Assembly (NCBI RefSeq): GCF_029223525.1
Contig: NZ_JARHTQ010000006.1
Span: 124,001 to 188,000, forward strand
Length of the DNA: 64,000 bases
Source: Streptantibioticus ferralitis
GTDB lineage: Bacteria; Actinomycetota; Actinomycetes; Streptomycetales; Streptomycetaceae
Direction: 5' to 3'
Shown here: positions 1 to 64,000 of the stretch, piece after piece
Layout of the letters: every line of letters begins with the position of its first letter
Position numbering within the stretch: the first letter of the stretch is position 1
The notes under the pieces: model-generated
The model's input: only the letters and a program-made list of their open reading frames with translations
Database searches by the model: none
What the model was told of the DNA's origin: nothing
Position numbers and translations under genes: made by a program

Positions 1-902
1 CCGAGGAGCAGGGCACCGGCGGTCTTCAGCGGTACGCCGAGGCGCACCCCGACCTGCTCAGCGCGGACGCCATCGTGATCGGCGACACCGGGAACTTCCG
101 GGTCGGGCTGCCCACCGTCACCGCGACGCTGCGCGGTATGACGCTGGTCGAGGTCGCCGTCGACACGCTGGAAGGCAATCTGCACTCCGGCCAGTTCGGC
201 GGCGCCGCGCCCGACGCGCTCGCCGCGCTGATCCGGATACTCGACTCGCTGCGTGACGAGTCCGGCACCACGACGGTGGACGGCCTGACCGCCGACGCGA
301 GTTGGCAGGGGCTCCAGTACGGCGAGGAGGAGTTCCGCGCCGACGCCAAGGTGCTTGACGGTGTGAGCCTGATCGGGACGGGCAGCATCGCCGACCGCCT
401 GTGGGCACGCCCCGCGGTGACCGTCCTGGGGATCGACTGCCCGCCGGTAGTGGGCGCCACCCCGTCGGTGCACGCGAGCGCCCGAGCCCTGATCAGCCTG
501 CGGGTGCCGCCGGGCACGGAGGCCGCACAGGCCGAGAAGGCGCTCAGCGCGCACCTGCGGTCGGCCGCGCCGTGGGGTGCGCGGGTCGAGGTCACACCGC
601 GCGGCGAGGGCGAGCCGTTCCGCGCGGACACCTCCAGCCCGGCCTACACCGCGATGGCGGAGGCGATGCGCGCGGCCTACGACGGAGCGGAGATGGAGGT
701 CGCCGGGCAGGGCGGCTCCATTCCGCTGTGCAACACCCTCGCCGCGCTCTACCCGCAGGCCGAGATCCTGCTCATCGGGTTGAGCGAGCCGGAAGCGCAG
801 ATCCACGCGGTGAACGAGAGTGTCTCGCCGCAGGAGTTGGAGCGGATGTCGCTCGCCGAGGCACTGTTCCTGGCCAACTACGCACAGAGCAAGAACGGAT
901 GA
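1..902 (+). CDS. M20-family metallopeptidase (dipeptidase), C-terminal part
   Basis: The reading frame is open from base 3 with no start in the window, so the gene begins upstream. The first visible residues, EEQGTGG, match the metal-ligand and general-base glutamate region of M20/M25/M40 zinc aminoacylases and dipeptidases. A dimerisation domain follows (roughly residues 85-190 of the visible part), and a second catalytic segment ends in GGSIPLCNTLA and an H-A-V-N-E motif that supplies the last metal ligand. The family hydrolyses dipeptides or N-acyl amino acids in the cytoplasm. The exact substrate cannot be read from the sequence. The gene ends 43 bases before the converging kinase-NUDIX gene. 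Confidence 0.9.
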   Translation, partial: EEQGTGGLQRYAEAHPDLLSADAIVIGDTGNFRVGLPTVTATLRGMTLVEVAVDTLEGNLHSGQFGGAAPDALAALIRILDSLRDESGTTTVDGLTADASWQGLQYGEEEFRADAKVLDGVSLIGTGSIADRLWARPAVTVLGIDCPPVVGATPSVHASARALISLRVPPGTEAAQAEKALSAHLRSAAPWGARVEVTPRGEGEPFRADTSSPAYTAMAEAMRAAYDGAEMEVAGQGGSIPLCNTLAALYPQAEILLIGLSEPEAQIHAVNESVSPQELERMSLAEALFLANYAQSKNG

Positions 903-945
903 AGCACATAGCGGCCAAAAAACAGTGAATCACGGCGATTGGGAA

Positions 946-1995
946 TCAGTCAGCCGCTGAGACCGGTTCGCCCGCTTCGAGGTCGATCGCCCTGCCCTGG
1001 GCGCGAGCCCGCAGCGCCCAGTGCAGGCGGGCGAACCGTTCGGCCGGTAGCAGTACTGACGCCTCGTCCTCGGTGACGAAGCGCCAGCCGCGCAACTCGG
1101 CCGCGGGCAACAGCAGCCGCCCTGCGTCGGTGGCGGGCAGTGCGCCACCGTCGAACAGCAGACGCAGCCCACCGAAGCCCGGCGGCCGCGGTGGCTCCCA
1201 GTCGACCACCAGCAGTCGCAAGCCTCCGGCGGCGCCGAGGTCGACGCCGAGTTCCTCGGCGACCTCGCGCAGTGCCGCTCGGGTGGGCGGCTCACCACTC
1301 TCGACCACTCCACCGGGGAACTCCCAACCCGGCTTGTAGGTCGGGTCGACGAGCAGCACACGGTCCCGTTCGTCGAACAGCAGCACCCCGGCGGCCACCG
1401 TCTCCCGGGTCGGCTCGGGCGTCTGCACGATGCCACAGGCGCCAGCGCCCTCCCCCACGGCCGCGGCGACGCGCTCCGCGACCTCGCGCGGGGGCGCGTT
1501 GCCGATGTCCAGAACGTGGGCGTCCCGGGTGAGCCAGGGCAGCGCCGCACGGTAGGCGGCGAGGTGGTCCAGGCACCAGCGGCGCACCAAGGCGCTGGCC
1601 TCGGGGTCGCCGGGCACCTCCTCGCGGTGCTCGATGCGCTCCCGCAGGATCGTTTCCTCAACGCTCAGCAGCACATGTCTCACCGGAATTCCGCGGGCGG
1701 CCAGCGCGCCGAAGATCTCGTCACGATAGTCCTGGCGCAGCAGCGTCATGGGGGTCACCAGCGGTCCGCCGGTCTCCATGAGCAAAGCGGCGGCGGTGTC
1801 CACGACGAGTCGCCGCCAGGAGGGCAGTTCCTGGTAGTCGGTGATCTCGCCGAGCCGTTTCTCCGGCAGCAGCAACCTCAACGTGCCGCCGATCAGTTCG
1901 GGGTCGTACAGGGTGCTTCCGGGTATCAGGTCGATCAGTTCGCGCGCGGCGCTGGTCTTCCCCGCGCCGAACGCGCCGTTCAGCCAGACGATCAC
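946..1995 (-). CDS. P-loop kinase / NUDIX hydrolase fusion
   Basis: This is a two-domain protein of about 349 residues. The N-terminal half is a small P-loop NTPase with Walker A at residues 6-14 (NGAFGAGKTS), like AAA_33 or shikimate-kinase-type phosphotransferases. The C-terminal half carries a complete NUDIX box (GGVVESGE, then REVAEELGV), which hydrolyses nucleoside-diphosphate-linked compounds. The GTG start at 1995 is chosen because GGAGAGGGG lies 5 bases upstream. The frame is open further upstream, but that part has no family similarity. Substrates of both domains are unknown; phosphorylation of a small molecule plus hydrolysis of a nucleotide conjugate is an inference from the fold. 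Confidence 0.85.
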   Translation of the reverse strand: MIVWLNGAFGAGKTSAARELIDLIPGSTLYDPELIGGTLRLLLPEKRLGEITDYQELPSWRRLVVDTAAALLMETGGPLVTPMTLLRQDYRDEIFGALAARGIPVRHVLLSVEETILRERIEHREEVPGDPEASALVRRWCLDHLAAYRAALPWLTRDAHVLDIGNAPPREVAERVAAAVGEGAGACGIVQTPEPTRETVAAGVLLFDERDRVLLVDPTYKPGWEFPGGVVESGEPPTRAALREVAEELGVDLGAAGGLRLLVVDWEPPRPPGFGGLRLLFDGGALPATDAGRLLLPAAELRGWRFVTEDEASVLLPAERFARLHWALRARAQGRAIDLEAGEPVSAAD

Positions 1996-2278
1996 GGTGC
2001 CCCCTCTCCGTAGCCCCCTAAGAAGTGCCCGGGGCGCACGGTCGGGCAAACGCGCGCAGGACGGCGAGGGAGCCGCGGGAGCGAAGCTCAGCCGAAACCG
2101 TTCGGTCGCCAGCCAGACCCAACACAACCAAACGCAACCACCGCACCCCCATCCCCATCAGCGGCGAACATCAAGGCTCCACACAAGAAGCCACACCACT
2201 TACGTCCCCTCTTCCAACAATCCACAACACCATCCACCGTAATCGATCGCACCTGACGGGGACATGGCCTAGTTGACG

Positions 2279-2298
2279 GCCGGTCAGAGATGACCGGC
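2279..2298. promoter_or_regulatory. Inverted repeat GCCGGTCA-N4-TGACCGGC
   Basis: Perfect 8-bp arms are separated by GAGA, 36 bases upstream of the first ATG of the broken alpha-galactosidase. It may be an operator or part of the old promoter. The same arms with a 6-base spacer occur at 33293-33314. The rest of the 1996-2278 gap shows no gene; it is less GC-rich and C/A-rich. Confidence 0.4.
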
Positions 2299-2333
2299 AT
2301 GACGTCGACCGACCGGAAGGAGACATCGCAGCC

Positions 2334-3402
2334 ATGCGTCTGCTCGCCACCGGCACCGCGCACCGAACGGAGCGCTGGGCGCGGCCCTGTGCTCTACGCC
2401 GGGGGGGCTGACCACCCCGGCCACCGCCGCGGCCCACCAGCACGAAGTCCCCGCCGACTCCCCCTCCATCACAGCGACAACCGACGCCCCGCTACTGGGC
2501 AACGGTCTTGCCCGCACCCCGCCCATGGGCTTCAACAATTGGAACAGCACCCACTGCGGCCCCGGATTCAACGAGGCGGTGATCGAGGGCATCGCCGACA
2601 TCTTCGTCAGCAAGGGCCTCAAAGCGGCCGGTTACCAGTACGTCAACCTCGACGACTGCTGGGCACTGCCGAACCCTGACGCCAACGGCAAGCTCGTCCC
2701 CAATCCGGCCCGGTTCCCGCACGGCATCAAGGCGGTTGCCGACTATGTGCACGCCAAGGGGCTGAAGCTCGGCATCTACACCAGTGCGGGCACGAAGACC
2801 TGCAACAGCAAGGGCTTCCCCGGCGCCCTGGGCCATGAGTACTCAGACGCACAGCAGTTCGCCGACTGGGGTATGGACTACCTCAAATGCGACAACTGCC
2901 ATAACCAGGGCGTGGACGCCAAACAGCGGTACACCACGATGCGCGATGCGCTGAAGGCCACCGGTCGCCCCATCGTCTTCAGCATCTGCGAATGAGGCCG
3001 GAACCAACCGTGGTTGTGGGCCTCCGACGTCGGCAACCTGTGGCGCACCACGGGCGACATCAGCGACAACTGGTCCAGCATGCTGTCCAACCTCAAGCAG
3101 AACCTGCCGCTCGCCCAGTACGCCGGTCCCGGGCACTGGAACGATCCGGACATGCTGGAGGTCGGCAACGGCCGCATGACCGACACCGAATACCGGTCGC
3201 ACTTCAGCATGTGGGCGGTGATGGCCGCACCGCTGCTGATCGGCACCGATCCGCGACGGGCCCGCTTACCGGAGGACACCCCGCCCAGCCGCTGGCCGCC
3301 GCCATCGGCGGCGCGCAGACGATCCGCCTGGTGGTCACCGACGGCGGCGACGGCCCGGACTACGACCACGCGGACTGGGCCGACGCGACGATCACCTGCT
3401 GA
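2334..3402 (+). pseudogene. GH27 alpha-galactosidase, multiply disrupted
   Basis: The remains are those of a secreted glycoside hydrolase family 27 enzyme that removed terminal alpha-galactose. The catalytic domain is clear: MGFNNWNS at 2525, the nucleophile motif YLKCDNC near 2881, and the acid/base motif GHWNDPDML near 3136. There are at least three lesions. First, the signal-peptide start (ATG 2334, good AAGGAG upstream) is in a different frame from the catalytic domain, so a shift lies between 2334 and 2381. Second, the expected FSICEW codon TGG is a TGA stop at 2993-2995, and the same frame continues in full homology after it. Third, after LLIGTD (about 3245) the frame changes and the sequence jumps to the end of a carbohydrate-binding NPCBM domain ([10 protein letters not shown]...DWADA), so the C-terminal barrel and the linker are deleted. 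No active enzyme can be made. Confidence 0.9.
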
Positions 3403-3406
3403 CCGG

Positions 3407-4417
3407 TCAGCCGCTGAGCACCGCGCCCCGCCCACCGGTCGGGCCGCCCGACGCCGCGGCGGCGCTGAAAGCGGCCGCCGCGGCGCCCACCAGACCGGCA
3501 TCCGTCCCCAGTTGCGCCGGAACCACCACGACCCCCGAGGCGAACGACAGGGTCGCGTACCGCCTCAACTGCTCCCTCAGGGGGCCGAAGAGCACCTCAC
3601 CGGCGCCCGCCACTCCCCCGCCGATCACCACCACTTCGATCTCCACCAGGGTCGCGCAGGCCGCTATACCGGCTGCCAGCGCTTGCGCGGCCCGCTCGAA
3701 GGAAGCCCGGGCTATCGGATCCCCGGCCCGCGCCGACGCGGCGACCGCCACTGCGGTGGGCTCGGATCCGTCCTCCGGCTTCCAGCCCTCCTCCAGGGCG
3801 CGGCGGGTGATGTTGGGGCCGCTGGCCAGGCGCTCAACACAGCCCCGGGCGCCGCACGGACACAGCGGCCCGTCGAGATCGACGCTGATGTGTCCGATAT
3901 GGCCCGCGTTCCCGGTGGGGCCGGGGTGCAGCACACCGCCCAGCACGAAGCCTCCGCCGACACCGGTCGACACCACCATGCACAGCGCGTTGTCATAGCC
4001 GCGGGCGGCGCCCTGCCAGTGCTCCGCCGCCGCGATGGCAACGCCATCGCCCGAAAGGGTGATGGGCAGCCCGCCGGATATCTCCCGGACCCGCGCGACC
4101 AGCGGGAATCCACGCCAGCCCGGGACATTGACCGGGCTGACGGTACCGGTCGAGGCGTCAACCGGGCCCGCGCTGCCAATGCCGACCGCACTCGCCCGCG
4201 CCCAGCGCGGGTCGGCGGCCAGTTCGCGCAGCACCTCCGCGACCGCGCGCATCACCGTTTCCCCGTCCTCTGCCGCGGGGGTGGGTCGCAGAGCGCGTAC
4301 GAGCACCCGCCCGGTGCTGTCGACCAGTGCCCCCGCGATCTTCGTTCCGCCGATGTCCAGGGCCACGACCAGCCCTTCGGCGGCCGGGACCCGCACTGCG
4401 GTGCCTTCGCTGTGCAT
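3407..4417 (-). CDS. ROK-family sugar kinase
   Basis: The product is about 336 residues, the usual length of a ROK kinase. The N-terminal phosphate-binding motif is [12 protein letters not shown], and the ROK signature and zinc site are present (GHIGHISVD, then [10 protein letters not shown] with three cysteines). It has no DNA-binding domain, so it is a glucokinase/N-acetylglucosamine-kinase type enzyme rather than a repressor. ATG 4417 is chosen because it directly precedes the conserved domain and has GGGAG upstream; the longer frame is unlike the family. It is divergent from a LacI regulator with an operator between them, and its stop lies 4 bases after the decayed alpha-galactosidase, which suggests an old sugar-use locus. 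Confidence 0.9.
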
Positions 4418-4506
4418 CGGTACGGTGTCTCCCTTGTCCGCGATGTCATTCCCGTACGGGGCGCGACCCCTGGGCAGTGGCGAGCCAGAGTAGTCTGACC
4501 TTTGTT

Positions 4507-4518
4507 GACAACGTTGTC
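4507..4518. promoter_or_regulatory. LacI-type operator GACAACGTTGTC
   Basis: A perfect 12-bp palindrome with the central CG typical of LacI/GalR operators lies in the divergent promoter region between the ROK kinase and the LacI gene, 24 bases before the LacI start. It is the likely autoregulatory site that also controls the kinase. This is inferred from position and symmetry. Confidence 0.75.
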
Positions 4519-4542
4519 TAGCCCCTAGGCTCACGTTACCCC

Positions 4543-5640
4543 GTGCGTTCGACGACAGGACTGCCGCCCGTGCCCGACTCCCCGCCCGCATCCCGCCACA
4601 TGCCCCCCGCGACGACCGCCGCACGGTACGGCAGCCGCCCGACGATGAAGGACGTGGCCGCCCGGGCGGGCGTCGGCCTGAAAACCGTCTCCCGCGTCGT
4701 CAACGGCGAAACCGGCGTCACCGCGGAGACCGAGTCGCGGGTCCGCGCCGCGATCGAAGCGCTCGGCTTCCGCCGCAACGACAGCGCGCGCATCCTGCGC
4801 AAGGGGCGCACCGCCAGCATCGGCCTGGTCCTGGAGGACCTCGCCGACCCGTTCTACTCCCCGCTCAGCCGCGCCGTCGAAGAGGTGGCCAGAGCCAACG
4901 GCAGCCTGCTGTTCGCCGGATCGAGCGCCGAAGTCCCGGAGCGGGAGCAGGAGTTGGCGCTGGCACTGTGCGCACGCAGGGTGGACGGACTGGTGATCGT
5001 CCCGGCCAGCGACGACCACCGGTACCTCGAACCGGAGATCGCCGCGGGCATCGCCACCGTCTTCGTCGACCGCCCCGCGAGCCGGATCGACGCGGACGCG
5101 GTACTCACCGACAACGCGGGTGGCGCACGCGAGGCGGTCGCCCATCTGATCGCGCACGGCCACCGGCGGATCGGGTTCATCGGAGACCGCCCGCACATCC
5201 ACACCGCGGACGAACGGCTGCGCGGCTATCGCGAGGCGATGGCCGCGCACGGGCTCGCCGTCCGCGGCGACTGGGTGTCGATGGGCGCGACCGCGCCGGA
5301 ACGGGTACGGGCCGAACTGGACCGAATGGCGTCGGGACCGGACCCCGTCACCGCGCTGTTCGCGGGCAACAACCGGGTGACGGTCACCGCGGTCCGGGTT
5401 CTGGCGGAGCGCGAGCGGTCTGTGCGACCGCTCGCGCTGGTTGGCTTCGACGACTTCGAACTGGCCGATTTGCTGCGGCCGGGCGTCACGGTCATAGCAC
5501 AGGACCCGGCCCGGCTGGGCCGTACGGCCGCGGAACTCCTGTTCCGCCGCCTCGACGGCGCGGCGGAGTCGCCTCGTCGGCTGGAGTTGCCCGGACGGCT
5601 CATCGTCCGAGGTTCAGGAGAATTCTCCCCCCACGACTAA
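4543..5640 (+). CDS. LacI-family transcriptional regulator
   Basis: The product has 365 residues from the GTG at 4543. The helix-turn-helix is at about residues 35-60 (TMKDVAARAGVGLKTVSRVVNG), followed by the hinge and a periplasmic-binding-protein-like sugar-sensing domain (LADPFYSPL near 100, GFDDFELADLL near 305). The N-terminal extension before the HTH is unusually long. No clear ribosome binding site precedes 4543, so translation may be leaderless or start at the ATG at 4645. It very likely represses the divergent ROK kinase through the palindrome at 4507-4518; the inducer is unknown. Confidence 0.92.
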   Translation: MRSTTGLPPVPDSPPASRHMPPATTAARYGSRPTMKDVAARAGVGLKTVSRVVNGETGVTAETESRVRAAIEALGFRRNDSARILRKGRTASIGLVLEDLADPFYSPLSRAVEEVARANGSLLFAGSSAEVPEREQELALALCARRVDGLVIVPASDDHRYLEPEIAAGIATVFVDRPASRIDADAVLTDNAGGAREAVAHLIAHGHRRIGFIGDRPHIHTADERLRGYREAMAAHGLAVRGDWVSMGATAPERVRAELDRMASGPDPVTALFAGNNRVTVTAVRVLAERERSVRPLALVGFDDFELADLLRPGVTVIAQDPARLGRTAAELLFRRLDGAAESPRRLELPGRLIVRGSGEFSPHD

Positions 5641-5930
5641 GCTCGCGCTTGGCGGTTCCGGGTACGGAGATTTCCCTCCCCCCACCCGTTGCCGTGGTCC
5701 GCGTCCTGCCGTTGCGCGGGGCGGCCTCCGGCCCGGTTGCGGTTCCGCTCGCGCTTGGCGGTTCCGGGTACGGAGATTTCCCTCCCCCCACCCGTTTGCC
5801 GGTGCCCGCATCTTGCCGTTGCGCGGGGCGGCCTCCGGCCCGGTTGCGGTTCCGCTCGCGCTTGGCGGTTCCGGGTACGGACATTTCCCTCCCCCCACCC
5901 GTTGCCGGTGCCCGCATCTTGCCGTTGCGC
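5641..5930. repeat. Tandem direct repeat, 106-107 bp unit, about 2.7 copies
   Basis: The copies run 5641-5746, 5747-5853 and 5854-5930 (the last one truncated). Each starts GCTCGCGCTTGGCGG, contains a C-rich tract (TTTCCCTCCCCCCACCCG) and, in complete copies, ends in CCCGGTTGCGGTTCC. They differ by only a few substitutions and one inserted T. The array starts directly after the LacI stop codon. Reading frames exist across it because the unit is nearly a multiple of three, but they look like chance. The remaining gap to 6064 has no recognisable feature. Confidence 0.9.
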
Positions 5931-6064
5931 ACGGCCGCCGTGGGGTCGGGGGTGGGGATGCGAACCCGAAGAGGAAGAGGGCCAAAAGAATCGCACCCCC
6001 TACGGATCGTGATGGCCACCGGCCCGCAGCGCAACAGACAGCGCGCAACGGCACCCATCAAACA

Positions 6065-7330
6065 TCAGCGAAGGGCGAGCAGTTGCTCCCGCCCGACCCC
6101 CGCCAAAGCGCTCACCTCAGAGAGATCAACGGCCCCGCATTCGACACCCCGCAACAAGTACCCGCTGAGCGCCCGAGCCGTGGCCGGCTCATCCATCACA
6201 TCCCCACCCGCCCGAGCGACATACGCCGCAAGACGGCCAGCCGCAGCCTCCAACCCCTCACGGTAGAAGGCGTAGACCGCCGCATACCGCGTCGGCAGAT
6301 GCCCAGGATGCATATCCCAACCCTGGTAATAGGCCCGCGCCAGCGATCTCCGGACAAGCCCGTAATGCAGCCGCCAGGCATCCCGCACCTGATCGGTCCC
6401 CCCAACCGGCAGGACGTTCGTCGAACCGTCCGACAGCCGCACCCCGGTCCCCGCGGCAGCGACCTGCATCACGGCCTTGGCGTGGTCGGCGGCCGGATGA
6501 TCCATGGACTGATAGGCCGCACTGACCCCGCACGCCGCGCTGTAGTCGAACGTGCCGTAGTGCAGCCCGGTGGCCCGCCCCTCGGCCGCGTCGATCAGCC
6601 GGGCCACGGTCGCCGTGCCGTCCGGCCCGAGGATCGCCTGTGTGGTCTCGATCTGGACCTCGAAGCCGATCCGCCCCGGCTCCAGCCCGCGCGCCTTCTC
6701 GAACTCCTCGCACAGCCGGACCATCGCGGTCACCTGCTCGGGAAAGGTCACTTTGGGCAGCGTCAGGACCAGCCCGTCCGGCAGACCACCCGCCTCCATC
6801 AGCCCGGTCAGGAAGACATCCAGCGTCCGGATGCCCCGGTCACGTACCACCGCCTCCATGCACTTCATTCGGATGCCGATGTACGGCGGCGCCCCTCCCT
6901 CAGCGACCGCTGCGGCAACCAGCCTCGCCGCCCGGACCGCGGCGGCGTCCTCCTCCGCGTCGGGGCGCGGACCGTAGCCGTCCTCGAAGTCGATCCGCAG
7001 GTCCTCGATCGGCTCCCGCCGTAGTTTGGCCCGGACCCTGCCGTAGACCTGCGCGGCGAGTCCCTCGGGCAGGCCGAGGACAGCGGCGAAGGCGGCGGCG
7101 TCCGGCGCATTCCGGTCGAGCGCGGCGAGCGCCTGCTCCCCCCAGGACCGCACCGTGTCAGCGGCAAAGGCGTCGGCGGGCACATAGACCGTGTGCACCG
7201 GCTGCCGGGTGCCGGGGTCTCCCGGGTAGCGCCGGGCCAGTTCCGCGTCGACCCCGGCGAGGGAAGCGGCCACGCTCTCCCGTACCGCGCCCGGCAGACT
7301 GGTCGCCACCGCCGTCTCGTCCGACCCCAT
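6065..7330 (-). CDS. HpcH/HpaI aldolase-like protein (DUF6986)
   Basis: The product has 421 residues. The fold is that of the HpcH/HpaI aldolase and citrate-lyase beta superfamily: an RIDFEDGYG motif (about residues 112-120) with acidic metal ligands, IGIRMKCME, and a FEVQIETTQA segment that supplies the metal-binding glutamate, with GTFDYSAACG downstream. This actinobacterial group is catalogued as DUF6986, and its substrate is not established. Related enzymes cleave or form C-C bonds of 2-oxo acids using a divalent metal. The start is supported by GGAGGGTG 6 bases upstream. It stands alone, with the tandem repeat array downstream. Confidence 0.85.
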   Translation of the reverse strand: MGSDETAVATSLPGAVRESVAASLAGVDAELARRYPGDPGTRQPVHTVYVPADAFAADTVRSWGEQALAALDRNAPDAAAFAAVLGLPEGLAAQVYGRVRAKLRREPIEDLRIDFEDGYGPRPDAEEDAAAVRAARLVAAAVAEGGAPPYIGIRMKCMEAVVRDRGIRTLDVFLTGLMEAGGLPDGLVLTLPKVTFPEQVTAMVRLCEEFEKARGLEPGRIGFEVQIETTQAILGPDGTATVARLIDAAEGRATGLHYGTFDYSAACGVSAAYQSMDHPAADHAKAVMQVAAAGTGVRLSDGSTNVLPVGGTDQVRDAWRLHYGLVRRSLARAYYQGWDMHPGHLPTRYAAVYAFYREGLEAAAGRLAAYVARAGGDVMDEPATARALSGYLLRGVECGAVDLSEVSALAGVGREQLLALR

Positions 7331-7427
7331 CCGACACCCTCCGTACGGTTTTCGTTGAGCGGAATCCCTAATCCGTAGAGCGGATTTTTCCAGTGCGTAC
7401 CATCGACGTCAATGGTGGTCGGCCAGG

Positions 7428-7907
7428 TCAGTCGGGTGACAGCAGTCGGCCCCGGATGTGACCGAAGATCAAGCTGGTCTCGGTGTGCTGCACCGCCGGG
7501 TGGGTGGTGAGGTGGTCCAGGACGAAGTCCCGCAGCGCGTCGGAGTCCCGCACCGCGACCCGCAGCAGATAGTCGTCCGCGCCGGAGACATGGAACAGTT
7601 CCACCACGCCGGGCAGTCGCGGTATCTCCCGTACGAACCGGTCCACTTGGTCGCGTCGGTGTGAGTGCAGCCGTACGGAGATCATCGCCTGGATGCCGAG
7701 CCCGAGCGCCGGAGGATCGAGCTCCACACGGAACCCGCGGATCACCCCGCGCTCGCGCAGGGAGCGGATACGGGACAGGCAGGTCGACGGAGCGATGCCG
7801 ACCGCCGCGGCGATCGCGCTGTTCGGCATCCGGGCGTCCTGGGCCAGCAGGCCCAGGATCGAGCGGTCGACCGGACCGAGGTCGTCGGCCTGCTGATTCT
7901 TCGGCAT
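7428..7907 (-). CDS. Lrp/AsnC-family regulator
   Basis: The product has 159 residues, the normal length. It has an N-terminal winged helix-turn-helix (about residues 11-60, containing AVGIAPSTCLSRIRSLRERGVI) and a C-terminal RAM effector-binding domain (GIQAMISVRLH through VSGADDYLLRVAVRD). Such proteins sense amino acids and often control a neighbouring amino-acid gene. It is divergent from the PLP-dependent sulfur amino-acid lyase (gap of 138 bases), which is its likely target together with itself. Confidence 0.92.
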   Translation of the reverse strand: MPKNQQADDLGPVDRSILGLLAQDARMPNSAIAAAVGIAPSTCLSRIRSLRERGVIRGFRVELDPPALGLGIQAMISVRLHSHRRDQVDRFVREIPRLPGVVELFHVSGADDYLLRVAVRDSDALRDFVLDHLTTHPAVQHTETSLIFGHIRGRLLSPD

Positions 7908-8045
7908 ACGGCTGACAATGACTCCTTCGGCCGCACATTGCCAAGGCCTGTCGGGTGGTCCGCGAATTATCTGCGGCTACTCACCAGTTCCGGCGTCGTT
8001 TTCCTCACCATGTCGCCAGCCGCGAACCACAGATAGGGGCCGTCA

Positions 8046-9221
8046 ATGCAGCCGACCGCACTTCGCCCGGACTCCGCCGCCGTACACGCCGGACGCGGGG
8101 ACCTGCGCGCCCTGGGCGTACACGTGCCGCCCGTCGACTTGTCGACGACCAACCCGCTGCCCGATGTCGAGACAGGCGGCGACAGCTACGAGGCACTGGC
8201 GACCGGCGGGCTGCCCATCGACGGCGGCAGCCATGTCTACCAGCGGCTGTGGAATCCGACGACCGCGCGCTTCGAGCAGGCGCTGGCCGAGCTGGAGGGC
8301 TGCGCCGAGGCGGTGGCCTTCTCGTCCGGGATGGCCGCCATCACCGCCTGTCTGCTCGCCGCCCGGGCCGACGGCAAGGGCCATGTGGTCGCCGTACGGC
8401 CGCTCTACGGGGGCACCGACCATCTGCTGGCGACCGGACTGCTGGGTACCGAGGTGACCTGGGCGGAGCCGGACCGGGTCGCCGAGGCGCTGCGCCCGGA
8501 CACCGGCCTGGTGGTCGTGGAGACCCCGGCCAATCCCACCCTGGAGCTGGTCGATCTGGCGGCCGTCGCCGAGCAGTGCGGCGAAGTGCCGCTGCTGGTG
8601 GACAACACCTTCGCCACGCCCGTGCTGCAGCAGCCCGCTCGGCACGGTGCCACGCTGGTGGTGCACAGTGCGACGAAGTACCTCGGCGGCCACGGCGACG
8701 TCCTCGCCGGAGTGGTGGCGACAACCTCCGACTGGGCTCAGCGGCTGCGTCCGGTACGCGCCCTGACCGGCGGCATCCTGCATCCGCTGGCCGGATACCT
8801 GCTGCACCGCGGGCTGCAGACGCTGCCGCTGCGGGTTCGCCACCAGTCGGCGTCCGCGTACAAGCTCGCCGCCCGGCTGGCCGAGCACTCCGCGGTTGAG
8901 CGGGTCTTCTACCCGGGCCTGGCCGAGTGCGACCCGTCGGGACTGATAGGGCGCCAGATGTCGGAGCCGGGAGCGGTCATCTCCCTTGCGGTGCGCGGCG
9001 GTTACCAGGCGGCGGCCGATACGGCGGCGGCTTGCCGGTTGATCACGCACGCGGTCTCGCTCGGCGGTGTGGACACGCTGATCCAGCACCCGGCGGCGCT
9101 CACCCACCGGCCGGTGGCCGCGGACGCCAAGCCGGGTGCGTCGATCCTGCGGGTGTCCGTCGGGCTGGAGGACGTCGAGGACGTCTACGAGGACCTGGAC
9201 CGCGCACTGCGGCAGACATGA
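8046..9221 (+). CDS. Cys/Met-metabolism PLP-dependent lyase (methionine gamma-lyase / cystathionine type)
   Basis: The product has 391 residues of the trans-sulfuration enzyme family (fold type I PLP). Visible features are the cofactor phosphate-binding stretch SSGMAAITA (about 93-101), VETPANPTLEL, LVDNTFATP (Asp pairing with the PLP nitrogen), and the Schiff-base lysine in HSATKYLGGHGD (about residue 205). It could be a methionine gamma-lyase, a cystathionine gamma-lyase or a synthase; sequence alone does not decide. The divergent Lrp/AsnC gene suggests catabolic control by an amino acid. A strong hairpin terminator follows. Confidence 0.88.
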   Translation: MQPTALRPDSAAVHAGRGDLRALGVHVPPVDLSTTNPLPDVETGGDSYEALATGGLPIDGGSHVYQRLWNPTTARFEQALAELEGCAEAVAFSSGMAAITACLLAARADGKGHVVAVRPLYGGTDHLLATGLLGTEVTWAEPDRVAEALRPDTGLVVVETPANPTLELVDLAAVAEQCGEVPLLVDNTFATPVLQQPARHGATLVVHSATKYLGGHGDVLAGVVATTSDWAQRLRPVRALTGGILHPLAGYLLHRGLQTLPLRVRHQSASAYKLAARLAEHSAVERVFYPGLAECDPSGLIGRQMSEPGAVISLAVRGGYQAAADTAAACRLITHAVSLGGVDTLIQHPAALTHRPVAADAKPGASILRVSVGLEDVEDVYEDLDRALRQT

Positions 9222-9250
9222 CAGCGGAGCGAAGCTCCTGAACAGCGCAA

Positions 9251-9280
9251 GGGGCCACGCGGAGCGATCCGCGTGGCCCC
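9251..9280. terminator. Bidirectional hairpin terminator
   Basis: A perfect 13-bp stem (GGGGCCACGCGGA and its complement) with a 4-base loop sits between the lyase gene and the converging etfA gene. It can serve both transcripts. Confidence 0.85.
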
Positions 9281-9297
9281 TCAGCCGTTCGAACGGG

Positions 9298-10260
9298 TCA
9301 GCCCTTGCGGGCCTTGACCTCGTCGGTCAGCTGCGGCACGACCTCGAAGAGGTCGCCGACGACGCCGTAGTCGACCAGCTCGAAGATCGGGGCCTCGGGG
9401 TCCTTGTTGATGGCCACGATGGTCTTCGAGGTCTGCATGCCCGCCCGGTGCTGGATCGCACCGGAGATGCCGGAGGCGATGTACAGCTGCGGCGAGACCG
9501 ACTTACCGGTCTGGCCGACCTGGTTGCTGTGCGGGTACCAGCCGGCGTCGACCGCGGCCCGGGAGGCACCGACGGCAGCGCCGAGCGAGTCCGCGAGGTC
9601 CTCGATGACCTTGAAGTTCTCGGCGCCGTTGACGCCACGGCCACCGGAGACCACGATCGCGGCCTCGGTCAGCTCGGGGCGGCCGGTGGACTCGCGCGGG
9701 GTACGCGAGACGACCTTGGTGCCGGTGGACTTCTCACCCACGGTCACCGCGAGCTGCTCGACGGTACCCGCGGCGGGGGCGGCCTCCGGGGCGGCCGAGT
9801 TCGGCTTGACCGTGATCACCGGAACGCCCTTGGTGACCCGGGACTTGGTGGTGAACGCGGCGGCGAACACCGACTGCGTGGCGACCGGACCCTCGTCGCC
9901 GCTCTCCAGGTCCACCGCGTCGGTGATGATGCCGGAGCCGAGGCGCACCGCGAGGCGGGCGGCGATCTCCTTGCCCTCGGCGGAGGACGGTACGAGGACG
10001 GCGACCGGCGAGACCGCGGCGACGGCCTGCTCCAGCGCGTCCACCTTCGGGGCCACCAGGTACTCGGCGAACTCCGGCAGATCGGCGGTCAGCACCTTGA
10101 CGGCGCCGTGCCCGGCCAGCGTGGCCTGGGCGGTGTCGGCACCGGGGCCGAGGTGGACGGCGACCGGCTCGCCGATCCGGCGGGCCAGGGTCAGCAGTTC
10201 GAGGGTCGGCTTGCGGACGGCACCGTCCACGTGGTCGACGTAGACGAGGACTTCACCCAT
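9298..10260 (-). CDS. etfA: Electron transfer flavoprotein alpha subunit
   Basis: The product has 320 residues. The N-terminal ETF domain begins [13 protein letters not shown]. The C-terminal FAD-binding domain is strongly conserved: [13 protein letters not shown] (about 205), [16 protein letters not shown] (about 255) and [16 protein letters not shown] (about 285). With EtfB it carries electrons from acyl-CoA and related dehydrogenases to the respiratory chain through ETF-quinone oxidoreductase. AGGAGAG lies 7 bases before the start. It follows etfB by 54 bases on the same strand, a standard etfBA operon. Confidence 0.97.
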
Positions 10261-10314
10261 GGGATTGCTCTCCTGCGAATGTAAGAAGGGGCGTTGGGAA
10301 GGCGGCTCAGCGGC

Positions 10315-11100
10315 TCAGATGAACTTCTGCTCCGCGAGGAACGCGGCAAGCTGCTTGCCGCCCTCGCCCTCGTCCGTGACGATCGTGCCCGCGGTGCGGG
10401 CCGGGCGCTCGGCCGCGCTGTCGACCTTGGTCCAGGCACCGGCGAGGCCGACCTCGTCCTCCTCGATGCCCAGGTCCGACAGGTCGAGCGACTCAACCTT
10501 CTTCTTCTTGGCGGCCATGATGCCCTTGAACGACGGGTAGCGGGCCTCGCCCGACTGGTCGGTCACGGACACGACGGCCGGCAGCTGGGCCTCGAGCTGC
10601 TCGCTGGCGGCGTCGCCGTCGCGGCGGCCGGTCACCTTGCCGTCCTCGACCTTGACCTCGGACAGCAGCGTGACCTGCGGGACGCCGAGCCGCTCCGCGA
10701 GCATCGCCGGGAGCACACCCATGGTGCCGTCGGTGGAGGCCATGCCGCACACCACCAGGTCGTACCCGGTGTGCTCGATGGCCTTGGCCAGCACCAGGGA
10801 GGTGCCCAGCGCGTCGGTGCCGTGCAGGGCGTCGTCCTCGACATGCACGGCCTGGTCCGCGCCCATGGACAGCGCCTTGCGCAGGGCGTCCTTGGCGTCC
10901 TCGGGGCCGACGGTCAGCACGGTGATCTCGGCGTCGTCGGCTTCCTCGGCGATCTGCAGCGCCTGCTCGACCGCGTACTCGTCAAGCTCCGACAGCAGGC
11001 CGTCCACGGCGTCGCGGTCAGTGGTCAGGTCCTCGGCGAAGTGACGGTCGCCCGTGGCGTCGGGCACGTACTTCACAGCGACTACGATCCTCAAGCTCAC
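10315..11100 (-). CDS. etfB: Electron transfer flavoprotein beta subunit
   Basis: The product has 261 residues, starting at GTG 11100 (MSLRIVVAVKYVPD), which matches the family start and has AGGAG about 8 bases upstream; the open frame further upstream has no homology. Conserved features are the AMP-binding segment VCGMASTDGTMG and the ETF-beta signature near the C-terminus, including the lysine-rich loop KGIMAAKKKKVESL that recognises partner dehydrogenases. It works as a heterodimer with EtfA. A TACT-N4-AGTA palindrome lies about 157 bases upstream and may control the operon. Confidence 0.97.
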   Translation of the reverse strand: MSLRIVVAVKYVPDATGDRHFAEDLTTDRDAVDGLLSELDEYAVEQALQIAEEADDAEITVLTVGPEDAKDALRKALSMGADQAVHVEDDALHGTDALGTSLVLAKAIEHTGYDLVVCGMASTDGTMGVLPAMLAERLGVPQVTLLSEVKVEDGKVTGRRDGDAASEQLEAQLPAVVSVTDQSGEARYPSFKGIMAAKKKKVESLDLSDLGIEEDEVGLAGAWTKVDSAAERPARTAGTIVTDEGEGGKQLAAFLAEQKFI

Positions 11101-11256
11101 GCCTGCTCTCCTACTGCATCGGTTCGGCGGTCCGGGCCGCGACACCAGCGACCGGCGTCGTGGGCCGTAGAACCCAGTAACTGCCCTGTGAAGGCAGCAT
11201 AGGCGCCTTCGGCGGCGGCTTTCGGCCGGGACTCCAAGGCGCTCCAACCGAAATAT

Positions 11257-11268
11257 TACTCGCCAGTA
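11257..11268. promoter_or_regulatory. Putative TetR-type operator TACTCGCCAGTA upstream of etfBA
   Basis: The inverted half-sites TACT and AGTA are separated by 4 bases, within a locally AT-richer stretch (AAATATTACT). TetR-type fatty-acid regulators of actinobacteria bind sites of this general form, but which protein binds here is not known. Confidence 0.4.
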
Positions 11269-11348
11269 CACTCGGCTGTTTCCCGGTTCGCAAGGCTGTC
11301 GAACTGTGACCTTGCCGACGCCCGCCCGACGGTCCGAGCAGGGACGAT

Positions 11349-11852
11349 TCAGTGGCGCAGCGCGTTGTAGCGGCCCTGGTGGTACAGCAGCGGGCGGCCC
11401 GGGCCATGGGGGTCGCCTGCCACGGCCTCCGCCACGACTATCCGGTGGTCACCGGCTGGAACGCGGGCCACCACCCGGCACACCAGCCACGCGGAAACGC
11501 CGTCGAGCAGCGGCACGCCGTGCGGTCCGGTGCGCCAGTCGGTGGGCGGCCCGAAGCGGTCAGCGCCGCTGCGGGCGAACGTCGCGGCCAACTCCTCCTG
11601 ATGTTCGCCCAGGACATGGACGCCGACGTGCTTGGCGGTGGACAGCGTCGGCCAGCTGGACGAGCGGAGGCTGATGCCGAAGGAGAGCAGCGGCGGTTCC
11701 GCGGCCACGGAGGTCAGCGAGGTGGCGGTGAAGCCGACCGGGCGCGCACCGGCCGCCGTGATCACCGCGACCCCGGCGGCGTGCCGACGGAAGACCGAGC
11801 GGAAGACATCGGTCGCGGGGGCGGCGGAGCCGAGGTCGGTCGAAGCGGTCAT
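11349..11852 (-). CDS. Flavin reductase family protein
   Basis: The product has 167 residues, starting at ATG 11852 with AAGGACA 6 bases upstream (an in-frame ATG at 11921 is less well supported). It has the split beta-barrel flavin reductase domain: FRRHAAGVAVITA, then GFTATSLTSVAAEPPLLSFG (FMN-binding and substrate segment), then the conserved GDHRIVVAEAVAG near the end. These NAD(P)H:flavin oxidoreductases deliver reduced FMN/FAD to two-component monooxygenases. No monooxygenase partner is adjacent, so the partner must be encoded elsewhere. Confidence 0.88.
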   Translation of the reverse strand: MTASTDLGSAAPATDVFRSVFRRHAAGVAVITAAGARPVGFTATSLTSVAAEPPLLSFGISLRSSSWPTLSTAKHVGVHVLGEHQEELAATFARSGADRFGPPTDWRTGPHGVPLLDGVSAWLVCRVVARVPAGDHRIVVAEAVAGDPHGPGRPLLYHQGRYNALRH

Positions 11853-12078
11853 GGAGTTGTCCTTCTGCCGCGGTCGAGCCGGAACTGAACGGGGATCAGA
11901 GGTGTTCAACGGCTCGGACAACGGCCACTCGTGTGCCGACCGAAGTCGACATCGGCTCGCTCATACAGAAGGACGTCCATCGACATAACGTCAGGCTGAC
12001 GATTCAGAGCGCACCCCGTCAAGGGCGGCCTGACATATGGGATGTGGATCACGGGAAGCGCTGGCGGCGCCGGTCGGC

Positions 12079-12411
12079 TCATGCGTCCACCGCCGTGCCG
12101 AGCGCCGCGATGACGTCCGCCTTGCGCGGCTGTCCCACGGCGCGCCGGGCGACGGCGCCGTGCGCGTCGAGTACCAGTACCGTCGGCGTCCTCACCACCG
12201 CCAGCCTGCGCACCAGGTCGAGGTGGGCTTCGGCGTCGATCTCCACATGCGCCACCCCGCCGACCATCGCGGCGACTTCGGACAGTGTGCGACGGGTGGC
12301 CCGGCAGGGTGCGCAGAAGGCACTGGAGAACTGCAGCAGCGTGGCCCGCGCGCCTAGCGGTTCACCGATCTCGGCCGCCGTCAGCCGCTGCGCGCCGTCC
12401 TTCTCCCGCAT
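12079..12411 (-). CDS. Thioredoxin-fold protein with CAPC active site
   Basis: The product has 110 residues from ATG 12411, chosen because GGAAGGA lies 5 bases upstream; an in-frame ATG at 12453 would add 14 residues (GLLHHWRDGR). The redox motif is SSAFCAPCRATRR and the cis-proline loop is VVRTPTVLVLD. From memory, relatives in Streptomyces begin with a transmembrane anchor before this point; here the upstream sequence is not hydrophobic, so the protein looks soluble. The role is thiol-disulfide exchange. Confidence 0.82.
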   Translation of the reverse strand: MREKDGAQRLTAAEIGEPLGARATLLQFSSAFCAPCRATRRTLSEVAAMVGGVAHVEIDAEAHLDLVRRLAVVRTPTVLVLDAHGAVARRAVGQPRKADVIAALGTAVDA

Positions 12412-12709
12412 CCGCGTCCTTCCGTCCCGCCAGTGGTGGAGCAGTCCTGCCATCCTCGCCTCTGGACGGGTGCAGCGCTCACCAGACCGCGATGATTCCC
12501 GGGCAGCGGCTGATGCCCGAAAAGAGGGGTTTAATGGGCGAGATGGGCTAGATGAGCGCGTGGCACGAGCGTCGTCGCGCGTTCACGTGAGAAGAATCTC
12601 CCCCGATCACGGGCACTTCGGATGACAGGCCACGCGTTGACGGGGCACCATCCTGCGACGGCCCGAACCTACGGCCGCGTAACTGCCGACCCAAGAGGTG
12701 TCCCCCGAC

Positions 12710-13438
12710 GTGGCTGAACTCGTCTACCCGCCGGTCATCGGCTTCGCCCGCACCATGTTCAAGGTGCAGGGTCTGCGCTTCGACATCGCGGGCACCGAGC
12801 ATGTGCCGCAGCGCGGCGGTGCGGTGCTGGTCAGCAACCACATCAGCTATCTGGACTTCGTCTTCTGCGGTCTGGCCGCCCGTCCGGCGAAGCGCCTGGT
12901 GCGCTTCATGGCCAAGGAATCGGTGTTCCGGCACAAGGTGTCCGGGCCGCTGATGCGGGCGATGAAGCACATCCCGGTCGACCGGGAGCGGGGGGTGAAC
13001 GCATACGAGAACGCGCTGCGCGCGCTGCGCTCCGGCGAGATCATCGGGGTCTTCCCGGAGGCGACGATCTCCCGGTCGTTCACGCTCAAGAACTTCAAGT
13101 CCGGCGCCGCGCGGCTGGCCCAGGAGGCCGGTGTTCCGCTGCTGCCGATGGCACTGTGGGGCACCCAGCGGATGTGGACCAAGGGCCGCCCGCGGCAGCT
13201 CGGCAGGCACCGCTTCCCGATCATCATGCAGGTCGGCGCGCCGCTGGCCGCGGCGCCCGGGGAGAACGCCGACTCGCTGACCGAGCGGCTGCGCGGCCGC
13301 GTCCAGGAGCTGCTGGAGGCGGCGCAGCAGGCGTACCCGGTCCGCCCGAAGGACGCGCAGGGCGCCTGGTGGCTCCCGGCGCACCTCGGCGGCGGCGCCC
13401 CCACCGCCGAGGAGGCCGCGGCGATGAACCGGGCGTAG
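12710..13438 (+). CDS. 1-acyl-sn-glycerol-3-phosphate acyltransferase (PlsC type)
   Basis: The product has 242 residues from GTG 12710, with AGAGG about 9-10 bases upstream (GTG 12698 overlaps that site and is less likely). The four acyltransferase blocks are present: NHISYLD (catalytic H-X4-D, about residue 47), AKESVF/HIPVDRERG (block II), FPEATISRS (block III, about 113) and GVPLLPMALWG (block IV). It transfers an acyl chain to lysophosphatidate or a related acceptor at the membrane in phospholipid synthesis. It is monocistronic and converges with the B3/B4 gene. Confidence 0.9.
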   Translation: MAELVYPPVIGFARTMFKVQGLRFDIAGTEHVPQRGGAVLVSNHISYLDFVFCGLAARPAKRLVRFMAKESVFRHKVSGPLMRAMKHIPVDRERGVNAYENALRALRSGEIIGVFPEATISRSFTLKNFKSGAARLAQEAGVPLLPMALWGTQRMWTKGRPRQLGRHRFPIIMQVGAPLAAAPGENADSLTERLRGRVQELLEAAQQAYPVRPKDAQGAWWLPAHLGGGAPTAEEAAAMNRA

Positions 13439-13475
13439 TGCGGGGATCCCCGCTCGCCGCCCCGCGGCGACCGCG

Positions 13476-14180
13476 CTACGCGGGGGCGCGTACCGTCACC
13501 TCGGCGCCGGGGCTCAGCCTCTCTACGAGGTCGGCGAGTTCATTCGCGGCGGCGGTCAACTCAGCGAGCGGCATGGGGTCGAGCCGTTCCAGTAGGAAGA
13601 CGGCGGAGCCGGACTCCTCGGTGAGCCGGGTCCGTACGCCCTGCCGCCAGTTCCACCGACGGCAGGTGACCCCGGCGTCGTCCCGCCACACCACCTCGCC
13701 GGGCTCCGGCTGCTCGATGGCCGGCTCGCCACCGGCGGCGGTCTCGAACGGCTCGTCGCCGACGGCGCGCACCAGCCGCATACCGCCCTCGATGCGATCG
13801 GCGTCCTCACCGCCGACCGGCACCAGATAGGCCACGCTGATCGCGTTGTAGGCGTCGACCAGCAGGTTGATCCGCGGCAGTCCGCCGTCACCGAGCGCCC
13901 GCCGGGCAAGTGCCTCGGCGGAGTTGCGGGTACGGGAGGGCTTGGCCCCGAAGGCGGAGTACGCGGCGCGCCAGGCGGCGACGTGCTCGTCCTCGTGCGG
14001 GGCGCGCCCGGCGAGCCGGGCGGCCAGTCTCCGCTCGGCCTTGTCGAGGAGGGCGGAGCTGCGCTCGTCACTGGGCCCGTTCACCAGGCCGCGGGCCTCG
14101 ACGGCGAGGTGGGTGAAGCTGGGCGCGAGGGCGCGGACCTCATCGCTGACGGTGAGGGTGAGGGGCGGTGCTGTGGTCAT
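13476..14180 (-). CDS. B3/B4 tRNA-binding domain protein
   Basis: The product has 234 residues from ATG 14180. It consists almost only of the B3/B4 domain found in the beta subunit of phenylalanyl-tRNA synthetase, where it edits mischarged tRNA. Markers are AWRAAYSAFGAKPSRTR, NLLVDAYNAISVAYLVPVGGED and GEVVWRDDAGVTCRRWNWRQG. Free-standing members are common in actinobacteria; a trans-editing or tRNA-related function is inferred, not shown. It lies 70 bases downstream of the threonine aldolase gene on the same strand and may be co-transcribed. Confidence 0.85.
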   Translation of the reverse strand: MTTAPPLTLTVSDEVRALAPSFTHLAVEARGLVNGPSDERSSALLDKAERRLAARLAGRAPHEDEHVAAWRAAYSAFGAKPSRTRNSAEALARRALGDGGLPRINLLVDAYNAISVAYLVPVGGEDADRIEGGMRLVRAVGDEPFETAAGGEPAIEQPEPGEVVWRDDAGVTCRRWNWRQGVRTRLTEESGSAVFLLERLDPMPLAELTAAANELADLVERLSPGAEVTVRAPA

Positions 14181-14250
14181 GCTCTGACCGTAGCCGCCGC
14201 CCCCACCGTCGATCAATCGATTATCCGCGCATTGCATACTTATGCGGACG

Positions 14251-15351
14251 TTATCGCGCCGCCATCTCCTCCGCGACAGCGGCCGCGAAGGCGTCCACAT
14301 CGGCCTCGGTGGTGTCGAAGGCGCACATCCAGCGCACTTCGCCGGTCGCCTCGTTCCAGGTGTAGAAGCGGTAGCGCTTCCGCAGCCGCTCGGTGACCTC
14401 GCTGGGCAGCGTCGCGAAGACCGCGTTCGCCTGGACCGGCCGTACCACCGTCACACCGTCGATGCCGGAGACGGCCGCCGCGAGACGGGTCGCCATGGCG
14501 TTGGCGTGGCGAGCGTTGCGCAGCCACAGGTCTCCGGCGAGCAGCGCCTCGAACTGCACCGATACGAAGCGCATCTTGGACGCCAGCTGCATGGAGAGCT
14601 TGCGCAGGTACTTCATCGTCATCGTCGGCACCCGGTCCGGGTCGAGCACGACGATGCACTCGCCGAACACCAGGCCGTTCTTGGTACCGCCGAAGGTGAC
14701 GATGTCCACGCCCGCGTCGGTGGTGAACTCCGCGAGCGGAACTCCCAGTGTGGCGGCGGCATTTGACAGCCGGGCGCCGTCGACGTGCACCACCATGCCG
14801 CGTTCGTGGGCCCGTTCGGCTATCGCCCGCATTTCGTCCGGCGTGTAGCAGGTGCCGAGTTCGGTGGTCTGGGCGATCGAGACGACCTGCGGCTGGGCGC
14901 GGTGCTCGTCATCGAAGCCCCATGCCTCGGTGTCGATCAGCTCGGGGGTGAGCTTGCCGTCCGGCGTGGCCACCGGCAGCAGCTTGAGCCCGCCGATGCG
15001 TTCCGGCGCGCCGCATTCGTCCACGTTGATGTGGGCGGTGGCGGCGCAGATCACCGCGCCCCAGCGCTTGGTGACCGCCTGCAGGGCGGTGACGTTGGCG
15101 CCGGTGCCGTTGAAGACCGGGAACGCTTCGGCGCGCGGGCCGAAGTGCCGGCGGAACAGCTGCTGCAGATGGGCGGTGTACTGGTCCTCGCCGTAGGCGA
15201 TCTGGTGACCGCCGTTGGCCAGGGCGAGCGCGGCCAGCACCTCCGGGTGCGCGCCCGCGTAGTTGTCGCTGGCGAAGCCGCGCGCGTCCGGGTCGTGGCG
15301 CCGGACGGCGTCGGTGGTGTGCTGCTCTGTCACGGTTGGGGCGTCAGCCAC
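14251..15351 (-). CDS. Low-specificity threonine aldolase-like PLP enzyme
   Basis: The product has 366 residues of the beta-eliminating lyase/threonine aldolase family (fold type I PLP). Evidence: GFASDNYAGAHP at the start of the domain, NGTGANVTAL (PLP ring stacking region), VHVDGARLSNAAA (Asp to the PLP nitrogen), and the Schiff-base lysine in FGGTKNGLVFGE (about residue 227). It would cleave threonine or other beta-hydroxy amino acids to glycine and an aldehyde. The GTG start overlaps the end of the SDR gene by 22 bases, so the two are translationally coupled. Confidence 0.9.
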   Translation of the reverse strand: MADAPTVTEQHTTDAVRRHDPDARGFASDNYAGAHPEVLAALALANGGHQIAYGEDQYTAHLQQLFRRHFGPRAEAFPVFNGTGANVTALQAVTKRWGAVICAATAHINVDECGAPERIGGLKLLPVATPDGKLTPELIDTEAWGFDDEHRAQPQVVSIAQTTELGTCYTPDEMRAIAERAHERGMVVHVDGARLSNAAATLGVPLAEFTTDAGVDIVTFGGTKNGLVFGECIVVLDPDRVPTMTMKYLRKLSMQLASKMRFVSVQFEALLAGDLWLRNARHANAMATRLAAAVSGIDGVTVVRPVQANAVFATLPSEVTERLRKRYRFYTWNEATGEVRWMCAFDTTEADVDAFAAAVAEEMAAR

Positions 15352-16088
15352 AGGCGGGTTCCGTTCACTTCTTCCGTGGGCCGGGCCCAGACACCGGCGA
15401 TGGCCTCGGCCAGTTCGCTGACGTCGGTGAATCCGGCGAATTTCGCGTTGGGCTTCTGCGCGCGCATCTCATCGTGCACCAGGGCCTTGATCACGATGAT
15501 CGCAGCCGCGGCGGCCGGACCGCTGTCGCCCCCCGCCTTCCGGAAGGAGTCGGCGAGGGCGAGCGTCCACGCCTCGGAGGCGGCCTTGGCGGCCGCGTAG
15601 GCGGCGTTGCCCGCGGTGGGCTTGGTCGCACCCGACTGGCTGATCAGCACATAGCGACCGGTGGGGCTGCGCAGCAGTGCGTCGTGGAAGGCGAGCGAGG
15701 TGTGCTGGACGGTACGGATCAGCAGGTCGTTCAGGACCGTCCAGTCGTTGAGGTCGGTCTCCGGGAAGGTCGCGGAGCCGCGCCAGCCGCCCACCAGGTG
15801 GACCAGGCCGTCGACCCTGCCGAACTGCTTCTCGGTACGGTCCGCCCACTCGCGGGCGGCAGCCGGGTCGAGCAGATCGACGACCTCACCGGTGACGAAG
15901 GCGCCGCCCGCGGCGTAGCGGGCCGCGTCGACCGACTCCGCCAGCCGCTCGGGGTTGGCGTCCGCGGCCACCACCTGGGCACCGCTCTCCGCGAGGTGCC
16001 GCAGCGTCGCCTTGCCCGCCGGGCCGCCCGCTCCGGCCACCGCGATCACCGCACCGCTCAGCGGACCGTTGTTGTTGCGTTCTGCCAT
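15330..16088 (-). CDS. SDR-family oxidoreductase
   Basis: The product has 252 residues from ATG 16088, which has AAGGAGG 8 bases upstream; the alternative ATG at 16121 overlaps the stop of the preceding gene and would add 11 residues. The nucleotide-binding motif is a glycine-rich VAGAGGPAGKA (variant of TGxxxGxG), followed by VHLVGGW instead of NNAG, and a YAAAKAASEAW catalytic Tyr-Lys pair. The NNAG replacement is characteristic of a divergent actinobacterial SDR group. Substrate unknown. It is the middle gene of the DUF6421-SDR-threonine aldolase operon. Confidence 0.88.
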   Translation of the reverse strand: MAERNNNGPLSGAVIAVAGAGGPAGKATLRHLAESGAQVVAADANPERLAESVDAARYAAGGAFVTGEVVDLLDPAAAREWADRTEKQFGRVDGLVHLVGGWRGSATFPETDLNDWTVLNDLLIRTVQHTSLAFHDALLRSPTGRYVLISQSGATKPTAGNAAYAAAKAASEAWTLALADSFRKAGGDSGPAAAAAIIVIKALVHDEMRAQKPNAKFAGFTDVSELAEAIAGVWARPTEEVNGTRLWLTPQP

Positions 16089-16117
16089 CGCCTTCGCCTC
16101 CTTGGCCGCCACGTGCG

Positions 16118-17503
16118 TCATGCGGCTACCCGAACCGCGCTGTCCGCCGTGATCCCCTTGGTCGAGGCGATCACATCACGCAGCTTCTTCGCCAGGGCCT
16201 CATAGAACATGCTGAGCGGAAATTCGTCCGGCAGCACGTCGTCCACGAGTTTGCGCGGCGGCTGTGTGAGGTCCAGGGCGTCCGGGCCCTTGGCCCAGCG
16301 CGATCCCGGGTGCGGCGCCAGATGGCTGGAGACGAGGCTGTACGCGGCGAACCAGTGCACGAGCTTGGGCCGGTCGATGCCGTCCCGGTAGAGCTTCTCG
16401 ATCTCGGCGCACAGGGCCTTGGTGACCTCGGTGGCACGCGACCAGTCGATGTGCAGGGTGTTGTCGATCCACCGGACCGCGTCGTGCTTGTGCAGGTAGG
16501 CGAAGAGCAGCTGGCCGCCGAGGCCGTCGTAGTTGCGCACCCGGTCGCCGGTGACCGGGAACCGGAAGAGGCGGTCGAAGAGGATCGCGTACTGGACGTA
16601 GCGGCCCTGCTCGTAGCCCTCGGCCTCCAGCTTCACGGCCTCCTTGAAGGCGGTCAGGTCGCAGCGCAGTTCTTCGAGCCCGTACATCCAGAACGGCGCG
16701 CGCTGCTTGATCATGAAGGGGTCGAAAGGCAGGTCGCCGTGGCTGTGCGTACGGTCGTGGATCATGTCCCACAGCACGAACGTCTGCTGGGCGAGCTCCT
16801 GGTCGTCGACCAGCCGGGCAGCGTCCTCGGGCAGCTCCAGGCCCAGTGTGCGCACCGCGGCGTCGGTGACCCGGCGGAACCGCGCGGCCTCGCGGTCACA
16901 GAAGATGCCACCCCAGGAGAACCGTTCCGGCACCTCGCGCACCGCGACCGTCTCAGGGAAGAGCACCGCCGAGTTGCTGTCGTAGCCGCTGGTGAAGTCC
17001 TGGAAGGTGATGGGCACGAACATGGGGTTGTCGTAGCGGGTGCGCTCCAGTTCGGCGAGCCACTCGGGCCATACGACGCGCAGCGCGACCGCTTCGAGGT
17101 TGCGGTTCGGGTTGCCGTTCTGCGTGTACATCGCGAAGACGACGAGGTGCTCCAGGCCGTCCCGCCGGTCGGCGGCGGGCTGGAAGGCCAGCAGCGAGTC
17201 AAGGAAGTCCGGGACGCCGAACCCGCTCTCGACCCACCGGCGCAGATCCGCCACCAGCGCCACGTGGTACGCCGCGTCGTGCGGCAGCAGCGGGGCCAGG
17301 TCCTCGACCGCCGCGATCACTCGCTCCACCTCGGCCTCCACCGCACCGCGAGCGGGCGCGCCCTCGGCTGAGAAGTCGATCGAACCGTCCTTCTCCTGCC
17401 AGGGCCGGACGGCCTCGACCGCCGCCTTCAGCACTGCCCACGACGGGTGCTTGACGACCCCGTCTGCACCACCTGTCGCCACCGACAGAAGATTTTCCCT
17501 CAT
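16118..17503 (-). CDS. DUF6421 family protein
   Basis: The product has 461 residues. It belongs to an actinobacterial family of unknown function (DUF6421) that accompanies the SDR and aldolase genes found here. Possible metal-ligand features are DMIHDRTHSHGDLPFDPF (about 250-267) and HKHDAVRWIDNTLHIDW. No signal peptide or membrane segment is seen, so it is probably cytoplasmic. The start has GGAGGAGGGG 3 bases upstream. An 11-bp inverted repeat just upstream lies in its leader region. Confidence 0.85.
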   Translation of the reverse strand: MRENLLSVATGGADGVVKHPSWAVLKAAVEAVRPWQEKDGSIDFSAEGAPARGAVEAEVERVIAAVEDLAPLLPHDAAYHVALVADLRRWVESGFGVPDFLDSLLAFQPAADRRDGLEHLVVFAMYTQNGNPNRNLEAVALRVVWPEWLAELERTRYDNPMFVPITFQDFTSGYDSNSAVLFPETVAVREVPERFSWGGIFCDREAARFRRVTDAAVRTLGLELPEDAARLVDDQELAQQTFVLWDMIHDRTHSHGDLPFDPFMIKQRAPFWMYGLEELRCDLTAFKEAVKLEAEGYEQGRYVQYAILFDRLFRFPVTGDRVRNYDGLGGQLLFAYLHKHDAVRWIDNTLHIDWSRATEVTKALCAEIEKLYRDGIDRPKLVHWFAAYSLVSSHLAPHPGSRWAKGPDALDLTQPPRKLVDDVLPDEFPLSMFYEALAKKLRDVIASTKGITADSAVRVAA

Positions 17504-17519
17504 GACCCCTCCTCCACAG

Positions 17520-17560
17520 AAGAACCTCGCGTTAAGACACCGTATCCATGCGAGGTTCTT
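17520..17560. promoter_or_regulatory. Inverted repeat AAGAACCTCGC / GCGAGGTTCTT in divergent promoter region
   Basis: Perfect 11-bp arms (17520-17530 and 17550-17560) flank a 19-base spacer, 17 bases upstream of the DUF6421 start. It could be an operator with half-sites three helical turns apart, or a leader hairpin in the DUF6421 mRNA. The remaining sequence to 17778 is AT-richer than its surroundings and should hold the promoters of both divergent genes. Confidence 0.5.
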
Positions 17561-17778
17561 TCACTCAAGAGGCTTCTCACACAATTATCCTGCCGCATCG
17601 CACCAAGACCGTCATTTTTCCTGTCAACCCCGGGTTCAACGGAAGTTTGTGTGGCACCTCATGGGGGTGGCCATCGGTACACGCGATGATCTTCTGGCGT
17701 TCGACGCACGGACATCGGGCGCCGCTAGGCTCGGCCCACGCAACCGCACGCCAAGCCGCACACAAGGGCAGAAGCACC

Positions 17779-18465
17779 GTGTCTTTCTTCACCATCGGCC
17801 ACCGCGGAGTCATGGGCGTCGAGCCGGAGAACACCCTGCGCTCGTTCGTCCGCGCCGACCGCGAGGGCCTGGACGGCATCGAACTCGACCTGCACCTGAG
17901 CAAGGACGGCGCGCTGGTCGTGATGCACGACGAGACGGTCGACCGGACCACCGACGGAAGTGGCGCGATCAAGGACTACACCCTCGCCGAACTGCGCGAG
18001 CTCGACGCCGGTCAGGGCGAGCGGGTGCCGGTGTTCGAGGAGGTGCTGGACGCGGTGCCGGACCGCCCGGTCCAGGCCGAGATCAAGGATGTGGCGGCCG
18101 CCCGGGTACTCGCCGAGGTGCTGCGCGAGCGCGCGCTGCTGGAGCGGGTCTCTGTGCTCTCCTTCCACGACGAGGCGCTCTGGGAGGTCCGGCAGCTGCT
18201 TCCGGAGGTGCGCACCGTGCTGGTCGCCGGACGCACCGGCACCGATTTCGTCTCCCGGGCACAGGCGGTGGGCGCCCGCCTGGTCAGCCTTGAGCTGAAC
18301 AAGCTCAGCCTTGATGTGGTCGAGCGATGCCACGCCGCGGACATCGAGGTGATGGCCTGGACCGTCAACACGCCACGCGATCTGGCGCTGGCCCGCGCCC
18401 TCGGCCTGGACGGCGCGGCCACCGACGTACCCGACATCAAGCGTGCGGTGGAGGCCGGCCACTAG
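17779..18465 (+). CDS. Glycerophosphodiester phosphodiesterase
   Basis: The product has 228 residues from GTG 17779. The GDPD TIM-barrel motifs are present: IGHRGVMGVEPENTL (catalytic HRG...PEN at the N-terminus), GIELDLHLSKDGALVVMHDE (metal-binding ExD and general-acid H), QAEIKD, and MAWTVNTP near the C-terminus. It hydrolyses glycerophosphodiesters to glycerol-3-phosphate and an alcohol. There is no signal peptide, so it is cytoplasmic. The upstream frame is open but lacks homology. Confidence 0.93.
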   Translation: MSFFTIGHRGVMGVEPENTLRSFVRADREGLDGIELDLHLSKDGALVVMHDETVDRTTDGSGAIKDYTLAELRELDAGQGERVPVFEEVLDAVPDRPVQAEIKDVAAARVLAEVLRERALLERVSVLSFHDEALWEVRQLLPEVRTVLVAGRTGTDFVSRAQAVGARLVSLELNKLSLDVVERCHAADIEVMAWTVNTPRDLALARALGLDGAATDVPDIKRAVEAGH

Positions 18466-18536
18466 CACCCTTCCTGCGGATCCACGGCCACACCACACCC
18501 GGCACGGGATCGGCGGAACAGGCCGCTGCGGCCTGG

Positions 18537-18645
18537 CATTACCCGAACGTCTGGCATTACACGAGCTGTCTGGTGCATTACACGAACGGCCTGCCATTAC
18601 ACGAACAGACGGCCATTACACGAACAGACGGCCATTACACGAAAC
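18537..18645. repeat. Six-copy short tandem array, consensus CATTACACGAAC, period 18-21 bp
   Basis: Copies start at 18537, 18555, 18576, 18595, 18614 and 18633 (steps of 18, 21, 19, 19, 19). The last three units are nearly identical (CATTACACGAACAGACGGC type). The array fills the gap between the GDPD stop and the amino-acid ABC transporter and ends about 80 bases before the binding-protein start. It is distinctly less GC-rich than its flanks. It may be a cluster of protein-binding sites or a slipped-strand minisatellite; it is too short-period and spacer-free for CRISPR. Confidence 0.85.
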
Positions 18646-18727
18646 GTCACGTTCACAAACGTCCGCCATACGGTCAACAACTGGCCTGACCTGGACAGTT
18701 GACGGTTGCCAGTGCCAGTCTCCCGCT

Positions 18728-19630
18728 ATGCGTCCCGCCTTCGCCTCGCACCGGCCCTCGGTTGGTCCACGTCTTGCCGCGGTCGTCGCGGTCTGCGCCC
18801 TCGTCCTGGCGGCCTCCGGCTGCGCCCCGCAGCAGGACAGCACTGCCGCCTCCGGCGCTTCCGGCTCCGCCGCCGCGAGCTGCGCGCCGGGCGCACTGCG
18901 CACCCACACCGCGGGCAAGCTCACGATCGGCACCGACAAGCCCGCGTACGCACCCTGGTTCCAGGACGACAACCCGGCCGACGGCAAGGGGTTCGAGGCC
19001 GCCACCGCGTATGCCGTCGCCAAGCGGTTGGGCTACGACGCCTCACAAGTGGTCTGGCAGACCGTCCCGTTCAACAACGCCATCACTCCCGGCGCCAAGA
19101 GCTTCGACCTCGACCTCAACCAGGTCTCCATCAGTGACGAGCGGCGGCGCGCCGTCGACTTCTCCTCCGGCTACTACGACGTTCGACAGGCGCTGATCGC
19201 GCCGAAGGGCTCGAAGATCGCGAACGCGAGGAGCATCGCAGATCTACGCGGTGCCAAGCTCGGCGCCCAGGTGGGCACCACCAGCCTCGACGTCCTCACC
19301 CATGTGGTGAAACCGACCCAGCAGCCCGCCATCTACCAGAAGAACGACCTGGCCAAGAGCGCGTTGAAGAACGGGCAGGTCGACGGGATCGTCGTGGATC
19401 TGCCCACCGCGTTCTACATCACCTCCGCCGAGGTGACGGACGCCAAGGTGGTCGGGCAGTTCGCGGACACCGGTGGGCAGCCCGAGCAGTTCGGCTTCGT
19501 ACTGGACAAGGGCAGCCCGCTGACCGCGTGCGTCAGCAGGGCCGTGGACGCGCTGCGCGCCAACGGCACACTGGCGGCGCTCGACAAGCGCTGGCTGTCC
19601 GAGGCCGTCAACGCCCCCGTCCTCAAGTAG
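18728..19630 (+). CDS. Polar amino-acid ABC transporter, substrate-binding lipoprotein
   Basis: The product has 300 residues from ATG 18728. It has an N-terminal lipoprotein signal with lipobox LAASGC at about residues 27-32, then a linker of Ala/Ser, then the family 3 solute-binding domain: KLTIGTDKPAYAPWF, GFEAATAYAVAKRLG, SFDLDLNQVSISDERRRAVDFS, and a second lobe with LGAQVGTTSLD. It captures a polar amino acid outside the cell and feeds the permease and ATPase that follow directly. A six-unit repeat array lies just upstream. Confidence 0.92.
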   Translation: MRPAFASHRPSVGPRLAAVVAVCALVLAASGCAPQQDSTAASGASGSAAASCAPGALRTHTAGKLTIGTDKPAYAPWFQDDNPADGKGFEAATAYAVAKRLGYDASQVVWQTVPFNNAITPGAKSFDLDLNQVSISDERRRAVDFSSGYYDVRQALIAPKGSKIANARSIADLRGAKLGAQVGTTSLDVLTHVVKPTQQPAIYQKNDLAKSALKNGQVDGIVVDLPTAFYITSAEVTDAKVVGQFADTGGQPEQFGFVLDKGSPLTACVSRAVDALRANGTLAALDKRWLSEAVNAPVLK

Positions 19631-19641
19631 CGGGTCGCGCC

Positions 19642-20547
19642 ATGATGTTGGACAATCCCGAAGTACCGCACCAGGACGAGACGTTGCCGTCGGCGGACGA
19701 CGGCTACCAGCCGTCCGCACGCCGCCTGGAACGCGAGCGGCTGCACCGCGCCCGTACCCGCCGGGCGATCGCCGTCGCCGCGGCCAGCACGCTGGTCACC
19801 GTCGGCGTGCTGTATCTGGCGGTGACCCACGCCCCCGGCTGGCCGCGCACCCGCGAGACGTTCCTCAACGCGCACTACGCACGCATCGCGCTCCCCCAGG
19901 TGCTCAAGGGCCTCTGGCTCAACGTGCGGCTTCTGGTCTGCTGCGGGGCGCTCATCCTCGTGTTCGGGATGCTGCTCGCGCTCGCCCGTACGCTGCGCGG
20001 GCCGGTGTTCTTCCCGCTGCGCGCGCTGGCCACCGCCTATGTCGACTTCTTCCGCGGACTGCCGCTGATCATCTGCCTGTTGGGGGTGGTCTTCGGAGTG
20101 CCCGCGCTGCGTCTGCAGGGGGTCACCAACAACCCGGTGGTCCTGGGCGGGGCCGCACTGGTGCTCACGTACTCCGCGTATGTCGCCGAGGTGTTCCGCG
20201 CCGGGATCGAGACGGTGCACCCCAGTCAGCGCGCCGCGGCCCGCTCGCTCGGGCTGACCGGTGCCCAGGCGATGCGGTACGTGGTGCTGCCGCAGGCGGT
20301 CCGCCGTGTTGTGCCGCCGCTGCTCAACGACCTGGTCTCGCTGCAGAAGGACACCGGTCTGGTGTCGATCGCGGGCGCGGTCGACGCGGTGTACGCGGCG
20401 CAGATCATCACCGGGGAGAGCTTCAACTACACGCCGTACGTGGTGGCCGGGCTGGTCTTCGTCGCGCTGACCATTCCCATGACGCGCTTCACCGACTGGG
20501 TTACGGCCCGGATGAACCGCAGGCAGTCCCAGGGAGGTGCGGTGTGA
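19642..20547 (+). CDS. Polar amino-acid ABC transporter permease
   Basis: The product has 301 residues from ATG 19642. A hydrophilic N-terminal stretch of about 45 residues precedes the first membrane helix (IAVAAASTLVTVGVLYLAV). The HisM/GlnP-type permease domain follows, with the EAA loop seen as RAAARSLGLTGAQAMRYVVLPQA (about 192-214), which docks on the ATPase. It forms the membrane channel for the substrate delivered by the upstream lipoprotein. It overlaps the ATPase gene by 4 bases (GTGA). Confidence 0.93.
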   Translation: MMLDNPEVPHQDETLPSADDGYQPSARRLERERLHRARTRRAIAVAAASTLVTVGVLYLAVTHAPGWPRTRETFLNAHYARIALPQVLKGLWLNVRLLVCCGALILVFGMLLALARTLRGPVFFPLRALATAYVDFFRGLPLIICLLGVVFGVPALRLQGVTNNPVVLGGAALVLTYSAYVAEVFRAGIETVHPSQRAAARSLGLTGAQAMRYVVLPQAVRRVVPPLLNDLVSLQKDTGLVSIAGAVDAVYAAQIITGESFNYTPYVVAGLVFVALTIPMTRFTDWVTARMNRRQSQGGAV

Positions 20548-21293
20548 CGCAGGTCGTGCTGCGTATGGAGGCGGTACGCAAGTCCTACGGGCCCACCGTG
20601 GTGCTACGCGATGTGGACCTGGAGGTTCCGCAGCACACGGTGACGGCCCTCATCGGAGCCTCCGGTTCCGGCAAGTCCACCCTGCTGCGCTGCGCCAACC
20701 TGCTGGAGGAGGTGGACGACGGCGCGATCTTCCTGGACGGCGAGGAGATCACCGACCCGCGGGCCGACCAGAACGCGGTACGCCGCCGGATCGGCGTGGT
20801 CTTCCAGGCGTACAACCTCTTCCCGCACATGACCGTGCTGGACAACATCACGTTGGCACCGCGCCGGGTGCACCGGATGTCCCGTGCACAGGCCGAGGAA
20901 CAGGCGCGGGAGCTGCTGGCCCGTCTCGGCCTGGCGGACAAGGCGGGCGAGTACCCGGACCGGCTCAGCGGCGGTCAGCAGCAACGGGTCGCGATCGTAC
21001 GGGCGTTGGCGGGCCGCCCCCGGCTGCTGCTGCTGGACGAGATCACCGCGGCGCTCGACCCGGAACTGGTCGGCGAGGTGCTCTCGGTGGTGCGCGACCT
21101 GAAGGAACAGGGCATGACCATGGTCATCGCCACCCATGAGATGGGGTTCGCTCGGGACGTCGCGGACCAGGTGTGCTTCCTGGACGGCGGGGTGGTACTG
21201 GAGCGCGGCGCACCGCAGGAGGTGTTCGGCGCGCCGCGTGAGGAGCGCACGCGGCGCTTTCTGCGCCGGATCGTCGAGGCGGGCCGTCTGTGA
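20544..21293 (+). CDS. Polar amino-acid ABC transporter ATP-binding protein
   Basis: The product has 249 residues from a GTG overlapping the permease stop, with AGGGAGG upstream. All ABC motifs are present: Walker A GASGSGKST (about 38-46), Q-loop FQAYNLF, signature LSGGQQQR, Walker B LLLLDEITAALD and H-loop ATHEM. Ile replaces the usual Pro/Ala after the Walker B DE, a minor variation. It energises import through the preceding permease. The operon order (binding protein, permease, ATPase) is the standard one. Confidence 0.95.
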   Translation: MTQVVLRMEAVRKSYGPTVVLRDVDLEVPQHTVTALIGASGSGKSTLLRCANLLEEVDDGAIFLDGEEITDPRADQNAVRRRIGVVFQAYNLFPHMTVLDNITLAPRRVHRMSRAQAEEQARELLARLGLADKAGEYPDRLSGGQQQRVAIVRALAGRPRLLLLDEITAALDPELVGEVLSVVRDLKEQGMTMVIATHEMGFARDVADQVCFLDGGVVLERGAPQEVFGAPREERTRRFLRRIVEAGRL

Positions 21294-21305
21294 ACCCGCG
21301 GCCCG

Positions 21306-21839
21306 CTATCCCAGCTTCTTGACCAGCAGCTCGAACTGCAGGTCCGCGCGGCGCGGCAGCCCGAACCGCTCCTCCCCGTACGGGAACGGGGTCATCTCAC
21401 CGGTGCGGCGGTAACCGCGGCGCTCATACCAGGCGATCAGGTCGTCGCGCACCGAGATCACCGTCATCCGCATCTCGTCGACGCCCCACTCCTCCCGGGC
21501 GAAACGCTCCGCCTCGGCGATGATCACCTTGCCCAGCCCACCGCCCTGCCGGGTCGGCCGCACCGCGAACATCCCGAAGTAGGCGTGTCCGTCGCGGCGT
21601 TCCAACTGGCAGCAGGCGATCGGCGCGCCGTTTTCCTCGACCACCACCATCCGGCTGTTCGCGCTGTTGACCACCTCGGCGACGCCTTCGGGGTCGGTGC
21701 GCTGGCCGTCGAGCAGGTCCGCCTCGGTCGTCCACCCGGCCCGGCTGGAGTCGCCGCGGTACGCGGACTCGATGAGCGCCACCAAGGCGGGCACGTCCGT
21801 CGGCGTGGCGGAACGGAAGACAGGTGCGGGGATGGTCAT
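21306..21839 (-). CDS. GNAT-family N-acetyltransferase
   Basis: The product has 177 residues from ATG 21839. The GNAT fold is shown by FRSATPTDVPALVALIESAYRG at the start, the acetyl-CoA-binding motif A in FAVRPTRQGGGLGKVIIAEAERFA (Q/R-x-x-G-x-G/A pattern), and IAWYERRGYRRTGEM near the end. The acceptor substrate is unknown. It is divergent from the VOC gene and converges with the ABC ATPase (12-base gap). Confidence 0.88.
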   Translation of the reverse strand: MTIPAPVFRSATPTDVPALVALIESAYRGDSSRAGWTTEADLLDGQRTDPEGVAEVVNSANSRMVVVEENGAPIACCQLERRDGHAYFGMFAVRPTRQGGGLGKVIIAEAERFAREEWGVDEMRMTVISVRDDLIAWYERRGYRRTGEMTPFPYGEERFGLPRRADLQFELLVKKLG

Positions 21840-21911
21840 GGTGACGCGAAACCTCTCCGATGCGCGGGTGGCGGACGGTCCGAGGGTAACCCGACGCGTA
21901 TTGTCCGCTTC

Positions 21912-22298
21912 ATGGTCAACGTACTGAGCAGCCGCGTCCTGCTGCGGCCGACCGATCTGGAGCGGTCCCGCGCCTTCTACCGCGATGACCTCGGCCTCGC
22001 CATCTATCGCGAGTTCGGTGCGGGACCGGAACGCGGCACCGTGTTCTTCCTGGGCGGCGGCTATCTGGAGGTCTCCGGCCACTCCGAGGCACCGCCGGCT
22101 CCGGGGATGGAGCTGTGGCTCCAGGTCCCGGACGCTGAGGCGGCCCGCGAACGCCTCGTGGGGCGCGGTGTCCGGGTGCTGCGCGAGCCGCTGCGGGAGC
22201 CGTGGGGGCTGATCGAGATGTGGATCGCGGACCCGGACGGCATCAGAATCGTGATCGTGGAGGTCCCCGAAGACCACCCTATGCGTTACCGTCCGTAG
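21912..22298 (+). CDS. VOC-family (glyoxalase/bleomycin-resistance fold) protein
   Basis: The product has 128 residues, a single vicinal-oxygen-chelate domain of two beta-alpha-beta-beta-beta repeats: VLLRPTDLERSRAFYRDDLG, GGGYLEVSGHSE, and GLIEMWIADPDGIRIVIVEVP, with a terminal acidic metal ligand. Members bind a metal and act as lyases, dioxygenases or drug-binding proteins. No ribosome binding site is visible; a TATTGT sequence 10-15 bases upstream suggests a leaderless transcript. Function unknown. Confidence 0.85.
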   Translation: MVNVLSSRVLLRPTDLERSRAFYRDDLGLAIYREFGAGPERGTVFFLGGGYLEVSGHSEAPPAPGMELWLQVPDAEAARERLVGRGVRVLREPLREPWGLIEMWIADPDGIRIVIVEVPEDHPMRYRP

Positions 22299-22748
22299 CC
22301 GTCGCGCACAACGGTCAGGCGCGTCCCGACGCCCCCGTTTGGGGCACAACACTTCTGCCCTTGCCGGACAGGCCGTGTGAGGCTGTCGCGCTGTGACGAA
22401 GGAGCCGCACCCGGAATCCACGCACAAGGGCACCGCGGTTCGGCGGGAAGACGTTGCCCCCCATGCCGCCGAGCGGCGCGCTACGCAACGGCACCGAGAC
22501 GGAAGCCCGCATCCCCACAACGTCGACGGCGTCAGCGACGGTACAGCGATGTTGCCCCGCGCCCGCCGCAACTCGCATCACCAATACGACGGGCTGAGAG
22601 TCGAACCGCGTTGCGGCGGACCGCACTTGGCCCTTCAGCGCCCCGCGCGCCCCTGCCGCGCGCCCGCCGTACCACCGTGCGCCAGGGTGTGCGCCCGCCG
22701 CCACGGGAAACCTCCCCGAGGGGGCGGTACGAACCGGGGAGGGGCACC
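22299..22748. other. Intergenic region without a supported gene
   Basis: Several frames are open, including one from GTG 22393, but none resembles a known family and all overlap the DUF5134 gene in another frame. Only GGGAGGGG, the ribosome binding site of the downstream gene, is clear (about 22736-22744). No strong hairpin or repeat was found. Confidence 0.5.
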
Positions 22749-23333
22749 ATGCACGGACCACCGTTGGTGGCCTGGCTGCTGGTGGCGATCGGTTCTGCCA
22801 CAGGGGTCTCGTGCCTGCTGCGTACGGGAGCGGGGTGCGCCGCCGCGCCGGGCGAGCGGCGCACCGCGCGGGACGAGGGGGTGATGGGCCTCGGCATGGC
22901 GCTGATGGCGGTCCCGGGGGCCGCGTTGGACGAACGGGTGTGGGGACCGCCGCTGTTCGCCGTGCTGTTCGGTGCGATCGCGGTGCGGTCCGTGCTGCTG
23001 GTGCGGTGCGAGGCACATCGCGCGCACCACGCGGTGGAGGCCGCGGGAATGGTCTATATGGCGGTGCTGATGGCGACGGCGCAGCGCGGGGCTGACGGTA
23101 TGCCGGGGATGGCCGGGATGGCGCAGGGCATGGCCGGGATTCCCGCCGTGACCGCGCTGTTGCTCTGCTACTTCGCCGGGTACGCGCTGTGGGCCGGGGT
23201 GCGAATACTTCCGGCGGCCGACCCGGTGGCGTCGGGCGCGCCGGCTGGCGCGCTGCTGCGGGATCCTGGGGTGGCCGCGGCCTGCCGGGTGTCACTGAGC
23301 ATCGGAATGTTCGCGATGCTCCTGACGATGTGA
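22749..23333 (+). CDS. DUF5134 integral membrane protein
   Basis: The product has 194 residues with about five hydrophobic segments, starting MHGPPLVAWLLVAIG. It matches the actinobacterial DUF5134 family. A methionine- and glycine-rich loop (GMPGMAGMAQGMAGIP, about 117-132) and conserved histidines in a HRAHHAVEAAGMVYM helix could bind copper; that is inference from composition. The start has GGGAGGGG 4 bases upstream. It precedes an M56-type peptidase gene on the same strand, an arrangement often seen for this family. Confidence 0.82.
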   Translation: MHGPPLVAWLLVAIGSATGVSCLLRTGAGCAAAPGERRTARDEGVMGLGMALMAVPGAALDERVWGPPLFAVLFGAIAVRSVLLVRCEAHRAHHAVEAAGMVYMAVLMATAQRGADGMPGMAGMAQGMAGIPAVTALLLCYFAGYALWAGVRILPAADPVASGAPAGALLRDPGVAAACRVSLSIGMFAMLLTM

Positions 23334-23503
23334 ACGCAAGGTCGGTACGAAGCCTTGGCGGACGCATTCGGGGCGGAGCCACCGTGGACGCATGGGGCTC
23401 GGGGCGAAGCCCTCGTAGTCCCTCCTCCACCCGCCGTGAGGCGTACGTCACCTTCGCGTAACCGGCGTACCCATCAGTAGCGTCGCGCCATAGTGTGTGC
23501 GCC

Positions 23504-24442
23504 ATGACGGTCCCGTTTGTGCTGCTGGTCCTCGGCGCACTTGCGGCGGCAATGGCGCCCCGTCTGCTCTCCAGGGCCGACTGGTCGGACCGTGAACCGG
23601 TGCTGGCCCTGTGGGTGTGGCAGTGCGTGGTCGCCTCCGTGCTGCTGTGCTGCGTCCTGACGATGGCGTTGTGCGCCTCTGCCGCGTCGCCCGCGGTGCG
23701 CTGGCACCTGTTCGCGCTCGCCCCGCGGGGTGTCGTGGACGCCTATGGACTCGCCGCCTACGGCCCGTGGGCCGGGGCGCTCGCGGTGCTGCTGGCCTGC
23801 GGCGGTGCCTGGTCGGTGGCCATGCTCACCCGTGAGGTGCGCGGCGCCCGCGCGCGGCGGCGGCAGCGCCGCGCGGAACTCCTGGTGCGCGCCCCCATGC
23901 TCCCCGGTGAGCCGCCGTCCAGCAGCGAACGCCTCGTCGTTCTGGAGGGCCGCCGTCCCGACGCCTGGTGGCTTTCCGGTCCGCAGCCGCAGTTGGTGAT
24001 CACCACGGCGGCCCTGCGGCGGCTCAAGGGGCGGCAGTTGGATGCCGTACTCGCCCATGAGCAGGGGCACGCGCGGGCCCGGCACGACTGGCTGCTGCAC
24101 TGCGCCTACGCGCTCGCCGCGGGCTTTCCCCAGGTGCCGGTGTTCGAAGGGTTCCGCCAGCAGGTACACCGGTTGGTCGAGCTGGCCGCGGATGACGTCG
24201 CCTCGCGCCGCTTCGGGCGGTTGACCACCGCTCTGGCACTGGTCGAACTCAACGAGGACCGCGGGGTGTTCGGCCCCTGCCCGACGCCGCTCGCCCAACT
24301 GCCCGGACGGGTGCACCGGTTGCTGGATCCGGCACCGCGGCTCACCCTGGCCCGCCGGATGCGGGTGTCGGCGATGGCCCTGCTGCTGCCGGTGGTACCG
24401 CTGCTGGTGACCTTCGGGCCTGGGCTCGGCGCTCTGTCCTAG
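23504..24442 (+). CDS. M56-family membrane metallopeptidase
   Basis: The product has 312 residues from ATG 23504. Membrane helices occupy the N-terminal part (about 3-20, 35-62, 88-108) and the C-terminus (about 288-308). The zinc motif HEQGH lies at about residues 185-189, with LVELAADDVAS further on providing the third ligand. This is the BlaR1/MecR1-type peptidase core without a penicillin-binding sensor domain. It may pair with a BlaI-type repressor or act with the DUF5134 gene just upstream. Confidence 0.9.
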   Translation: MTVPFVLLVLGALAAAMAPRLLSRADWSDREPVLALWVWQCVVASVLLCCVLTMALCASAASPAVRWHLFALAPRGVVDAYGLAAYGPWAGALAVLLACGGAWSVAMLTREVRGARARRRQRRAELLVRAPMLPGEPPSSSERLVVLEGRRPDAWWLSGPQPQLVITTAALRRLKGRQLDAVLAHEQGHARARHDWLLHCAYALAAGFPQVPVFEGFRQQVHRLVELAADDVASRRFGRLTTALALVELNEDRGVFGPCPTPLAQLPGRVHRLLDPAPRLTLARRMRVSAMALLLPVVPLLVTFGPGLGALS

Positions 24443-24499
24443 CTTGCGTACTGCCACGCCCTGCGCTCGTTCACAGCGCCGTCTCGTACGATCCTGGCC

Positions 24500-25156
24500 G
24501 TGCCGATGAGTTGCCGATCACCCAGAACCCGCTGCCTGACCTGGACGGCCGCGCTCACCGTCTGCTTCGTCGCGCTGCTGGCCTTCGTCCTCGCCAGCGG
24601 CGCGGTGCCTTTCGACCGGCGGATCGACGACGCGCTGCACAGCCTCGCGCTGGCCCACCCCGGTTGGACCCGGCTCAATCTCGACCTCACCAACTGGGTG
24701 TGGGCACCGGCGACGATGCGGCTGCTCACCGTCGCGGCGGCCGCCGTACTGCTGCGGTTGCGGGAGCGTCGTCAGGCGCTGTGGGTGCTGGCCGCCTGCG
24801 GCGTCGGCTGGGCGCTGGAGGTGGGCGTGAAGGCCGCGGTCGGCCGGAGCCGCCCGTACTGGCCGCATCCGTTGGACACCGTGACGGACGGCTCCTTGCC
24901 CTCCGGCCATGCGATGGCGGCGACGATCGCCTGTGTGACGCTGGCCTGGCTGCTGCGCCTGCACGGGGTACGCGGGGCCTGGTGGACGTCGGTCGTCGGG
25001 CTGGGGACGGTGTCGGTCCTCGGCGTAGGCTTCACCCGGTTGTACGTGGGGGTGCACTGGCTGTCCGACGTGCTCGCCGGGTGGCTGCTCGGCACGGCCG
25101 TCGTCACCGCGTCCGCTGCCGCCCTCACACCGTGGCGGAGGTCCCGAACCGCCTGA
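24500..25156 (+). CDS. PAP2-family phosphatase
   Basis: The product has 218 residues from GTG 24500 (or ATG 24506), with five to six hydrophobic segments. The three phosphatase motifs are intact: KAAVGRSRP (about residue 112), LPSGHAM (about 138) and TRLYVGVHWLSD (about 180). It is a membrane lipid phosphatase of the phosphatidate or undecaprenyl-diphosphate phosphatase type. It lies 57 bases after the M56 peptidase gene. Confidence 0.92.
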   Translation: MPMSCRSPRTRCLTWTAALTVCFVALLAFVLASGAVPFDRRIDDALHSLALAHPGWTRLNLDLTNWVWAPATMRLLTVAAAAVLLRLRERRQALWVLAACGVGWALEVGVKAAVGRSRPYWPHPLDTVTDGSLPSGHAMAATIACVTLAWLLRLHGVRGAWWTSVVGLGTVSVLGVGFTRLYVGVHWLSDVLAGWLLGTAVVTASAAALTPWRRSRTA

Positions 25157-25199
25157 CGCGCCTGCCCGCCGCCGACGGGGCCCGACGGAGGAGGAGACC

Positions 25200-25643
25200 A
25201 TGACACCCTTCCAACTCACCTTCGACTGCGCCGATCCGACCGTCATGGTGCGTTTCTGGGCCAACGCGCTGGGCTACGAGGCCGAGCCCGCGCCGACCGG
25301 CTTCTCCGACTGGAACGCGTACTGGCGCAGTGCGGGCGTCTCGGAGGAGAAACCGGTGGGTGACGGCTGCGGCTCCATCGTGGACCCGCGCGGCACCGGA
25401 CCGCGGATCTGGTTCCAGCCGGTACCCGAGGGCAAGTCGGTCAAGAACCGCCTCCATCTGGACATCCGGGCGAGCGGTGGCCGCGAAGTGCCACTCGCGA
25501 TCCGCAAGGAGCGGATCGACGCCGAGGTGTTGCGGCTGGTGAAAGCCGGAGCGACACGACTGCGTGTGCTGGCGCCGGAAGATCACGACCACTACGCGGT
25601 GGTGATGCAGGACCCCGAGGGGAACGAGTTCTGCCTGGCCTGA
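25200..25643 (+). CDS. VOC-family glyoxalase-like protein
   Basis: The product has 147 residues with a very strong ribosome binding site (GGAGGAGGAG, 3 bases before ATG). It is a Glyoxalase_6-type domain: LTFDCADPTVMVRFWANALGY at the N-terminus, RIWFQPVPEGKSVKNRLHLDI in the middle, and VVMQDPEGNEFCLA at the end. The substrate is unknown. Confidence 0.87.
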   Translation: MTPFQLTFDCADPTVMVRFWANALGYEAEPAPTGFSDWNAYWRSAGVSEEKPVGDGCGSIVDPRGTGPRIWFQPVPEGKSVKNRLHLDIRASGGREVPLAIRKERIDAEVLRLVKAGATRLRVLAPEDHDHYAVVMQDPEGNEFCLA

Positions 25644-25700
25644 CGACTCAACCCGCGGACCCGCCAGCCGCGTGGTGGCCGGCGGGCCTAGCCTGTCGCC

Positions 25701-26396
25701 ATGACGATCAAGGGATGTCTCTTCGACTTCTCCGGCACCCTCTTCCGGGTCGAACCGACCGAGCACTGGCTGCGCGGCGCGCTGGCGCAGGTCGGCATCG
25801 TCGCCACGGAGGAGGACATCGCCCGCTACGCGCAGCAGTTGGAGTACGTCGGCGCACTGCCCGGTGGCCAGTCCCCGCACGCCATACCCCAACATCTGCA
25901 GCGACTGTGGGACGAACGCGACCTGGGCCGAGCCCGGCACCGCGCCGCCTACACCGGCCTCGCCCGCCAAGTCGAGCTGCCTTGGCCCGAGTTGTACGAC
26001 GTGCTCTACGACCGCCATATGTCGCCCTCGGCTTGGGCGCCCTACCCCGACGCACTCGATGTGCTGGCCGCGCTGCGCGAGCGCGGTATCCGCGTCGCGC
26101 TGCTGAGCAACATCGGCTGGGATCTCCGTCCCGTGCTGCGCGAGTACGGCGTCGATCGATACCTCGACACGGCCGTGCTCAGCTACGAGCACGGCGTCCA
26201 GAAGCCGGATCCAAGAATCTTCCGTATCGCCTGTGACGGGATCGGGCTGGCGCCCGAGGAAGTCCTGATGGTGGGCGACAGCGTGGAAGCCGACGGCGGT
26301 GCGACCGCGGTGGGTTGCGCGTTCCACCAGGTGGCGCCTCTGCCGGTGGATCAGCGCCCGGACGGACTGCGGCCGGTACTGGAACGCGTCGGCTGA
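25701..26396 (+). CDS. HAD-family hydrolase
   Basis: The product has 231 residues. Motif I is DFSGT at residues 9-13: the nucleophilic Asp is kept, but the second Asp of the classical DxDxT is Ser, as in haloacid-dehalogenase-like members rather than phosphatases. Motif II is LLSNIG, the motif III lysine is in VQKPDPRIF (about 173), and motif IV is MVGDSVEADGGA. A helical cap lies between motifs I and II. A leaderless start is likely (TAGCCT about 10 bases upstream). A hairpin terminator follows. Confidence 0.88.
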   Translation: MTIKGCLFDFSGTLFRVEPTEHWLRGALAQVGIVATEEDIARYAQQLEYVGALPGGQSPHAIPQHLQRLWDERDLGRARHRAAYTGLARQVELPWPELYDVLYDRHMSPSAWAPYPDALDVLAALRERGIRVALLSNIGWDLRPVLREYGVDRYLDTAVLSYEHGVQKPDPRIFRIACDGIGLAPEEVLMVGDSVEADGGATAVGCAFHQVAPLPVDQRPDGLRPVLERVG

Positions 26397-26402
26397 CTGG
26401 TG

Positions 26403-26435
26403 AGGCCCTGCAGACGGGGGGATGCTGCAGGGCCT
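26403..26435. terminator. Hairpin terminator after the HAD gene
   Basis: An 11-bp perfect stem (AGGCCCTGCAG / CTGCAGGGCCT) with an 11-base loop begins 7 bases after the HAD stop codon. Confidence 0.75.
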
Positions 26436-26560
26436 CGACCTGTCCAACGGACGGACTTCACGTCGAGTTCCGCGCATCGCGGAAAATTCTCCTCACCCTC
26501 ACACCAACACCATGATCGGCGGAATCGACCACACGGCGCGTGGTCGGGGACCATGGACGC

Positions 26561-26986
26561 ATGGCCGAGAACTTCACCAGCGACATCTTCGACCTGACCA
26601 CCGGCTCACGCGAGGCGGCCGTCGACATCACCGACCGCTGCACGTCGTTCCTCGCTCGGGCGGCAGGCGGCCGGGACGGGCTGCTCAACGTCTTCGTACC
26701 GCACGCCACCGCGGGCATCGCCATCATCGAGACCGGCGCGGGCAGCGACATCGACCTCCTGGCGCAGCTGCGCGAGCTGCTCCCCGCCGACGACCGCTGG
26801 CACCACCGGCACGGCACCCCCGGACACGGCCGCGACCACGTCCTGCCAGCGTTCATCGCCCCGCACGCCACACTGCCGGTGATCGGCGGCGCTCTGGCGC
26901 TCGGCACCTGGCAGTCGGTGGTGTTCGTCGACACCAACGTCGACAACCCCCACCGGCAGTTCCGGTTGAGCCTTCTCGGCTGGTAG
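26561..26986 (+). CDS. YjbQ family (UPF0047) protein
   Basis: The product has 141 residues, typical for the family. Conserved features are NVFVPHATAGIAIIE, the HRHGTPGHGRDHVLPAFI segment with clustered histidines, and LGTWQSVVFVDTNVDNPHRQ. Family members have weak thiamine-phosphate-synthase activity, and the true role is unclear. ATG 26561 is preferred; a GTG at 26540 would add seven residues. It converges with the ABC exporter gene. Confidence 0.9.
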   Translation: MAENFTSDIFDLTTGSREAAVDITDRCTSFLARAAGGRDGLLNVFVPHATAGIAIIETGAGSDIDLLAQLRELLPADDRWHHRHGTPGHGRDHVLPAFIAPHATLPVIGGALALGTWQSVVFVDTNVDNPHRQFRLSLLGW

Positions 26987-27014
26987 AGGAGGCCGTCGAG
27001 ACGGTAGAGCGGAG

Positions 27015-27031
27015 GTCCGGCCGCGCCGGAC
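27015..27031. terminator. Small hairpin between converging genes
   Basis: GTCCGGC and GCCGGAC form a 7-bp stem with a 3-base loop between the YjbQ gene and the end of the ABC exporter gene. It is a plausible shared terminator. Confidence 0.45.
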
Positions 27032-27066
27032 GGCGGTGACTGGACACCGCCCCCGCGCCACCGGCG

Positions 27067-28845
27067 TCAGACGTGGTCGACGCGGAGTTCGTCCGGGAGG
27101 CTCCCGTTGATCAGCTTGGCGTAGTAGCCGCCCTGGGCGAGCAGTTCGGCGTGGGTCCCGTGTTCGGTGATGCGTCCGTGGTCGAGGACGACGATCTGGT
27201 CGGCGTTGCGGATGGTGGAGAGCCGGTGGGCGATCGTGATCGTGGTGCGGCCGACCGACAGCGTGTCGAGTGCCTCCTGGACAGCCTGTTCGGTCTGGGT
27301 GTCCAGGGCGCTGGTGGCCTCGTCCAGGACCAGCACCGGCGGATTGCGCAGCAAGGTGCGGGCGATGGCCAGGCGCTGCTTCTCCCCGCCGGAGAAGCGG
27401 TATCCGCGCTCGCCGACGACCGTTTCGTAGCCGTCGGGAAGCGAGGTGATCAGATCGTGGATGCGCGCCGCCTTCGCGGCCTCGGCCAGTTCGTGGTTCT
27501 CGGCGTCCGGGCGGGCGAACCGCAGGTTCTCGGCGATGGTGGTGTGGAACAGGTGGGTGTCCTGCGACACGACGCCGACGGATTCGGAGAGTGTGGCGAA
27601 GCTGAGGTCGCGCACGTCCAAGCCGTCGATGGTGACCCGTCCCGCAGTCACGTCGTAGAGGCGGGGCACCAGGTAGCCGAGGGAGGTCTTCCCCGCCCCG
27701 GTGGCGCCGACGACGGCCAGATGGTCTCCGGGGGCCAGATCGATGTCGATCTGGCGCAGCACCGGCTTGTCGCCGTAGGAGAAACCGACGCCCTCGAAGC
27801 GTACGTGGCCGCGGGCGCGCGGCAGCGGTGCGGGGGCGGCTGGTTCGGCGACGTCGACCGGAAGGTCCAGATACTCGAAGACCCGCTCGAACAGCGACAT
27901 CGAGCTCTGCACGGCGATGCCCGACTGCAGCAGCTGGACCGACGGCCCGAACAGTGCCTGCTGCAGGGTGGTGAAGGCGACCAGTGTGCCGACGGAGATC
28001 GGGGGACGGCCCTGATGGGCGGTGAGTCCGGCGACCCAGTAGATCACCACGGGCATCGCCGCCATGATCAACTGAATGATCGACTGCCGCCAGCGGCCGG
28101 CCATGCCGGAGCGGATGGTCAGATCGGTCAGTACCCGGGAGTGGCGAGCGAAGTCGTCGCCGAGCGCTGCCGAACGGCCCATCACCCGTCCCAGCAGGAA
28201 TCCGTTCACCGACAACGACTCCTCGACCATGGTGGAGAGCAGGGCCATCTGCTTCTGCCGCTCCGTCGTGATCGCGCGCCGCTCCCTGCCGACCTTGCGG
28301 CTGATGGCCACGAAGACCGGCAGCATCAGCAGCGACGCGGTGGTCAACCGCCAGTCCAGCGCCACCATGGCGATGACCGTGGCTGCCACGGTGGTCACAC
28401 TGGCCACGATCGAGGCGGCCACATTGGTCACGGTCGTGCCCATGCCGCCGATGTCGTTGGCGATCCGGGACTGCACTTCCCCCGTGCGGGTCGCGGTGAA
28501 GAAGGCCAGCGACATCCGCTGCAACTGCGCGTAGACGGCGCAGCGCAGATCGTTCATGACACGCTGGCCCACGGTCAGCGACAGATAGGACAAGGTCACG
28601 GCGATCGCGGTGCTCGCCGCGACGAGCGCGAGCATCGCGCCCGCGAGCGCGGAGAGCAGGCCGAGCCGCGCCTGCGGTATCGCCACGTCCAGGATCCGCC
28701 GTAGCAGGAACGGGGGCACCAGCCCCACCAGGGACGAGAACGCGATCAGCCCCAGCAGAACGGCCAACTGCCCCCGGTAGGGCGCGAACAGCCGCAGGAC
28801 GCGGCGCAGCGAGACCGGCGCGGGCTCGGCCGAAGGACGGTCCAC
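27067..28845 (-). CDS. ABC exporter, fused membrane and ATPase domains (putative peptide exporter)
   Basis: The product has 592 residues, one membrane domain fused to one ATPase domain as in type IV (MsbA/LmrA/lantibiotic-type) exporters. Six membrane helices span about residues 25-300. In the ATPase, Walker A is GATGAGKTS (380-388), the signature is FSGGEKQRL (484-491, E in place of the usual Q), and Walker B is VLVLDEATSALD (504-515). There is no N-terminal C39 peptidase, so it does not itself cleave a leader. It starts 13 bases after the JmjC gene stop and has AGGA upstream. Its place as last gene of the AraC-peptide-JmjC group suggests export of the modified peptide; this is inferred from context. 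Confidence 0.93.
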   Translation of the reverse strand: MDRPSAEPAPVSLRRVLRLFAPYRGQLAVLLGLIAFSSLVGLVPPFLLRRILDVAIPQARLGLLSALAGAMLALVAASTAIAVTLSYLSLTVGQRVMNDLRCAVYAQLQRMSLAFFTATRTGEVQSRIANDIGGMGTTVTNVAASIVASVTTVAATVIAMVALDWRLTTASLLMLPVFVAISRKVGRERRAITTERQKQMALLSTMVEESLSVNGFLLGRVMGRSAALGDDFARHSRVLTDLTIRSGMAGRWRQSIIQLIMAAMPVVIYWVAGLTAHQGRPPISVGTLVAFTTLQQALFGPSVQLLQSGIAVQSSMSLFERVFEYLDLPVDVAEPAAPAPLPRARGHVRFEGVGFSYGDKPVLRQIDIDLAPGDHLAVVGATGAGKTSLGYLVPRLYDVTAGRVTIDGLDVRDLSFATLSESVGVVSQDTHLFHTTIAENLRFARPDAENHELAEAAKAARIHDLITSLPDGYETVVGERGYRFSGGEKQRLAIARTLLRNPPVLVLDEATSALDTQTEQAVQEALDTLSVGRTTITIAHRLSTIRNADQIVVLDHGRITEHGTHAELLAQGGYYAKLINGSLPDELRVDHV

Positions 28846-28858
28846 TCCTGACTTCCTC

Positions 28859-30079
28859 TCAGGCGAAGGTGATGAAGCCCTCGCGCATCAGGGTCCGCAC
28901 CAGCACGGCCCTGCCCGGCTGGTCGAGATCGCCGGGAATCGAAGCGCCCGTGAATCCGGCCCCGTTGCTCTGCGCCACGTAACGGACCTCGTCGGCGACA
29001 TGGGCGGGGAACTGAACGGTCTTGTCGTGGAAGGTCAGCTGCACCGCCTCCTCGTCGACCGCCAACGTCCAGCGCAGATCAGGCCGACGGATCACCTTGG
29101 TGTCCGCTTCGACCTCACCAAGCCGCTCAAGGTCGGTCAGATGGCCGTCAAGTGTCGGGGCGGCGATGGAGATCGCCCGCCTGACCGACTCGGTCACCAT
29201 CTCCCGTGGCGAGAGCCGATCCCGCAACACGCCAAGGAGCGCGACGAGTTGGTCGACCGCCTGCGACTGTCCCTGCTCGTCCGTCGCGAAGCCCATGGGC
29301 AGACCCTTGCGGAACGCCTCCTCCTCGGCGAACAGCCTCTTGACGGCGTGCTCGACCACATCGGAGTACAGCAGCGGATGGACACCGATGGTGATATGGA
29401 CCGACGTGGTCTCGTTGGACGCCGCGGAGTGGACCGTTCCCCTGGGCAGATAGAGCAGGTCCCCGGCGCTCAGGTCGATCTCCTGCTCCGGTTCGGGTTC
29501 GGGCTGCGACTTGTCGTACGGACGGCCGTGCAACGGCAAGGCGTACGGCTGGCCGGCCAGCCGCCAGTGCTTCGTGCCGTGCACCTGCGCGATGAACACG
29601 TCATGCGTGTCGTAGTGCGGCACGAACCCGCGGTTTCCGGCGGGGGTGACATAGATGTTGCACTGGATGCGCGCGCTCAACTCGGCGCCCAGCACCGAGC
29701 CGAGGCGGCGCAGCGGGGCCCATCGGTCACCGAGGCTGTTCAACACGACGGTCGAACCATTCCGGTAGTGCTCGTACAGGGCTTCCAGCGCGTTCTGCCG
29801 AGCGGTGGACTTCAGCTCGTCCACCGGTGTCTCCTTGCCGTCTATCACCACCCGGATGTTCCGCAGGTCGGTGCCGGACAGCCACAGCACCTCGTCCACA
29901 TCGGCCAAGGTCAGCAGGTCCGCGAAGTAGCCGGGATCAGACCGTTTGACGAACAGCGGCTGCCGTTCCCAGTGTTCGCGCCGGAACGTGTGCACATCGA
30001 TGGGATCTATCAGTCGGGACAGATCAGGAACGGGCCGCGCGGAAAGCGCGGCCCTCTCCCGATCCGCTAGAGGCGTCAT
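28859..30079 (-). CDS. JmjC/cupin-type Fe(II)/2-oxoglutarate oxygenase
   Basis: The product has 406 residues. The JmjC double-stranded beta-helix carries the iron triad H155-x-D157 (in FVPHYDTHDVF) and H217 (in LPRGTVHSAAS), with K170 in QVHGTKHWRL suited to bind 2-oxoglutarate. The C-terminal part (about 240-406) resembles the helical/winged-helix region of the ribosomal-oxygenase group (ROXA/MINA53/NO66), which hydroxylate protein side chains. It lies 33 bases after a 53-residue peptide gene and 13 before the exporter, with GGAGAC upstream. In this setting the likely substrate is that peptide, with Asp, Asn or Trp beta-hydroxylation as candidate reactions. A housekeeping ribosomal role is the alternative, but the gene context argues against it. 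Confidence 0.88.
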   Translation of the reverse strand: MTPLADRERAALSARPVPDLSRLIDPIDVHTFRREHWERQPLFVKRSDPGYFADLLTLADVDEVLWLSGTDLRNIRVVIDGKETPVDELKSTARQNALEALYEHYRNGSTVVLNSLGDRWAPLRRLGSVLGAELSARIQCNIYVTPAGNRGFVPHYDTHDVFIAQVHGTKHWRLAGQPYALPLHGRPYDKSQPEPEPEQEIDLSAGDLLYLPRGTVHSAASNETTSVHITIGVHPLLYSDVVEHAVKRLFAEEEAFRKGLPMGFATDEQGQSQAVDQLVALLGVLRDRLSPREMVTESVRRAISIAAPTLDGHLTDLERLGEVEADTKVIRRPDLRWTLAVDEEAVQLTFHDKTVQFPAHVADEVRYVAQSNGAGFTGASIPGDLDQPGRAVLVRTLMREGFITFA

Positions 30080-30112
30080 TTCTGAAGTCTCCTCACGGAT
30101 GGTGGGTCATGA

Positions 30113-30274
30113 TCAGGGGTGGTCCTTGCCGTCAGCGCCGTTCCACGCGTTGTCGTCGTCGTTGCGGTAGTCGTCGTCTCCGGAGTTCCACGGGTCGTTG
30201 TCGTTGAACGGCCGGACGATGCCCGCCGTGTTGCGAGCGATCGTGATGTCCGCCGCGCCAAGTGACTTCGCCAT
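30113..30274 (-). CDS. Putative RiPP precursor peptide, 53 residues, Asp/Asn/Trp-rich core
   Basis: This small gene starts at ATG 30274 with an excellent site (GGGAGGTG, 7 bases upstream) and ends at TGA 30113-30115. The first part (MAKSLGAADITIARNTAG) looks like a leader. The second part from about residue 22 is very unusual: 10 Asp and 6 Asn among 32 residues, with Trp29, Trp44, Tyr36 and Phe23. Two imperfect repeats are visible, NDNDPWNSGD (24-33) and NDDDNAWNGAD (38-48), sharing N-D-x-D, then W-N, then D. There are no Cys residues, and Ser and Thr are few, so lanthipeptide chemistry is unlikely. It sits directly before the JmjC oxygenase and ABC exporter, and behind an AraC regulator. I do not recognise the peptide family. 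Coding status rests on the ribosome binding site, codon composition and context. Confidence 0.8.
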   Translation of the reverse strand: MAKSLGAADITIARNTAGIVRPFNDNDPWNSGDDDYRNDDDNAWNGADGKDHP

Positions 30275-30369
30275 CTGAATTCACCTCCCTTGGTTTCCGT
30301 CGTTGTCGTCCGTTGCGACGTGGCCACAGTGGCGGCTGCAGCACCCGCGAGGCTTGTACGAATGCGACC

Positions 30370-31248
30370 TCAGCCGGTCAGCAGCAGGCCGGTGATGTGT
30401 CCGGGCAGGAAGTCGAGCGGATCCTTCGCGGCGGAGTGCGCCCGGTCGACCCGGAATCGCCCGGGGGTACAGCCGATCATCGACTTGAACGTCCGGTCGA
30501 AATGAGGCTCGTCGTGGTATTCGGCCGCGGCCGCCACCTGCGCCCAGGACATGCCGTCCTCCTGGAGCCGCAGCGCCCGCTGCAACCGCACCACCTGAGC
30601 AAGCCTCTTGGGTGCCAGGCCCACCTGCTCAAGGAACCTGCGTTCCAGGTGCCGCCGGCTCCAGCCGGTCGCGGCGGCGAGTTCGGCCACCGGAACCGTG
30701 CCCTGGCTACGCCGCACCGCGCGCCAGGCCCAGACGACCTCAGGGCTGAGCCGCGGTCCGGCCCGCAGCCGCGCGAGCAGCACCGTATCGAGCAGATCGA
30801 ACCGCGCGCCCCACTCGCGGCACTCGGCCAACCGCTGCAGCAGACTCCCCGCGCCGGTGCCCAGGAGATCGACCACGTCCAGCGGGTGGTCCGCCCATTC
30901 GGCCATCGGGACCGCGAAGATCCGGTACGCGCCCAGCGGCGTCAACAGCACGGTGACGCCATGCAGCAGCCCGGAGTGCTCGCCCACCGCCGCCGTGGTC
31001 CGCACTGCGTTGACCAGTGACGCGCCCCGTACCACCGCCGACGGGCGCACCGCGTCGAGCATGCGCAGCGGCTCGCCGAAACCGAGCATCACCTTCACCA
31101 CTCCGTCCGGCACCATCAGGCGCCGACGCGGCTGCCGCGATGTGATGCGGAACCCGCGATAGCCCAACACATGCCCACGCAGGCCGGGTCCCGGCTTCCG
31201 GCGGACCAGCTCGTACACCCGCGAAGCACGGGCAGCTTCTCCTCCCAT
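30370..31248 (-). CDS. AraC-family transcriptional regulator
   Basis: The product has 292 residues. The N-terminal part is a sensing domain of the DUF6597 type (HVLGYRGFRITSRQPRRRLMVPDGVVKVMLGFG), followed by a C-terminal AraC DNA-binding domain (about 185-285: VAELAAATGWSRRHLERRFLEQVGLAPKRLAQVVRLQRAL, second HTH VAAAAEYHDEPHFDRTFKSMIGCTPGRFR). It lies 95 bases upstream of the peptide gene on the same strand and is the likely regulator of the peptide-JmjC-exporter group. The signal is unknown. Confidence 0.9.
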   Translation of the reverse strand: MGGEAARASRVYELVRRKPGPGLRGHVLGYRGFRITSRQPRRRLMVPDGVVKVMLGFGEPLRMLDAVRPSAVVRGASLVNAVRTTAAVGEHSGLLHGVTVLLTPLGAYRIFAVPMAEWADHPLDVVDLLGTGAGSLLQRLAECREWGARFDLLDTVLLARLRAGPRLSPEVVWAWRAVRRSQGTVPVAELAAATGWSRRHLERRFLEQVGLAPKRLAQVVRLQRALRLQEDGMSWAQVAAAAEYHDEPHFDRTFKSMIGCTPGRFRVDRAHSAAKDPLDFLPGHITGLLLTG

Positions 31249-31439
31249 GCGCCGTTCCCCCGTTCGCCGTTCTCCCCGTCAACCGCGCGCAGGTGGGCGG
31301 CACCTCGTGCGGTAGTCCGTGCAGTGCGCACCCACCGTCTCCGCGGGCTCTGGTCTCCTTCGGGCTGCGCCCCGATCCGGGCGGCCGCGGCAGCGACGGC
31401 CCGCCCACTCCCCCGATTGCGGGCGGACCGTCGTGCGGG

Positions 31440-31844
31440 TCAGCAGAAGTGCGAGGTCACGCGCAGCTTGCGCCAGGTGTTCGGGCCGACCACCCCGTCG
31501 ACGGCCAACCCGTTCCTCCGCTGGAAGGCGAGGACGGCGCCTTTGGTGTTCGGGCCGTATATCCCGTCCACTGCGCCGGGCGTTGCAGTGCCAGCCCACC
31601 AGCATGCACTGGGCCTCGGCGGTGGCGCCGCGCTGGCTGCCGGAGCCGACGATCGCGGTCATCGTCCGGCTGAATCCGGCGGTCCAGCCCAAGCTGCCGT
31701 CCGCCATCGTCTGCCAGCTGTACTGCGACTTGAGGCCTGTGCAGTGGTACGAGACGGCGGGCGCCGCGGTGGCCGCATGGGCCGTGGGAGCCAGGGCGAG
31801 GCCGCGGCGGCCGAGGCCAGGGCGATGCGCTGTACCCGGTTCAT
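31440..31844 (-). pseudogene. Secreted peptidoglycan-binding protein, frameshifted
   Basis: A short exported protein is broken by at least two frameshifts. ATG 31844 opens a signal peptide (MNRVQRIALASAAAA); the frame is lost near 31800, and the signal-peptide end LALAPTAHAATAA and mature part (VSYHCTGLKSQYSW, QCMLVGWHCN) continue in the next frame. Near 31580 the frame shifts again into a PG_binding_1 domain (AVDGIYGPNTKGAVLAFQRR, then LAVDGVVGPNTWRKL). It stops at 31440. Single-base losses explain the shifts. Confidence 0.8.
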
Positions 31845-32329
31845 CGTGATGGTTTCCCTTCGAGCCGATGGGCGGCGCTGGTGGAGCGCCGCGGGCTTGC
31901 CCCACCGATGCTGGCGACGACGAGCCCGGCGAGGCCACGGCTGCCGGTCAAGTGGCGACACCACGGGACGTCCCCGCTTCCGACCTGCTGCGACGCTGCC
32001 CGCGGTGACGACGGGACGGGACGCGGTAACGGCGGAAACGGCCGGGTAGCCCCTTGCGGCGCAGGCGAGTTGAGGTTGCGACGCACATCGACAGGGGGAA
32101 GGCCAAGGGGCCTGCGGATGCTGACGGGGTGGAGCAAGGCGCGTTGGAAGGGACTCACGCCCACCTGGACGATCGCCTTTCGCCGCCAAGCCCCGAAGGG
32201 ACGTTGAGTCGGTGGCCGTCGGCGCGAGCTGGCAGCTTCGCCGACAAGTGCACACGGCACGCGGTGCCGGCCCCGGGTAGCGGCTCGCTTACCTTGCAGG
32301 CCGCGCCGCAACTGTTCCCGGCGGTCCGC
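31845..32329. other. Degenerate intergenic stretch
   Basis: No reading frame here resembles a known family. The sequence separates the broken peptidoglycan-binding gene from the amidase remnant, and both sides are decayed, so this is probably old coding DNA that can no longer be recognised. Confidence 0.4.
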
Positions 32330-32458
32330 CGGGACTCGCGGGGCCTGCCCATCGGCATCGCCGTGGTCGGGCCGTACCTGGAGGACCGGACACCGCTCGC
32401 CCTCGCACGGCGGCTCTGCGGGCTGCTCGGGCAGTTCGGTCGGACCGGGGAGCGCTGA
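32330..32458 (+). pseudogene. Amidase C-terminal remnant
   Basis: About 43 codons match the C-terminus of amidase-signature hydrolases: RDSRGLPIGIAVVGPYLEDRT followed by a helical tail ending at TGA 32456-32458. The catalytic Ser-Ser-Lys region is absent and no start is present, so it is only a fragment. It sits between the degenerate region and the TetR gene. Confidence 0.65.
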
Positions 32459-32588
32459 TCGTCGCACCTGGCGTCTCGGACCAGGCGCCTCTTTCATGTC
32501 TCTTGCGTCAACTCGCCCTGATGCGGCGGGACATGACGTAGCGGTAGCGCTGGCAGGGGCTGTGCTCCAGCCAGGCGGAGCGTGTCGC

Positions 32589-33167
32589 TCAGGCCCCGGG
32601 AGCGCCGGCCCTCAGTCCGTCCATGACGAGGTCCAGGAGCCGTCCGGCGCGCGCCTGCCAGTCCCCGTGCGGATCGATCTGCCAGAGCCCGGCGATGGCG
32701 AGCACGAAGTCGTCCGGGGTCACCCCTGGGCGGATGGTGCCGGCCTCCTCGTTCGCCTTCAGCAGGAGCGTGACCGCCGAGGTCACCGGGCCGTGTCCCA
32801 GTTTGGCCAGGCTGCCGTGCGCGCTGGTGGCCTGGCGCATCGCGTCGGCCAGGCCCGCTTTGGCCATGGCGTACTGGGCGAGCCGGTCCATCCACTCCCG
32901 CAGGGCCTGGTCCGGTGCGCGGGTCTCAAGCAGTTGGGGCGCGGCGTCGGCGACCTGCTGTACCTCGTGGCGGTAGACCTCCAGTACGAGTGCCTCGCGG
33001 TTGGGGAAGTTGCGGTAGAAGGTCCCCTGCCCGACGCCCGCCTTCTTCGCGATCGCGCTCAGCGGGGTGCACGCCGAGCGCGTCAGCTCCGTCAGTGCCA
33101 CTTCCAGGATGCGCTCGCGATTCCGTTGCGCGTCCGAGCGCAGTGGCGCTTCGTTCCCTTGTTGCAC
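32589..33167 (-). CDS. TetR/AcrR-family repressor
   Basis: The product has 192 residues from GTG 33167, which has GGGAGGAGG 4 bases upstream. The N-terminal HTH is at about residues 15-60 (NRERILEVALTELTRS, then KKAGVGQGTFYRNFPNREALVLEVY). The C-terminal ligand domain ends LWQIDPHGDWQARAGRLLDLVMDGLRAG, typical of a common actinobacterial subgroup. Two strong palindromes lie 41-88 bases upstream of its start, between it and the divergent molybdenum-hydroxylase operon, so it probably represses itself and perhaps that operon. Confidence 0.92.
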   Translation of the reverse strand: MQQGNEAPLRSDAQRNRERILEVALTELTRSACTPLSAIAKKAGVGQGTFYRNFPNREALVLEVYRHEVQQVADAAPQLLETRAPDQALREWMDRLAQYAMAKAGLADAMRQATSAHGSLAKLGHGPVTSAVTLLLKANEEAGTIRPGVTPDDFVLAIAGLWQIDPHGDWQARAGRLLDLVMDGLRAGAPGA

Positions 33168-33207
33168 TCGTCCTCCTCCCGGAATCACGGTCGGCCCGGT
33201 CTTGCTA

Positions 33208-33254
33208 ACCGGACAACTGTCCGGTAGGTTCAAACCAGCGGACAGCTGTCCGCT
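33208..33254. promoter_or_regulatory. Two tandem TetR operators (GGACA-N2-TGTCC)
   Basis: Site 1 (33208-33225) is ACCGGACAACTGTCCGGT, palindromic except for the two central bases. Site 2 (33237-33254) is AGCGGACAGCTGTCCGCT, a perfect 18-bp palindrome. The centres are 29 bp apart. They lie just upstream of the TetR start, which suggests cooperative autorepression. Confidence 0.85.
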
Positions 33255-33292
33255 TAGGCTCACCATAGCGGCAGCTGCGGCCGGTGTGGACG

Positions 33293-33314
33293 GCCGGTCA
33301 CTATCGTGACCGGC
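33293..33314. promoter_or_regulatory. Inverted repeat GCCGGTCAC-N4-GTGACCGGC
   Basis: A perfect 9-bp-arm repeat is followed by TTATTC on the plus strand, about 200 bases before the molybdenum-hydroxylase operon. It may be an operator for that operon or a terminator-like hairpin. The core arms are the same as at 2279-2298. Confidence 0.45.
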
Positions 33315-33514
33315 TTATTCGCCCACCGCACCCGCCGACCGCACCCAGGCTGACCCGCTACGCACAGCTCCATCTCCTCCCGATCCGTCTGCCGGGACCG
33401 TCCTGCTCGACGCTCTCGCTCCCGCATGACGGGGACAGCTCCACTTCATGGTCGACCAGGTCGGCGTCAGGGCCGGCGCCCGCAAGGGATCACCTACGCG
33501 AAAGAAGGCTGAGC

Positions 33515-34105
33515 ATGGCCCAATCGACGTCCAGCGTCATCACCCTGAACGTCAATGGCGAGAAGCGCACGCTGCCCGTCGACCACCGCACGACCCTGCT
33601 CGACGCACTGCGCGAACGCCTCGATCTGACAGGCACCAAGAAGGGCTGCGACCAGGGCCAGTGCGGCGCCTGCACGGTGCTGATCGACGGGCGCCGGGCC
33701 GTCTCCTGTCTGCAGCTCGCGGTCGCCGCCGAGGGGCGCGAGATCACCACCATCGAGGGCCTGGCCGACGGTGACCAACTGCACCCGGTGCAGCAGGCGT
33801 TCCTGGATCTGGACGGCTTCCAGTGCGGCTACTGCACACCCGGACAGATCTGTTCGGCCCTCGCGGTGATCGAGGAGCACGCGGCGGGCTGGCCGAGCGC
33901 CGCGACCACCGACGTGCGCCCCGAGGCGGGAGTACCGCCGCTCACCGCCGATGAGATCAGAGAACGGATGAGCGGCAACCTGTGCCGCTGCGGCGCGTAT
34001 GTGTCGATAGTCCAGGCCGTCGCGCGGGCGGCGGGGGTCGAGACCGCACAGGCCGCTCCCGCGCTGCCCCAGCAGGGACGCACTGAGGAAGGTACGGCGG
34101 CATGA
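33515..34105 (+). CDS. Molybdenum hydroxylase, 2Fe-2S subunit (PaoA/YagT type)
   Basis: The product has 196 residues from ATG 33515 with AAGAAGG upstream. The N-terminal plant-type [2Fe-2S] cluster uses GCDQGQCGACTVLIDGR plus a later Cys (SCLQLA); the second cluster uses the helical-domain cysteines in FQCGYCTPGQI and GNLCRCGAY. Unlike xanthine dehydrogenase small subunits of about 165 residues, it has an insertion before the last pair (EEHAAGWPSAATTDVRPEAG), as in aldehyde oxidoreductase PaoA; no Tat signal is seen, so the enzyme appears cytoplasmic. It passes electrons between the molybdenum and FAD subunits encoded next. It overlaps the next gene by 4 bases (ATGA). Confidence 0.93.
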   Translation: MAQSTSSVITLNVNGEKRTLPVDHRTTLLDALRERLDLTGTKKGCDQGQCGACTVLIDGRRAVSCLQLAVAAEGREITTIEGLADGDQLHPVQQAFLDLDGFQCGYCTPGQICSALAVIEEHAAGWPSAATTDVRPEAGVPPLTADEIRERMSGNLCRCGAYVSIVQAVARAAGVETAQAAPALPQQGRTEEGTAA

Positions 34106-35094
34106 GGGAGTTCGGCTATCAGCGCGTGTTCGACGTCCCCGGGGCGGTTGCCCTGCTCGGGACCGATCCCGAAGCACGCTTTCTGGGCGGCGGCACCAAT
34201 CTCGTCGACCTGATGAAGGCCGGGGTGGAAAGGCCGGCCCTGCTGGTCGACGTCACTGAGCTTCCGCTCGGCCGGATCGAGGCCACGGCGGACGGCGGCC
34301 TGCGCATCGGTGCGACCGTCACCAACAGCGATCTGGCCGCCGATCCCCAAGTGCGGCGTCACTACCCGGCGTTGGCGCAGGCCGTCCTGGCCGGCGCCTC
34401 GGGCCAGCTGCGCAACATGGCCACGATCGGTGGGAATCTGCTCCAGCGCACCCGCTGCGGTTACTTCGCCGACCTGACCAAGCCGTGCAACAAGCGCGTC
34501 CCCGGCAGCGGCTGCCCGGCCATCGAGGGCGAGCACCACAACCACGCGATCCTCGGCGCCTCCGAACACTGTGTGGCCGTCCACCCCTCCGACATGGGGG
34601 TGGCACTCACCGCCTTCGACGCCGTCGTCAGTTACGAAACGGCGGACGGGCCGGGCGAGTTGCCGCTCGCGGAGTTCTACCTTCCGGTGGGCGACACCCC
34701 GCATCTGGAGACCGCGCTGCCGTCCGGCGCGCTGATCACCGGCATCACCCTGCCGCCGAATCCGGTCGCCGCCGTCTCCCGCTACCGTAAGGTGCGCGAG
34801 CGCGCGTCCTACGCGTTCGCGATCGGCTCGATCGCCGCAGCCCTCGACGTCCGGGACGGGCTGGTACGGGAAGTGCGCCTCGCCTTCGGGGCGGTGGCGT
34901 CCCGGCCGTGGCGGGCCCGGGAGGCCGAGCGGCTGCTGACCGGAGGACCGGCGAGTGCCGAGGCGTTCGCCGCCGCCGCGGATGCCGAACTGGCAGCCGC
35001 CGAGACGCTGCCCCACAACGCATACAAGGTCACACTGATGCGCAACCTCGTCGTGGCCGTGCTGACCGAGCTCACCGAGGAGGCCACCCGATGA
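34102..35094 (+). CDS. Molybdenum hydroxylase, FAD-binding subunit (PaoB/YagS type)
   Basis: The product has 330 residues. The FAD-binding domain has FLGGGTNLVDLMK (about 29-41) and ATIGGNLLQRTRCGYF (about 110-125). The following insertion contains cysteines (TRCGY, KPCNKR, GCPAIEG, EHCVAVHPSDM) spaced as in PaoB, which holds an extra [4Fe-4S] cluster; this is the best evidence that the enzyme is PaoABC-like rather than a typical xanthine dehydrogenase. It is translationally coupled on both sides by ATGA overlaps. Confidence 0.93.
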   Translation: MREFGYQRVFDVPGAVALLGTDPEARFLGGGTNLVDLMKAGVERPALLVDVTELPLGRIEATADGGLRIGATVTNSDLAADPQVRRHYPALAQAVLAGASGQLRNMATIGGNLLQRTRCGYFADLTKPCNKRVPGSGCPAIEGEHHNHAILGASEHCVAVHPSDMGVALTAFDAVVSYETADGPGELPLAEFYLPVGDTPHLETALPSGALITGITLPPNPVAAVSRYRKVRERASYAFAIGSIAAALDVRDGLVREVRLAFGAVASRPWRAREAERLLTGGPASAEAFAAAADAELAAAETLPHNAYKVTLMRNLVVAVLTELTEEATR

Positions 35095-37250
35095 CCGTGA
35101 CGACGGTAACCACCGCGGTGACAGGGGCCGTCGGCACCGCGCACACCCGCCTGGAGGGCCGGGACAAGGTCACCGGAGCGGCCCGCTACGCGGGAGAGAT
35201 CCCCTACGCCGAACTCGCCCACGGCTGGCTGGTGGTGTCCACCATCGCCCGCGGCCGCATCCGCTCCGTGGAGTCCGCCCCCGTACTGGACATGCCCGGC
35301 GTCCTCGCGGTGCTGCACCATGGGAACGCCCCACGCGTCAACGGCGACTACGCAGGCATGTTGGGACGGCCCGACCCGATCGTCGCGCCCTTCCAGCACG
35401 ACCGCGTGCCGTATGCGGGCTGGCCGGTGGCGCTGGTCGTCGCCGAAACGTCCGAGCAGGCCAGGGAGGCCGCCGAGGCGCTGGTGGTCCGGTACGACGA
35501 GGAGCCGCACGATGTGGCGTTCTCCGCCGGACATCCCGGTACGTACACGCCGGAGAACTCCCCCCATATGCAGGCGGAGACCGAGAAGGGGGACCTCGAG
35601 GCCGAACTCGCCGCGTCCGCCGCCGTCGTGGACGCGGAATACACCACACCGGAAGAGCACCACAGCCCGTTGGAACCGCATGCGGCGATGGCGCGCTGGG
35701 ACAACGGCCGACTTGAGGTCGTCGACTCCAACCAGGGCAGCATGTGGGTCGCGGACGAGCTCGCGAAGCTGTTCTCCCTCGATCCGGCCTCGGTACGGGT
35801 GCGGTCCGAGCACGTCGGCGGCGCCTTCGGGTCCAAGGGGGTGCGCCCGCACCAGGTGTGCGCGGTGATGGCGACGACCGTGCTGCACCGCCCGGTCCGA
35901 GTGGTCCTGACTCGACGCCAGATGTTCTCGCTCGTCGGCTACCGGAGCCCGACCGCGCAGCGGGTCCGGCTCGGCGCCGACGCCGACGGTCGGCTGCGCG
36001 CGTTCGACCACCAGGCGCACTGCCTCACTTCGACCGTTCACGAATTCGTCGAGCCGAGCGCCGGGGTGGGGCGGGTGATGTACGACGCCGCCGCGCACCA
36101 CACCGTCAACCGGGTCGTGCCACTCGATGTGCCGACACCGACGTTCATGCGCGCGCCGGGCGAGGCGCCGGGCTCGTTCGCGGTGGAGTCCGCGCTCGAT
36201 GAACTCGCCGAGAAGTGCGGCATGGACCCGATCGCGCTCCGCACGCTCAACGAACCGGACGCCGGGCCCGTCTCCGGGTTGCCGTTCAGCAGCCGCAATC
36301 TGCTCGCTTGCTTCCAGGAAGGCGCCCGCAGGTTCGGCTGGGCGGACCGGGATCCGCGTCCCGGCCTGCACAGGGAAGGGCGCTGGCTACTCGGCACCGG
36401 TACCGCGGCCGCCTCGTTCCCCTCCGGAGCCGCCCCGTCCACCGCGGCCGTGACGGCGGAGGCGGACGGCACCTTCACGGTACGGATCACCGCGGCGGAC
36501 GTCGGGACCGGTGCGCGGACCGCGCTCACCCAGATCGCCGCGGACGCACTGGAGGTGGCGCCGGAACGCGTCCGCATGCGGATCGCGGACAGCGACTTCG
36601 GCCCTGCGATGGTCGCGGGCGGCTCGATGGGCACCCGCTCCTGGGCCTGGGCGGTCATGGCCGCGGTGAGCGAGCTGCGGGAGCGCCTGAGCCTGGGCGG
36701 TGGCATCCCGCCCGAGGGGATCACCGCACGGTCGAACACCGCGGAGGCCGTCGGCGCGCTGCCGAGTCGCGAACGGCACGCCTTCGGTGCGCAGTTCGCC
36801 GAGGTCGCCGTGGACGTCACCACCGGCGAGGTACGGGTACGACGGATGCTGGGCATCTTCGCCGCGGGCCGGATCGTCAACCCGCTGACCGCGCGCAGCC
36901 AGCTCGTCGGCGGGATGATCTGGGGCCTTTCCATGGCGCTGCACGAGGAGGCGTTCCGGGACAAGGCGTCGGGCGGCCATGTCGGCGCCGACTTCGCGGG
37001 CTACCACTTCGCCGCGAACGCCGATGTACCACTGATCGAGGCGGACTGGGTGGACGACCCGGACGACGACGACCCGGTCGGGATCAAGGGCATCGGCGAG
37101 ATCGGGATCGTGGGAGTCGCGGCGGCGATCGCCAACGCGGTCTGGCATGCGACCGGTGTACGCCACCGGCACCTGCCGATCCGGCCCGACCGGGTCCTGC
37201 TGGCGGGAGCCGAACCAGGAGGAGGCCGGGATGCTCGATCTCGCCGGTGA
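35091..37250 (+). CDS. Molybdenum hydroxylase, molybdopterin-binding subunit (PaoC/YagR type)
   Basis: The product has 719 residues from ATG 35091, overlapping the FAD-subunit stop. It has the aldehyde oxidase/xanthine dehydrogenase a/b hammerhead domain (about 18-130), then molybdopterin-cytosine-dinucleotide-binding segments (GGAFGSKG about 243; APGEAPGSFAVE about 353) and the catalytic glutamate motif GIKGIGEIGIVG near the C-terminus. It oxidises aldehydes or N-heterocycles. Its end overlaps the XdhC gene by 20 bases. Confidence 0.94.
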   Translation: MTVTTVTTAVTGAVGTAHTRLEGRDKVTGAARYAGEIPYAELAHGWLVVSTIARGRIRSVESAPVLDMPGVLAVLHHGNAPRVNGDYAGMLGRPDPIVAPFQHDRVPYAGWPVALVVAETSEQAREAAEALVVRYDEEPHDVAFSAGHPGTYTPENSPHMQAETEKGDLEAELAASAAVVDAEYTTPEEHHSPLEPHAAMARWDNGRLEVVDSNQGSMWVADELAKLFSLDPASVRVRSEHVGGAFGSKGVRPHQVCAVMATTVLHRPVRVVLTRRQMFSLVGYRSPTAQRVRLGADADGRLRAFDHQAHCLTSTVHEFVEPSAGVGRVMYDAAAHHTVNRVVPLDVPTPTFMRAPGEAPGSFAVESALDELAEKCGMDPIALRTLNEPDAGPVSGLPFSSRNLLACFQEGARRFGWADRDPRPGLHREGRWLLGTGTAAASFPSGAAPSTAAVTAEADGTFTVRITAADVGTGARTALTQIAADALEVAPERVRMRIADSDFGPAMVAGGSMGTRSWAWAVMAAVSELRERLSLGGGIPPEGITARSNTAEAVGALPSRERHAFGAQFAEVAVDVTTGEVRVRRMLGIFAAGRIVNPLTARSQLVGGMIWGLSMALHEEAFRDKASGGHVGADFAGYHFAANADVPLIEADWVDDPDDDDPVGIKGIGEIGIVGVAAAIANAVWHATGVRHRHLPIRPDRVLLAGAEPGGGRDARSRR

Positions 37251-38388
37251 GTTGAACCGGTGGATGGAGGAGGGCCGCGACTTCGCCGTCGCCACCGTGG
37301 TGGCCGTCGGTGGCAGCGCCCCGCGCGACCCTGGCGCGGCCCTCGCCGTCGACAGCCAGGGTGCGGCCATCGGCTCGGTCTCCGGCGGCTGTGTGGAAGG
37401 GGCGGTGTACGACCTGTGCGCCCAGGCGCTGCAGGACGGCACGACGGTGCTCGAACGGTTCGGTTACAGCGCGGAGGACGCCTTCGCGGTGGGACTGACC
37501 TGTGGTGGGGTCATCGAGGTCCTGGTCACGCCGGTGCGGGCGGACTCACCGGGCAGGAAGGTGTTGGCGGCGGCGCTGTCGGCCGCCGCCCGGGGCGAGG
37601 CGGCGGCGGTCGCCCGCGTGGCCCGCGGCCCGGCCGAACTGCTCGGTCGGGCGTTGCTGGTGCACCCCGGCGGATCGTACGAAGGCGGTCTGGGCGGGCA
37701 TCCGGAGCTGGATCGTACGGCGGTGGCACAGACCCGCGCCATGCTGGACGCCGGTCGCACCGGCGCGTTCACCGTCGCGGAGAGCGGATCGCACTGCGGG
37801 GACGAGCTGACGCTGTTCGTGGAGTCGAGCGTGCCGCCGCCCCGCATGATCGTGTTCGGTGCCATCGACTTCGCCGCGGCGCTGGTGCGTACCGGCAAGT
37901 TCCTCGGTTACCACGTGACCGTGTGCGACGCCCGTCCCGTCTTCGCGACGCGGGTCCGCTTCCCGGAGGCTGACGACATCGTGGTCGACTGGCCGCACCG
38001 CTACCTCCAGCGCACCGAGACCGACGGCCGCACGGTACTGTGCGTGCTCACCCATGACGCCAAGTTCGACGTTCCGCTGCTGGAGGCCGCGCTGCGGCTG
38101 CCGGTCGCGTTCGTCGGCGCGATGGGCTCGCGCCGCACCCATGAGGAGCGCAACCGCAGGCTTCGCGAGGCCGGGGTCACCGAACGCGAACTGGCCCGGC
38201 TCCGCTCGCCGATCGGCCTCGACCTCGGCGCCCGTACGCCCGAGGAGACCGCCCTGTCCATCGCGGCGGAGATCGTCGCGGCCCGGCGGGGCGGTACCGG
38301 TGTTCCCCTGACCGGCTCGCGGACCTCGATCCACCATGACGCGCACGAACCGGGAAGCGGTGCGGTCGGAGCGCATGCCGCCGCATGA
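37231..38388 (+). CDS. XdhC-family molybdenum cofactor maturation factor
   Basis: The product has 385 residues from ATG 37231, with AGGAGGAGG 6 bases upstream inside the end of the previous gene. The N-terminal XdhC/CoxI domain has VGGSAPRDPGAALAV and SVSGGCVEGAVYD (about 50-62) and LTCGGVIEVLV; the C-terminal Rossmann domain has FGAIDFAAAL and VGAMGSRRTHEERNRRL. Such proteins bind the sulfurated molybdenum cofactor and insert it into hydroxylases, here surely the enzyme encoded just upstream. Confidence 0.94.
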   Translation: MLDLAGELNRWMEEGRDFAVATVVAVGGSAPRDPGAALAVDSQGAAIGSVSGGCVEGAVYDLCAQALQDGTTVLERFGYSAEDAFAVGLTCGGVIEVLVTPVRADSPGRKVLAAALSAAARGEAAAVARVARGPAELLGRALLVHPGGSYEGGLGGHPELDRTAVAQTRAMLDAGRTGAFTVAESGSHCGDELTLFVESSVPPPRMIVFGAIDFAAALVRTGKFLGYHVTVCDARPVFATRVRFPEADDIVVDWPHRYLQRTETDGRTVLCVLTHDAKFDVPLLEAALRLPVAFVGAMGSRRTHEERNRRLREAGVTERELARLRSPIGLDLGARTPEETALSIAAEIVAARRGGTGVPLTGSRTSIHHDAHEPGSGAVGAHAAA

Positions 38389-38429
38389 CCCGGCTCGGAG
38401 GTGACGGCGACGGAACCGCCTTACGGGCC

Positions 38430-39449
38430 CTAGGTGTTGAAGCCAACGTGTACATGGTCGTGGTGGGTGTCATCGCTGAAGAACTGGTTGGCGGTGGCAC
38501 CGCCCGACAGTTGGACGGGTCCGCCGACGTTGTACGAACCGGCCGCCGCCGCATCGCGCATGAACGATTCGATGAGGCCGCGTGAGGTCGCCGGGTCGAC
38601 CACCGCGTGCCCGTCGATCCGCCACACGTCGAAGGCGCGGCCGAGCGGGTGGTCACTGGGCCGGTTGGTGCCGAACACATCCAGCGGGTGGCCGGAGCGT
38701 ACGACGCTGATGTCCATCCGGTAGCGGCCCGCGAGTTGGAGCATGGCCCCCAGAGCGCTGTGGTGGATGGCACCGCTGCGGACGTCCGCCGCCCCGGCGG
38801 GCGGCAGCGAGATGCGGGAGTCGGCCAGCACCCTGCGGGCGTCGTCCGGCAGGGACGCTGCCGCCGGGCCCGGCTGGGCGGGGTGCAACGCCGTGACGTC
38901 CCAGCGCGGCTGCGCCCGGCTCAGCCGTACGTCGACGGTCGTGCCGCCCGTGGTGAGGGGTCCGCCGCCGCCCCGGGTCCACTGCCGGCAGACGACCAGC
39001 ACACTGCCGGAGTCCGCCAGGATCCCGCCGTACTGCGCCTCGACCACCTGGAGCGCCGCCTCGTCCGCGTCGGGCAGCAGCGGCCCCGCCTGGTCGGCCA
39101 GCGCGGCGGGCAGGCCGAGCGCCGCGACGCGGTCCCGGGCCCGCGCCACCCCCTTGCCGCCGCGCGGCCAGGCGCCGAGGGCTTCGATGAGTCGCACGGC
39201 GCGCAGCTTCACCTGGGGATCGACGTCAGCGGAGCTCGGCCGCCACGTCGTCGTGCGCGGCAGCCCGGTCCCGGAAGCGGCCGGGCCGGGGGTGGACGTG
39301 GTGGCGGTCGGCCGGTGCGTCGCCGTGGCCCTGTGCGTGCCGGTGGCCGAGCACCCGGCCGCCTCCAGTGCGACGGCGGCGGCGCCGAGCAGGACGGCAC
39401 GGCGGCCGATCCCGTCGGGTTGCTGGAAGGGATCAGGATCGCGGGCCAT
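38430..39449 (-). CDS. Exported lipoprotein with M15-like metallopeptidase fold
   Basis: The product has 339 residues from ATG 39449 (GAGGAG upstream). The N-terminus has a twin-arginine-like GRRAVLLG and then LEAAGC, so it looks like a Tat-exported lipoprotein with a Thr/Ser/Pro linker. The C-terminal domain contains SDHPLGRAFDVWRIDG (about residue 275) and HHDHVHVGF at the end, matching the metal ligands S-x-H-x-x-G-x-A-x-D and H-x-H of the D-Ala-D-Ala carboxypeptidase/hedgehog (M15) fold. A cell-wall peptidase role outside the membrane is likely. The middle domain (about 70-230) is not recognised. Confidence 0.75.
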   Translation of the reverse strand: MARDPDPFQQPDGIGRRAVLLGAAAVALEAAGCSATGTHRATATHRPTATTSTPGPAASGTGLPRTTTWRPSSADVDPQVKLRAVRLIEALGAWPRGGKGVARARDRVAALGLPAALADQAGPLLPDADEAALQVVEAQYGGILADSGSVLVVCRQWTRGGGGPLTTGGTTVDVRLSRAQPRWDVTALHPAQPGPAAASLPDDARRVLADSRISLPPAGAADVRSGAIHHSALGAMLQLAGRYRMDISVVRSGHPLDVFGTNRPSDHPLGRAFDVWRIDGHAVVDPATSRGLIESFMRDAAAAGSYNVGGPVQLSGGATANQFFSDDTHHDHVHVGFNT

Positions 39450-39672
39450 CGTGCGCTCCTCGAACCGGCCGGACATCGGGCCATGCGGTGCCCGTCCAGT
39501 GTGCCCCGGTGATCCGGCGCCGGCACGAGGAGCGCACGGTGGCGCGGCGGCGGGGTTCCGATCTGCGCCAACTGGCTTGAAGACGCCGCTGGCGCTGGCT
39601 AGTTGACGGATCCGGCATGTCGTGCGGCGGCGACAGCGCCGGTTGTCAGTGCCCGCCACTATCTTGGGTCGC

Positions 39673-39861
39673 ATGTCCCCGACCTCCCTGCCGCAGGTGA
39701 CGCCTGCGCCCGCTTCCGTGCGTCTGGCACTGGCTCAGGCCGCCATCCGCGCACTGACGACGCGGGGCGACCTAACCCCCGAGGAACGGCTGGAGTTGGC
39801 CCACTGGCAGCGGGAATGGCTCGCGGCCTGGTGCGACAACAGATACGTCATCACGGCATAG
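39673..39861 (+). CDS. Small hypothetical protein
   Basis: The product has 62 residues from ATG 39673, mainly helical, ending LELAHWQREWLAAWCDNRYVITA. Composition and codon use look genuine. No domain is recognised, there are no membrane segments, and no clear ribosome binding site is seen. It may be a leaderless actinobacterial small protein. The gap 39862-40108 shows no gene. Confidence 0.55.
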   Translation: MSPTSLPQVTPAPASVRLALAQAAIRALTTRGDLTPEERLELAHWQREWLAAWCDNRYVITA

Positions 39862-40108
39862 CACCCACGACCGCGCGAAGGAGTGTGAAGACCACCCGGA
39901 CCAGCATCCGGAACTCGACGCCCACCGGGATCCGGACCCGTCCGGCACCTTGAACAGGCCACAGGGATGATCACGGACCACGGCCTCGGCACCGGCACCG
40001 GCACCGGACGATCCCCCGCGTCGCCCGGTACCGAGCCGCGCCCCCGACACCTCGCCGCCGCTCGGGGTCGTTACCGCCCGGAGCCGCGAGGCACTGCGCT
40101 GAGTATAT

Positions 40109-40121
40109 TGGCTCGGAGCCA
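40109..40121. promoter_or_regulatory. Putative operator TGGCTC-G-GAGCCA
   Basis: A perfect odd palindrome lies next to an AT-rich TATATT sequence, 20 bases before a TetR-type gene. Position suggests autoregulation. Confidence 0.55.
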
Positions 40122-40141
40122 GTCAACGCAGGAGTTACAGC

Positions 40142-40756
40142 ATGTCCCCGCGACGCGCAGCGGTCAATGAAGAATTGCGGCGCCGTTCCCGCGAGCGGCT
40201 GCTGCAGGCGACGATCGAGCTGGTCGACGAACGCGGCTACGAGGCCACCACCTTGGCGGACATCGCGGACCGGGCGGGCGCGGCGCGCGGACTGGTCTCC
40301 TACTACTTCCCCGGAAAGCGTCCGCTCCTGCAGTCAGCAGTGCACCGGCTGATGCATCAGACACTGGCCGCGGCGCTGGAACGCGAACCGCGCACTGACG
40401 ACGGTGCGGAGCGAATGGCCCGGGCCATCGACGCGGTCCTGGGACTCACCCGCACCCACACCACGCTGATGCGCACCCATATGGCCTCGATCCTGCAGAA
40501 CGAGGGGTTCATCCAGTGCCCCGAGCAGCAGAGACTGGCCGCGCTGCTGGAGGACACGGTGATCCGCTGGGGTGCCGAGGATCCGCCGGAGGACTACCGC
40601 ATGCTGCGCGCGCTGCTCATGGGTGCGGTCGTCGCACTGCTGCTGCCGGGTGCGCCGATGCCGTTGGCGAGCCTGCGCGCCGAGTTGTTCCAGCGCTACG
40701 GGCTGGACTGGAAACTGGGTGTGCCGCCGGAGGGCGAGCCGCCGCCCCGGATCTGA
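40142..40756 (+). CDS. TetR/AcrR-family regulator
   Basis: The product has 204 residues, with GGAGTT upstream of ATG 40142. The HTH is at residues 12-58 (RRSRERLLQATIELVDERGYEATTLADIADRAGAARGLVSYYFPGKRPLL). The C-terminal ligand domain is unremarkable. No neighbour is an obvious target; the next gene is an FprA-type reductase separated by terminators. The palindrome at 40109-40121 probably serves for autoregulation. Confidence 0.9.
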   Translation: MSPRRAAVNEELRRRSRERLLQATIELVDERGYEATTLADIADRAGAARGLVSYYFPGKRPLLQSAVHRLMHQTLAAALEREPRTDDGAERMARAIDAVLGLTRTHTTLMRTHMASILQNEGFIQCPEQQRLAALLEDTVIRWGAEDPPEDYRMLRALLMGAVVALLLPGAPMPLASLRAELFQRYGLDWKLGVPPEGEPPPRI

Positions 40757-40791
40757 CGGACCTGACACACCGGCGGCGACGCACTGTCCCG

Positions 40792-40810
40792 CGCACCGCC
40801 GCGCGGTGCG
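40792..40810. terminator. Hairpin terminator after the TetR gene
   Basis: CGCACCGC and GCGGTGCG form an 8-bp perfect stem with a 3-base loop, followed by ATCCTTT. Confidence 0.65.
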
Positions 40811-40840
40811 ATCCTTTAGGTGACCGGCAAGTGACCGACG

Positions 40841-40863
40841 GGTACCCGGCTGGGCCGGGTACC
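40841..40863. other. Hairpin in the leader of fprA
   Basis: A 9-bp stem (GGTACCCGG / CCGGGTACC) with a 5-base loop lies 41 bases before the fprA start, among three TGACCG repeats. It could be a second terminator or a leader structure. Confidence 0.5.
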
Positions 40864-40904
40864 TGACCGGCGGACCTTCGGGTGCCGACGGGAAGGAGCC
40901 GCAC

Positions 40905-42248
40905 GTGCTTCGAGTCGCAGTCGTCGGGTCCGGCCCCAGCGGGGTGTACACCGCGGAGTCGCTGACCCGCCAGACAGCGCTGCCGGATGTGGCGGTGGAC
41001 GTACTCGACCGGCTGCCGTGCCCGTACGGCCTGGTGCGCTACGGGGTGGCGCCCGACCACGAGAAGATCAAGTCCCTGCAGGGCGCACTGCGCCGGGTAC
41101 TGGAGCAGCCCGGTGTGCGGTTCCTCGGCAACGTGCCGGTGGACGGTGCGGGACTGGCCCCGGCCCAGCTCCTGTCGCTCTACCACGCCGTCGTCTACTG
41201 CGTCGGCGCCTCCACCGACCGGCACCTCGGCATCCCCGGCGAGGACCTGCCCGGCAGCGTCTCCGCCACCAGCTTCGTGTCCTGGTACAGCGCGCACCCC
41301 GACACACCGCCGAACGGCTTCGTGCTGAACGCCCGGTCCGCCGTGGTCATCGGGGTGGGCAATGTCGCGGTCGACGTGACCCGCATCCTGGCCCGCGGCC
41401 CGGGCGAGTTGCGGCACACCGACGTGCCCGAGGCGGCGCTGCGCGCGCTGGGCGCGAGCCGGGTGCGGGACGTGCACATGGTGGGACGGCGCGGGCCCTC
41501 GCAGGCGAAGTTCACCACCAAGGAGTTGCGCGAGCTGGGGCAACTGTCCGATGTGGATGTCACCGTACGGCCGGACGAGCTGGCGATGGACCCCTTCGCG
41601 GCCGATCCCGCCGCGCTCCCCGCTGTCGCGCGACGCAATCTGGAGGCCCTGCGCGGCTGGGCGGAGCGCGGTCCGCAGGACCGGCCGCGCCGTATCCATC
41701 TGCGGTTCTTCCTACGCCCTGTGGAGTTGCTCGGCACCGAGCGGGTAGCGGCCGTACGGCTGGAGCGGACGGTTCCGGACGGTTGCGGCGGCGTGGTCGG
41801 CACCGGCCGGTTCGAGGAGGTCGAGGCCCAGTTGGTGCTGCGCTCGGTGGGCTACCGGGGCGTGCCGCTGCCGGGGCTTCCGTTCGACGCGAAGCGCGGC
41901 ATCGTGCCCAACGACGCGGGCCGGGTGCTGCGCGACGGCGTGCCGTCGCCGGGCGAGTACGTGGCCGGGTGGATCAAGCGCGGCCCGACCGGCGTGATCG
42001 GCACCAATCGGCCGTGCGCCAAGGAGACCGTCACCTCGTTGCTCGACGACGCGGACCGGCTGTCCGCCCGGTCGCTGCCGGGCGAACCGCTGGACGGCTT
42101 GCGGGAGTTCGGGCTGGATCCGGTGCCGTGGTCGGGTTGGCTGGGCATCGAGGCGGCCGAGGCGGCACTGGGCCGGACGCTGGACCGCGGGCCGGTGAAG
42201 ATCGCGGACTGGGCCGGGCTGCTGGCCGCGGCACGCGCGGCGAGCTAG
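40905..42248 (+). CDS. fprA: Ferredoxin/flavodoxin-NADP+ reductase, FprA (adrenodoxin reductase) type
   Basis: The product has 447 residues from GTG 40905, with GAAGGAG 6 bases upstream. FAD binding is by VVGSGPSGVYTAE (residues 6-18), NADP binding by VVIGVGNVAVDVTRIL (about 147-162), and the family-specific PYGLVRYGVAPDH follows the FAD motif. The end has AGWIKRGPTGVIGTNRPCAKET, typical of the group. It moves electrons between NADPH and ferredoxin, feeding P450s and other oxygenases. It marks the last stable chromosomal gene before the accessory island. Confidence 0.92.
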   Translation: MLRVAVVGSGPSGVYTAESLTRQTALPDVAVDVLDRLPCPYGLVRYGVAPDHEKIKSLQGALRRVLEQPGVRFLGNVPVDGAGLAPAQLLSLYHAVVYCVGASTDRHLGIPGEDLPGSVSATSFVSWYSAHPDTPPNGFVLNARSAVVIGVGNVAVDVTRILARGPGELRHTDVPEAALRALGASRVRDVHMVGRRGPSQAKFTTKELRELGQLSDVDVTVRPDELAMDPFAADPAALPAVARRNLEALRGWAERGPQDRPRRIHLRFFLRPVELLGTERVAAVRLERTVPDGCGGVVGTGRFEEVEAQLVLRSVGYRGVPLPGLPFDAKRGIVPNDAGRVLRDGVPSPGEYVAGWIKRGPTGVIGTNRPCAKETVTSLLDDADRLSARSLPGEPLDGLREFGLDPVPWSGWLGIEAAEAALGRTLDRGPVKIADWAGLLAAARAAS

Positions 42249-42363
42249 CGCGCGGCGGCGCCGAGCCGCCGCTCCTCCCCCTTCGCGGCGGCGAGGACGC
42301 TGTCCAGCAGGCCGGGGAAGACCGCGTCGAGATCGGCGTGCAGCAGGCTGTGCTGGAGGCTCG
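42245..42363 (-). pseudogene. TetR regulator C-terminal remnant
   Basis: About 38 codons (SLQHSLLHADLDAVFPGLLD followed by a charged helix and TAG) read like the end of a TetR-family ligand domain. The stop overlaps the fprA stop on the other strand. Upstream of 42363 the homology is lost and 42364-42484 has no recognisable gene, so only the tail remains. Confidence 0.5.
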
Positions 42364-42484
42364 GGCGTCGCTATACGGGCAAGCCGGCGCGGAACGACCC
42401 TGGCCTGGCTCGGGCCTGCCGCGTCGCTCGCCACGGAGACGACGCGGCTGAGTGAGCACCCGAACGACCCGGGGCCGGGGCTGG

Positions 42485-42955
42485 TCAGGAGCTGACGGCT
42501 GCCGTGTCCGTTCGGCGCGCGGAGAGCAGTGACAGGCAGTTGTCCCACAGGGCTTCGAGGTGCTGGGTGTTGTTGTAGAGCTTGGCGAACAGCACCTGGC
42601 CCTCAAGCTGGGCGACGACCGACCGGGCGGCCTCCCGGGTGTCGCCACCGTGATCCCCGCGCTCCCGGGCCTCGGCGATGACCTTGTCGACCATCTCCAC
42701 CTCGGTGTCGAAGATCTGCTGCAGGCGTTTACGGATGGGCTCGGTCTGGTTGCTCAGTTCCAGGGTGAGGTTGCCGAACATGCAGCCGGAGACGGTCCCG
42801 CAGCTCTGCTGGCCCGCGCGCAGGCCGGCCTCGGTCCCCTCGAACAGCCGGCGCAGCCGCGAGAGCGGCTGCGCGTCGTCCTGCAGAGCCCGGGCCCAGT
42901 CGCTGCGCTGGGCCTCCCAGTGCTCGTCGAGGACGGCCAGGGCAAGAGCCTCCTT
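42485..42955 (-). pseudogene. TetR regulator lacking its DNA-binding domain
   Basis: The frame from 42955 down reads [20 protein letters not shown] and continues through a complete TetR ligand-binding domain ([20 protein letters not shown] in the middle, [21 protein letters not shown] near the end). The helix-turn-helix, which should precede KEALALAVL, is missing: the sequence changes abruptly at 42955/42956 into an integrase fragment on the opposite strand. A start at 43015 would give a 176-residue headless protein, but it cannot bind DNA in the normal way. Confidence 0.85.
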
Positions 42956-43182
42956 GACGAGCACACCGCCGTGCGCGGGCCGGGGACGGGCTGGGACCTG
43001 CACGAGTACCGGCACTCCTCACTCACGCACCTCGGCGAGCAGGGCGCCTCCCTGCTGATGCTGATGCTGATGGCGAAGTCCCGGCACAAGAAGCCGGAGA
43101 ACGTCCGCCGCTGCTTCAAGCCGTCCCCGGAGGCGATCGCCGAACTCACCAGCCTGCTGGCCCCGGGCGACAGCCGCCGCTG
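42956..43182 (+). pseudogene. Tyrosine-recombinase C-terminal fragment
   Basis: About 75 codons are clearly homologous to the end of the integrase at 49816-50790 (homologous part from 50569). The fragment keeps the HEYRH box, but the catalytic tyrosine in NVRRYFKPS is Cys here (NVRRCFKPS), and a CTGATG unit is duplicated (LMLMLMAKS). It starts exactly where the TetR gene on the other strand is cut, so it probably marks an insertion or recombination junction. Confidence 0.88.
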
Positions 43183-43267
43183 GGCGTCCGCCCGGCCTCC
43201 GTCAGGGTGCCGGGCCGAAATTCGTTTGATGATGGGCCGGCAGGATCGCGGGGTTTCGGGGTTGCTG

Positions 43268-43999
43268 TCAGGTCAGTGGCCGTGTGTCATCGAAGAGTTT
43301 GCCGGTGGGCCCGTTCCCGTCCAGGGTCGCTGCCCACACCACACCGCGTGCGCTTTCGCTGGCGGGACGTGCGTTGTCTTCGTCGCCGCGTTCGGGGTGG
43401 GTGGCGGTCTCGCCTGGGTCGACGGCGTTGACGAGGATGGGCGTGTCCTTCAGGGCCCGGGCCAGCACGGTGGTCAGGACGTTGAGCGTGTGTTTGGCGA
43501 CGGAGTAAGCCGGGGCGCGCAGGCTGGCGCCGAGGTCGAGCCCGGTGGCGATCTGCTGGGCGGAGATGCTGGAGACGTTGACGATGCGGGCGGCGGGGGC
43601 AGCTTTCAGCAGAGGCAGCAGTGACTGGACCAGACGCCAGGGGCCGATCACGTCGACCTCCAGCGCGGAGCGCACGGCGTCGGGGTCGGCGTCCAGCGCG
43701 GACAGCACGGTGAAGTCGACGGCGTCGCATGCGTTGTTGACCAGGGCGTCCAGGTGGCCGGCGGTCCGGGTGAGGTAGTCGGCAGCCTCGTCCATGCTGG
43801 CCGCATCGGTGAGGTCGAGGCGAAGGGCCGTCGCCTGGTGGTTTTCCTGGCGCAGTTGTGCGGCCAGGGATTGGGCGCGGGAGACGTCGCGCGCGGTGAG
43901 GATCACGTGGTAGCCGAGTTCGGCGAGCTGGCGGGCGACCGCGAAGCCGAGGCCGAGCGGGCGGCTGGTGCCGGTGATGAGTGCGGTCTTTGTCGTCAT
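43268..43999 (-). CDS. SDR-family oxidoreductase
   Basis: The product has 243 residues from ATG 43999 with AAGGAAA upstream. It is a classical [17 protein letters not shown] (cofactor motif), [22 protein letters not shown] (Ser), YSVAKH (Tyr-Lys). The C-terminal [13 protein letters not shown] is also typical. It is downstream of an MFS exporter and probably in its transcript (92-base gap). Substrate unknown. It likely belongs to the TetR-controlled module at 43.3-46.2 kb. Confidence 0.88.
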
Positions 44000-44091
44000 G
44001 CCGTTTTCCTTACGTTGTAGGAAGGCCCTTGGCCGGTGCTCTTGGTCCGCCTGGCCCAGGGCAGGGAGAACTCCGCAGCCGGAGCCCGGGT

Positions 44092-45306
44092 TCACTCCTG
44101 GGCCTGCTGTGAGTGCTTGGGCAGGAGCCCGACGAGCAGCAGGGTCAGGAAGTACAGGCCGGCGCAGATGGCGAAGATCAGTCGTGCGGCGGCGAAGTAG
44201 GAGTGGGCAGAAGGATGTCCCACGCGGGCGAAGAACGCGGTGCCCAGGGCGGCGACGCCGATGGCGTTGGCGAACTGCTGGACGGCGTTGAGCATGCCCG
44301 CGCCGGTACCGACTTCCTCGGCGGTGGCGTCGCCGAGGATGAAGTCGAACAGCGGGATGAACACCAGGCCCGCGCCAAAGCCGGTCAGGAACAGCGACGG
44401 TGTCAGCTTCCACACGGTGATGCCGGTGCCCCAGTGGGCGGTGGACCACCACAGGGCGAGCACACCGATGACGGCGATGGACAGCCCGATGTGCAGGGCG
44501 GCACGCCCCAGCTTCGCCGCGAGCGTTCCGCCGCCGAGCAGAACGGCGACGGCGGTGCCCAGGGCCCAGGGGATCAGCGTCAGGCCGGTGTGCAGCGGCG
44601 TCCAACCCATGCCGAGCTGCAGCAGCAGGTTGATGACCAGGACGAACGCGCTCAGCGCGCCGTAGAACCCGGCGACGACCATCAGGCCGACCACGAAGCT
44701 GCGTTTGCGGAACAGGGAGGGCGCGATGACCGGGTGGCTGCTGCGGCGCTCGGAGACGACGAACAGGGCGAGCATCACGACCGAGCCGGCCATCATGGTG
44801 TAGGTCCAGGCCGGCCAGTCGAGTTCGCGTCCCTGGATGAGCGGGATGACCAGCAGGGCGGAGCCGGCGGTGAGCAGGCCCACGCCGGTCAGGTCGAGGC
44901 GGGCGCTGGGATCCTCGCCGCCGCGGCGGGGCGGCACGCGCCAGCCGAGCGCGAGGGCGATGACGCCGAAGGGCACGTTGATCAGGAAGATCGAGCGCCA
45001 CTGGCTGCCGAACAGGTCCAGGTGCAGCAGCCAGCCGGCGAGGATCGGCCCGACGACCGTGGCCAGGCCCATGATCGGGCCGAACGGCATCAGCGCCCTG
45101 CGCAGGAGTTCAGGCGGGAAGACGATCTTCACCAGCGCCATGCCCTGCGGGATCAGCACGGATCCGAACAGGCCCTGCAGCAGTCGCGCGACGATCAGCA
45201 AGGCGGGGGTGCGGGCGAGGTTGGCGACGCTGAAGTCGATGAGATCCATGATCTCGCCGAGGAAGACGACAACAAGTACGAGCCACGCGGCGCGCAGGGG
45301 CAGCAC
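44092..45306 (-). CDS. MFS drug exporter (DHA2 type) with internal deletion
   Basis: The product has 404 residues from GTG 45306. Most of a 14-helix DHA2/QacA-type exporter is present: first helix AAWLVLVVVFLGEIMDLID, ARLLQGLFGSVLIPQGMALV, then the GPILAGWLL and SIFLINVPFGV boxes and the C-terminal half. Between MDLID (about residue 24) and TPALLIVARLLQG (about 32-44), some 55-60 residues normally holding helices 2-3 and motif A are missing, with the frame kept. It is probably non-functional or altered. The divergent TetR gene with GAAC-N3-GTTC sites should control it. Confidence 0.82.
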   Translation of the reverse strand: MLPLRAAWLVLVVVFLGEIMDLIDFSVANLARTPALLIVARLLQGLFGSVLIPQGMALVKIVFPPELLRRALMPFGPIMGLATVVGPILAGWLLHLDLFGSQWRSIFLINVPFGVIALALGWRVPPRRGGEDPSARLDLTGVGLLTAGSALLVIPLIQGRELDWPAWTYTMMAGSVVMLALFVVSERRSSHPVIAPSLFRKRSFVVGLMVVAGFYGALSAFVLVINLLLQLGMGWTPLHTGLTLIPWALGTAVAVLLGGGTLAAKLGRAALHIGLSIAVIGVLALWWSTAHWGTGITVWKLTPSLFLTGFGAGLVFIPLFDFILGDATAEEVGTGAGMLNAVQQFANAIGVAALGTAFFARVGHPSAHSYFAAARLIFAICAGLYFLTLLLVGLLPKHSQQAQE

Positions 45307-45384
45307 GGCACTGGCGCCGGGTGCGGAGCATTGTTCGAGAGCAACGAACGCAATTCGATATTAGAACGCTGCTCGCGTCAAAGG

Positions 45385-45416
45385 GAACACCGTTCGTCAC
45401 ATGCAGAACGGGGTTC
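45385..45416. promoter_or_regulatory. Two TetR operators GAAC-N3-GTTC
   Basis: GAACACCGTTC (45385-45395) and GAACGGGGTTC (45406-45416) have centres 21 bp apart, two helical turns, between the divergent MFS and TetR genes. A matching pair occurs at 56461-56489 before the paralogous TetR gene. Confidence 0.8.
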
Positions 45417-45438
45417 GCTCATCCGGTATGCTCGGGAC

Positions 45439-46152
45439 ATGCCACCGACTCCTCAGCAACGGCGCGCAGCGCGGCACCATCAGCCTGTTCCCGATACGAG
45501 TGCGCCCCTGGCACGAGGTCGGCGAGCGGAGCCGATCACGGTGGACGCCGTCGTCGACGCAGCGCTCGACATCGTGGCGCGCGAGGGCTACGAGGCCCTG
45601 ACCATGCGCGGCGTGGCAGCCGCTTTGCAGACCGGACCGGCGTCGCTGTACGCCCACGTCGTCAACAAGGACGACCTGGACGAGCTGCTCATCGGCCGCC
45701 TGTGTGCCGAGATCGACCTGCCCGAGCCGGACCCCGCCGTCTGGCGGCGGCAGATCACCAGCGTCTGCACCCAGATGCGCGACCAGTACCTGCGCTACCC
45801 CGGCATCTCCCGGGCCGCGCTCGCTGCCGCCCCCACCAACGAGGACACGCTGCGCCTTGCCGAAGGCATGCTCGCCATCCTGCTCGCCGGAGGCATCGCC
45901 CCGCAGACGGCCGCCTGGGGCATCGACTCCCTGACGCTCTACGTCAACGCCTACACCCTTGAGGTCTCCCTGCTCAGCCACTCCGGCAACGAGTGGGTCG
46001 TCAGCCGGGACGAGCTGCTGAGCCGGTTCTCCAAGCTGCCCGACACCTTCCCGCAGACCAAGCGCTATGCCGCCGAACTCACCGCAGGAACCGACCACGA
46101 ACGCTTCGACTTCACCGTGAAGCTGATGCTCGACGGTCTCGCGCGCCGCTGA
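45439..46152 (+). CDS. TetR/AcrR-family regulator (TetR_C_1 type)
   Basis: The product has 237 residues from ATG 45439. A basic, proline-rich N-terminus of about 30 residues precedes the HTH (ITVDAVVDAALDIVAREGYEALTMRGVAAALQTGPASLYAHVVNKDDLDELL, about 33-85); the C-terminal domain is of the tetracycline-repressor type. It probably represses the divergent MFS-SDR operon through the two GAAC-N3-GTTC sites. A close paralog, now frameshifted, lies at 56511. Confidence 0.92.
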   Translation: MPPTPQQRRAARHHQPVPDTSAPLARGRRAEPITVDAVVDAALDIVAREGYEALTMRGVAAALQTGPASLYAHVVNKDDLDELLIGRLCAEIDLPEPDPAVWRRQITSVCTQMRDQYLRYPGISRAALAAAPTNEDTLRLAEGMLAILLAGGIAPQTAAWGIDSLTLYVNAYTLEVSLLSHSGNEWVVSRDELLSRFSKLPDTFPQTKRYAAELTAGTDHERFDFTVKLMLDGLARR

Positions 46153-46440
46153 GGCCAGTCCGCGCAGGCGCGCCGGAGCGGCGCAGCCCTGCCGTGTACT
46201 TGGCCGGCGGCCTGCTTGGCGCCGGGCTGGAACAGGCGGAAGGCCCAGCCGGGGCAGTCCTCGCCGATCTCGGCGACGGTAGCCTTCCACTCCCCGCATC
46301 CGGCCTCCCGGCACAGAGCCAACCCGTTGCCGTTGAGGACTTTCGAAACCCGCACCGTGCTCACGATCCGCCGCTGCGCTGCCCGGATCCTCGCCTCGTC
46401 GCGGTGTCCCTGGATGGCCGCCGTCCGCGCAGGTCAACGA
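46150..46440 (-). other. Possible coding remnant with Cys-rich motif
   Basis: A minus-strand frame reads a helical HRDEARIRAAQRRI, then LALCREAGCGEWKATV and EDCPGWAFRLFQPG, with codon use like real genes and a pattern of three cysteines. A GTG at 46364 is a possible start. It runs into the end of the TetR gene in antisense, so only the central part can be real. It is not recognised and may be a fragment left by the mobile elements nearby. Confidence 0.3.
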
Positions 46441-46500
46441 GCCGGATAGCCGGACACTCCGGTGCGACTCCCCGTCACCGGACCGCCCCCGGTACCGCGC

Positions 46501-46595
46501 TCATTCCTCGTCCGTGGCGTCCTTGTCGCGCAGAGGCCGCAGGCCGCCGGGGTCGGGGAGCTGGAAGGAGTAGCGGCCCAACATCTCCTTATGTG
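46501..46595 (-). mobile_element. Tn3-family transposase, extreme C-terminal remnant
   Basis: About 30 codons ending at TGA 46501-46503 read MLGRYSFQLPDPGGLRPLRD and an acidic tail, nearly the same as the Tn3 transposase tail at 52247-52447. The rest of the transposase is missing. No gene is seen between 46596 and 46691. Confidence 0.75.
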
Positions 46596-46691
46596 GGCAG
46601 TTCAAGTTGATCAACCTTCGGCGTGTTGTGAGGGTGCGGCAACTGTGGGGCCGGTGCGGCGGGTGTCAGTGGGCTTCGCTTGGATGGCTCC

Positions 46692-47366
46692 GTGTCGGTG
46701 CATGAAGTGATCAAGCAGCTGCCTGCCATCGCGACGGTCCACGACCGGTCCAGGGCCCTGGCGATGTTGGATGCCGTTCTGAGCCCTGAGTGGGAGTGGA
46801 GGTACTACTACTTCGATTCCGGCTGGTCGCCGGGCGAGGAGATGGCCTCGATGAGGGACGGCGCCGGCAACGACTACGCCATCGGGTTCTCCGCTGCTGG
46901 GGTGTATGCCCAGGCATGCGACCACGAGTCGCCGATGTCTCCGTATCACGTTTCGCCTCCGGCCCCCTGGCCTGGGCTCTTCGACTCGGTCCCTGATGTC
47001 TTTCGTCCCTATGTGGACGAGCCCGCCTTCGCCGACCACAACGGACTGCCGCGAGCGACCGTCTGCTTCTGGCGCGAGAGCTCCGACAGCCAGTGGAGGT
47101 GTGGCGAAGTCGTTGTGCCGACCGAGGACGTGGACGACGCCGACGGTGCTGAGTGGCTGTTCGATGTGCTCATCGCGGGCAGTGCCGATGCCTACCGGGA
47201 GTTCGCCGAGGAGGTCTTCGAGGTCACGCTGGACCTGGACGCGGTCCAGGCGGTTTTTGATCTCAAGCCGCTGACCCAGGAGATCGTCTCGGCGTTGAAC
47301 CCGGAAGTGACACTTGGTGATCTGGCCAAGGACATCGTCCAGATCGGTTACCCGACGACCGCGTGA
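46692..47366 (+). CDS. Hypothetical protein, immunity- or IS-associated type
   Basis: The product has 224 residues from GTG 46692. It is acidic and rich in aromatic residues (YYYFDSGWSPGEEMASMRDG; PYHVSPPAPWPGLFDSVPDVF), with no signal peptide or membrane segment. The make-up resembles small cytoplasmic immunity-like or SUKH-like proteins of actinobacteria, but I cannot assign a family. It lies alone among mobile-element remnants. Confidence 0.6.
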   Translation: MSVHEVIKQLPAIATVHDRSRALAMLDAVLSPEWEWRYYYFDSGWSPGEEMASMRDGAGNDYAIGFSAAGVYAQACDHESPMSPYHVSPPAPWPGLFDSVPDVFRPYVDEPAFADHNGLPRATVCFWRESSDSQWRCGEVVVPTEDVDDADGAEWLFDVLIAGSADAYREFAEEVFEVTLDLDAVQAVFDLKPLTQEIVSALNPEVTLGDLAKDIVQIGYPTTA

Positions 47367-47447
47367 GCGCCGGCGGCCAGCGTGAAGCGGCTGGCCATGT
47401 CGGACTTCAATCGGGCGGGCCAAGGCGGGATTCCTCCGGGCCGTCGG
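47367..47447. other. Short gap before integrase remnant
   Basis: Nothing recognisable is present here. Likewise 47682-47891, downstream on the plus strand, holds no gene that matches a known family. Confidence 0.4.
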
Positions 47448-47681
47448 TGGGTCGAGGGGCTGGCCAAGGTCGGTCAGCAGCTTCTCGATGCGGTCGGCGG
47501 TGCAGCGGTGGCGTTCGACCTCTCGATCCCAGCCGTGATTGGCGGCGTCGGTGGCGAGGGCGTGCTCGACCTTGCGCCGTGCTCGCAGCCGCGGCGCGTA
47601 GGCGGGTGTAGTGACGAACTTCGCGCAGGTCAGGTAGAGGTCGCACTCGCAGGGGCTGGCTCTGTAGGCGAGACCTGACAC
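47448..47681 (-). mobile_element. Site-specific integrase, C-terminal remnant
   Basis: About 78 codons read ECDLYLTCAKFVTTPAYAPR, a lysine/arginine-rich helix, then HGWDREVERHRCTADRIEKL and LTDLGQP. This CxLYLTCxKFVTTPxYAPRL pattern is the C-terminal tail of large actinobacterial tyrosine integrases carried by plasmids and transposons. The catalytic domain and start are missing. Confidence 0.65.
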
Positions 47682-47891
47682 CGCTTGTCGACGAGTTGTG
47701 ACAGCGCTGGTCGATGACAGCGTCGCGAAATGTCGGTGAGAAGTGACACCACCTCGGAGCTGGAGCCGCGCTCGCGGGCTGAGTTGTGGCCGTCCAAGGG
47801 GCGGCCAGGGATGCACTCTCCGTTCCATACCGGACTGGCCACCAGCACGGTGAACACGGTGCGCAAGGCGCCGTGCGAGCCCCGCCCTTCC

Positions 47892-47939
47892 TGTAAAGCA
47901 AGCTTGACAACCGCCGAGAGGTGACAAGTAAGCTTTACA
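47892..47939. promoter_or_regulatory. Inverted pair of 18-bp operators before the XRE gene, with TTGACA box
   Basis: TGTAAAGC-N3-CTTG-N-CA occurs at 47892-47909 on the plus strand and again in inverse orientation at 47922-47939; 15 of 18 bases agree. TTGACA at 47904-47909 could be the -35 element. The second site ends 2 bases before the GTG start, so binding would block initiation. This is a convincing autoregulatory arrangement. Confidence 0.75.
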
Positions 47940-47940
47940 C

Positions 47941-48153
47941 GTGCGAAACAGCGTCAGGGAACTGCGGTCGTCACGAGGGCTCTCTCAGGGCCAACTGGGC
48001 ACGGCCCTCGGGGTCTCCCGGCAGACGATCAACGCCATCGAGACCGAGCGGTACACACCTTCCCTGCCGCTCGCCCTGTCCATGGCCAAGTTCTTCAAGG
48101 TCAGCGTTGAGGAGATGTTTCATGCCGATGAGGGCCCAGCAGATGACCAGTAG
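47941..48153 (+). CDS. XRE-family helix-turn-helix regulator
   Basis: The product has 70 residues, a single Cro/CI-type HTH domain (VRELRSSRGLSQGQLGTALGVSRQTINAIETERYTPSLPLALSMAKFFKVSVEEMF). The YozG-type short form usually precedes a small membrane protein gene, as here. The GTG start immediately follows an operator half, so the mRNA may be leaderless. It overlaps the next gene by 11 bases. Confidence 0.9.
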   Translation: MRNSVRELRSSRGLSQGQLGTALGVSRQTINAIETERYTPSLPLALSMAKFFKVSVEEMFHADEGPADDQ

Positions 48154-48529
48154 CACAGCGAGGTGGTCCGTCCCCGGCTTCTTCCTCGTTCTCGGAGGCG
48201 CCTGCCTCGTGGCCGCGACTTTCGGAGGCCGCCTCGCTCTCGGCCTGGTGACGTTCGGGATCCTGGCGGTCTGCAGTCTCGCCTTAATGCTGCTGGGACG
48301 CCGGAGCGAGACCTACCGGGGCCTCACCGAGAAGGAACCCGACGAGCGCTTCGCCCGGATCGCAGGGCGAGCCTGGGCCGGCACGGGCGTGGTGCTTACC
48401 GTGGGGAATCTCAGCGCCTTCATCGGTGACCTGGCCTCCGGACGAAGCGGCGATCCGTACTTCTGGTTCGTGGCCACCGCCGCCATCACCTACGTCGCGT
48501 TCGTCGTCTTTTGGTCTCGGCATACCTGA
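48143..48529 (+). CDS. Small integral membrane protein paired with XRE regulator
   Basis: The product has 128 residues from ATG 48143 (GAGGG 8 bases upstream; ATG 48128 is an alternative). There are about four hydrophobic segments: VPGFFLVLGGACLVAATFGG, LALGLVTFGILAVCSLALML, GTGVVLTVGNLSAFIGDL and FWFVATAAITYVAFVVFW. It resembles DUF2178/DUF3796-like proteins that partner with short XRE regulators. Function unknown; it may be the membrane sensor or the target of the regulator. Confidence 0.8.
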   Translation: MTSSTARWSVPGFFLVLGGACLVAATFGGRLALGLVTFGILAVCSLALMLLGRRSETYRGLTEKEPDERFARIAGRAWAGTGVVLTVGNLSAFIGDLASGRSGDPYFWFVATAAITYVAFVVFWSRHT

Positions 48530-48535
48530 GACCCT

Positions 48536-48551
48536 GTCGCCCCCCGGCGAC
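48536..48551. terminator. Short hairpin after the membrane gene
   Basis: GTCGCC and GGCGAC form a 6-bp stem around a 4-base C loop just after the stop codon. Confidence 0.4.
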
Positions 48552-48730
48552 CATCCCAGCTGACCCTACTGAGGCCCGTGGGACTGGTAGACCCGCATGT
48601 TCAGGTGCCGCGTATTCCAACGGCATCGCCTCCCGCTCGGCCACCTAGTCGCGTGACGGGATCACAAGGGAGCCGCAATGCCTGGCCCCGCGCAATAGGT
48701 TGTTGATCAACCCCCGTATGGTTTCTGGCC

Positions 48731-49702
48731 ATGTGGCCAGGAGAGCAACGCGATGATCCGCCGATACCGTCCCCGCTGGACCCTCCTCTCCCGCCGCCGA
48801 ATTTTGCTCGGCCGACCGGTTTCGGACCAGCGCCTGCGCCATGGCAGCCACAGCCCGCCTACCCGCAACAGCCGCCGTATCAGCCAGCCTTCGGCTCTGC
48901 TCCCGTGCAACCAGGGCCGCAGACTCCGCCTGGCCGGAGCCGCCGCGCGGTGATCGGGGTGGCGATCGGTGCCGCGCTCGCGGTGATCGCCACGGGCGTG
49001 GGCGTCACCTTGGCGCTGCACAGCGGCGGCAAGAAGACGACGGAAAGCAAACGACCCGTCGCGTCGCCTTCTCCAAGTCAGACAACCAACCAACCGCAGG
49101 GCGACACCCCTAACAGCAGCGGAGGCGATGTCCAACCCGTGGTGGCCGGTTGGCAGGTAGTGGAGCACGGTAGCCTCAACGTCGCCTTTGACGTACCGAA
49201 AGACTGGACCGTCGAACCCGCGCAGGCCACCGTGAGCTTCAACGGGGCCGACGGCTTCCCGGCGGTCATGGCGGGAGGGGTGGCTGAGTACAAGCCGAAC
49301 TACTGCTCGAAGGGGAACACGGTGGGCGTCGCGGGAACCCGTCCCGTCGATGACGCCAAGAATCTCCAGGACGCCGCCGTGACGAGCGCGGAGGACTGGG
49401 TCTACTACGGCTTCACCGACCCCACGAGCAAGCAGCACGGGACGCTGAAGTACACGCCAGCGGCGCCATTTTCCAACCAGCACGGCATCACCGGCTACGC
49501 CGCGGAGGCAACCGCCAGCGACGTTCCCAAGGCCAACCAGTGCACCACAGACGGCGCCGCCTACACGGTCGCCTGGCTCGGGGACGACGGCAAACCCGTG
49601 GTGGCCGTGATCCTCACGAACACCACGGGACCTGAACAGGTCTCGCCGCAGACCATCACCACCGTCGAAGGAAGCCTTCGACGGATCCATTCAGCTTCAT
49701 GA
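48731..49702 (+). CDS. Proline-rich single-pass membrane protein with extracellular domain
   Basis: The product has 323 residues from ATG 48731. The cytoplasmic N-terminus (1-70) is rich in Pro, Gln and Ala. One transmembrane helix (VIGVAIGAALAVIATGVGVTLAL, about 74-96) is followed by a Ser/Thr/Pro linker and a folded outer domain (about 135-323) with two Cys (NYCSKG and NQCTTD) that may form a disulfide. The outer domain resembles those of actinobacterial DUF8017-type membrane proteins. Function unknown. A 70-bp perfect palindrome begins directly after its stop codon. Confidence 0.75.
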   Translation: MWPGEQRDDPPIPSPLDPPLPPPNFARPTGFGPAPAPWQPQPAYPQQPPYQPAFGSAPVQPGPQTPPGRSRRAVIGVAIGAALAVIATGVGVTLALHSGGKKTTESKRPVASPSPSQTTNQPQGDTPNSSGGDVQPVVAGWQVVEHGSLNVAFDVPKDWTVEPAQATVSFNGADGFPAVMAGGVAEYKPNYCSKGNTVGVAGTRPVDDAKNLQDAAVTSAEDWVYYGFTDPTSKQHGTLKYTPAAPFSNQHGITGYAAEATASDVPKANQCTTDGAAYTVAWLGDDGKPVVAVILTNTTGPEQVSPQTITTVEGSLRRIHSAS

Positions 49703-49772
49703 GGCAGTTGGAGGAGGTACCCGCGAAGCGGCCCCCGCGGGGGCCGCTTCGCGGGTACCTCCTCCAACTGCC
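49703..49772. repeat. 70-bp perfect palindrome
   Basis: All 70 bases are self-complementary: two 34-base arms (left arm begins GGCAGTTGGAGGAGGTACCC) around a central GC. It begins at the first base after the stop codon of the membrane protein gene and ends 44 bases before the integrase start. RNA from it would form a very stable hairpin and so terminate transcription. The length and perfection are beyond what a terminator needs; it may also be two abutting element ends or a recombination product. Confidence 0.95.
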
Positions 49773-49815
49773 ATAAGCATGCGAGCCGAAAAGGCAACAG
49801 AATAGCCTCTGAACT

Positions 49816-50790
49816 GTGAGTTCACGTCAACGCGCGGGGTCGTTCTCCCGGGGCGGCGCGTACTGGCCGGGGTGCAGGCGCTGCACGGCGCGGTGTTGCC
49901 GTCCGCGGGCGGTGACGGCCGAGAGGACGGACCCGGTCCTCGCGGGCGGGGTGTTCCCAGCGGCCTTGGCAGCCGAAACGGCGAGGGCCTCGGTAGCTTG
50001 GCACCTCGAACTGCTCTGGGGCACCGCGGCGGTCAACACCTGGAACTCCCGCCGGGCCGGGGTGCTGTCCTGGCTCGGCTGGTGCCGCGAGCGCGGCTAC
50101 GAGGGCCCGGCGGTTCCGGCCTGGGCGAAGCGGCTGGCGGTGCCGGACTCCGAGACCCCGGCCCGCTCGAAGATGACGATCGACCGGCTGATCGCCCGGC
50201 GCGAGGTGCACCTGCGGGAGAAGACGCTGTGGAGGATGCTCTACGAGACCTCGGGCCGGGCGGAGGAGATCCTGGGCGTCAACATCGAGGACCTGGACTT
50301 CGCCGGACGCCGCTGCCCGGTCAAGGCGAAAGGCGCTCGGACCAAGGCCCACCGCCGCGGCCAGGCCCGCGAGGACTACGTGCTGGAGACCGTCTACTGG
50401 GACGCCGGCACCGCCCGGCTCCTGCCGCGGCTGCTGAAGGGCCGCACCCGCGGACCGGTGTTCGTCACCCACCGAAAGCCCGGCCCCGGCAAGGTCGTCA
50501 GCCCGCGCGACGTCTGCCCCGACACCGGGTTCGCCCGGCTGTCGTACGGGCAGGCCCGCGCGCTGCTCGACGAGCACACCGCGCTGCGGGGGCCGGGAAC
50601 GGGCTGGGATCTGCACGAGTACCGTCACTCCGCCCTGACCCATCTCGGCGAACAGGGCGCGTCGCTGCTGATGCTGATGGCGAAGTCACGGCACAAGAAG
50701 CCGGAAAATGTCCGCCGCTACTTCAAACCGTCCCCGGATGCCATTGCCGAGCTCACCAGCTTGCTCGGCCCCGGCGACAGCCACCGGTGA
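49816..50790 (+). CDS. Tyrosine recombinase (phage-type integrase)
   Basis: The product has about 324 residues from GTG 49816. The catalytic domain shows the first Arg in [19 protein letters not shown] (about 152), the HEYRH box (about 276-280), and the catalytic Tyr in NVRRYFKPS (about 306). Residues 1-30 do not resemble the family ([14 protein letters not shown]), so the true start may lie further in, or the N-terminus may be damaged. It probably drove integration of DNA in this island. A mutated copy of its last 75 codons lies at 42956-43182. Confidence 0.85.
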
Positions 50791-50937
50791 ATGTGCGGTG
50801 CTGCCGTCACCGGTACGTATCCGCTTCCATGCCGCCAACGGTCCGATGATGGCGAGCCGTGGGCGGGACTGGGCCAGCTGCTAGAATGCACGCGTTGGCC
50901 TTCGGCGCCCCAACGGGTGTGTCCGGAGGCTTTTTTC

Positions 50938-52161
50938 ATGCCTTCTGACACATCTGCGTCCAGCACGCTTCCCACCACCAGCTACCGTGGCCTGCTCCGC
51001 AACCGTGAGTTCGCCGGCTTGTATGCCAGCTTCACACTGACGGTCGCCGCGAGCACCTTGTCGGGCTTCGCGCTCGGCACGCTGGTCAACCATCAGACCA
51101 AGTCCCCGTTCCTGACAGCCGTGAGCATGTACGGCGCCACGTTCGCGACGGTCCTCGGTGCGCTGACGCTGATGTCGGTCGCGGACGGAAGCCGTCCTCG
51201 CCGGACCCTCGTCGCGCTCCAGTGCGTCTCGCTCGTGGGTGTTGCCGCACAGGCGGTTCCAGGGCTGCCGCTCGCTGCCCGGTTCGGGCTGCTCCTTGTA
51301 CTGGGGTTCTTCCAGTCCTTGGGAACGGGAACGCGGATGGGGCTGCTCGCCGAGGTGGTGCCGACCTCCACGTATGCACTGGCACGTTCGCTGATGAACA
51401 TCACCTCGGGCGGCATGGCCATCCTCGGCTACGCCATCGGCGCCGTACTCCTGCGGTACCTGAGCCCGCAAGAGGTCTTCGTCACCGCGACAGCCCTGAC
51501 CGGAGCCGGATTGATCATTGTGGCGGTGACTGTCCGGGAACACTCGATCCGTCTGACCCGTCGCCCCGGACTGCGCCAGACCTGGACCACGAACATCGCG
51601 CTCTTCTCCCACTCCGGCCAACGCGCGCTGCTGCTGAATCTGTGGGTCCCCAACGGCCTGATCGTCGGCTGCGAGGCCCTGTTCATCTCCTACGCCCCCA
51701 ATCACGCTGGCGCCTTCCTGGCCGCCGGATCGGCAGGCATGCTCCTCGGTGACCTGACTGTCGGGCGACTGCTCACCGCCGAGCAGCGACGCCGCTATGC
51801 ATTCGCCCTGCGACTGCTGCTCGCCATCCCTTATCTGTTGTTCGCCATCCACCCGCCCGTGCTGGTGGCGACAGCCGCAGTGTTCATCGCCAGTGCCGGG
51901 TTCGCCGCCACCCTGCCGCTCCAGGAGCAGCTCCTCGCGCTGACCCCCGATCCGGTCCGTGGCCAGGTCCAGGGAGTTGAGTCCGCCGGCCGGATGACGT
52001 GGCAGGGCATCGGAGCCGCGATCGCCGGCGGCGTTGCCCAGCATTTCACCCCCGGCACGGCCATCACTGCTGTGGCCGCAATCTCTGTCGCCATCACTGT
52101 CTTCTCCCGGCCCTTCGTGGTCCGCGCCCAAGCCGTCCGTGTCGAGACGGCCAACGCATAA
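50938..52161 (+). CDS. MFS transporter
   Basis: The product has 407 residues from ATG 50938, with GGAGG 7-8 bases upstream. About 12 hydrophobic segments are seen. A degenerate motif A appears as SVADGSRPRRTL (about 80-91). The sequence is typical of actinobacterial MFS exporters of unknown substrate. It follows the integrase by 147 bases and ends 85 bases before a Tn3 remnant on the other strand, so it is cargo in a mobile context. Confidence 0.88.
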   Translation: MPSDTSASSTLPTTSYRGLLRNREFAGLYASFTLTVAASTLSGFALGTLVNHQTKSPFLTAVSMYGATFATVLGALTLMSVADGSRPRRTLVALQCVSLVGVAAQAVPGLPLAARFGLLLVLGFFQSLGTGTRMGLLAEVVPTSTYALARSLMNITSGGMAILGYAIGAVLLRYLSPQEVFVTATALTGAGLIIVAVTVREHSIRLTRRPGLRQTWTTNIALFSHSGQRALLLNLWVPNGLIVGCEALFISYAPNHAGAFLAAGSAGMLLGDLTVGRLLTAEQRRRYAFALRLLLAIPYLLFAIHPPVLVATAAVFIASAGFAATLPLQEQLLALTPDPVRGQVQGVESAGRMTWQGIGAAIAGGVAQHFTPGTAITAVAAISVAITVFSRPFVVRAQAVRVETANA

Positions 52162-52246
52162 GCCAACCCGAGTCGGTAGCCGATTACACGAGCCTTCCAC
52201 GACGGCATGAGCGGCGGGCACGGCCGGACGCGCCCGCCGCGCTTCG

Positions 52247-52447
52247 CTACTCGTCGGCGGCCTCGGCTTCACGGAGGGGCCGGAGGCCGCCCGGCAGGTC
52301 GGGGAGCTGGAAGGAGTAGCGGCCCAACATGTTGACGTGGTGGCGCACGAACGGGGAGAGGCGGGCCACGTCCTCGTCCGCCACGTCGAAGCCGTCCGCC
52401 CGCAGCTGGTTCACGGCGGCGTCGGTGTACCGCGTCGTGAACAGCGA
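52247..52447 (-). mobile_element. Tn3-family transposase, C-terminal remnant
   Basis: About 66 codons end at TAG 52247-52249. They read RYTDAAVNQLRADGFDVAD, DEDVARLSPFVRHHVNMLG, RYSFQLPDLPGGLRPLRE and an acidic tail, the conserved end of Tn3 transposases. At 52448-52455 the homology changes without a gap to an IS110 transposase, so an IS110 copy or a deletion joined the two. Confidence 0.85.
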
Positions 52448-52449
52448 TC

Positions 52450-53054
52450 TAGCGTTTCCGACCTTGCGGTTGGCCAGCCATTTGGTCAGTCGTGTGACCC
52501 CGGTGCGGCGGATCGAGGCCGGGGTCTGGTAGCCCGTCAGAGCTTGAGCGAGCCGGTGTTGGTCACCTCCAGAGCCGGGAACATGCTCAGCAGGGTGCCG
52601 CGCAGGCGGTTGACCACGCGGGTGCGGTCCTCGACCAGGTCGGCCCGGCGTCCGGTCAGCAGCTTCAGCTCGATGGCGGCTTCGTCGCCGGGGCGAACGA
52701 GCCGCAGATCGCGGCGCATCCTGGCCTGGTCGGCGATCACGTAAGCGTCGCGGGCGTGGTCTTGCCCTCGCCGCGGTAGCCGTCGGATGCCCGGTTCACC
52801 AGGCGTCCGGGGATAACATCCTGACCGTGGTTGACCGGCAGAGCCAGGAGCAACGCGGGTTCTCCGCCGGTCATGTCGATGGCCCAGGTCACTTGACGGC
52901 CGTCGGCCAGGTCGAGGACGTCACCGATCAGCTTCAACAGCTCGGGCTCGTCGTTGGCCACCCGCCGCGACAGCAGGGTCTTGCCGTCAGCATCCAACGC
53001 GAGACCGTGATGGTGGCCCTTGCCGCTGTCGATCCCCGCCCATATCCGGCTCAT
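52450..53054 (-). mobile_element. IS110-family transposase, N-terminal part, frameshifted
   Basis: ATG 53054 opens the RuvC-like DEDD domain: IWAGIDSGKGHHHGLALDADG, then WAIDMTGGEPALLLALPVNHG and GRLVNRASDGYRGEGKT. A frameshift near 52745 moves it to IADQARMRRDLRLVRPGDE and LTGRRADLVEDRTRVVNRLRG, and a second near 52540 to LTGYQTPASIRRTGVTRLTK and WLANRKVGNA, where it ends against the Tn3 remnant. The C-terminal serine domain of the transposase is absent, so the element is dead. Confidence 0.85.
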
Positions 53055-53405
53055 CGTGCTCCTGACGGGCTTGTTCGTGTTGTTCGCACCACGGACGACC
53101 TCGCCGGCACTGCTCTACACAGCGACCAGTTCGCACTTCCCAATCGGCGGCCGAGTCGTCGTGGGACACCGGGCGGCAAAGCGTGTTCAGCCACAAGACA
53201 GCAGCCGCCTGATAGCCACACCCGGTGTCCCTGGGTGTCCCCACCCCACGAACGGGAGGACCAACCCGACCCAAAAGGTAGAGCTACCTGACCCATAGCA
53301 TCGCCGCAGGTCACTGCGCCGAATCGTATTTTCGAGCGGCACACGCCAACTGGGGCGCTCACGTGGCCGACTGGAGCGCTCAGTCGCAATGAGGAATCAT
53401 GAAGC
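53055..53405. other. Intergenic stretch upstream of the IS110 remnant
   Basis: No gene is recognised. The first part may be the left end of the IS110 copy (that family has no terminal inverted repeats). The rest holds short non-coding sequence before the GNAT gene. Confidence 0.4.
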
Positions 53406-54287
53406 ATGCGCCCGGACGGCTGGCACCTCACCGAAGACCTCGACGGCTTTCTCGCCCGGGCCGGAGACTTCCTGCGCTCGCGCCCGGCCCTGCACACCAT
53501 GCCGCTGACGGTGACCGAATCACTGCGCACACGTGGGGCGGACGCGTTCGGCGCCGAGGCCCCCGTCTTCGGCCGCCTGGAGCGATCGGGCGAGGTCCGT
53601 GCCACCTTCTACCGCACCCCGTCCGGCCTCCTGAGCCTCACCCCGCTCACCCCCAAGCATGCCGACACCCTTGCTGCCCGTCTTGCCGACCTAGGCCACG
53701 TCCTCCCCGGCGTCAGCGCGGAGCGCAACACCGCCACAGCTTTCGCCGAGGCCTGGCAGCAGTACACGGGCGCAAAGCCAGCGCTCCGCGAGCAGCGGCT
53801 CCGCCTGTACCGCCTCGGCACGCTGACCCCGCCGAAGCCGTTTCCGGACGGCCGGGGTCGAGCTACGGTTGAGCAAGACCGTGAGCAACTCACGCTCTGG
53901 TGCCGCGAGTTCGCCGCAGCCGTCGGGGAAGCCCTCTCCGTGGACGCCAGCTCCTGGGCCGACACGCGCTTCGCCTCCAAACGCTATACGTTCTGGGAGA
54001 CCCCGGATGGCACTCCCGTTTCCATGGCGGGCGTGACCTCGATGGTCGCCGGCCAGATCCGGGTGGACCCCGTCTATACCCCGGCCCACCTACGCGGTCG
54101 CGGCTACGCGGCTGCTGTGACCGTCGCGGTGAGCCGGGCCGCGCTGGCCGCAGGCGCGACGGAGGTCGTGCTGTTCGCGGACGTGGCCAACCCCACCAGC
54201 AACGCCCTCTACCAGCGAATCGGGTACCTCCCAGTCACCGAGTTCGCCGTGTACGACTTCTCGTATGCCGCACCAGAAACCGGTTAG
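53406..54287 (+). CDS. GNAT-family N-acetyltransferase
   Basis: The product has 293 residues from ATG 53406. The N-terminal half (about 1-150) is a divergent acetyltransferase-like domain; the C-terminal half has motif A in RVDPVYTPAHLRGRGYAAAV (about 219-238), followed by a helix and NPTSNALYQRIGYLPVTEF. It belongs to the group of two-domain GNAT proteins of actinobacteria. The acceptor is unknown. It sits between the IS110 and IS701 remnants. Confidence 0.85.
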   Translation: MRPDGWHLTEDLDGFLARAGDFLRSRPALHTMPLTVTESLRTRGADAFGAEAPVFGRLERSGEVRATFYRTPSGLLSLTPLTPKHADTLAARLADLGHVLPGVSAERNTATAFAEAWQQYTGAKPALREQRLRLYRLGTLTPPKPFPDGRGRATVEQDREQLTLWCREFAAAVGEALSVDASSWADTRFASKRYTFWETPDGTPVSMAGVTSMVAGQIRVDPVYTPAHLRGRGYAAAVTVAVSRAALAAGATEVVLFADVANPTSNALYQRIGYLPVTEFAVYDFSYAAPETG

Positions 54288-54390
54288 TACTCCAGTTGCA
54301 GTTCGCTATTCCTGCTGGTCAGGAGCCTGTTTCCGAGTGTAGTGAACTGATGGCCCGTCATGCGTCGGGGGGGTTCGCGACCGACGGTAT

Positions 54391-54830
54391 GTGATCCCCG
54401 TAGTTCTGATCACGCAGGATGATGTGCGACCCGACTTCTGGGCAGCGGAGCTTGAGGAGGTGCTGCTGAGGGTCGGTCACCGGTTCAGTCGAGCTGACCT
54501 GCGGCGGCGGATGCGTGACTACATGCGGGAGCTGCTGGGGGCCGGTGGGCCGGAAGAACGGCTGGCAGCTTGCCGAATACGTGGGGCACAGCGCACCTCA
54601 CAGGCTGCAGAACCTGCTTAACCGGGCCCGCCGGCACGCGGACGAGGTCCGCGACGACCTCCAGGCATCCGTCGCCGAGCGCCTGGGCGAGCCTGGCGGC
54701 GTTCTCGTCATCGATGAGACGGGCTTCCTCAAGAAGGGCCACGTCGGCCGGTGTGCAGCGGCAGTACTCCGGCACCACCGAACGCACGGAAAACTGCCAG
54801 GTCGCCGTGCGTTTCGGCGTTACTTGGATG
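54391..54830 (+). mobile_element. IS701-like (DDE) transposase fragment with frameshifts
   Basis: The start (MIPVVLITQDDVRPDFWAAE, then GHRFSRADLRRRMRDYMREL) is in one frame; GPVGRKNGWQLAEYVGHSAP, LQNLLNRARRHADEVRDDLQ and the catalytic-aspartate segment VLVIDETGFLKKG are in the next; SAGVQRQYSGTTERTENCQ is in the third. The order matches IS701-family transposases. It ends about 50 bases before the FAD monooxygenase stop codon. Roughly the first third of the protein remains. Confidence 0.82.
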
Positions 54831-54879
54831 ATCGACGTCATCCGGCAGTACATCGGCCGAGGTCGACGCGGACAGGGGG

Positions 54880-56454
54880 TCAGCCCACGGGCTCGTGCTC
54901 GGGTGAGGACGACGGCGCGCCGCTCCATCGGTGCAGGGCGGCTTCGAGGCCGGTGACGGCGGTGATGCCGGTGGTGTCGGAGGCCCACGCAACCACCCCG
55001 TCCGGGCGTACCAACACCCCGGTCGGCGTCGCGTGGTCGTCGGTCACGCTGCTCACTCGCCCGGCCCAGGCCGCGGCGAGGCGGGCGAACGCGCCGTCCG
55101 GAGCGCGGTCGAGCAGCAGGAACCCGCCGCCGTGACCGTGGCCGGCCAGACGGGAGCCGTCCCTCAGCCACAGGTCGGGGACGAACCGGCCGACCAGCGG
55201 ATGGTCGCCGGGCAGGTCGATACGCTGCGTGACGCCGGAGATCTTCTTGACCGCGTAGGTCGTACCCGCCCGAGTACTCAGCAAATCGGCGACGACCTCC
55301 CGGAGCGCGGCCGACTTGGCGTCCCCGCGCATCACCGCGATCTGGGCCCGCGTCCAGTCCAGCACCCAGGCGCCAAGAGGACGACGCTCGGCGTCGTAGG
55401 TGTCGAGCAGCCCTTCGGGTGCCCACCCGGCGACCACGGCACCGAGCTTCCAACCGAGGTTCATCGCGTCGCCGACCCCGAGATTGAGCCCCTGACCGCC
55501 GAACGGCGCGTGCACGTGCGCGGCGTCGCCGGCCAGAAGCACCCGCCCCGACCGGTAGGTCGCGGCCTGGCGGGCGTTGTCGGTCCAGCGGGTCGCGGCG
55601 CCGCGCAGCGCGGTCAGCGCGACGTTGGTGTCCGAGACGCGGCGCAGACTGGTCTGCAACTCCTCAAGGGTGACCGGCGCCGAGCGGTCGGCGGGAGCGC
55701 CGTCGAACTCCACGGTGACCACCCGCCCGGGCTGTGGCCCATAGCGGTACGCCCCGCGGCTCGACCACGCCCATCCGTTCGCGAGCATCGTAGGGTCGGC
55801 GATGTCGACGACCGCCAGGTGTCCGGTGAGCTCGGGGTCGGTGCCGGGGAAATCGATGCCCGCGAGGCGGCGCACGGTGCTGCGCCCACCGTCGCACCCG
55901 ACCAGCCACCCGGTGCGCACCGTGCCGGCAGTAGTGCCGACGAGCACGCCGTCGCCGGTGTCTTCGAGCGCGGTGACCTCCACCCCGCGACGCACCGGTA
56001 CGCCGAGTCGCGCGACATGGTCGGCCAGCAGCGCCTCCAGCTCACGCTGCGGCACCATCCTCGCTCCGTCGACCGTGGCGTGCGCGGCGAGGTCGGGATC
56101 GGACCAGTCCACGAGGTCGGCATCGAGGATCATTCCCGCGAAATGCCCGGTGAACCGCGACTCGCGCGCTCGCTGGCCGCCACCGGGCGGTTGGTCGTCG
56201 ACCCTGCGAGCGAACGACCCCACCCGCTTAAGCATCTCTCGCTGCACCTGTTCGGCGGCAGGCAGCAGGCCGCGGCGGTCGAGTGCCTCGGCCGTCGGCA
56301 CGTTGATCGCCCCCGCCTTCATCGCCTCGTCCGGCTCGGACCGTCGCTCGAGTACCTGCACCGTCGCCCCGGAGAGCGCCAGCTCCGCGGCGAGCACGAG
56401 GCCCACCGGCCCGGCTCCGACCACGGTCACGTCCACGTCCTGGTTCACATTCAT
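54880..56454 (-). CDS. FAD-dependent aromatic monooxygenase (PheA/TfdB, RdmE/PgaE-like)
   Basis: The product has 524 residues from ATG 56454. Class A flavoprotein hydroxylase motifs are complete: VTVVGAGPVGLVLAAELAL (FAD, residues 9-27), the DG motif GWLVGCDGGRSTVRRLAGI (about 180-198), and the GD motif VLLAGDAAHVHAPFGGQGLN (about 307-326). A C-terminal thioredoxin-like domain ends the protein. It hydroxylates an aromatic substrate, possibly an antibiotic, as rifampicin monooxygenases do. It is divergent from a TetR gene with two GAAC-N3-GTTC sites between, a typical drug-response layout. Confidence 0.9.
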   Translation of the reverse strand: MNVNQDVDVTVVGAGPVGLVLAAELALSGATVQVLERRSEPDEAMKAGAINVPTAEALDRRGLLPAAEQVQREMLKRVGSFARRVDDQPPGGGQRARESRFTGHFAGMILDADLVDWSDPDLAAHATVDGARMVPQRELEALLADHVARLGVPVRRGVEVTALEDTGDGVLVGTTAGTVRTGWLVGCDGGRSTVRRLAGIDFPGTDPELTGHLAVVDIADPTMLANGWAWSSRGAYRYGPQPGRVVTVEFDGAPADRSAPVTLEELQTSLRRVSDTNVALTALRGAATRWTDNARQAATYRSGRVLLAGDAAHVHAPFGGQGLNLGVGDAMNLGWKLGAVVAGWAPEGLLDTYDAERRPLGAWVLDWTRAQIAVMRGDAKSAALREVVADLLSTRAGTTYAVKKISGVTQRIDLPGDHPLVGRFVPDLWLRDGSRLAGHGHGGGFLLLDRAPDGAFARLAAAWAGRVSSVTDDHATPTGVLVRPDGVVAWASDTTGITAVTGLEAALHRWSGAPSSSPEHEPVG

Positions 56455-56460
56455 TGACAC

Positions 56461-56489
56461 GAACAGTGTTCTATATACGAACGGCGTTC
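56461..56489. promoter_or_regulatory. Two TetR operators GAAC-N3-GTTC
   Basis: GAACAGTGTTC (56461-56471) and GAACGGCGTTC (56479-56489) have centres 18 bp apart and flank TATATA. They match the pair at 45385-45416 in half-site and spacing class. The first begins 6 bases before the monooxygenase start codon. Confidence 0.8.
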
Positions 56490-56510
56490 GTGTCAAGCTA
56501 TGACGGTTGG

Positions 56511-56855
56511 GTGAACCCGAGAGAGCGACGCGCGGCGCGCCACCAGCCGCCGAACCCCGAGGTCGAAGCCGACCCCGGGCCGCGGCGCCGCAAGGCCCCG
56601 ATCACCGTGGAGCAGGTCATCGACACCGCGCTGGGCGTCATCGCCACAGAGGGCCAGGAGGCACTGACCATGCGCCGGCCGGCCGCGCGCTCGACACCGG
56701 ACCCGCCTCGCTCTACGCCCACGTGGTCAACAAGGCCGACCTCGACGAGCTGCTCATCGGGCGGCTGTGCGCCGAGCTCGTACTACCCGAGCCCGAGCCC
56801 CGAGCCCGACCCCGCGGCCCGGCGGGAGCAGATCCGCGGCGTTTGCACCCCAAAC
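56511..56855 (+). pseudogene. TetR regulator, frameshifted and truncated
   Basis: GTG 56511 opens a protein like the TetR at 45439: RRKAPITVEQVIDTALGVIA and TEGQEALTMR in the first frame. Then the frame slips to DTGPASLYAHVVNKADLDEL and LIGRLCAELVLPEPEP, and slips again to AARREQIRGVC, after which homology ends near 56855. Most of the ligand domain is lost. The divergent monooxygenase therefore lacks its own repressor. Confidence 0.85.
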
Positions 56856-56979
56856 GGTGGCAGCAACGAGCGGGAAGTAGGGAAATTTTCCTAACCGGAA
56901 CCGGACGGCGCCCCCGGAGCCGGGAGGCGGTGCACACTCTGTGATGCGGGACACATCACGCATCCGGGAGGCACTGCAC

Positions 56980-58077
56980 ATGGAAAGCGTCTTGCTCGCG
57001 GTCGGAACGAAGAAGGGCCTGTTCGTCGGACGACGCCGCCGCTCGCGCCCCGACGCGGACTGGGAGTTCACCGGACCGCACTTCCCCATGCAAGCGGTCT
57101 ACTCCGTCTGCATCGACACCCGAGGCTCCCGCCCCCGCCTCCTGGCGGGGGCGGACAGCTCGCACTGGGGCCCGTCGGTGTTCCGCTCCGACGACCTGGG
57201 AGCGCACTGGCACGAACCCAGCCGCCCGGCGGTGAAGTTCCCGGAGTACACCAACACCTCACTGGTCCGGGTATGGCAGCTCCACCCGGCCGGACCCGCC
57301 GCGCCCGCTGTGGTGTACGCGGGCACCGAGCCCGGCGCACTGTTCCGCTCCGACGACGGCGGCGAGACCTTCGACCTGGTCCGCAGCCTGTGGGACCACC
57401 CACAACGCGAGCACTGGGGTGCCGGCTACGGCGGTCAGGCCGTACACACCGTCGTCACCGATCCCCGCAGTGCCGACACGCTGATGGTCGCGGTGTCCTC
57501 GGGTGGCGCGTACCGGTCGTCGGACGGCGGAGCGAGTTGGGAGCCGTGCAACACCGGGGTGAAGGCCGAGTTCCTGCCGGACCACTATCCGGAGTTCGGC
57601 CAGTGCGTGCACAAGATCGCGCAGGACCCGACCGACCCGGACCGGCTCTTCCTGCAGAACCACGGCGGGGTCTACCGCACCGATGACGGCGGAGCGCAGT
57701 GGTCCGAGATCGGCAAGGGCCTGCCCGCCGACTTCGGTTTCCCGATCGCCACGCACCCCCGCCGTGGCGGAGTCGCCTATGTCTTCCCGGTCAACGACGG
57801 CTCCGACCGTTACGCACCCGAGTACCACTGCCGGGTGTACCGCACGGATGACGCCGGGGCGAACTGGACGGCCCTGGGGGGCGGACTGCCCACCGAGCAC
57901 CATTACGGGATCGTGCTCCGCGACGCCCTGCGTACCGATGACAACGACCCGGCCGGGGTCTACTTCGGCACTCGCAACGGCGAGGTGTACGCGAGCGCCG
58001 ACGAGGGCGACAGCTGGCGGCTGGTCGCCTGGCACCTGCCGGACGTGCTGTGCGTGCGGGCGGCGGTGGTCGCCTGA
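56980..58077 (+). CDS. BNR/Asp-box beta-propeller protein (sialidase-like)
   Basis: The product has 365 residues from ATG 56980, with GGGAGG 8 bases upstream. Repeated Asp-box motifs are seen (FRSDDGGETF, YRSSDGGASW, YRTDDGGAQW, YRTDDAGANW, YASADEGDSW), giving a beta propeller. No signal peptide is present, so it is unlikely to be a secreted sialidase; it belongs to a conserved group of cytoplasmic WD40/YVTN-like glycosyl-hydrolase relatives. Function unknown. It is the first stable gene after the island. Confidence 0.85.
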   Translation: MESVLLAVGTKKGLFVGRRRRSRPDADWEFTGPHFPMQAVYSVCIDTRGSRPRLLAGADSSHWGPSVFRSDDLGAHWHEPSRPAVKFPEYTNTSLVRVWQLHPAGPAAPAVVYAGTEPGALFRSDDGGETFDLVRSLWDHPQREHWGAGYGGQAVHTVVTDPRSADTLMVAVSSGGAYRSSDGGASWEPCNTGVKAEFLPDHYPEFGQCVHKIAQDPTDPDRLFLQNHGGVYRTDDGGAQWSEIGKGLPADFGFPIATHPRRGGVAYVFPVNDGSDRYAPEYHCRVYRTDDAGANWTALGGGLPTEHHYGIVLRDALRTDDNDPAGVYFGTRNGEVYASADEGDSWRLVAWHLPDVLCVRAAVVA

Positions 58078-58122
58078 GACCGATTGAGGGCGTCACGCTT
58101 TGAGCCAGTAGAGTGACTGCCC

Positions 58123-58800
58123 GTGGCTGCACGACCTTTGAACGAGATCGTAGAAGCGGGCTGGGCGAAGGCTCTTGAGCCGGTCGCGGGACGGATCGCC
58201 GGGATGGGCGACTTCCTGCGTACCGAGATCGCCGCGGGGCGCACCTACCTGCCGGCGGGACCGAACGTGCTGCGCGCCTTCCAGCAGCCGTTCGACGACG
58301 TCAGAGTGCTGATCGTCGGGCAGGACCCGTACCCGACACCAGGACACGCGGTGGGCCTCAGCTTCTCGGTCGCTCCCGAGGTACGCCCGCTGCCGGGCAG
58401 CCTGCTGAACATCTACCGCGAGTACGGCACCGACCTCGGCTTCCCCCCGCCGTCAAACGGCGATCTGACGCCGTGGACGCACAACGGCGTGCTGCTGCTC
58501 AACAGGGCACTGACGACCGCGCCGCGCAAACCGGCCGCGCATCGCGGCAAGGGCTGGGAAGAGGTGACCGAACAGGCCATCCGGGCGCTGGCCGCCCGTG
58601 GCAAGCCGCTGGTGTCGATCCTGTGGGGGCGCGACGCGCGCAACCTCCGCCCGCTGCTGGGCAGTCTGCCCGCGATCGAGTCGTCGCACCCCTCCCCCAT
58701 GTCGGCCGACCGCGGCTTCTTCGGCTCGCGGCCGTTCAGCCGCGCCAACGAGATGTTGGCGCGGCAGGGCGCGGAACCGGTCAATTGGCAACTGCCCTGA
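58123..58800 (+). CDS. ung: Uracil-DNA glycosylase
   Basis: The product has 225 residues from GTG 58123, the normal length for family 1. The water-activating motif is [21 protein letters not shown] (catalytic Asp at about 68; the family's Tyr-His is Tyr-Pro here, as in many actinobacteria), followed by LLLNRALT, and the minor-groove loop HPSPMS. It removes uracil from DNA, starting base-excision repair, which matters in such GC-rich genomes. Confidence 0.96.
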
Positions 58801-58827
58801 CGGGGTGTCCGCGATAGTCTGCCCGCC

Positions 58828-59838
58828 GTGACCACGCATTCGAATATCCCTGCGGGCTGGTACGCGGACCCCCACGGCGCCCCGAATCTGCTGCGCTGGT
58901 GGGACGGCTCGCAGTGGACGGACCACACCCACGCCGACACCCGATCCGCCCAGCCGCAGGCACAACAGCAGGCCCAGCCGCAGGCGCAGCAACCTCAGCC
59001 GCAAGCCCAGCAGCCGCAGCAGGTACAGCAGCAGGCGCAGGCCCAGCCGCACATCCCGCAGCAACAGGGCTACCCCGCGCCCCAGCAGGGCAACCCCCAG
59101 CAACCCCAGCAGGGCATCCCCCCGCAGGGTTTCGCGCCGCAGGCGGCGAGCGCACCGCAGGCATCTCCCAACGGGTTCCACGACCCGTCCAGGATTCAGC
59201 GGCAGGTTCAGCACCAAGCGGGCGTGGGCCCGACCGCCGGTGGCGGCGGCACGGTGTTCACCGAGCCGATCCTGGTGGTCAACCAGAAGGCGAAGCTCAT
59301 CGAGATGGTCGACGAGTACAGCGTCTACGACCAGGCGGGCCGTCAGATCGGCTCGGTCGCCGAGATCGGCCAGAGTGCCGCCAAGAAGGCCGTACGCGCG
59401 CTGACCAGGTACGGCCAGTTCATGACGCACCGGTTGGAGGTGCGCGACGCACACGGCCAGCCGCTGCTTTATCTGACCCGGCCCGCGAAGTTCATCAAGT
59501 CGAAGATGATCGTGCAGCGGCCGGACGGCGCGCAGATCGGCGAGATCGTCCAGCAGAACGCCATCGGAAAGATCAACTTCGCGTTCATGGTGGGTGACCA
59601 GCAGATCGGCGCCATCAAGGCCGAGAACTTCCGGGCCTGGAACTTCGCGATCGTCGACCACACGGGTGCCGAGGTCGCCCGGATCACCAAGACCTGGCAG
59701 GGGCTGACCAAGGCCATGTTCACCAGTGCCGACAACTACGTCCTGCAGATCCACCAGCCGTTGGCCGACCCGCTGCTGAGCATGGTGGTCGGCTCCGCGC
59801 TCACCGTGGACACCGCGCTGAAGCAGGGCACCAACTGA
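58828..59838 (+). CDS. DUF2510 and scramblase/LURP-like protein
   Basis: The product has 336 residues from GTG 58828. The N-terminal DUF2510 domain (about 6-38: PAGWYADPHGAPNLLRWWDGSQWTDHT) is followed by a low-complexity Gln/Pro/Ala linker (about 40-130) and a C-terminal phospholipid-scramblase/Tubby-like domain (about 145-330). Despite the name, most bacterial members are soluble and of unknown function. The linker is made of repeated CAG/CCG codons. The gene is 27 bases after ung. Confidence 0.88.
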   Translation: MTTHSNIPAGWYADPHGAPNLLRWWDGSQWTDHTHADTRSAQPQAQQQAQPQAQQPQPQAQQPQQVQQQAQAQPHIPQQQGYPAPQQGNPQQPQQGIPPQGFAPQAASAPQASPNGFHDPSRIQRQVQHQAGVGPTAGGGGTVFTEPILVVNQKAKLIEMVDEYSVYDQAGRQIGSVAEIGQSAAKKAVRALTRYGQFMTHRLEVRDAHGQPLLYLTRPAKFIKSKMIVQRPDGAQIGEIVQQNAIGKINFAFMVGDQQIGAIKAENFRAWNFAIVDHTGAEVARITKTWQGLTKAMFTSADNYVLQIHQPLADPLLSMVVGSALTVDTALKQGTN

Positions 59839-59873
59839 CCGCCCGGCAGCGGCCGTCGGCCGCGCAGCGGTGG

Positions 59874-60932
59874 GTGCTGGGCGTCGACTCCGGCGGCTCC
59901 GGGGTACGCCTGGCGCTGGCGCGACTGGACGACGACGGCCAGCCCCGCCCCCCGGAGTTCACCCATGCGACGAACGAACCGGTCCGCACCGGCCCCGCGG
60001 GCATCGACGCCGCCCATCTGCTGGCTCAACTCGTCCCCGCGGTAAGGGACTTCGCGGAGCACGGCGACGTGGTCGCCGCCTGCGTGGGGGCCACCGGGAT
60101 GGCGTCGCTCGGCGGTGATCTGCGCGACCGGCTGCCCGGTGCGCTACGCGCCGAGTTCGGGGTGCATCGGCTGGCGCTCGCGGCCGACGCGGTGACGGCG
60201 TACGCGGGAGCGCTCGGCATGCGCGCGGGCTCCGTGGTCGCCGCGGGCACCGGGCTGATCGCCCTCGGCACCGGGCTGGACCGCTCCGGTTGGCGGCGCG
60301 CGGACGGTTGGGGGCAGTTGCTCGGCGACTGCGGCGGCGGCGCGTGGATCGGTCGCGCGGGCCTGGAAGCGGCGCTGCGCGCGTACGACGGGCGGGCCGG
60401 AGGCTCGGCCGCGCTGCTGGCCCGGCTGGAAGCGGTGTTCGGCCCCGCGCCGACGCTGCCGGGTCTGCTGTATCCGCGCAGCGATCGGCCCGCGTTGCTG
60501 GCGTCGTTCGCGCCGGAGGTGGCCCGGTGCGCGCAGAACGATCCGGTGGCGGCGGGCATCCTGCGGACGGCCGCCCGTCACATTCTGGAGTCAGCCGCCG
60601 CCGTACGGCCCGGGCCTGAGTCTGCTGAAGTGGCCCTGACCGGCGGCTTGTTCAACATCGGTGAGCCGCTGCTCGGGCCCTTGCGGGAGCAGTCGCCCCA
60701 ACTCCTGCCGGAGGCCCGGCTGTTGATGGCGGAGTGCGACCCGCTGCACGGCGCACTGCGGATCGCCGCGGCGCTGTCGTACGGCGATCTGCCGCTGCCT
60801 GCCGACGGGGCGCTGCTCACCACGAACGAAGCCCACCGCAGCCCCGAGCGCGCCGCCAACCGATGTGAACCACGTCAAACCGGTCCGACAGGTAGCGGCA
60901 TTTCCCCTGATCCACCAGGTAAAGCCCGCTAA
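59874..60932 (+). CDS. BadF/N-acetylglucosamine-kinase-type ATPase
   Basis: The product has about 352 residues from GTG 59874. ASKHA-fold motifs: phosphate 1 LGVDSGGSGVRLALARL, GATGMASLGG, phosphate 2 VVAAGTGLIALG (about 123-134), the DGWGQLLGDCGGGAWIGRAG segment, and adenosine motif VALTGGLFNIG. It probably phosphorylates an amino sugar. The start lies 35 bases after the scramblase gene stop; no better in-frame start exists. The C-terminal tail after residue 310 is disordered. Confidence 0.85.
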   Translation: MLGVDSGGSGVRLALARLDDDGQPRPPEFTHATNEPVRTGPAGIDAAHLLAQLVPAVRDFAEHGDVVAACVGATGMASLGGDLRDRLPGALRAEFGVHRLALAADAVTAYAGALGMRAGSVVAAGTGLIALGTGLDRSGWRRADGWGQLLGDCGGGAWIGRAGLEAALRAYDGRAGGSAALLARLEAVFGPAPTLPGLLYPRSDRPALLASFAPEVARCAQNDPVAAGILRTAARHILESAAAVRPGPESAEVALTGGLFNIGEPLLGPLREQSPQLLPEARLLMAECDPLHGALRIAAALSYGDLPLPADGALLTTNEAHRSPERAANRCEPRQTGPTGSGISPDPPGKAR

Positions 60933-60961
60933 ACAGACATACCGTGACGGGAGGGTCGATG

Positions 60962-61900
60962 ATGTCACCCGACCGCGCGGTGCCCACCAGTGAACCGTTA
61001 GCATGCGACGCCATGAGCTCAGCCACTGGCCCCGCACCCGGTCTGCCCGTACGAATGCCGCGTCCACGTCAGCCCGGTCGGCACCGCAGGCCGGAGACCC
61101 TGGCCGCCCCACAAGACGCTCCGCCTTTGGTCCTCGCCGTTCCCGGCACGCCATCGGCCGCGGTCCGCGCCCTCGTCGACGAGGTCGTCAGCATTGCCCG
61201 CTGGGAGCTGTCGGGGCTCAACGCCCTGGTCGGCTACATAGACAGCGACGGGCAGGACGCCGAGTGCCCGGCGCTGACGGACGTGCTGACCGGGTTGCGC
61301 ACCGATGAGTCCGCGCAGGACCAGAGCGCCGCCGTCGTTGTGCCGCTGCTGGCCGGTCCCGACGAGTCCGTGCTGGGACGCATACGCCAGGCCGTCGTGG
61401 ACAGCGGTGTCCGCGTCGAGCTGACCGATGCGCTCGGACCGCATCCGCTGCTCGCTGAGGCCCTGCACGTACGGCTGTCGGAGGCGGGCCTCGCGCGCGC
61501 CGACCGGGCCCGGCTGTTCACCGTCGCGACGGCGGCCGACGGCATCATCCTGGCCACCGTGGGCGGCGAGGAGGCGGTGCAGGCCGCGGGCGTCACCGGG
61601 CTGCTGCTCGCCGCCCGGCTGGCCGTCCCGGTAATGGCGGCGGGCCTTGACATGGACGGCGCGATCGCCCAGACCGCCGAGCAGCTGCGGTCCTCCGGCT
61701 CCGCCCGGCTCGCCATCGCTCCCTGCCTGATCGGTCCCGAGCTGCCTTCCGGGCTGCTGGAGAAGGCGACATCGGCCGCGGAGTGCTCTACCGCTGAGGC
61801 GCTCGGCCCGTACCCGACCGTCGGCAAGCTCGTACTGTCCAAGTACACGACGGCGATCGGCATCGCCCCGCAGCAGCCGCAGGGTGCGCCCCTGCGCTAG
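60962..61900 (+). CDS. CbiX/sirohydrochlorin-chelatase-like protein
   Basis: The product has 312 residues from ATG 60962, with GGGAGGG 6 bases upstream (ATG 60959 is adjacent; GTG 60944 and ATG 61013 are other options). Two CbiX-like half domains are seen: LVLAVPGTPSAAVRALVDEV and, further on, VVVPLLAGPDESVLGRIRQA and SARLAIAPCLIGPELPSG. The usual metal-binding histidines (HGS and HxxE) are replaced, so it may be an inactive relative. Such proteins are common near ung in streptomycetes. Confidence 0.7.
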   Translation: MSPDRAVPTSEPLACDAMSSATGPAPGLPVRMPRPRQPGRHRRPETLAAPQDAPPLVLAVPGTPSAAVRALVDEVVSIARWELSGLNALVGYIDSDGQDAECPALTDVLTGLRTDESAQDQSAAVVVPLLAGPDESVLGRIRQAVVDSGVRVELTDALGPHPLLAEALHVRLSEAGLARADRARLFTVATAADGIILATVGGEEAVQAAGVTGLLLAARLAVPVMAAGLDMDGAIAQTAEQLRSSGSARLAIAPCLIGPELPSGLLEKATSAAECSTAEALGPYPTVGKLVLSKYTTAIGIAPQQPQGAPLR

Positions 61901-62132
61901 GCCCGACCGGCGGATCTCGGCCGGGCCACGGCTCGCCCGACAATCCGGCCCGCGCCATGGGGCTGCTCGCCATCCAGGCGGAACCTTCCGCACCGCCACA
62001 CCGGCGAGCAGCCCCGCCCACCCTCCCGCGGCAACAGTCCGGCCACGGCGGCAGGCAACCGCCGCAGGGCACACCGCTCGCTCGCCGCCGAGGGACGACT
62101 CCCCGCGAGCCGCCGCGCAGCCGCCAGCGGGC
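61901..62132. other. Intergenic region between converging genes
   Basis: No gene or clear hairpin is seen; sequence is GC-rich and frames here do not resemble proteins. Confidence 0.4.
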
Positions 62133-63188
62133 TCAGGTGAAGACGATGCAGGAAGCGGCGGGGGCCGCGATCGCACCGGTGCGGTGTGGCCGGCCGGTGG
62201 CCTGGTCCACGTCGAACCAAGTGACGTCCCCCGAGCGCTCGTTGGCCGCGTAGAGGCGCCGCCCGGTGGGGTCGAGGGCGAGGTGGCGCGGCCAGTGCCC
62301 GCCGCACGCGTGCGTGCCGGTCAGTTCCAGGCGGTCGCCGTCCGCGTCGAGCGACAGTACGGCGATGCTGTCGTGGCCCCGGTTGGCGACCCAGACAAAC
62401 CGTGCGTCCGGTGAGACGACCACCTCCGACGGGTAGTTGGGCTGGTCCGCAGCCGACGTGGGCAGCGTGGCCGTCGAACCGAGCTGCGTCAGTACGCCCG
62501 TTGCCGCGTCCCAGGCGAGGACCGTCACCGACGACTCCAACTCGTTGACGACATAGGCCCGGTGGCCGCGCGGATGGAAGGCGAGATGGCGGGGTCCGGT
62601 GCCAGGGCGCAGTACGGTCTCGCGGTGTGGGCGCAGTCGGCCGGTGTCCGGTTCAAGAAAGCAGACCCGCACCGAGTCGGTTCCGAGGTCGACGGAGAGC
62701 AGCCAGCGTTCGCTGGGGTCGAGCAGCACCGCGTGAGCGTGCGGTCCCTGCTGACGCTCCGGGTTCGGCCCGCTGCCGGTGTGCTGGAGTACGTGGCATG
62801 GCGCGCCGAGCGCGCCGTGCGCGTCGACGGGGAGCACGCTGACGTTGCCGGACGCGTAGTTGGCGGTGAGGAGATGGCCGTCCGCCAGGCACAGGTGTGT
62901 CGGGGCGCCGCCGCGCACCGGCACGGTCGTGCCCAGCGGTGCGGGCGCCGCCGGATCCCGTAGTGAGAAGGCGGCGGCGCCGCCGTCCTCGGGGTGCTCG
63001 CTGACCGTGTAGAGGACCGTGGCGTCCGGCGACAGCGCGAGGAACGACGGATCCGGCACGGCGGCCGTGCGGCTGAGCTCGGTGAGCGCTCCGGTCTGCG
63101 GGTGCACGGCGGCGGAGATGATGCCGTGTCCGCCCGCCGAGGTGAACGACCCGATGTAGGCCCGCTGCCCGCTGCTTCCGGCTGTCAC
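62133..63188 (-). CDS. Lactonase-family seven-bladed beta propeller
   Basis: The product has 351 residues from GTG 63188, the standard length of YbhE/6-phosphogluconolactonase-type propellers. Repeated blades are visible (AYIGSFTSAGGHG; FLALSPDATVLYTVSE; HLLTANYASGNVSVLPV; WLLSVDLGTDSVRVC; VVVSPDARFVWVANRGHDS; LALDPTGRRLYAANERSGDV). The family's known activity is hydrolysis of 6-phosphogluconolactone in the pentose-phosphate pathway, though many members lack proof. No signal peptide is present. Confidence 0.88.
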   Translation of the reverse strand: MTAGSSGQRAYIGSFTSAGGHGIISAAVHPQTGALTELSRTAAVPDPSFLALSPDATVLYTVSEHPEDGGAAAFSLRDPAAPAPLGTTVPVRGGAPTHLCLADGHLLTANYASGNVSVLPVDAHGALGAPCHVLQHTGSGPNPERQQGPHAHAVLLDPSERWLLSVDLGTDSVRVCFLEPDTGRLRPHRETVLRPGTGPRHLAFHPRGHRAYVVNELESSVTVLAWDAATGVLTQLGSTATLPTSAADQPNYPSEVVVSPDARFVWVANRGHDSIAVLSLDADGDRLELTGTHACGGHWPRHLALDPTGRRLYAANERSGDVTWFDVDQATGRPHRTGAIAAPAASCIVFT

Positions 63189-63336
63189 TGCCGCTCCTGT
63201 CCGCCGCCTGCTGCCTGTCGCGGCGACGCTAGCGGGTCAGTGCCCGCGTGGCGGATCTTGGGTGGGGTTGCGCGGGGTTCGTACCGCCGGTCCGCGGCAC
63301 CCGGACCCGGTCAAGATCCGCCGGACAGGCGCCCCG

Positions 63337-64000
63337 CTATGCCGCCACCGGCTCGCGCGGCGCGCTGCGTAGCGGGGCATCGAGGTCGGCGAGTGCCCGC
63401 TCAAGGCCGTGCAGATGCGCCAGGGCGCGCTCCGCCGCCGACTCCTCGTTCAACGCGGCGGCCGGTACCTCAGGTTGCCCCGCGCCGGGCGAGGCCGGGC
63501 GGGCCACCAGCCGGTGTACCGCCGCCTCGACGCGTGCGCACGCGTCGAGCAGCCGCTGGTCGTGCGAGGCGTGCGGGTGGGCCACCACTTCGGCCAATCC
63601 GCGCACCTGCCGGGCGCAGTCGTCGAGCAGCGCCAGCACCTGCCGGGCGCGTGCCTTGCGGGCGCGCAGCGGGCTGAGCGGATGGACCAGCGGGGCCAGC
63701 GAGACGCGTACCCGCCCGAGCAGCACGTCGAGTTCCGCGATGTGCTGGTCAAGCGACTGCTCCACGCCGCCGATGTGCCGCGCGGCCGCGCCGGTGGCGT
63801 CCCGTACCGCCTGCAGGGCTCGCTGGATCCAGGCGTCGGTGGTCGCATGCGTGGTGACCGGCAGCACCAGGAGCACGGCCAGCAGCACACCGACCGCCCC
63901 GATCGCGGTCTCCTCAAGCCGGAGCACCAGCAGTCCGGGGTTCAGTACGCCCAGCAGCCCGTAGAGCAGTCCGGCCAGGACCGTGACGAAGAACATCATC
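63337..64000 (-). CDS. FUSC-family membrane protein, C-terminal part
   Basis: The gene runs off the right end of the window, so only the last 220 or so codons are seen. The visible start is a membrane segment (VTVLAGLLYGLLGVLNPGLLV, then IGAVGVLLAVLLVLPVTTHA), followed by a long cytoplasmic helical region with many Ala, Arg and Leu residues. This is the layout of the C-terminal half of FUSC/aromatic-acid-exporter-like proteins. Substrate unknown. Confidence 0.78.
   Translation of the reverse strand, partial: MMFFVTVLAGLLYGLLGVLNPGLLVLRLEETAIGAVGVLLAVLLVLPVTTHATTDAWIQRALQAVRDATGAAARHIGGVEQSLDQHIAELDVLLGRVRVSLAPLVHPLSPLRARKARARQVLALLDDCARQVRGLAEVVAHPHASHDQRLLDACARVEAAVHRLVARPASPGAGQPEVPAAALNEESAAERALAHLHGLERALADLDAPLRSAPREPVAA

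Follow-up and report, generated by a model that had tools for sequence, protein, structure and literature searches.

Structured transcript 3′ ends with and without U residues have been distinguished by Term-seq in Streptomyces clavuligerus, and those lacking U were likened to I-shaped terminators or to the ends of Rho-terminated transcripts (PMC8269248). A review places the I-shaped terminators of mycobacteria at distances of up to 50 bp from the stop codon (PMC12288462). In a comparison of 118,019 genomes, perfect inverted repeats were >12-fold enriched downstream of bacterial transcript ends, and bacterial inverted repeats were found to prefer 4-bp spacers (PMC13155455). As to how such structures arise, Monttinen and Loytynoja described RNA hairpins born by template switching (PMC8794818). 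Among the titles and abstract openings listed in searches of open-licence papers, none concerned long perfect palindromes that stand at the ends of Streptomyces genes.

The window, by which we mean the whole 64,000-nt stretch of DNA that was analysed, had been described in the original prediction as carrying a 70-bp perfect palindrome between a membrane protein gene and an integrase. The palindrome was confirmed, with all 70 of its 70 nt paired and no mismatch; the two 34-bp arms and central GC of that description are equivalent to two arms of 35 bp. It is the longest inverted repeat of the window when arms of at least 16 bp separated by at most 100 nt are considered, and the other 17 repeats found at those settings are only 74–88% complementary. 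The next perfect hairpin in the window (loops of 0–8 nt) has arms of just 14 bp. Given the base composition of the 64-kb window, the number of perfect 35-bp arms expected by chance is ∼1e-14. The predicted fold of the corresponding RNA has a free energy of −79.7 kcal/mol and a z score of −14.5 relative to dinucleotide shuffles. The palindrome begins on the base that follows the TGA (49700–49702) of a 323-aa ORF, leaving a gap of 0 nt, and is followed directly by ATAAGCAT, with 2 T in the first 8 nt. A scan of positions 48500–51100 for terminators with a U-tract returned 0 sites, and an Rfam search of the entire window gave no match. Coordinates of the features are collected in Table 1.

Table 1. 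Features around the palindrome, with positions counted from the first letter of the window
Feature	Position	Strand	Remarks
Perfect palindrome, 70 nt	49703..49772	either strand (.)	35-bp arms, centre GC; RNA with a 33-bp stem and 4-nt loop, identical from both strands
323-aa ORF	48731..49702	+	Translation with proline-rich N-terminus and one hydrophobic stretch; TGA touches the palindrome
Gap between palindrome and integrase homology	49773..50003	.	231 nt
ORF read earlier as integrase	49816..50790	+	No alignment with the family over the first ∼63 codons
Tyrosine recombinase remnant (solo integrase of Streptomyces plasmids)	50004..50790	+	∼63 N-terminal codons gone; homology to plasmid relatives
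Another, shorter C-terminal piece from this integrase family	42950..43182		84% identity to 50563-50789
IS110-type transposase fragment	52737..53054	-	
DDE_5 transposase fragment	54515..55135	+	

The assembly is a draft of 110 contigs, and a palindrome created during assembly might be suspected. We consider such an artefact extremely improbable. Seventy nucleotides are fewer than the usual read length, the two flanks differ, so that no fold-back join is involved, and similar palindromes are present in two other genomes, G019 and G014, each assembled as a single contig.

We think it probable that the palindrome specifies a U-poor (I-shaped) RNA hairpin that ends the transcript of the 323-aa gene and/or protects its 3′ end. 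With the I-shaped terminators known from GC-rich bacteria and the U-lacking structured 3′ ends of S. clavuligerus it shares a stable GC-rich stem, the absence of a U-tract after the stem (as judged from our scan), a predicted 4-nt RNA loop and a position after the stop codon, here at 0 nt compared with up to ∼50 nt for the described examples (PMC8269248, PMC12288462). It differs from them in the length of its RNA stem, 33 bp folded from a 35-bp perfect arm, and in being loopless at the DNA level. As a mechanism, the very stable hairpin at the 3′ end of the gene would halt RNA polymerase, and/or would block 3′-to-5′ exonucleases so that the RNA is trimmed at that point. Since the palindrome is symmetric, the hairpin could act in both directions, on RNA made from either strand.

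We listed perfect hairpins with loops of 0–8 nt in 105 loci of at least 4000 nt each (2,109,422 nt) from the window's genome and nine other genomes of the family; 12 of 117 loci were dropped as shorter than 4000 nt, and the loci are a non-random sample of the family. Stops were predicted with a simple codon-usage gene caller, which on five annotated plasmid loci recovered 30 of the 34 stops and made 12 extra calls, several of which are genes cut by the end of the locus. A predicted stop stood within 60 nt of 27 of the 34 hairpins whose arms reached 18 bp or more, compared with 4.7% of 20,000 random placements, and the count is 26 of 33 when the palindrome of the window is excluded. The median distance to the stop in this class was 18 nt. 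For shorter arms the near-stop counts were 34/78 (12–14 bp) and 24/41 (15–17 bp); as the share rises through these classes to that of at least 18 bp, the link to gene ends grows with arm length. Of the 34 long-armed hairpins, 21 lie between tandem genes, 12 between convergent genes and none between divergent genes, the remaining one being inside a predicted gene, in a GGCGCC repeat. Among the 119 hairpins with arms of 12–17 bp, a stop is close by in 58 cases, whereas 30 are located within genes and 5 between divergent genes. Shuffling the own-genome part of the sample (520,848 nt) left one 12-bp hairpin, while the real sequence holds 27 with arms of at least 12 bp. Counts of U in the 8 nt that follow the stem ranged from 0 to 4 over 34 gene ends, with a mean of ∼2.1 compared with ∼1.1 expected from a T share of 14.2%. 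The 3′ flanks of the stems are U-poor rather than without U.

Long perfect hairpins in the family are thus mostly a gene-end feature, with a different sequence after different genes. According to the original prediction, recurrence of the same perfect palindrome after many unrelated genes would have marked it as one of an ordinary terminator family. What recurs is the form and not the sequence; because the same form of hairpin stands after many genes, the conclusion is much the same, namely that the palindrome is probably a kind of terminator. A terminator was among the options put forward at the outset, and both the position directly after the TGA and the survey support it.

Two features of the survey concern individual genomes. 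Of the 19 hairpins whose arms reach 20 bp or more, 7 come from G014, including one within a simple GGCGCC repeat. At its loci (L169–L173), 100 kb contain 15 hairpins with arms of at least 15 bp, of which three are nested within a single GGCGCC repeat; the nine other genomes have 1.8–6 per 100 kb. At L130:10329–10410, a pair of loopless palindromes, separated by 6 nt, lies between convergent genes, and each has TGTTTCACGTGAAACA at its centre. We take this sequence to be the consensus of parS, the ParB-binding site, and the locus to be a parS pair inside hairpin arms.

The original prediction placed a membrane protein gene on the left, which is correct for the 323-aa ORF. Its product belongs to no family in a Pfam search and gives a below-cut-off match to TIGR03931 (type VII secretion-associated). 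Its closest homologs in the genus are 50–53% identical, one of them a paralog within the same genome. The homologs used for comparing downstream regions are ∼25–56% identical, and other sequence follows their stops. Among 23 of 24 loci with a readable stop (L152 was left out), none is followed within 200 nt of the stop by a perfect hairpin whose arms reach 12 bp, the best arms being 11 and 9 bp. Since 0 of 23 homologs carry a comparable hairpin, the palindrome is not conserved with the 323-aa gene. An ortholog of the palindrome site, sought through these homologs and through synteny in the genus, was not found.

The number of copies bears on whether the palindrome is itself mobile. The 8.8-Mb draft genome to which it belongs yielded one copy and two genus mates none; among 394 genomes of the family, with the two best candidates scored per genome, the 393 others yielded no full copy. 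Partial matches of 22–50 nt occur in 43 other family genomes, again with two candidates scored per genome. Of the 28 such loci examined (L004–L032, with the short L017 left out), 7 carry perfect hairpin arms of at least 8 bp at the match. That the partial matches occur on both strands does not make them hairpins, as a palindromic query matches both strands anyway. Most of them thus merely resemble a single arm or the GC-rich core, and they give no evidence of copies. Exact 30-nt pieces of the arm have 0 matches in GTDB contigs and exact 23-nt pieces have 0 in viral contigs; comparison of the palindrome region with plasmids (words of 11) also gave no match.

Inverted ends of an element had been proposed as one origin, and the arm search elsewhere in the genome that was asked for along with it has now been run and yields no second copy. 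The palindrome could have come from inverted ends of a mobile element that became fused, or be a mobile palindrome of the REP or MITE kind, and in favour of this its neighbourhood contains remnants of mobile DNA, namely an integrase, an IS110 fragment and a DDE transposase fragment. Against this stand the single copy in the genome, the lack of a full copy among the two best candidates of each other family genome, and arm pieces that find no exact match in GTDB or viral contigs and none in plasmids. With nothing between the arms either, the proposal of inverted element ends is unsupported, and we hold a mobile origin to be very improbable. REP elements resemble the palindrome in being extragenic and near a gene end, but they are high-copy repeats of 20–40 bp (PMC3733652), whereas the palindrome was found once.

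The integrase reported on the right of the palindrome does belong to an integrase family, as claimed, but what is present is a 5′-truncated fragment. The family matches 177 plasmid records, 139 of them from Streptomyces, and it is from these matches that we take the bacterial family surveyed to be the Streptomycetaceae. The remnant still contains RAEE, HEYRH and SRH...RRYF, which we take to be catalytic-type motifs of tyrosine recombinases. Five relatives have a full-length protein of 324–325 aa, and their DNA homology to the window starts only at 50004 or 50005; the DNA alignment of a sixth (H18) likewise begins at 50004. A protein match of H18 that seemed to reach further upstream was rejected: the DNA matches from 50004 only, and the additional stretch is a chance alignment, with gaps, to the N-terminus of the family itself. 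For the gap between the palindrome and this homology, no match was found in the plasmid collection or among the scored candidates of the own genome and genus.

That the palindrome might be an att-like target of this integrase, another of the options first raised, is suggested by the tyrosine recombinase fragment 231 nt downstream. The cognate integrase is not intact, however, having lost its N-terminal part by comparison with the five full-length relatives, and the palindrome has no spacer. In addition, in none of the five intact relatives do the 600 nt that precede the integrase start contain a perfect hairpin with arms of 12 bp or more. The hairpin nearest to an intact integrase (L037; 21-bp arms, 5-nt loop) is ∼617 nt upstream and 59 nt after the stop of another gene. 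An integrase target is accordingly unsupported, and we give it hardly any credence. With the link to the integrase removed, the striking palindrome is most likely an extreme case of a common feature.

The intact plasmid integrases have sequence features of their own. Four of the five (L034, L035, L036, L037) have in common a short inverted repeat, GTCACC-TGC-GGTGA, ∼50–70 nt before the start codon, and in all five (L033–L037) a leader, CCTGTTATC...GGGGAAG, precedes the start codon. They may represent a site for recombination or control that belongs to the family itself. Neither is present within positions 49703–50010 of the window.

Pieces of 44000–58000 match different contigs in two genus mates; the region is therefore a patchwork in which no empty site can be named. 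The IS110-type and DDE_5 transposase fragments listed in Table 1 are mobile DNA remnants around it. Positions 47657–48541 have a second copy, 92% identical, on contig C22 of the same genome.

What remains odd about the palindrome is its length and loopless perfection. The 35-bp arm is ∼2 times the 18-bp threshold of the survey, and the longest arms in the sample belong to the window (35 bp), G019 (33 bp) and G014 (32 bp at L172, and 29 bp). The nearest cousin is the 33-bp loopless palindrome of G019, 28 nt after a stop; the 32-bp hairpin at L172 is 532 nt from one. Among the 6 hairpins whose arms reach 25 bp or more, 4 are loopless, compared with 20 of the 147 with shorter arms (Fisher p 0.006, for a comparison chosen after seeing the data). 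Given an arm about twice the threshold and an excess of loopless forms where bacterial inverted repeats prefer 4-bp spacers (PMC13155455), the longest hairpins may be something other than ordinary terminators.

The perfect match of the arms could have come from a template switch during replication, in which one arm would be written from the other in a single step. Carried to its limit, this would make the palindrome mainly a replication scar, ∼35 nt copied inverted beside a short hairpin or gene end by a template switch or snap-back and with no selected function. A perfect, loopless palindrome found in one copy fits this account, as does the higher loopless share among the longest arms, and perfect hairpins can form in one step through template switching (PMC8794818). 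Scars would, however, be expected anywhere in non-coding DNA, while hairpins whose arms reach 18 bp or more are strongly tied to gene ends and, in the survey, absent between divergent genes.

A comparison of G019 with its genus mate G003 bears on the same question. At the orthologous site the two are 82% identical in DNA, and both have a short hairpin directly after the stop (−23.5 and −26.9 kcal/mol). The 33-bp palindrome is present in G019 and absent from G003, where only the short hairpin stands; in G019 the start of the palindrome coincides with the start of the 3′ arm of the short hairpin of that genome. The sequence after the palindrome in G019 weakly resembles that after the short hairpin in G003; the re-joining of the two genomes at this point is weak, as 33 of 2000 shuffles reach the score and it does not appear in the global alignment. 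We interpret G019 as having a lineage-specific palindrome that abuts a shared, ordinary hairpin, an arrangement that is consistent with, but not proof of, birth in one step by template switching. The hairpins described as born by template switching likewise have a perfect reverse-complement stem (PMC8794818), and they differ from the site in the window, which lacks a pair of ancestor and descendant; here the mechanism is inferred. The hairpins of L072 gave no good orthologs in the genus, and the genus of G014, which carries another cousin of the palindrome, holds one genome. No ortholog of the window's site was found. A scar devoid of function is in our judgement an unlikely account of the palindrome as a whole, and we continue to favour a hairpin that acts at the 3′ end of the transcript.

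A palindrome of this size is also of interest for its survival. The original prediction called long perfect palindromes unstable in bacteria. Hairpin cleavage by SbcCD in vitro has a quoted lower limit of 20–36 bp palindromes (PMC4245961). In E. coli, SbcCD cleaves long palindromes (PMC3315005, PMC4245961) that form hairpins as that of the window would, and the latter exceeds the quoted in vitro limit; the palindromes named in those sources were inserted and measure 85 to 480 bp, whereas the palindrome in the window is natural and 70 bp long. A search for SbcD in 21 genomes, G003 and the window's own among them, found a homolog above the curated cut-off in 11, including the window's genome; in G003 the match was below the cut-off only. 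The description as unstable fits only in part: 70 bp falls within the quoted SbcCD range and an SbcD homolog is encoded, and yet the palindrome is present. A 70-bp palindrome persists in a genome that encodes SbcD.

These observations lead us to a broader idea, which we offer tentatively and regard as rather doubtful: loopless palindromes with arms of 29–35 bp may form a distinct class in streptomycetes, born in one step by template switching at existing 3′-end hairpins, persisting despite SbcCD and recruited as two-way terminators. If this were true, such palindromes would be a natural record of how terminators originate and grow. Should the long loopless palindromes be a separate class, close strains would reveal hairpin terminators in the course of being created, and would also provide a test of the survival of a 70-bp palindrome in a genome encoding an SbcD homolog.
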